21,199 nucleotides of DNA from a virus (IMGVR_UViG_3300042924_000241:1-21199); one strand, 5' to 3'. Shown: positions 1 to 21,199, numbered from the stretch's first letter. Translations and numbers: made by a program. Notes: a model not told the origin generated them from the letters alone.

Positions 1-1
1 A

Positions 2-625
2 TTGGATTACATAGGGAAATATCGTGACTGCAAATACATCTTCATCTCCAGCGGAGCAGTCTTCGGTGACAACTTCAGCACACCGGCAGACATCGACAAA
101 GTATCCGCGTTTCCTCTCAATGACCTTCAGCCCAAGCATTACTACGGGTACGCCAAGGCGATGGCAGAAGTCAGGCACAGGATTACCGAGCGCAATATCT
201 TTGACCTTCGAGTGTTCAATTACTTCAGCCCGATGGTAAACATTAACTATCGGTACATGATTACCGACATGATCCGTGCTATCAAAGATAAGACTATGTA
301 CAAGGTAGACCGTACTCCTATCGTGCGTGACTATGTTGGCCCACTAGACTTCTTCCAAATGATCAACGTCATGCTGCGACAGGGCAAGATGAATACTGCT
401 GTGGATATGTACAGCCGCCAGCCTATTTCTAAAGACAGCCTGCTTACTCACATGGCACAGAGATACAAGCTGGAGTACGAGACGGTAGGAGCGCAGGTAG
501 GACTACCAGCAACGGGCGTGAAGGAGAAGTATTACTCAGTGAATACGGCTGCGTATGCTTTAGGTTACAGACCTACTCTGTCTTCTATTGAGAACATCTT
601 TTTAGCAGTAGACAAGATTCTTTAA
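2..625 (+). CDS. NAD-dependent epimerase/dehydratase, 5' partial (extended SDR family)
   Basis: The window begins inside this gene. The first in-frame codon is a TTG that is probably not the true start, because the N-terminal Rossmann GxxGxxG segment is missing. What remains is the catalytic and C-terminal part of an extended short-chain dehydrogenase/reductase of the nucleotide-sugar epimerase/dehydratase type. Visible landmarks are the strand and catalytic Ser region ISSGAVFGD (residues 15-23), the YxxxK catalytic pair Y48/K52 in YYGYAK, LRVFNYFSP (the usual RxxNxxGP position), and RDYVGPLDF, which matches the RDFxxVxD motif. Such enzymes modify nucleotide sugars; in a phage this could serve glycan or surface modification. 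The stop overlaps the next ATG as TAATG, so the five plus-strand genes look coupled. The substrate cannot be assigned. The family call is firm; the exact reaction is not. Confidence 0.85.
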   Translation: MDYIGKYRDCKYIFISSGAVFGDNFSTPADIDKVSAFPLNDLQPKHYYGYAKAMAEVRHRITERNIFDLRVFNYFSPMVNINYRYMITDMIRAIKDKTMYKVDRTPIVRDYVGPLDFFQMINVMLRQGKMNTAVDMYSRQPISKDSLLTHMAQRYKLEYETVGAQVGLPATGVKEKYYSVNTAAYALGYRPTLSSIENIFLAVDKIL

Positions 626-804
626 TGAGTCTGTGGCGTAAACGAATGAACTACGACCGTAAGTATTGTGCCCACTGCAACATGTTCAAGCCACTAGAAG
701 GTGGCGGGTTGAAGCCAACTAAGGGCAGTCCACGTTGGGTCTGCAAAGGATGTTTATCAAGAATAGAAGAGAGGAAAAAGAATGTGGTGCCCATTGTGCG
801 ATAG
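625..804 (+). CDS. small putative zinc-binding protein (59 aa, two CxxC pairs)
   Basis: This short gene sits between the epimerase and the NrdR-like gene. ATG at 625 overlaps the epimerase stop (TAATG), and the frame is open to TAG at 802-804, overlapping the next gene by 23 bases. The product has C15-x2-C18 (YCAHCNMF) and C40-x2-C43 (WVCKGC), spaced 21 residues apart, as in a compact zinc ribbon or zinc-finger knuckle. It is rich in Lys/Arg, with a basic tail (RIEERKK). A second in-frame ATG lies at 646, still upstream of both cysteine pairs. There is no strong Shine-Dalgarno sequence, so translation probably depends on coupling to the epimerase stop. Function is unknown; nucleic-acid binding is a reasonable guess. 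The paired cysteines and the gap-filling position are the main reasons to believe it. Confidence 0.6.
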   Translation: MSLWRKRMNYDRKYCAHCNMFKPLEGGGLKPTKGSPRWVCKGCLSRIEERKKNVVPIVR

Positions 805-979
805 TCAGACTAAAGTGACAGACACGCGCAAATACAGAGACATAACAGATACGTTTGACTTTGTTCAACGCCAACGTGTGTGTCGTGAATGTGGGCACAA
901 GTTTTCGTCTATAGAAATCCCACAGGGTATTTGGGATAAAACTTACAAACTACCTAAAAAATATAGGAGCGAAGAATGA
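782..979 (+). CDS. NrdR-like zinc-ribbon protein lacking the ATP-cone
   Basis: This 65-residue protein closely follows the N-terminal zinc ribbon of the transcriptional repressor NrdR: MWCPLC at the start (C3, C6), TKVTDTR (residues 10-16), then RQRVCRECGHKFSSIE (residues 30-45) with C34/C37. Bacterial NrdR is about 150 residues and continues into an ATP-cone that senses dATP/ATP and represses ribonucleotide reductase genes. Here the protein ends about 20 residues after the ribbon, so that regulatory domain is absent. The start is well supported by AGAGGA upstream of ATG 782. It overlaps the 59-residue gene before it, and its stop overlaps the next ATG (GAATGA). It may bind NrdR-box-like DNA, interfere with host NrdR, or simply be a small DNA-binding ribbon. 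The family is recognisable; the role is inferred. Confidence 0.75.
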   Translation: MWCPLCDSQTKVTDTRKYRDITDTFDFVQRQRVCRECGHKFSSIEIPQGIWDKTYKLPKKYRSEE

Positions 980-1182
980 ACGTAATGTACTCAGTATATG
1001 ACCGCGATGGTGAGCAGTTTGATTTCTGCGAAGATAAGGACAATGAATTTTACTTAGAGTACGACAAGGAATCCGATACGTTATCTGTACGCCATTGGAC
1101 GCCAGAGATAAAAGACATGGCTCCAATAGTGCAGGTGTTTTTCTCCCCACGCAGATACGTAAAGGATTGGACTCATGACTAA
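976..1182 (+). CDS. hypothetical acidic small protein
   Basis: I do not recognise this 68-residue protein. It is acidic and aromatic, with a beta-strand-like N-terminal half (MYSVYDRDGEQFDF, FYLEYDKESDTLSV) suggesting a small sheet, and a hydrophobic segment, PIVQVFF, near the C-terminus. It has no signal peptide, no membrane segment and no cysteine pair. ATG 976 has a good Shine-Dalgarno (TAGGAG, about 7 bases upstream) and overlaps the stop of the NrdR-like gene by 4 bases. Its own stop overlaps the following nuclease gene by 8 bases. Position and ribosome binding site support a real gene; function is unknown. Confidence 0.65.
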   Translation: MNVMYSVYDRDGEQFDFCEDKDNEFYLEYDKESDTLSVRHWTPEIKDMAPIVQVFFSPRRYVKDWTHD

Positions 1183-1462
1183 ATCAGTCAAAGAGTATAT
1201 GAACGAAGTAGCTGGCATAGGTTGCGTGATGTGTCACCACCTTGACCTCGGCTACTCACCTGCCGTTCTCCACCATCCCCGCGACGCAGTGGGTGGGGCG
1301 CAGCGGGCGTCAGACTGGTTGGTGATTCCCCTCTGTCCTGAGCACCATGTTGGAAAGTCGGGATACCATGGGTTAGGAAGCAGGGGGTTTTATACACGGT
1401 ATAAGCTCTCAGAGTGGGATCTAATGGCGATGACTATTCAGAAGTTGCATACTGCTTCTTAA
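1175..1462 (+). CDS. small HNH-type nuclease, Ref (RecA-dependent nuclease)-like
   Basis: This 95-residue protein has the Cys/His pattern of the Ref/HNH phage nuclease group: C17-x2-C20 (GCVMC), H33/H34 (VLHHP), RASDWLVIPLCPEHH with C54 and H57/H58, then GKSGYHG with H65. In phage P1, Ref is an HNH-type nuclease that cuts DNA at RecA-mediated displacement loops and stimulates recombination; small relatives are common in phages. It presumably acts on DNA in the cytoplasm during replication or repair. ATG 1175 follows AAAGGA by about 9 bases and overlaps the previous gene by 8 bases. It is the last gene of the plus-strand cluster. Its 3' end overlaps the 3' end of the opposing virion-protein gene by 29 bases. 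The HNH call is firm; kinship to Ref rather than another small HNH family is likely but unproved. Confidence 0.75.
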   Translation: MTKSVKEYMNEVAGIGCVMCHHLDLGYSPAVLHHPRDAVGGAQRASDWLVIPLCPEHHVGKSGYHGLGSRGFYTRYKLSEWDLMAMTIQKLHTAS

Positions 1463-4400
1463 CCATTATCCTTGCGTCTTCCATCTGCTTGGCTATCTCG
1501 CCAATAATTATCTTCATCCGGTCAATCTCTTCCTTCTTCTGAGCGCCAGACATATTCTCGTCGTTACGGATAGCTTGAATGGCTTGGCGCATCTTTGACA
1601 TATCTTTAGAAGCATTGTCATAGAACTTAGCCATAGCAATCTTGTCGCCCTTCTCCTTCAAGATTTCTTGAACTTTGTCTGCTTGACCTAGCTGGGCAAA
1701 ATGCCGCATGTCAGCGTAAGCCTGGCTGATCTCCTTATTGTTCTCATAGAAGGCAGTGACATACTTAGACTGCGTAGCCGGTAGAGACTTGATAAATCCC
1801 ATGGACAAAGTTTCAGTCCAGTTGTTGTCTGGGTACGCAGACTTTGAGAACGGCATAACGGCGTAGTGCGACAACCAAGAGACAGTGCCACCCAGCCACC
1901 CAAAGTACGACTTGATTGTGTAGTCAGTTTGTACTGGCGAGACTTCCATGGACTCAGGTAGGAATACGTTAGATACCTTTGATAGCCCAATAGCCAAAGG
2001 ACTTGTCCTATCGGCTATGCGCTCAGCCTTGGAAAGTCTTTCCATGCCAGCAGTCTCAATAGGCGCGCCGGTAAAGCTGTCTTTATTAGAGTAAAGATCA
2101 ATCAATGGTTTGAACATCTGCGGCGTTGGATTGATGGCAAATGTATCCGTCATCATGCGGGATAAGCTTTGTCCAAAAATCTTACCCTCTACACCTTCAT
2201 CCATTATCTGCTCTGCAACGCGCTCGGCAACCGTGCCTAAAGCACCAATCTCAAATGGCTTAGGTACACGGAACGCTGCATCCATGCCTGGCAGTTTGAA
2301 CCACCAGAAGTTATCCCTATCCCACTGTTCACGTTTCTTAAACTCTTCATCATCTTTGAATGCCATGTACAGCATCAAAGAAGCTAGGGCTACAGCAGTC
2401 ATAACAATACCAAATTGTTCTGCGCGTTTCTTGTCTGACTTGGTAGATTGGTCAGGCTTACCAGTAACGCTGTTGTATATAACCCTGCTAGTAGGAATGA
2501 TGCCGTCTCTGCCAAGTTTGTACAGACCTTGCACACGAGCGTTCAAGAACGGCACCACTTGAGTTACCAAACGGAACGCAGGCCACGCACCCTGCATAGA
2601 GAAGTCCAGCATGTCTCTAGCTTGGAACGATGCTTCTAAGTGAGATAAACCCTGTTCTTTTAACTGGTTGTACAACGCCATGCGGTTAGCCGCTTCTGAC
2701 TTGTTTCCGTATTCTTGATACTTGTTCCAAGCTTTTAATAGGCCAGCTTTTATTTTCTTTTCATTGTCTAAAATAGTATCGCCACGCACACCGCTATCTA
2801 ATAATCGCTTGATCAACTTAGCCTGGTCGCCCTCGTACACAGAACCAAAATTAAAAATAGCTCCGCCAGCAAGAGCAGATATGTGCGCAGGATTATTCTT
2901 ATCAGTAGAAGCCCAGTTATTAATCACATTAGCAAATGGATTCTTCTTCAAGTCTGTGACAGCCATAGCAGAGATGGAATCACGGAACAGGTTACGAATC
3001 TTAAATGCCGGAGACAACGTAACACCAAACTGAAGCCAGTTTTTGAAGTTACGAGCAACATCCAAGAACTTAGACTTTGGCCCCATATAGCCAATAGACA
3101 TGATGGACTCAAGCAGCAGCGGTTCTTTAACGTCAAAGTATGCTGGGATACCATTAATCATTGTTTTGATTGTGCCCTTACCGCTGGTGGTGTACTCAGG
3201 CTTTAACTTGCCATCACCTACCAACTGACCTGACTTTGCGCTATACACTTTCCCATCACGCCAATCTAAACCTACCTTTAGGTTAGGAAATGCCGCTTCC
3301 AAATCTAACGCCGCACGGATGGTGGCATTAGCAGCTTCGTTCTTCATAGACGCAGACAAGATATGACTCCAGTTGCGCAGAGTGTTTTCCATCAGATCAC
3401 CAAAAGGTTTTTCTCCACCTTTTAGTGCCTTAGAGAAGTATTGGTTAACCAGTCCCGATTTAGATGCTGCAGCCTGAACGTCACCATTCTCATCCATCAT
3501 CTTGTAAAACGGAATGTAATTGATATCGCGGCGATATACTTTGTATGCTTCAGCGTCAATAATTCCTTGACGTAGAGCCACACTCAATACCGAACCGTTC
3601 AATTTCTTCATACCACGTTGGACTTCTTTGTAAACTTGCAAACGTGATTTGTCGCCTATCTTTCCAGACGAAAGCTGATCTCTTTCCGCAACAATATCTT
3701 TGTTTACAGATGGGGCTTTCCCGCTTTTAACTAACCCTGCATCACGGGTAAGAGCTGCCCATATCTGGTATCGGTCAACCTCATTACCAACAGGCTCCAA
3801 TACTTTTATCAAGCCATCTGTTTTTGGCATGATATCAAGAGCGCCATCAGTTAACTTTACGCGACCGTTAAACAACAGACCCTCTAGCGCACCGTCCACA
3901 GTCTTGGACATGCGAGCTTTCATGTACGCATCTTCGGATATATCTTTGATGGAACGGTACTGATCTGCTATACCCTGTGCAAGTTTTAACCAGAAGTCAT
4001 TTTGCATACCCTCAATCTTGTCGATGATCGTATTCTTCTCTGGGGCGAAGATTGGCTTAAGTGCATCGTAGTATTCGTCTGACACGCCGTCGAACTGGCT
4101 CTTAGGCAAGGTGCGCTTCTGCAAAGCTTTCTGTGCTATATCTTTGGCTTTGCCAGCAATGCTTTCATACGTAGTTGCAGTTCCAAGCATAGTCTGACTC
4201 TTAAATTTACCGTCACCTTTTATTAGGCTATCCAAAGCTTTAATAATTGGCGCATTAGAAGTAAAGCCAAACGCATCTTTTATGTATTGCACAAACTCAC
4301 TTAACCAATTACGCAAGCTATTGATCACACCTTGCTTTGCCTCAAAACGCTTAGACATAATGTCAGTAGCATTTACTGCCCAGAACTCTGAAGCATTTGC

Positions 4401-7178
4401 GTACTGATAATATTGAGATGGAACTTTGCCATCCGAAATCATTTGCAAAGCTGATCTAAATTGTGTTTCTGATTGAGCGCCACCACCAAAGTGATAGTTG
4501 TTAAGGGTATTGAAAAAACTTTTTACGTTTTCATTGGTACTTTTTAAAGCTTCTTTGTTTGCTTTTATAAAGTTCTTTATCCACAGCTTACGTATTTCAT
4601 CTTGGACATTTTCAGGCATCATGCGTTCCATGTGATGCAGTATTTCATGCACCGCAGTTTTTTCTGACGCCCGCCCTTTAAACAAAGTAAACATCCTACC
4701 AAAAGGATTGTATCCTCCTGATGCCTCATTTCCTTCTTTAGCCGTTTGAACTGCTATAGCTAAATCTTCTACCAACGCAGGGTTTTGTTTAATTAGCCAT
4801 TCAGCAAAATCAAGCGCCCTTTCATCTAATACACCTTCATCAACAGCTTCTAAGAGTTTGCGACGAATCCATGTTGCTCCACGACGGCGTGGCTTAATAT
4901 TTTCTTCAGTTTTAGTTCTGTCATATACGCGACCGATAGCTGACATTGCATATTCGGCAGTCATTTTATCGTTCGTGTTGTATGTTTTAATTAATTTTGC
5001 AGCCTCACGACGGAACGATGGTGTTTTTTCTACGCCACGTTGCGGCTCAATGCTCAAATATTTATCTGGATAATATTCGTCCTTATCCTTTACTTGTTCT
5101 TCGGGTGCTGCTGGCAAAGGTTCTTGGATTCCTACAAACCCTTCTTGGGGAGCAAGCTGCTCTAACTCTGCGCGACGTTCCTCCAGTGGAATTTCTTCCA
5201 CCGCTTTCTGCACAATTTCAGGGGACTTTAATTCTTGAATACGAGCATCAAGATTAGAAAGATCTTCACTCAATTTATCAATTTGATCTTGCGTTTCAAA
5301 AGGTAATATTTTTATACTAGGATCTTGTGCTTGCTCCGTTCGCAACATGTCTTTTACAAACTCTTCCGACTCTTGCGCATCAAACATAGGAGAAGTGTGT
5401 CTCATCTCCTCTGGAAGCCATTTGTCCAACATACCATCAGAAACTAAATCGGCAATTGAATACGATCTTCTGCCTTCTTTAGCCGCCAAATACTTAACTG
5501 TTTTTTCAGGACTGATATCAATAACTTCTTCAGGAGCAAGCTTGCCCCTAAGTAAAGTTTTCATATCGTCAGCCCTATCTGTTACAGGGCCACGCAACGA
5601 ACGGATCTGTTTGTCTAAACCGTTTGCTTCTTTAATTAAATCTTTAACTTCCGCTTGCGCTTCCGTTGTCGGTATCTTCTTAAGCTTCAAAGTAGCACGG
5701 CGGAAATCAGCTAGAGCTTGATTGATAAACTTAGTAGTCTCATCTTCTGGAATAGATCCAGATTCCATTTGGCTTCTAAGTTCAAGAAGTTCTGGACGAA
5801 CAGGCTCACGGGAACGGCGGATGCCATCCATGATCATGTCCATCTTGAGGCCTTGAAGCTCTTGAATCCGTGATTGAACTTCTGGTGACTTTGGCTGTTG
5901 CTTGAGGTATTCAACTTCTTGGGTTGCCTCACCGTAAGTCATAGCCGGACGCTCTACCTCTTCCGCCGTAGGATCTATAAAATCACCCCTGCGCTCTACA
6001 GGTTGCGGCTCGTATTTCTTTTGGAACTGTTCTTCTTCGTACTTTGCCAAATCCTCTCGTGTCATGGCGACTGAGCCGTCTGGCAAACCAACAGGAACAA
6101 ATGCACCCTTACCCTCTAACAATAACGGAATTTGTTTTTCTTCAACTGGCTTGGGTTGTTCTTCAGCCGCCTGTTTTTCAGGTGGAAGAGTTTCTACTTC
6201 GCCGCGACGAGACAGGCCAGCAGCAGTACCGAGGCCAAGACCGCCTACAGCAGCCATACCCATAGTCTCGCCTAGACCTTCTGTCAGGCTACGGCTAGGA
6301 TCGACATTCTGTACAGCAAGGTTCTGCGCTACCTTGCCGCCACCTTCTTCAATCATCTCGCTGATAGCTTCGCCAGCGCCGCCTTTGACGCCGGTCATAA
6401 TCCTGCCACCCTTGATCGGTGTCTTTGCCATCACACGTTCGATAGAGCGACCACCCGGCAGCATCTGTGCGCCTACCGATATCACTCCAGCTTCCAAGCC
6501 AGCAACACGAGCAAATCCAAGCACACGACCAGTAGCTTCCTCTGGCGTCATGCCTTGGTCTACCAGCTTCTTGTGCATCTCTTTGAACGTCTCTGCGCCA
6601 ATATCAGCGCCCTGCTGCGTAGCACCTGTGCCTACCGCACCAGCCGTTGCCGCCTTCGCTCCAGCGCCTGCCAGACGCAGACCACGAGCTACCGCCAGAC
6701 CTGGCAAAAGGTTTGGAGCTTGCTCTGCTATAAAGTTTGTAAGGAGAGCTGGATCTTTAATCGTCTCCATGAATGCTGTAACACCGGCAGATACCTGGCC
6801 TTCTTTACCGGCTTCAGCAATCTTTGCCGTGCGCTCTACTTCTCTGCGCTTTAACTCCTCTGACTTCATAGACTCGCCGTACTCGCGCATCTCGCGACCG
6901 ACTTTAGTCAGTCCAGTATCAGAGAAGTCACCTGTAGCTAAACCATAGATTTGACCAGGCAGTTGTGTGAGAGCGCCAGCACCAGATACTAGACCAGCAC
7001 CTATGTCTTTGGCGGCCTCACCCATAGTGCGTTCTTTAAGGGCAGCAGGAGCGGCAGGTGCTGCGGGCTGCGAAACCATAGCAGACTTCAAAGCATCAGC
7101 TAAAGCCCGAGCTGCCTGTTGGTCTCCCGCGTTGTGCGCGTTTAGGAAGGCGCGTTCAAGCTCCTGGACTGTAGCCAT
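1434..7178 (-). CDS. giant virion (probably ejected) polyvalent protein with zincin motif and LPD38-like C-terminus
   Basis: This 1914-residue protein is the last gene of the late operon. It opens with a short helical segment (ELERAFLNAHNAGD, with Ala/Arg-rich continuation) of a type often seen at the start of large phage virion proteins. Gly/Ala-rich hydrophobic stretches follow at about 153-183 and 306-321, then a charged, proline-containing coiled-coil region (about 330-800). Around 844 there is VHEILHHME: H844, E845 and H848 form an HExxH zincin motif, with E931 in SEFWA as a plausible third zinc ligand. From about 1220 to 1790 the sequence resembles the LPD38 domain of phage polyvalent proteins (for example LQFGVTLSPAFKIRNLFRDS). 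A membrane-like helix lies at 1589-1607. Such proteins are thought to be packaged and ejected with the DNA, as T7 gp14-gp16 are. The start abuts the previous stop (TAAATG) and has GGTGGA upstream. Whether the peptidase is active and what it targets are unknown. Confidence 0.8.
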   Translation of the reverse strand: MATVQELERAFLNAHNAGDQQAARALADALKSAMVSQPAAPAAPAALKERTMGEAAKDIGAGLVSGAGALTQLPGQIYGLATGDFSDTGLTKVGREMREYGESMKSEELKRREVERTAKIAEAGKEGQVSAGVTAFMETIKDPALLTNFIAEQAPNLLPGLAVARGLRLAGAGAKAATAGAVGTGATQQGADIGAETFKEMHKKLVDQGMTPEEATGRVLGFARVAGLEAGVISVGAQMLPGGRSIERVMAKTPIKGGRIMTGVKGGAGEAISEMIEEGGGKVAQNLAVQNVDPSRSLTEGLGETMGMAAVGGLGLGTAAGLSRRGEVETLPPEKQAAEEQPKPVEEKQIPLLLEGKGAFVPVGLPDGSVAMTREDLAKYEEEQFQKKYEPQPVERRGDFIDPTAEEVERPAMTYGEATQEVEYLKQQPKSPEVQSRIQELQGLKMDMIMDGIRRSREPVRPELLELRSQMESGSIPEDETTKFINQALADFRRATLKLKKIPTTEAQAEVKDLIKEANGLDKQIRSLRGPVTDRADDMKTLLRGKLAPEEVIDISPEKTVKYLAAKEGRRSYSIADLVSDGMLDKWLPEEMRHTSPMFDAQESEEFVKDMLRTEQAQDPSIKILPFETQDQIDKLSEDLSNLDARIQELKSPEIVQKAVEEIPLEERRAELEQLAPQEGFVGIQEPLPAAPEEQVKDKDEYYPDKYLSIEPQRGVEKTPSFRREAAKLIKTYNTNDKMTAEYAMSAIGRVYDRTKTEENIKPRRRGATWIRRKLLEAVDEGVLDERALDFAEWLIKQNPALVEDLAIAVQTAKEGNEASGGYNPFGRMFTLFKGRASEKTAVHEILHHMERMMPENVQDEIRKLWIKNFIKANKEALKSTNENVKSFFNTLNNYHFGGGAQSETQFRSALQMISDGKVPSQYYQYANASEFWAVNATDIMSKRFEAKQGVINSLRNWLSEFVQYIKDAFGFTSNAPIIKALDSLIKGDGKFKSQTMLGTATTYESIAGKAKDIAQKALQKRTLPKSQFDGVSDEYYDALKPIFAPEKNTIIDKIEGMQNDFWLKLAQGIADQYRSIKDISEDAYMKARMSKTVDGALEGLLFNGRVKLTDGALDIMPKTDGLIKVLEPVGNEVDRYQIWAALTRDAGLVKSGKAPSVNKDIVAERDQLSSGKIGDKSRLQVYKEVQRGMKKLNGSVLSVALRQGIIDAEAYKVYRRDINYIPFYKMMDENGDVQAAASKSGLVNQYFSKALKGGEKPFGDLMENTLRNWSHILSASMKNEAANATIRAALDLEAAFPNLKVGLDWRDGKVYSAKSGQLVGDGKLKPEYTTSGKGTIKTMINGIPAYFDVKEPLLLESIMSIGYMGPKSKFLDVARNFKNWLQFGVTLSPAFKIRNLFRDSISAMAVTDLKKNPFANVINNWASTDKNNPAHISALAGGAIFNFGSVYEGDQAKLIKRLLDSGVRGDTILDNEKKIKAGLLKAWNKYQEYGNKSEAANRMALYNQLKEQGLSHLEASFQARDMLDFSMQGAWPAFRLVTQVVPFLNARVQGLYKLGRDGIIPTSRVIYNSVTGKPDQSTKSDKKRAEQFGIVMTAVALASLMLYMAFKDDEEFKKREQWDRDNFWWFKLPGMDAAFRVPKPFEIGALGTVAERVAEQIMDEGVEGKIFGQSLSRMMTDTFAINPTPQMFKPLIDLYSNKDSFTGAPIETAGMERLSKAERIADRTSPLAIGLSKVSNVFLPESMEVSPVQTDYTIKSYFGWLGGTVSWLSHYAVMPFSKSAYPDNNWTETLSMGFIKSLPATQSKYVTAFYENNKEISQAYADMRHFAQLGQADKVQEILKEKGDKIAMAKFYDNASKDMSKMRQAIQAIRNDENMSGAQKKEEIDRMKIIIGEIAKQMEDARIMVKKQYATSE

Positions 7179-8594
7179 TTATTTTCCACCATATTGTTTC
7201 AATGCTGCCGCAGCTTCGGGGCTAAGTTTAAATGGATTAGCTGTTGTGCTTGTTCCTTGCTCACTCATCCTTGAAGGATCAGATTGAATTAATTCTGTAG
7301 CCAATCTTTTCTTTTCTTCCAATGTTTTCATGCCAAACGTAGGATCAGATTGAGACAATATTTTTAATGCCTCTTCATAAGACAGAGTGTTTTGTGGTTT
7401 GCCAACGTTACGGATTTGTCCAATATTACCCATAAATTTGTTAGCCGCTTCTGGGCCTTGTTTAGCAAGAATATCGTGGTATCTACCAAGTAGACGCTCT
7501 GTTTCACCAGGCTTGCCAGCAGTAGCTGCATGTATCTGCGCAACTTTGATCTGGTATTCTCCGCTTGTCTTGGCAACTTCCAAAGCCCTCTTTGCATTTT
7601 CATCAATACCGTACTGAGTAACAAATAAATCGGATGCTTTCTCAGAAGCTTTGTTGTACTGCTCTGTTTGACGATTTTCCAAATCATCCAACTTATCTTG
7701 TTTAGCCTGTACCCTACCAATAGCTTTGCCTGACATATCACGTTTACTGCGATCCTCTGCCATCATCAACTCGCGCTGTGTTTTCTTGATATCTTTCTCA
7801 GTATTGCGTATATCTTTAAGCGCAGAACCATAAATATTGGAAGCGTCAGCAATACCAGCTCCCAACATTTGACCTTCTTGTCCTTGTCTTGCTTGGAATA
7901 ATTTGGAAGCAAGTGCTAACGCAGCAGCTCCTTTCGCCTCCTCCCTTTGTTTTGCAAAATCTGCTTTACTAGCCCCGTCTTCTTCGCGCATACGTTTGTA
8001 CATATCTGGATCTACGCCTGCTTCACGCTCCGCCTCACGAATACCAGCCATTTCAGCTTTAATATTTGTAGGCGAAGGCATGTTGTATTCGCGGAACTTA
8101 AAGCCACCAGGCAATGTCAGACCAGCTTCGCTTGGCATAGTTGCCAGAGCAGCGTCAGCTTGTCTGCTTGCACGTACATAATCTTCTGGTCTGCCACCAT
8201 CTGCAAACGCAACTATCCCGCCGCCTGCATAATCAGGCAAATTGGTAGGTAACGCAGCAACACCATCGCTGTAAGGTAATGCACCCATAATCCCGCCATC
8301 TGCCGCCATCTGTGGTGGCATCTGACCTTGCGGCATCTGTGGGGGCTGACCCATCTGCGGAGGCATACCTTGACCTTCGGCAGTTGGAGCCTGACCTAAT
8401 ACATCTTGAGCTACTGTAGTTTGCGGAGGCGTCATAGCTGACTTAGCTATGCGGTCGATCATCATGCCAGCCATCACCGCTTCTTGTGGGCCTACTAATC
8501 CCATCTGTACCATGCGCTGTAAATCTGGCTTACTGTATTTAGTAGCTAGCTCACGTACCTGATCAATCCGTACATTGAAGTCATCGCGTTTCAT
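7179..8594 (-). CDS. hypothetical virion-associated protein with GGIVA-type motifs
   Basis: This 471-residue protein has no function I can name. A helical N-terminus (about 1-70) is followed by a Pro/Gln/Met-rich linker (about 75-97, QMGQPPQMPQGQMPPQM). Two glycine motifs then occur at residues 98-105 (ADGGIMGA) and 123-134 (AGGGIVAFADGG). The remainder (about 180-340) is Lys/Glu/Ala-rich and probably a long coiled coil, ending in a Pro/Ala-rich tail. It has no signal peptide or transmembrane helix. It lies between two other probable internal virion proteins and is joined to them without gaps: 2 bases after the upstream stop, and its own TAA directly before the 1914-residue gene. The start has AGGA about 8 bases upstream. 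Context and composition suggest a neck, internal core or ejected protein; that is inference. Confidence 0.7.
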   Translation of the reverse strand: MKRDDFNVRIDQVRELATKYSKPDLQRMVQMGLVGPQEAVMAGMMIDRIAKSAMTPPQTTVAQDVLGQAPTAEGQGMPPQMGQPPQMPQGQMPPQMAADGGIMGALPYSDGVAALPTNLPDYAGGGIVAFADGGRPEDYVRASRQADAALATMPSEAGLTLPGGFKFREYNMPSPTNIKAEMAGIREAEREAGVDPDMYKRMREEDGASKADFAKQREEAKGAAALALASKLFQARQGQEGQMLGAGIADASNIYGSALKDIRNTEKDIKKTQRELMMAEDRSKRDMSGKAIGRVQAKQDKLDDLENRQTEQYNKASEKASDLFVTQYGIDENAKRALEVAKTSGEYQIKVAQIHAATAGKPGETERLLGRYHDILAKQGPEAANKFMGNIGQIRNVGKPQNTLSYEEALKILSQSDPTFGMKTLEEKKRLATELIQSDPSRMSEQGTSTTANPFKLSPEAAAALKQYGGK

Positions 8595-8596
8595 AA

Positions 8597-9715
8597 TTAG
8601 TTCCTAGACAAATTGTGTACGCCCAGCCCCATTAAACCGCCTTCTGCACTACCAAACAATTTAGATGCGCCATAAATACTGGCACCGGCACCGGCAAGTT
8701 GAGCGGGTAATGATGGAGGCGCTTGGTAAATTTGTTGAGTAGTGTTTTGTGGAATGCCTTTAAGCATCTCAGCCAAGAACGCAATCTGTTGGTATGGATA
8801 TTGTTTCTGTGTCAGGAAATCTTGATAATCCTGTGACATTCTCTGCTGTTCCATAGCCTGACGTTGCGCGCCAGCCGCACCCATAGCATTGATAATGTCC
8901 TTCTGCATGCCAAACTGTTGTTGTCCCAGTGATCCTAACTGCTGTGCTGCTTGCAACTGAGTCTGTAGACCCTGCATGCCCATGCCTGCGCCGTACTGAC
9001 GAGACTGTTCTGCCAGACGTTGCGCTTCCAATGCTGCTTGTTGGTTTGCCTGTTGAGCTTGTAGCGCACGACCAGCTTCTGTGCCATACAGGTTCTGTGC
9101 TTGCTCAAACGCCGCCTGCATACCCTTCTGTTGGATATCACCCTTCTGCTGGGCTAGATTACGTGCAGCCTCTGCTTGCAAGATAGCCTGACGAGATCCA
9201 CCAAAAGCGCCAGACTTTACAGCACCAGCTTGCATCTGTTGACCAGCTATATCTGCTTGACGTTGTGCTTCGCGGTTTTGAATATCCACCACGTTCTGTA
9301 CATAAGGAGACATGTACAAGCCTGCTAGTCCTGGCTGGGTAAAGCTACCAGTACCTACTGCCTGTGTTTGGAATTGCTGCGGCATGTAATTAAAGTTGCC
9401 TGCTGTCTGCCCTGCTTGCGCGGCAAACTGTGTAGCCGGTGCCAACTGTTGTGCTGGGCCAAGATTAGCTACTGCCTGCTGACTAGATAATTGCAAAGGA
9501 TCAAACCCTGCTATGCGATTACCACCGTATGGCGTATATCCAGCCGTACCCTGAGCAATAGCCCTCTTAGCCATTTCATTGACCATAGGCTTAAACTCTT
9601 CTGGGTAGGAGAGCGTAGTCTGCTGTGTAGATGTAGCCTGCTGCCCACCACCTTCACCACCCATGTGGAAAGTAAACCACTCAGGATTGAAGAATAATTT
9701 TAATAATTTAAACAT
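8597..9715 (-). CDS. Gln/Ala-rich hypothetical virion protein
   Basis: This 372-residue protein is placed from ATG 9715, because AAGGAG stands exactly 7 bases upstream. The frame stays open to 9829, but that extension would lie wholly within the upstream gene. The product starts MFKLLKLFF, then has a Gly/Gln/Thr linker, a conserved-looking block (LYMSPYVQNVVDIQNREAQR, then SGAFGGSR) and a long Gln/Ala-rich helix (about 180-310), probably coiled coil. Near the C-terminus, residues 357-365 read AEGGLMGLG, a variant of the motif found in the two flanking virion proteins. I recall similar proteins with the MSPYV and SGAFGGSR signatures as frequent but uncharacterised in podovirus late regions. 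It overlaps the upstream gene by 8 bases. A DNA-ejection or internal core role is plausible; I am sure of the gene, not of its job. Confidence 0.75.
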   Translation of the reverse strand: MFKLLKLFFNPEWFTFHMGGEGGGQQATSTQQTTLSYPEEFKPMVNEMAKRAIAQGTAGYTPYGGNRIAGFDPLQLSSQQAVANLGPAQQLAPATQFAAQAGQTAGNFNYMPQQFQTQAVGTGSFTQPGLAGLYMSPYVQNVVDIQNREAQRQADIAGQQMQAGAVKSGAFGGSRQAILQAEAARNLAQQKGDIQQKGMQAAFEQAQNLYGTEAGRALQAQQANQQAALEAQRLAEQSRQYGAGMGMQGLQTQLQAAQQLGSLGQQQFGMQKDIINAMGAAGAQRQAMEQQRMSQDYQDFLTQKQYPYQQIAFLAEMLKGIPQNTTQQIYQAPPSLPAQLAGAGASIYGASKLFGSAEGGLMGLGVHNLSRN

Positions 9716-10154
9716 GTAAATGCTCCTTGCGGTAATCGTCAAATCGTTCCGCAACCATTTCTTTCCAAACTTCAGGCATGTATTTGGCTGCTTCAACAGG
9801 CCCAACACATACATGAACCATGTACGCAATAATGTTTCCAGCGGAATAACGTAGGTTATGTGCTATCTCAATACCATGTTCATCTTTGTTACGTTCAAAA
9901 GCATTTGCTGTTTTGTATGCAGACACAACAGTTATCCACATAGGTAAAACATAAGGCTGAACTGTCTTATAAAACGGATTGTTTGGTAAGTACACCAATG
10001 CAATCAAGAACGCTTCGTTTATTTCGTCTTCGGTTGTTTCTCTGTCTTTGTCAACCAAGTCATCCCAGATGTGAGCCAACCTGACAAACATACGGTAGAC
10101 GGCTAGTGCGTCCTCATTGCCACCAAACCATTCTAGTTTGCCGTTATCACTCAT
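9708..10154 (-). CDS. small all-helical hypothetical phage protein with DDxxD motif
   Basis: This 148-residue protein appears almost wholly alpha-helical. Its notable segment is residues 26-39, around LAHIWDDLVDKDRE, with D31-D32-x-x-D35-x-D37. The segment after residue 50 (LVYLPNNPFY, then a hydrophobic helix VLPMWITVVSAY) is followed by a conserved-looking helix with AHNLRYSAGNIIAYMVH. The DDxxD spacing recalls the metal-binding motif of class I isoprenoid synthases, but the protein is about half their size, so this may be coincidence. I recall similar proteins in late regions of aquatic podoviruses, always without a function. Its ATG overlaps the upstream stop (ATGA), with no clear Shine-Dalgarno, and its 3' end overlaps the next gene by 8 bases. 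A structural or assembly role is suggested by context only. Confidence 0.7.
   Translation of the reverse strand: MSDNGKLEWFGGNEDALAVYRMFVRLAHIWDDLVDKDRETTEDEINEAFLIALVYLPNNPFYKTVQPYVLPMWITVVSAYKTANAFERNKDEHGIEIAHNLRYSAGNIIAYMVHVCVGPVEAAKYMPEVWKEMVAERFDDYRKEHLHV
9723..9728 (-). promoter_or_regulatory. Shine-Dalgarno that fixes the start of the 372-residue virion protein
   Basis: On the minus strand this is AAGGAG, 7 bases before ATG 9715 and inside the 3' end of the 148-residue gene. It is one of the strongest ribosome binding sites in the window and argues for a start at 9715 rather than any codon further upstream in the same frame. Confidence 0.7.
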
Positions 10155-13100
10155 GCTGGTAACATTTTATCTGCACGACTGTTAACAGCAACCTTGCCCT
10201 TACCAACTGTTCTAGTTCTTGCGCGCTGTACACGTTCCATCATTGCGTACAGTTTCCTTGCGCCTGCTTCGGTGGAACCGTTTCCAAGCTCAGAGACTAT
10301 ACGTGCCGGAACCACAAACTCACCATCAGCAAGACGGGCAGGCTGGCGGTCGCCAATAGAAGCAGGAATAGAATCACTAACTCCATCTCCAGGGCCGCGT
10401 AGTAATCTTCCACCATCGGAGTAACCTCCCAAGTTGTACCCAGCAATACCGCCAGATGCCATGCCAGTAGGGGCTTGTGCAGTTTGAGCAGCTTGGGCGG
10501 CTTGTGCAGCTTTAATTGCTTCCTCTACCGTTGGGTATTTATCAAACCCAAAGATGTTTGGCGCTGATGCTGTTAGGCCAGATGGAGTAGCAGGCAGACC
10601 ATATTGCGATTTAATTGAAGTTAACCCTGGTTCACCAAGCTGCGAGTAAAGATTTGTTAATCCTAACCGTTGACTGATATCTGCATACGGCAGAGCGCCT
10701 TCAATCGTAGACTTAGGCTGCACAGCAAACGGATTGTACTGAGCCACATTAGGGCCAGTAGGTATGTACGGTGACGGCTGTGGAGCTGCTGCTGCCTGCG
10801 GAACTATCTGCTGCGCACGATAAGCGTTGATTTGCTCTTGGCTTATAGCTGGAGCAGAGGGTGTGCTAATTGCAGGAACAAATGGTTTAGTAAGTTTTTC
10901 TTGATATTGAGGAGAACCTTTTATCTGCTCTTGTAAAGCAGAAATGTTTACACCAGACTCTTTAAGTCTTATCAACTCTTCCATGGTTGGAGGTTTGCCA
11001 AATGTATCCTGATAGTAGGATGCAATTTGCTCCATCGACGCTGGGCCTTCTTCTTCAATCAATGCTTGTTTCTGCGCGCTAGTAAATGCAGCTTGGTTAA
11101 TCTTGTTTAGATTCTGCAAGTAAGCATCACTGGATGTCAGCGCACTACGAAGATTATTAAAGTTACTAACCTTGTTAGCAGGATCTTTGAAATACGCCAG
11201 CTCACCTTTGGTCATATCACGACCCCAGTAATACTGAGCCTGCTGGTTCAAATCATCATTGCTAAACTTCTGCGGCATGTTCAATTCAGCAAGCGTACCA
11301 ATGTTCTTGGATAAATCTGCCTCTGATAGTTTTTTACCTACGTACTTATTCATCTCTGTTGACGTAGGAGAACGACCAGCCAATTCTTCATAGACGCGGC
11401 GAATGTCGCCTTCTTCCATGATCTTTTTGGTGGCGTCTAAGCCTGGAGTTTTAGTAAGTTTGCTGTAAGTAGGTGTAACTTTTTCTGGAACGTATTGTCC
11501 ACTCTTAGGGTCGTAGACAACCTTGCCCTGTTTAGCCATTGAAAGTTCACCTTCCAATGTCTTAATTTGTTTTTGTTGGTCGGCACTAAGACTTTTAACA
11601 CTTCCGTATAACTGTTGCGATGGGTTGTTTTTAATTGCATCTATCTTTGCTTGAATGGTTGATGTATCACCAGAAGCTTGCGCTGTCTTTTGATCATAGC
11701 CACGAGCTTGCAAACCCTGTGTGCGTTTAGTCTGATCTCTAAATGCACCAATGCCAGTATCTTTGTATTCTTGAGCGCGGTTAAAATCACCAGCCTCTTT
11801 GTCATAGACTTCTTGCGCACGAGAAACCAAGCTACCGATGCCGGTCTTCTTAGCTGCCTCCAAAGCCGCTTTAGCTTTTTCCATCTCAGACTTCTGCTTA
11901 CCTAAACCTGTATCGTAGGCTTTTGTTAATGCAGATAGATCATCGCCTTTAACATCACCAGATGCCTCTGTGTACCCAGCTTTAAATACAGATGTGTCAA
12001 AGTTGCGCAAAGCCTGACGTTCTCTAATTTCAGCATCAAGTTCTTTTACACGATTGGTGTACTCATTCGTTGTTTCTTTGAACGCATTGTTTTGATCTGT
12101 TTGAATTCCTTTTAATTCACTTGAACGACCTGATTGCCATTCTTTAAGCTCACGTTGCATACGAGCTTTTGCTTCTTTGTCTTTTTCACCAGCAATATCT
12201 TTTTGCTTTTGCTTTAACTCGTTTGATGTATCTTTGTTATAGTTATTAATTCTGTCTGTGTATTCTTTCTTTAACTCAGCAGTGCGTTTGTCAGACTCAG
12301 CCTTTGCTCTAGCTTTGTCAGCAGCACGTTCTTTTGCAAAAGCAGCATATTCTTTAGCTGCATTCTCTTCGTTAATCTGCGCTTCTGTCTTAGGCGGTGG
12401 TGGTGCTTTGCCGCCTTTCTTTAGCGCAACAATCCCGCCACTAGCCAACTTCTGCTCACCGGTATACGGATCTACGTTTTGATATCCATCAGGCTGGAAT
12501 ACGTTCTGAGAGATAGGATTGTTCTTAGGTACAGAATATCCATAAGGCTTAAGGTTAGCCATAGGATAGTTAGTGTTAGCACCAACAGTATTCTGCTGGG
12601 ACATGTTCTCTACAGGCAAATTAGCTAGGCCGCCGTCTGCAAAATACATGCGCTCAGATGAACCGCCAGGCGCACGAGCAGACGGGTTGTAGACAGGTGT
12701 GCCACCTAATTGCATCTGCATTGCTGCTTGTGCTTCTTTCTTCTTGCGCTCTTCTTCCATGAGGAATGGAGCCATAGCCGCTAGGTAGTTACCTTTGTTC
12801 TCTTTGATGAAATCAGGGTTTATTAGCTTGGAGAAATCCATACCACCAAACATACCTTTAGATTTAGCTGCTTCTTCCAATACTTTGCTAGGGGCTGTTT
12901 GTGCTGCTTGTTGAGCTACAGCTTGTTGTTGCGCAATTTGTGCAGTGGTTAATTGGGGTGGAGCAATACCGCCAGAATATGCAAGTTGTCCTGCGCCAGC
13001 ACCTGCACTAACAGGTGCAACAGGCGCGGCTTGAGGAAGAGCAAATCCACCTAATTGTGGATTAGTTGCAGCACCCAATACATTAGGCGTAACAGCAGCA

Positions 13101-13606
13101 GTACCGGCAGCAGTAGCACCAGTCATACCAGTAAGAGCAGCAGGAGATCCAGCTAAACCAGTAGCCCCTAAAACTTGTCCTGCACCCACGGCTGCTGGAA
13201 CAGCTGAACCAGCAGTACCGGCAGCAGCAGCTCCGGCACCCATACCAGCACCTATTCCAGCACCACCATAGGCGCCTAAACCAGCTAACAAACCATTTTT
13301 CAAGCTGCCAGTCATAGCCGCAGTAGCACCACCTACCAGTAATCCCGCTGATGCAGCACTGCTTAATCCGCCAAATGCAATACCCGCGCCCGCTGGGCCT
13401 AACGCTAGACCAGCTACTATGGGAAGAATTTTTGACAGGAAGCCTGCCTCTGGCAATCCAGTTTCAGGGTTGATAGATAACGAACCACCGTGTGCCATAG
13501 CCAAGGACTGTAATCCGTTGACCTCACTTGGGGTCATGTGTACAAGTACCTTGTCCTCGCCTCTACCGGCGGTCTGAAGATGGTTAGCTAATGTGTGCAG
13601 GCTCAT
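10151..13606 (-). CDS. large modular virion protein (Gly/Ala core, coiled coil, DUF4214-like repeats, conserved C-terminal domain)
   Basis: This 1151-residue protein has clear modules. The N-terminus contains VHMTPSEVNGLQSLA and INPETGLPEAGFL, followed by a long Gly/Ala-rich hydrophobic stretch (about 55-190) that looks membrane- or pore-compatible. Glycine motifs occur at 322-328 (FADGGLA), 388-399 (ASGGIVALKKGG) and 1050-1061 (ASGGIAGYNLGG). A highly charged coiled coil spans about 410-530. Three segments resembling DUF4214 repeats (GRSPT, GRDMTKGELAYF, FGKPPTMEEL) lie at about 735-775, 788-835 and 855-895. The last 90 residues include GPGDGVSDSIPASIGDRQP and ADGEFVVPARIVSELGNGST, a strongly conserved C-terminal unit in many phage virion proteins. 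It follows the 104-residue gene by one base, with AAAGGTG upstream. It is probably a neck, internal core or ejection protein; a tape-measure-like role is the alternative. Confidence 0.75.
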   Translation of the reverse strand: MSLHTLANHLQTAGRGEDKVLVHMTPSEVNGLQSLAMAHGGSLSINPETGLPEAGFLSKILPIVAGLALGPAGAGIAFGGLSSAASAGLLVGGATAAMTGSLKNGLLAGLGAYGGAGIGAGMGAGAAAAGTAGSAVPAAVGAGQVLGATGLAGSPAALTGMTGATAAGTAAVTPNVLGAATNPQLGGFALPQAAPVAPVSAGAGAGQLAYSGGIAPPQLTTAQIAQQQAVAQQAAQTAPSKVLEEAAKSKGMFGGMDFSKLINPDFIKENKGNYLAAMAPFLMEEERKKKEAQAAMQMQLGGTPVYNPSARAPGGSSERMYFADGGLANLPVENMSQQNTVGANTNYPMANLKPYGYSVPKNNPISQNVFQPDGYQNVDPYTGEQKLASGGIVALKKGGKAPPPPKTEAQINEENAAKEYAAFAKERAADKARAKAESDKRTAELKKEYTDRINNYNKDTSNELKQKQKDIAGEKDKEAKARMQRELKEWQSGRSSELKGIQTDQNNAFKETTNEYTNRVKELDAEIRERQALRNFDTSVFKAGYTEASGDVKGDDLSALTKAYDTGLGKQKSEMEKAKAALEAAKKTGIGSLVSRAQEVYDKEAGDFNRAQEYKDTGIGAFRDQTKRTQGLQARGYDQKTAQASGDTSTIQAKIDAIKNNPSQQLYGSVKSLSADQQKQIKTLEGELSMAKQGKVVYDPKSGQYVPEKVTPTYSKLTKTPGLDATKKIMEEGDIRRVYEELAGRSPTSTEMNKYVGKKLSEADLSKNIGTLAELNMPQKFSNDDLNQQAQYYWGRDMTKGELAYFKDPANKVSNFNNLRSALTSSDAYLQNLNKINQAAFTSAQKQALIEEEGPASMEQIASYYQDTFGKPPTMEELIRLKESGVNISALQEQIKGSPQYQEKLTKPFVPAISTPSAPAISQEQINAYRAQQIVPQAAAAPQPSPYIPTGPNVAQYNPFAVQPKSTIEGALPYADISQRLGLTNLYSQLGEPGLTSIKSQYGLPATPSGLTASAPNIFGFDKYPTVEEAIKAAQAAQAAQTAQAPTGMASGGIAGYNLGGYSDGGRLLRGPGDGVSDSIPASIGDRQPARLADGEFVVPARIVSELGNGSTEAGARKLYAMMERVQRARTRTVGKGKVAVNSRADKMLPA

Positions 13607-13607
13607 G

Positions 13608-13922
13608 TTAAGACACCTTTATCTTTAATGCAGTTGTTGCAACGTCATAATAGACGTCGCCTATTCGTAATCTTCCAGCAGCTTCGTCTGTACTTGTAGC
13701 AAAGCTGACCACAGTGTTTCCTGTTACTGGATCAGTGGTGCTGAAATTTAGTGCAGCAATAACTGTATTGCCGGTTCTTTGTGCAGAGCCAGCACTTACG
13801 CCAGGAGTATCTAATTGCGCAAAGTATAAGCGCAAAATGTTGTTTAATTGGTCTTGATAACTTCGGCTATATTCTACCGGAGCTATTGGTAATGATGGCG
13901 ATTTTGTAGTACCAGTTGACAT
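13608..13922 (-). CDS. small conserved phage structural protein
   Basis: This 104-residue protein has a Pro/Ser-rich N-terminus, a helix typical of this phage family (YQDQLNNILRLYFAQLDT, about residues 22-39), and a beta-rich C-terminal half (VVSFATSTDEAAGRLRIGD, YYDVATTALKIKV). I recall the QLNNILRLYF-type helix as common in short proteins next to tail or neck genes, with no assigned function. It has no membrane segment. ATG 13922 lies 2 bases after the 712-residue gene, with GGAG upstream, and its stop is one base before the 1151-residue gene. Its place between a probable tail hub protein and large core proteins suggests a small virion adaptor; this is inferred from position. Confidence 0.65.
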   Translation of the reverse strand: MSTGTTKSPSLPIAPVEYSRSYQDQLNNILRLYFAQLDTPGVSAGSAQRTGNTVIAALNFSTTDPVTGNTVVSFATSTDEAAGRLRIGDVYYDVATTALKIKVS

Positions 13923-13924
13923 AC

Positions 13925-16063
13925 CTATCTCCGACCGTCGCTGCGCACATCAATTCTTGGCGCACCTAATTGCCATTGACATCCCAACTGATCGGAACTA
14001 ATCCTGAACGCCATTTGGCGACCGCGCAGTCTGGTATACACAATCTGAGTAAACTCCTGCACGTTGTAGTTCTTGACTGAGTTGTATGACTGAGCTGACT
14101 GTACCAGCGGCGTGTCTGCTGTGCCATACGGCGCACCAGGGTTCTGGCGTGGACGTAGGCTAAATGTTACTTCTGGCTTGTCAGGTGAAGACGTAGTTGA
14201 CCCGTCGAACGTAATATCAGGGATCATCCTCCACACAAAACCGAAGTTGTGACCGTCGCCAATATCAAAGTCGGAAGACTGGATAAATGAGTTGATAGGC
14301 AGAATGGTTCCGTTTACCTCAACATCATTAGTGCCGCTCTCATGGTACACAACCGTGTTCTGATATGTAGCGCCCATAGGGTACTCGCGCAGCGGGCTGT
14401 CAGTCCAAGCGGTTCTTCCTAGACTGCCGTAGTACCAGACCTGATCTAGATAGTTGTAGATCACATAGCGGTCAATAACGGATGAATTAGCCGAGCAATA
14501 GAACCACCAGACCTCACTAAATCCTTCGTTCGTGCCAGCAAAAAATTGAGAGCTTTGCTGCAAATTAATGTCACCAAAAACATATTGTCGAAGTGAACAT
14601 GGAAGAGTTTCCACTCGACCTGTGTAGGCGTAGAACTTATCCACACCCATCCAGTAGGTAATGTTGTTAGCTGTTGCTACCGCGTTCGGGCCGACGATAG
14701 ATATATTGTCAGACAGGATGTTAAATCCCCACACAAACGGTGGGCCAAGATACTGCATAGAAAACAGCGCAGCATCCGTAAATACTAGAATCTCTTGGCG
14801 AGTCTGCTGTGCGGTAATAATCTGCGATCCGCTAGACAGACGGTAGCTACCAGCCTGATTGGTAATAGCTGGCGTCCAAGTCTGATAATCTTCCTGCGCA
14901 GACCAACGGATTAACAGTGGGTCTTGGATTGTTGAGCCGTAATCATTAACGCCAAACGATAGTACAAAACGGGAAGCATCTGATACCAGCACAAAGTTAC
15001 AAACAGTTGGGCACTCTGCATCTGTGTCGTATATGCCAGAACTATTGGGTGAAAGTAATTGCGCTCTGTTAACAAACTGTAAGTTGCCAGATCCACTGTA
15101 GTCTGGCACCCATAAATATAATGCCCCGCCGCGAGGATTGATAATCAAAAACTCACCGTAGTTAGCTTCTGACCACAAGCGCGGTTGTTCTGCAATACCG
15201 TAAGCAGCAGACTGACCCCAGCCTGTAAACGTAGCGGCGTTGTACACAGCCGTATTCGCAGGGAATGCCGTAGCTATAGTTCCGCTGGCACCGCGAGTTG
15301 CTCCTGTAAATGCAGTGGAAGTATTTCCAGTGTACGTAGTTAGCTCGCTGTTACCAATCATCAGAGTGCCAGTAGCATTGGCAAACCCTGTAGTAGAGTT
15401 AACTGCAATCGTTGTGTTGCTTGTATTTAGCGCAAGGCTTAATGTGGTCTGGGCTGTACCGTAGACGAAACCGCCCCACAGACCTGCGCCCCAGCCAGTC
15501 AAATAACCAAACGTAGCCAAGCCAGTATTAATCTGGTACGCCGCAGTTACAGTGCCGCCGCCAGTTGAAGATGCGTTAGCAGTAGTAGCCGCTGTAATTT
15601 GATACGAGTTAGTGTCAGCATTAAATATTACGTATTCATTGTTAAGATCTAACCCAGCTACAGCAGAAGCACCAGAGAACGTAACGTAATCGCCGTTAAT
15701 AGCTCCGTGACCAGCATCAGTAACTGTCACTACGGCAGAGCCGCTTATGGTGGTAAAAGGATTAGTAAGTACAGCCGTTTCACGGATAGGCGTAATGTCA
15801 TTGTAGACACCACCACTCTCAACGTAATACTTTAAGTTTGTTCCTACGCCCAGCAGGTTGTACCCGCGCAATGTTACCCAGTTCCACAAAGAACGAGCAA
15901 CACCTTCATACGTATTACTGGAGATAGGAGTCCATCCGCCAATCTTCTGGGGATATCCTGAACGAAATCTGATTTTATCGCACTCAAACCAACCACCTTC
16001 GTTAGCAAGCGTGGTTCCTTCTCTGTTAACGCCTGGACGCAGTTGCAGTTTTTGTAATGGCAT
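13925..16063 (-). CDS. beta-rich tail hub/DNA-stabilisation protein (P22 gp10-like, tentative)
   Basis: This 712-residue protein is rich in beta strands, aromatic residues and Asn/Thr. The N-terminus (LQLRPGVNREGT, GGWFECDKIRFRSG, PQKIGGW) has the look of phage hub or packaged-DNA stabilisation proteins that open with a description-like beta-propeller strand. Two inserted beta modules are visible. Residues about 98-176 carry GSAVVTVTDAGHGAINGDYV and end SSTGGGTVTA; residues about 200-273 carry TGATRGASGTIATAF, a module common in phage tail proteins. The C-terminal part (QTRQEILVFTDAALFSMQY, ADTPLVQSAQS, RLRGRQMAFRI) is again propeller-like. It starts 2 bases after the endolysin stop, with AGGTGG upstream. 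In P22 such a protein closes the portal channel. The assignment rests on composition and position, so it is a family-level guess; tail nozzle is the alternative. Confidence 0.65.
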   Translation of the reverse strand: MPLQKLQLRPGVNREGTTLANEGGWFECDKIRFRSGYPQKIGGWTPISSNTYEGVARSLWNWVTLRGYNLLGVGTNLKYYVESGGVYNDITPIRETAVLTNPFTTISGSAVVTVTDAGHGAINGDYVTFSGASAVAGLDLNNEYVIFNADTNSYQITAATTANASSTGGGTVTAAYQINTGLATFGYLTGWGAGLWGGFVYGTAQTTLSLALNTSNTTIAVNSTTGFANATGTLMIGNSELTTYTGNTSTAFTGATRGASGTIATAFPANTAVYNAATFTGWGQSAAYGIAEQPRLWSEANYGEFLIINPRGGALYLWVPDYSGSGNLQFVNRAQLLSPNSSGIYDTDAECPTVCNFVLVSDASRFVLSFGVNDYGSTIQDPLLIRWSAQEDYQTWTPAITNQAGSYRLSSGSQIITAQQTRQEILVFTDAALFSMQYLGPPFVWGFNILSDNISIVGPNAVATANNITYWMGVDKFYAYTGRVETLPCSLRQYVFGDINLQQSSQFFAGTNEGFSEVWWFYCSANSSVIDRYVIYNYLDQVWYYGSLGRTAWTDSPLREYPMGATYQNTVVYHESGTNDVEVNGTILPINSFIQSSDFDIGDGHNFGFVWRMIPDITFDGSTTSSPDKPEVTFSLRPRQNPGAPYGTADTPLVQSAQSYNSVKNYNVQEFTQIVYTRLRGRQMAFRISSDQLGCQWQLGAPRIDVRSDGRR

Positions 16064-16065
16064 TC

Positions 16066-16527
16066 TTATCCACCTGACTTGTAAGGGCGTGTACCCTGCT
16101 TGTCAATAATCAGCGCCATCTTTCTTGGTTTAGCATCTACAGTATTTACGATGCTTACATGCGTCCAGCCCCCACCACGCACTGGGTTTGAGAATTCGCG
16201 GATCACCTGATCGTATGGCAGTGTTGACGCTATGATACGCTTAACTACTTGATCTGGGAGCATTCCTGCTACACGAATATCGGCTGCTGTGCCATGACAA
16301 TGCTGGCTTGTTTTTGATCCCTTGATTGCCGCATTTACCTGCGGGCTGCGGTAGGCAGAGTTAATACTTACAGGCTTACCCAACACTGCTCTCAACGATT
16401 CCAAGAAAGCGGCAAGTCGTTTTAAGTTATACAGATGCTCATTAGCTGGCGTGTTATCCAACTCGTGCCGCGCCGCGTAATCGCTGACGGTCAACTCTTC
16501 CAAACTAAAGTTGGGCGAGAGCTTCAT
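16066..16527 (-). CDS. endolysin, peptidase M15A (D-Ala-D-Ala carboxypeptidase/endopeptidase type)
   Basis: This 153-residue protein is a complete zinc peptidase of the M15_3 type (Pfam PF08291). It begins LSPNFSLEELTVSDYAAR, the usual N-terminus of this family. INSAYRSPQVN (residues 55-65) precedes the zinc site. The metal ligands are H76 and D83 in SQHCHGTAADI and H123 in WTHVS. These enzymes cleave peptide cross-bridges of peptidoglycan and serve as phage endolysins. There is no signal peptide, so release needs the holin encoded directly upstream, whose stop it overlaps by 4 bases (ATGA). The length is normal for a single-domain M15 endolysin, and no cell-wall-binding domain is present. 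This is one of the firmest assignments in the window. Confidence 0.92.
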   Translation of the reverse strand: MKLSPNFSLEELTVSDYAARHELDNTPANEHLYNLKRLAAFLESLRAVLGKPVSINSAYRSPQVNAAIKGSKTSQHCHGTAADIRVAGMLPDQVVKRIIASTLPYDQVIREFSNPVRGGGWTHVSIVNTVDAKPRKMALIIDKQGTRPYKSGG

Positions 16528-17018
16528 TTTTTAGACAGTTCCTTAGTCTTGTCTTTGCTGCTTTGGCTAGAACCAAAAAAGAAATTTAGAATAGTAGAAA
16601 CAACCGTACCCATAATAAAACCAAGCACCACATCAACAAAGCGTAGGTTTTTTTCAGGTATGTTGTAAGTCGTAATAAGTATGATGTACCCAATAGCAAA
16701 CGCTGACCACATCCAAGCAAACAAATAAACAAACCGACGTACCCAAGGGTCATCGTTTTGCATAGCCTTATCTTGCATGTCCCTAGCACCCTGCGTGTTC
16801 TTTAAATCAATCTCAGCCATGAACTCCGCATGCTTCATGGCAGCCATTTGAATTTCAGCTAGCTTGCTATCGTCTAGCAGCCCGTTTTCGTCGGGTGTCA
16901 ATTTAATGCCCAGCTTTTCTTCGACTTGCTCTAAACCTTTATCAAGAACAGAGTCCGCAACTTTCTGAAGTCCAGCGCCAGCAAGTTGAGCCAGAATAGG
17001 TGCAAGTAGTGGCAGCAT
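16524..17018 (-). CDS. holin, 3-TM (gene-transfer-agent type) family
   Basis: This 164-residue protein has the layout of the '3TMs' holin family (Pfam PF11351). An amphipathic or hydrophobic N-terminus (MLPLLAPILAQLAGAGL) is followed by a soluble helical region with ARDMQDKAMQNDDPWVRRF (about residues 78-96). Two strong membrane helices lie at about 97-117 (LFAWMWSAFAIGYIILITT) and 127-148 (VDVVLGFIMGTVVSTIL). The tail is basic and Ser/Lys-rich. It would form the inner-membrane lesion that releases the M15 endolysin. The start overlaps the preceding stop as TAATG, and its stop overlaps the endolysin start, so the lysis genes are tightly coupled. I am confident of holin function; the third membrane segment depends on how the N-terminal hydrophobic stretch is read. 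Confidence 0.88.
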   Translation of the reverse strand: MLPLLAPILAQLAGAGLQKVADSVLDKGLEQVEEKLGIKLTPDENGLLDDSKLAEIQMAAMKHAEFMAEIDLKNTQGARDMQDKAMQNDDPWVRRFVYLFAWMWSAFAIGYIILITTYNIPEKNLRFVDVVLGFIMGTVVSTILNFFFGSSQSSKDKTKELSKK

Positions 17019-17278
17019 TATCTCTTAGCCCTTTCTTCCATTAGTTTGATGCGAACTTGCAAGTCATGCAGGTCTTTGTATATTTCTTCTTTTAGTATGT
17101 GCCGACGCTCTGCGGATAGGGGACTATCTGTAGGTACACCTTGTGGAGTAACTAACGCTGGCATCTGGCCTTCAATCTTGGTCAGACGGGTATTGAACGA
17201 GCCAACCTCGCCAAGCAGCCAAGCCAAGCTTGCAACCACAATAGGTATAACGGCTTTAAGCGCGTCCGACCAGTTCAT
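17018..17278 (-). CDS. membrane-anchored coiled-coil protein of the lysis cassette (spanin-like candidate)
   Basis: This 86-residue protein is called from ATG 17278. A TTG at 17296 in the same frame would add six residues but lies inside the upstream gene and has no better ribosome binding site. One N-terminal membrane helix (about 6-24, ALKAVIPIVVASLAWLLGE) is followed by a short polar linker with several prolines (about 42-56) and a C-terminal charged helix (about 58-86, RRHILKEEIYKDLHDLQV) that looks like a coiled coil. That N-in, single-TM plus coiled-coil topology is what an inner-membrane spanin (Rz) would have, and it lies directly before the holin. No outer-membrane lipoprotein partner (Rz1 lipobox) is seen embedded in it. 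It could equally be a holin accessory factor. The gene is likely real; the role is inferred. Confidence 0.6.
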   Translation of the reverse strand: MNWSDALKAVIPIVVASLAWLLGEVGSFNTRLTKIEGQMPALVTPQGVPTDSPLSAERRHILKEEIYKDLHDLQVRIKLMEERAKR

Positions 17279-17280
17279 AA

Positions 17281-17640
17281 TTACACACGAACCCAAGAGG
17301 TTGTAGCCTCATCCCATGAATACATACCACCATCTGTTGGCATATCTACCGGAGCTTTCCACAGACAAGTAGCTTCATCTAAAACAAAGCTAGGATATGG
17401 CTTAGGTGGAATAAACGCATCACGCTGCTCGTCAAAGGTATAACCTTGACCTGCGTAATTCTTACGCTTGTTACCGTTGTAGCTGGTTTGCACCCAACGA
17501 CCGCCATGGATGCGCTCGCAGAAAGCAGCGCCGATATATTCTTTCTCTACACCGTTAGCATCTGCCGTATCTTTGTTATCAATGACGATAACCTGAGTCA
17601 CAATATTGTTTGAATCAATCTGTGCGTAGTGAGCCATCAT
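17281..17640 (-). CDS. conserved phage protein of unknown function (119 aa)
   Basis: This small beta-rich protein belongs to a family I recall from many marine phages, including cyanophages. Characteristic segments are AHYAQIDSNNIVTQVIVIDN at the N-terminus, WVQTSYNGNKRKNYAG (about residues 49-64), GYTFDEQRDAFIPPKPYPS, and a Trp-rich C-terminus (LDEATCLWKAPVDMP, YSWDEATTSWVRV). The repeated W-x-A/D-x-x-T pattern near the end suggests small beta units. No catalytic motif, signal peptide or membrane segment is present. Two adjacent ATGs exist (17640 and 17637), both within reach of AGGGGA; 17640 overlaps the oxygenase stop as ATGATG. It usually lies near tail-fibre and oxygenase genes, as here, so a tail-related role is possible. 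Function is unknown. Confidence 0.7.
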   Translation of the reverse strand: MMAHYAQIDSNNIVTQVIVIDNKDTADANGVEKEYIGAAFCERIHGGRWVQTSYNGNKRKNYAGQGYTFDEQRDAFIPPKPYPSFVLDEATCLWKAPVDMPTDGGMYSWDEATTSWVRV

Positions 17641-18245
17641 TCTTCCCCTAAATGCAAACCTGTCAGACTTTCATCTGAGCCTATGTAACCTTTTAAAAAC
17701 GTATTAAACGCAATGCTAATACGAGTATTGTCACCTTCTTTAGTCTGTACCATGTGAGTCAGATGCGATGGGAATAGAATCAAATCACCTGCACCTACTT
17801 CAAACCACCACGATTCAGAGTTATAAGGATTGTATTCAGCAGCAGGAACTTTAATCCGCTCGTAACCATCTTTATAAAAGTAAATCTTATCTACTTCTCT
17901 ATCAGCCTGTGGATAGAACACACCAGACACTACGCTATTTGGATGCGCGTGTTTATGGTGGTACTGTCCAGCCTCAGTATAGTTAGCCCAGCTTTGGGTT
18001 AAATACAGGCTTACATCAAACTTTGGTGCGTGTATTGCCTTAAAGTATTCAAGCATCGAATCTTCAATAAACTCACGCATCTCAGTAAGTTCTTTGCTTT
18101 TTAAAATCTTACGGTTAGTTGACGTAGTATTACCTTCGTTAGAAAAGTGTTCCTGACCTTTGATAAACTCTAGTTCAGCTTCAGTCAGATCACGACCAAA
18201 CTTAAAGAACGCTACAGGAGTAGGAAATAAGTTATTTATATTCAC
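17637..18245 (-). CDS. 2-oxoglutarate/Fe(II)-dependent oxygenase (PF13759-like)
   Basis: This 202-residue protein has the double-stranded beta-helix pattern of phage 2OG-Fe(II) oxygenases. It starts NNLFPTPVAFFKF. The metal region is YHHKHAHPNSVVSGVFY (about 95-111), where H99 and H101 are the likely family positions. The distal part reads GDLILFPSHLTHMV with H161/H164, and R175 in NTRISIAFN is the expected 2-oxoglutarate carboxylate anchor. Such enzymes hydroxylate proteins, nucleic acids or small molecules; the substrate here is unknown. The gene starts with GTG (GTGA overlap with the upstream stop), supported by AGAAGG about 7 bases before it. It lies directly downstream of tail-fibre and adhesin genes, so a virion-protein target is conceivable but unproved. 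The family is confident; the function is open. Confidence 0.85.
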   Translation of the reverse strand: MNINNLFPTPVAFFKFGRDLTEAELEFIKGQEHFSNEGNTTSTNRKILKSKELTEMREFIEDSMLEYFKAIHAPKFDVSLYLTQSWANYTEAGQYHHKHAHPNSVVSGVFYPQADREVDKIYFYKDGYERIKVPAAEYNPYNSESWWFEVGAGDLILFPSHLTHMVQTKEGDNTRISIAFNTFLKGYIGSDESLTGLHLGEE

Positions 18246-18496
18246 GCTACAGCCTTCTCGAATTCTTCAGCATCAGTTTTCATTTTCTTTAAATCTTCAT
18301 CAAGCCATATCGTAGGAATACTATCCTCAAACTCACGTATCTTATCCATTACCCATTGCACTTCTTCCCATGATGGGCAAGGTCTTGGGTCTTCCCAACG
18401 AGTAAACGTAGTATTAGAGATTTCCCATTTAGCATTAGGACGCAGCAATGACATTGCAACGTCAATGCCATAGAGCCGATAGAGTTTAGTTTCCAT
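18242..18496 (-). CDS. small putative tail-fibre assembly protein (XkdW-like, tentative)
   Basis: This 84-residue protein begins METKLYRLYGIDVAMSLL, then RPNAKWEISNTTFTRWED, then a proline-rich segment (PRPCPSWEEV) and an acidic helix (MDKIREFEDSIP, DEDLKKMKTDAEEF). The 'RPNAKW..' followed by 'W.D...P.PS.EEV' layout resembles short XkdW-like or tail-assembly-chaperone proteins found just after tail-fibre genes. It has no membrane segment. It starts 4 bases after the adhesin stop with no clear Shine-Dalgarno, so translation is probably coupled. Its TGA overlaps the GTG start of the oxygenase gene. Position after two host-recognition genes supports an assembly role, but the similarity is short and the assignment is a guess. 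Confidence 0.5.
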   Translation of the reverse strand: METKLYRLYGIDVAMSLLRPNAKWEISNTTFTRWEDPRPCPSWEEVQWVMDKIREFEDSIPTIWLDEDLKKMKTDAEEFEKAVA

Positions 18497-18500
18497 GTGT

Positions 18501-20126
18501 TTATTGGTTAGCTTTAATAATTACGATACCAGAACCACCTGCACCGCCTATACCTTGATTACCTGCACCGCCACCACCACCGCCACCTAAATTAACAGTA
18601 CCGGAAGTTGCCGCTGGATTTACGTTCTCCCTCCCCCCATTGCCGCCACCGCCTGTTCCACCAGATGCTACGGAAGCTGGAGCTGGGCCACTGCCGCCAC
18701 CACCACCGCCAGCATAAGTTACCGAAGAACCGCTTATAGAAGATGCGGTTCCATTTCCTCCAGCGCCTCCTTGATAGCTTGGAGATGAACCCCCATTACT
18801 ACCTACATTAGTAGCACCGCCGCCTCCACCGCCACCTTTAGTTGTTCCGGGGTTTGCCCCGCCATTGTTACCTTGACTTGGTGATGTAGATGGTGTATTT
18901 CCAGCACCACCCGGATTTACCGAATCTCCACCCCCAGCACCTCCACCGGAGCCGCCAGAATTACCGGCTGTAATAACTTTGCTGCCACCACCACCACCAT
19001 TAGACGTAATAGTGCTGAAAGTTGAATTTCCTCCGGGTGAACCATTAATAGCAGGTGGGGCTGTGCCATTAGCGCCACCAGCACCAACGGTAACTGTATA
19101 TTCCGTTCCTGCCGTTACTGATAATGCTGTTCCGGTACGAAAACCTCCCGCGCCTCCTCCACCAGCAAGGTCGCCACCGCCACCACCGCCGCCAGCCACG
19201 ACTAAATAATCAACGCTAGTCACACCAGTAGGGCATACCCATGTAGTAGATGATTTGAACGTAAAGACTGTTTGTGATACGAAAGAATAAGAAAGAATGA
19301 CTATGCCGGAGCCGCCTGCTGCACCAATAGATGGAGCGTTGCCATCGCCACCACCCCCACCACCCCCAGTATTTGCAGTCCCAGCAGTAACAGCCGAAGG
19401 AAATGCACCATTACCACCGCCGCCAGCGCCGCCTGTTCCGCCGGGCTTTGATTTAGAAGTCAATCCACCGCCGCCACCACCACCGGCGTAATTTACTGAC
19501 GAACCCGAAATAGTAGATGCAGTACCAGCGCCGCCATTGCCACCAGTAGAACTTGTTCCAGCAGCACCAACAGCAGAAGCGCCACCACCCCCACCACCCC
19601 CACTTGTGGTTGATGGGTCTGCTCCTTGAGTTCCAATTCCACCGCTACTTCCTTGACTTGGAGTTGTGGAAGGAGTATTTCCAGCGCCGCCAGCATTAGG
19701 GCCGGTATTATTATTATCCCCGCCGCCACCACCACCAGACCCACCGGCTACACCCGCCGCTGCGCCGCCTGTTGAAAGACTTCCACCGCCCCCACCACCA
19801 TTTGAAGTAATTGTGCTAAACGTAGAATTACCACCACTTGTTCCTTTTACGGTGGTGCTTGCAGCCGCAGCGCCACCAGAACCAACAGTAACTGTGTAAT
19901 CAGTTCCAGCGGTTACAGACAATCCGGTTCCTGTACGAAAACCTCCCGCGCCACCGCCTCCACCAATTCCGTTTCCGCCACCTGCGCCACCAGCCACAAC
20001 AAGATAATTAACAGTAGTAACACCAGTAGGACAAGTCCACGTACCAGACGCAAGGAAACGCTGAATGACAGTAATACCTCCACCGCCAACAGCCAACGCC
20101 TGCATTATTTTTGTATAAGCAAACAT
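18501..20126 (-). CDS. polyglycine tail adhesin with two tandem glycine-rich domains
   Basis: This 541-residue protein is dominated by runs of glycine and is built from two tandem copies of one domain, about residues 23-282 and 286-541. Each copy starts with a short beta strand carrying a TW-x-CP-x-GVT-x-V motif, then YLVVAGG, GGGAGGFRTGT, LSVTAG and YTVTVG, and contains STFSTITSNGGGG and SGSSV-YAGGGGGG segments. Each ends with a GGSGIVI strand. Similar glycine-rich units are known as phage tail-tip adhesins; in Salmonella phage S16 gp38 they fold into a polyglycine-II helix sandwich presenting variable loops to the host receptor. Host recognition is therefore the likely role. It starts 13 bases after the tail-fibre gene with AGGGG upstream. 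The domain type is clear; binding target and exact position on the virion are not. Confidence 0.8.
   Translation of the reverse strand: MFAYTKIMQALAVGGGGITVIQRFLASGTWTCPTGVTTVNYLVVAGGAGGGNGIGGGGGAGGFRTGTGLSVTAGTDYTVTVGSGGAAAASTTVKGTSGGNSTFSTITSNGGGGGGSLSTGGAAAGVAGGSGGGGGGDNNNTGPNAGGAGNTPSTTPSQGSSGGIGTQGADPSTTSGGGGGGGASAVGAAGTSSTGGNGGAGTASTISGSSVNYAGGGGGGGLTSKSKPGGTGGAGGGGNGAFPSAVTAGTANTGGGGGGGDGNAPSIGAAGGSGIVILSYSFVSQTVFTFKSSTTWVCPTGVTSVDYLVVAGGGGGGGDLAGGGGAGGFRTGTALSVTAGTEYTVTVGAGGANGTAPPAINGSPGGNSTFSTITSNGGGGGSKVITAGNSGGSGGGAGGGDSVNPGGAGNTPSTSPSQGNNGGANPGTTKGGGGGGGATNVGSNGGSSPSYQGGAGGNGTASSISGSSVTYAGGGGGGSGPAPASVASGGTGGGGNGGRENVNPAATSGTVNLGGGGGGGAGNQGIGGAGGSGIVIIKANQ
18510..20060 (-). repeat. 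tandem duplication inside the polyglycine adhesin
   Basis: Two direct copies of a roughly 260-residue glycine-rich domain fill the adhesin gene, with the boundary near 19275. Shared landmarks in the same order are CPTGVT, YLVVAGG, GGAGGFRTGT, LSVTAGT, STFSTITSNGGGG and GGAGGSGIVI. The copies differ mostly in the loops between glycine runs, which is where receptor contacts would be expected. The copies are divergent rather than identical. Confidence 0.75.
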
Positions 20127-20139
20127 CTATTAACCCCTA

Positions 20140-21171
20140 TTAAGGTACATACCCTTGAGCATAATTGCCGTACCAGTTTGAGCCGTCAGCAGCAAACGTC
20201 AATATGTCCAAGCGGTTTGCAACAGCAGTAATGGTAGGAGCTGTATTGCCAACAAACTTAACGCCAGTAAACGTAGCTGTGTTAGTGCCAGCGCCTGTCT
20301 TCAAGAACAAAATAAACGACTTACCAGCCGTGTTGCTAGGCATAGTAAATGTACATGTAGCTGATAAGTTAGCTGTGATGATGGTGCTGTTTGCGATGTT
20401 TAAAGTAAAAGCACTGCCTGTATTTACATAGCCAGTAGTAATACCTTCTGTATATGCGTTGAATTGCGAGCTAACTAATGTTGAATTACTGATAGTTACG
20501 CCATTAGCAGACCCGCTAGTAATAGTTACATTCGTGCTTGTTAGTCCGTTAGCTGTACCACCGTTAATGGTTACATTACTAAACGTAGAAGCATTAGAAG
20601 TAACACTGTTTATGTTGCCGCTAGTGATACTGACGTTTGTAAACGTAGAAGCGTTTGATGTAATGCCGTTTATGGTGCCGCTAGAAATAGTGACATTTGT
20701 TAACGTCAATGCGTTAGCTGTACCACCAGTAATAGTCACATTACCCAACGACGAAACATACGTTATTACGTCATTGATGTTTGTGCCGTCATTAAACACA
20801 ATCGTGCTTCTACCCGCAGGCAAAGTAAACGCAGTTCCTGTCGGCGACGCGTTCGTACCGTTGGAAATGATGACTGAGTAGGTCAGGCCATTTGTTACTA
20901 GGTACTGTTTCTCAATCGCTGGCACAAACAATGTCTGAACACTGGAAATAGTTCCAACTAAATTCAGTCGTAGATTACGCGCAGTTTGAGCTGCATTCGT
21001 ATCTGCTAGTGCTATCGCCGCATTTGAGCTAGCAAAGGTGACATTAGAAGAACCAGTGATAGCTTCTTCAATGGCTGTACCAAGGTTAGTGTTTGTCGTG
21101 TTACCCCACGTACCGGCCTGATCGCCTGTGCCGATAAGTTCAATCTTTAGGCTGCTATATGTGCTTGCCAT
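20140..21171 (-). CDS. tail fibre protein with five-residue repeat beta-helix
   Basis: This 343-residue protein opens with SSLKIELIGTGDQAGTWGNT, a head shared by many phage tail-fibre proteins, followed by NLGTAIEEAI. A beta-rich central part contains YSVIISNGTNASPTG and FTLPAGRSTIVFNDG. Residues 144-233 are 18 consecutive five-residue units (NVTIT, GGTAN, ALTLT and similar), which suggests a repeat-driven beta-helix shaft. The C-terminus (FTMPSNTAGKSFILFLKTG, FTGVKFVGNTAPTITA, DGSNWYGNYAQGY) resembles tail-fibre end domains. ATG 21171 follows TAAGGA by 6 bases. It is the first complete gene of the minus-strand block in this window, with the polyglycine adhesin directly after it. The tail-fibre role is well supported; which part contacts the host is not known. 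Confidence 0.8.
   Translation of the reverse strand: MASTYSSLKIELIGTGDQAGTWGNTTNTNLGTAIEEAITGSSNVTFASSNAAIALADTNAAQTARNLRLNLVGTISSVQTLFVPAIEKQYLVTNGLTYSVIISNGTNASPTGTAFTLPAGRSTIVFNDGTNINDVITYVSSLGNVTITGGTANALTLTNVTISSGTINGITSNASTFTNVSITSGNINSVTSNASTFSNVTINGGTANGLTSTNVTITSGSANGVTISNSTLVSSQFNAYTEGITTGYVNTGSAFTLNIANSTIITANLSATCTFTMPSNTAGKSFILFLKTGAGTNTATFTGVKFVGNTAPTITAVANRLDILTFAADGSNWYGNYAQGYVP
20473..20742 (-). repeat. 18-unit pentapeptide-period repeat in the tail fibre
   Basis: Eighteen in-register five-residue units, 270 bases without interruption, encode residues 144-233 of the tail fibre. Units alternate in type: NVTIx, xGxxN, and [AG][LISV]Tx[TNS]. Larger periods of 15 or 20 residues are visible because some blocks gain an extra SNAST-type unit. 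Position 2 is mostly V/G/L/I and position 3 mostly T/N/S, as expected for a small repeat beta-helix. Confidence 0.75.
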
Positions 21172-21177
21172 GATTCG

Positions 21178-21183
21178 TCCTTA
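21178..21183 (-). promoter_or_regulatory. Shine-Dalgarno of the tail-fibre gene
   Basis: On the minus strand this reads TAAGGA and ends 6 bases before ATG 21171. The remaining bases to the right edge contain in-frame stops (TTATTAGTAA) and no further gene start. No promoter is recognisable in the 28 bases available. Confidence 0.6.
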
Positions 21184-21199
21184 CTAATAAGTGTTTATG

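Follow-up and report, generated by a model that had tools for sequence, protein, structure and literature searches.

A peptide of about 13–16 residues, with the core A-x-G-G-[ILVM]-x-x-[FLYMI], recurs in three non-homologous proteins (A, C and D) encoded close together on a 21.2 kb fragment of an uncultured aquatic phage genome (the window), and does so above the background set by amino-acid composition, as judged by shuffling and by cross-family profiles. It occupies predicted-disordered linkers in A and D and the C-terminus of C. We give roughly even odds to its being a short linear docking peptide that gives three ejection proteins a common binding partner.

The genes concerned lie on the minus strand and are ordered, in the direction of transcription, as a gp10-like protein, a 104-aa protein, then A, B, C, D and E:

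13925–16063, minus strand: gp10-like stabilization/virion protein, 712 aa (phrog_3287), which opens the module and lacks the core motif.
10151–13606, minus strand: gene A, 1151 aa, comprising a Gly-rich and hydrophobic N-terminus, a long coiled coil and a tape-measure-like C-terminal domain, with three motif copies.
10214–10423, minus strand: the A C-terminal domain, residues 1062–1131 (SDGGRLLRGPGDGVSDSIPA...DGEFVVPA...), weakly similar to tape measure proteins.
9708–10154, minus strand: gene B, 148 aa (phrog_21390, function unknown).
8597–9715, minus strand: gene C, 372 aa from 9715 or a 410-aa ORF from 9829 (phrog_4287, 'DNA ejection protein').
7179–8594, minus strand: gene D, 471 aa; no family match, helical N-terminal domain (10–54) and long coiled coil (178–396).
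1434–7178, minus strand: gene E, 1914 aa, with an LPD38 domain and, at residue 844, HEILHH; the window copy lacks the core motif.

A preliminary description had placed the motif in virion proteins. On account of the family matches (phrog_3287 upstream, C in phrog_4287) and the gene order, we narrow this and infer that the gp10-like gene and A–E form a podovirus-type (P22/T7-type) DNA-ejection module; A, C and D are probably proteins ejected into the host ahead of the phage DNA. The same gene order recurs in named phage records, and in DSL-LC04 the annotations of the counterparts read 'stabilization protein', 'tail tape measure protein' for A and 'DNA transfer protein' for E. The D protein of one relative (L144) contains a lytic-transglycosylase-like stretch at about 186–305; window D shows none. 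A scan of genome contigs for a host gave one weak match, to a pond MAG.

Likeness to the P22 gp7/gp20/gp16 set lies in the 'DNA ejection protein' PHROG assignment of C, the gp10-like gene upstream and the similar gene order. The window module differs in possessing an extra long protein A, in an E some three times as long as P22 gp16 (609 aa) and in its shared motif, which is not reported for P22 in the open-licence literature covered. The ten related genomes also have no P22_portal match (PF16510, 0 of 11 records; the portal gene is absent from the window itself). The T7 gp14/gp15/gp16 ejectosome likewise consists of three to four ejection proteins, one of them very large, but A, C and D have no sequence match to relevant solved structures. 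Siphophage tape measure proteins are weakly similar to A in a C-terminal GPG.GTSDS...GEF[VI] segment (phrog_3547, E = 0.0075; the tape measure protein of Caulobacter phage GB2A, E = 1e-5); the gp10-like and DNA-ejection families beside A, however, place it in an ejection module. We rejected A as a tape measure protein along its length: only the C-terminal domain matches, and full-length A is without a PHROG match. The tape measure protein of L188 carries ASGGLVAFAGGG ahead of its own copy of that segment.

Every copy given in the preliminary description was found again in the window:

12590–12646, minus strand: A site 1, residues 321–339, YFADGGLANLPVENMSQQN (ADGGLAN at 323); pLDDT < 50.
12410–12445, minus strand: A site 2, residues 388–399, ASGGIVALKKGG; pLDDT < 50.
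10424–10459, minus strand: A site 3, residues 1050–1061, ASGGIAGYNLGG, directly before the C-terminal domain; pLDDT < 50.
8600–8647, minus strand: C site, last 16 residues, AEGGLMGLGVHNLSRN (AEGGLMGLG at 357 of 372; 395 in the 410-aa ORF).
8280–8303, minus strand: D site 1, residues 98–105, ADGGIMGA, found in part of the relatives; pLDDT < 50.
8193–8228, minus strand: D site 2, residues 123–134, AGGGIVAFADGG, the most conserved 13-residue stretch of D; pLDDT < 50 over 121–129.

The seven-residue A-x-G-G-[IL]-x-[AG] first proposed is real but too short for the recurring element, and A 323 fits A-x-G-G-[IL] without matching the final [AG]. Subtypes diverge after the core, D-type copies reading GGIVAFADGG and C-type copies GGL..L.[LV]..[ML]. 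Among relatives, FADGGLADLPVARMSQQN in A and FAGGGLADLAVEHLSKG in C nearly coincide, and A site 1 closely resembles that C terminus. Gene B, said to have no copy, indeed has none, either in the window or among 11 distinct members of its family.

The first refuting possibility raised for the motif was background frequency in Gly/Ala-rich proteins, and composition argues against this. With the original regex, two matches were observed in A against 0.05 expected, one in C against 0.02 and two in D against 0.01 (composition shuffles, P = 0.0016, 0.024 and 0/5000, respectively); the other window proteins gave 0 matches, with 0.26 expected. Across ten related genomes of about 60–68 kb (three of the ten covered to base 59,000), A, C and D together hold 40 core motifs against 1.3 expected from composition shuffles, the genomes sharing kinship so that these copies are not independent events; all other proteins hold six against 4.6. 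As the core regex was picked after viewing the sequences, we ran a cross-family transfer test. A 13-residue profile trained on A sites only, searched against 820 non-A proteins, placed ten D and six C proteins at ranks 1–16. Trained on C ends only, it returned seven A proteins at the top, then D at ranks 8 and 10–13. The D-site profile found A at ranks 1, 3, 7 and 9 and recovered C poorly. Iterative HMM families of A, C and D stay unmerged, in keeping with the earlier statement that the host sequences are otherwise unrelated; two proteins are common to the A and D families, and the motif accounts for the inclusion of at least one, which is an A protein.

That Gly/Ala-rich linkers might yield the motif by composition or recent duplication is thus very improbable in our estimate. 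A is Gly/Ala-rich and C Gln/Ala-rich, as this explanation would have it, but the excess over composition shuffles is 30-fold, the same genomes' other proteins stay at background level, the residues are nearly invariant at fixed positions, and synonymous codons hold no trace of copying. On the last point, agreement of glycine codons between copies located in different genes is 41% within genomes and 39% between them; because these values are alike, there is no sign of recent DNA copying, and the comparison does not support recent duplication or gene conversion at the DNA level. The near-identical 15-mer reported at two copies looks like a coincidence on top of residues that the copies have in common.

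The copies keep to set positions: in the middle of A, before the A C-terminal domain, at the extreme C-terminus of C and near residue 110 of D (median motif start, residue 112). An alignment of 82 D sequences with 13% mean column identity, about half of them retrieved by the pattern itself, has G125 and G126 invariant, with A123, V128, A129, F130, G133 and G134 at 90% or above. Since that half was pattern-found, conservation was rerun on 42 D proteins that were not motif-selected; the motif is again the top 13-residue conservation window, and 41 of the 42 carry it. At A site 3, G1052 and G1053 are invariant in 44 sequences. In C the motif falls inside the last 14–20 residues and is kept in 19 of 31 near relatives (21 of 71 non-redundant proteins overall), and distant variants such as AGLAELALMKMQ retain a G-L-x-x-L-x-L-x-x-M pattern.

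The distribution is restricted. DSL-LC04 has the core motif in A and D. Caulobacter phage RW, with a related A C-terminal domain and gene order, lacks it in A, C and D. Since RW is without the motif and DSL-LC04 with it, these sequences mark it as a lineage trait, not one universal to such modules. The core motif was not seen in the ejection genes of Chlorobiaceae phage CV-1-33 and Kosakonia phage Kc166B, and tblastn of a 22-residue motif peptide against phage records gave no match.

A DNA pattern for AxGG[ILMF]VAFx[DEG]GG, scanned over IMG/VR, alone retrieved at least 80 loci. Among the matches listed, 80 were examined; the pattern is in frame within an ORF at all 80, with zero off-frame. These 80 divide into 70 D, four C (as C–D fusions), one A and five unassigned, the D assignment being partly motif-based (50 of the 80 still match D with the motif masked). 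The preliminary description had suggested looking for enrichment among nearby genes, and upstream neighbours of the loci listed, which were not picked by their neighbours, do show it: the core motif is present in 21 of 49 genes at rank −3 (1.9 expected), 12 of 55 at rank −2 (1.2 expected) and 10 of 71 at rank −1 (2.7 expected), and in one of 52 at rank +1 downstream (2.4 expected).

AlphaFold2 models of D (pLDDT 76.9, pTM 0.40) and A (pLDDT 60.8, pTM 0.35) place all five modelled copies in segments with pLDDT < 50 and no strands, beside confident helical domains. A self-standing β-hairpin clasp, one of the functions first put forward, is disfavoured by these models, as opposed to a hairpin formed on binding. 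Foldseek comparison of both models with viral structures gave low TM-scores, uninformative for long coiled coils, and profile searches of solved structures with D, C and A found nothing relevant. A near-invariant peptide for which no structure is predicted is what a linear docking motif usually looks like; a hinge, a membrane peptide or a cleavage site would also fit a conserved linker peptide.

For cleavage, the proposal is that the copies mark domain boundaries where the chain is cleaved at G-G-[IL] or close to it, either in maturation or once the proteins have been ejected; the HExxH domain of E would be a possible protease. In A and D the copies do separate domains, and in C the copy is close to the C-terminus; HExxH is found in 21 of 30 members of the E family and, as HEILHH, in the E of the window. 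The remaining 9 of 30 are without it, however, and among them at least L012, L054 and L063 keep the motif in A and D, which weakens general cleavage by this domain. No prohead protease was recognised by eye between the portal and capsid genes of one relative (G014), and conservation runs well beyond GG on the C-terminal side. We regard processing as unlikely. We think it less probable still that the copies are Gly-rich hydrophobic patches that enter the host envelope during ejection: ejection proteins must traverse membranes, and the copies mix glycine with I/V/L/F, but their hydrophobic runs span just a few residues, acidic D/E and GG often come next, and the strongest hydrophobic segments of A and E are elsewhere.

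Under the docking reading, each copy in A, C and D would fold onto one common receptor present in many copies, which could be the scaffold, the portal barrel or other ejection proteins. The three proteins would be co-loaded close to the portal while the procapsid assembles and/or kept in register as they leave and build a trans-envelope conduit. Of the functions first envisaged, a docking or co-packaging tag best suits a selected peptide specific to three co-located proteins, in predicted-disordered linkers and at a C-terminus; the self-standing hairpin clasp is dropped. Natural C–D fusions speak for docking. Against it count the loss or change of the C-terminal copy in part of the C family, the poor recovery of C by the D-site profile, and the lack of the core motif in phages of related gene order such as Caulobacter phage RW.

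A related possibility, to which we assign about half the weight given to docking, needs no separate receptor: the A, C and D peptides would pack on each other after release and not before, adding strands or short helices to one another and so forming the tube of the ejectosome. The neighbouring positions of A, C and D and the existence of C–D fusions agree with such homotypic assembly, as does the resemblance (by eye) of the C-end and mid-A copies to short amphipathic helices (GGLADLAVEHLSKG); in T7, gp16-N serves as a molecular tape on gp15 (PMC8954989). Divergence of D-type and C-type copies past the core, and the lack of a predicted strand or helix at the D site, tell against it.

For docking on a common receptor, P22 offers a guide. 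There, ejection proteins rely on the scaffold for entry into the procapsid, gp20 depends on gp7, incorporation is cooperative, and all three ejection proteins cluster around the portal barrel (PMC4992974; PMC12005531). By analogy, a shared docking peptide would account for three unrelated proteins reaching one place. The portal of one relative (G003) matches phrog_1216; its C-terminal end is a long Gln/Ala/Lys-rich stretch, helical-barrel-like by eye, which may be considered a candidate receptor for the motif.

Encapsulin cargo-loading peptides provide a parallel: short and often C-terminal, they are common to different cargos encoded near the shell gene; loading into an HK97-fold shell requires them, and they suffice for it (PMC7355545). 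The phage copies differ in being also internal and repeated, and the likeness is one of analogy only. We found no matching description of a shared peptide in the open-licence literature, nor the string GGIVAF.

How ejection proteins are chosen and placed at the portal is largely unsolved, and they diverge so fast that homology often fails (PMC8954989). A shared, near-invariant peptide gives a mutable handle on the question of portal placement, and AxGG[ILMF]VAFx[DEG]GG is a practical marker, given the number of loci that it retrieved by itself. Tentatively, and at somewhat less than even odds, we propose that one peptide code is shared by many uncultured aquatic phages and brings several non-homologous ejection proteins to a single procapsid receptor; it would then be a phage counterpart of encapsulin cargo loading, and a search tag for ejection proteins that are otherwise unrecognisable.

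Proteins C and D, neighbouring putative ejection proteins that share with protein A the core motif A-x-G-G-[ILVM]-x-x-[FLYMI], are joined in a single reading frame at five related loci. Each natural fusion listed here unites C either with D or with a downstream region that has the D-type motif:

L042, 5937-8318, C-D fusion
L150, 1418-3793, C-D fusion
L161, 1-2433, C-D fusion
L172, 5176-6951, C-D fusion
L195, 4416-6812, C-D fusion

The D protein of L144 (2-1762) contains a lytic-transglycosylase-like stretch (residues about 186-305) with similarity to transglycosylases and tape measure proteins from numerous phages.

Protein E of the window, which has an LPD38 domain, carries HEILHH at residue 844; among 30 E family members, 21 have HExxH and the rest lack it. 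Four related loci (L054, L058, L061 and L081) have an internal YRAxGGVMAF copy in gene E, and their C proteins end in a variant, PAGLSELLLYxMEx, in place of the motif.

Small adjoining proteins bear a second shared tag, a terminal peptide like GGKVSSASSRADGIAQRGKTKGRMC, detected by regular expression in seven of ten larger relative genomes:

L103, 3943-5443 (G003, 62443-63943), small proteins with a GGKVSSASSRADGIAQRGKTKGRMC-like end
Six other relative genomes, small proteins with such an end

G002 has a similar start. Searches of open-licence literature gave no match to the second-tag strings tried.

Residues ~724-905 of A (gene at 10151-13606, minus strand) form helical repeats that by eye look DUF4214-type, with no above-cut-off Pfam match. 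The A C-terminal domain (10154-10486) shows a weak relationship to the C-termini of siphophage tape measure proteins, as well as to proteins encoded by the cultured Caulobacter phages GB2A/RW and Synechococcus phage MinM2. L188 (5609-9334) encodes a siphophage tape measure protein in which ASGGLVAFAGGG immediately precedes the C-terminal segment GPGSGTSDS...GEFIV, a placement resembling that of the A motif copy at residues 1050-1061, directly ahead of the C-terminal domain.
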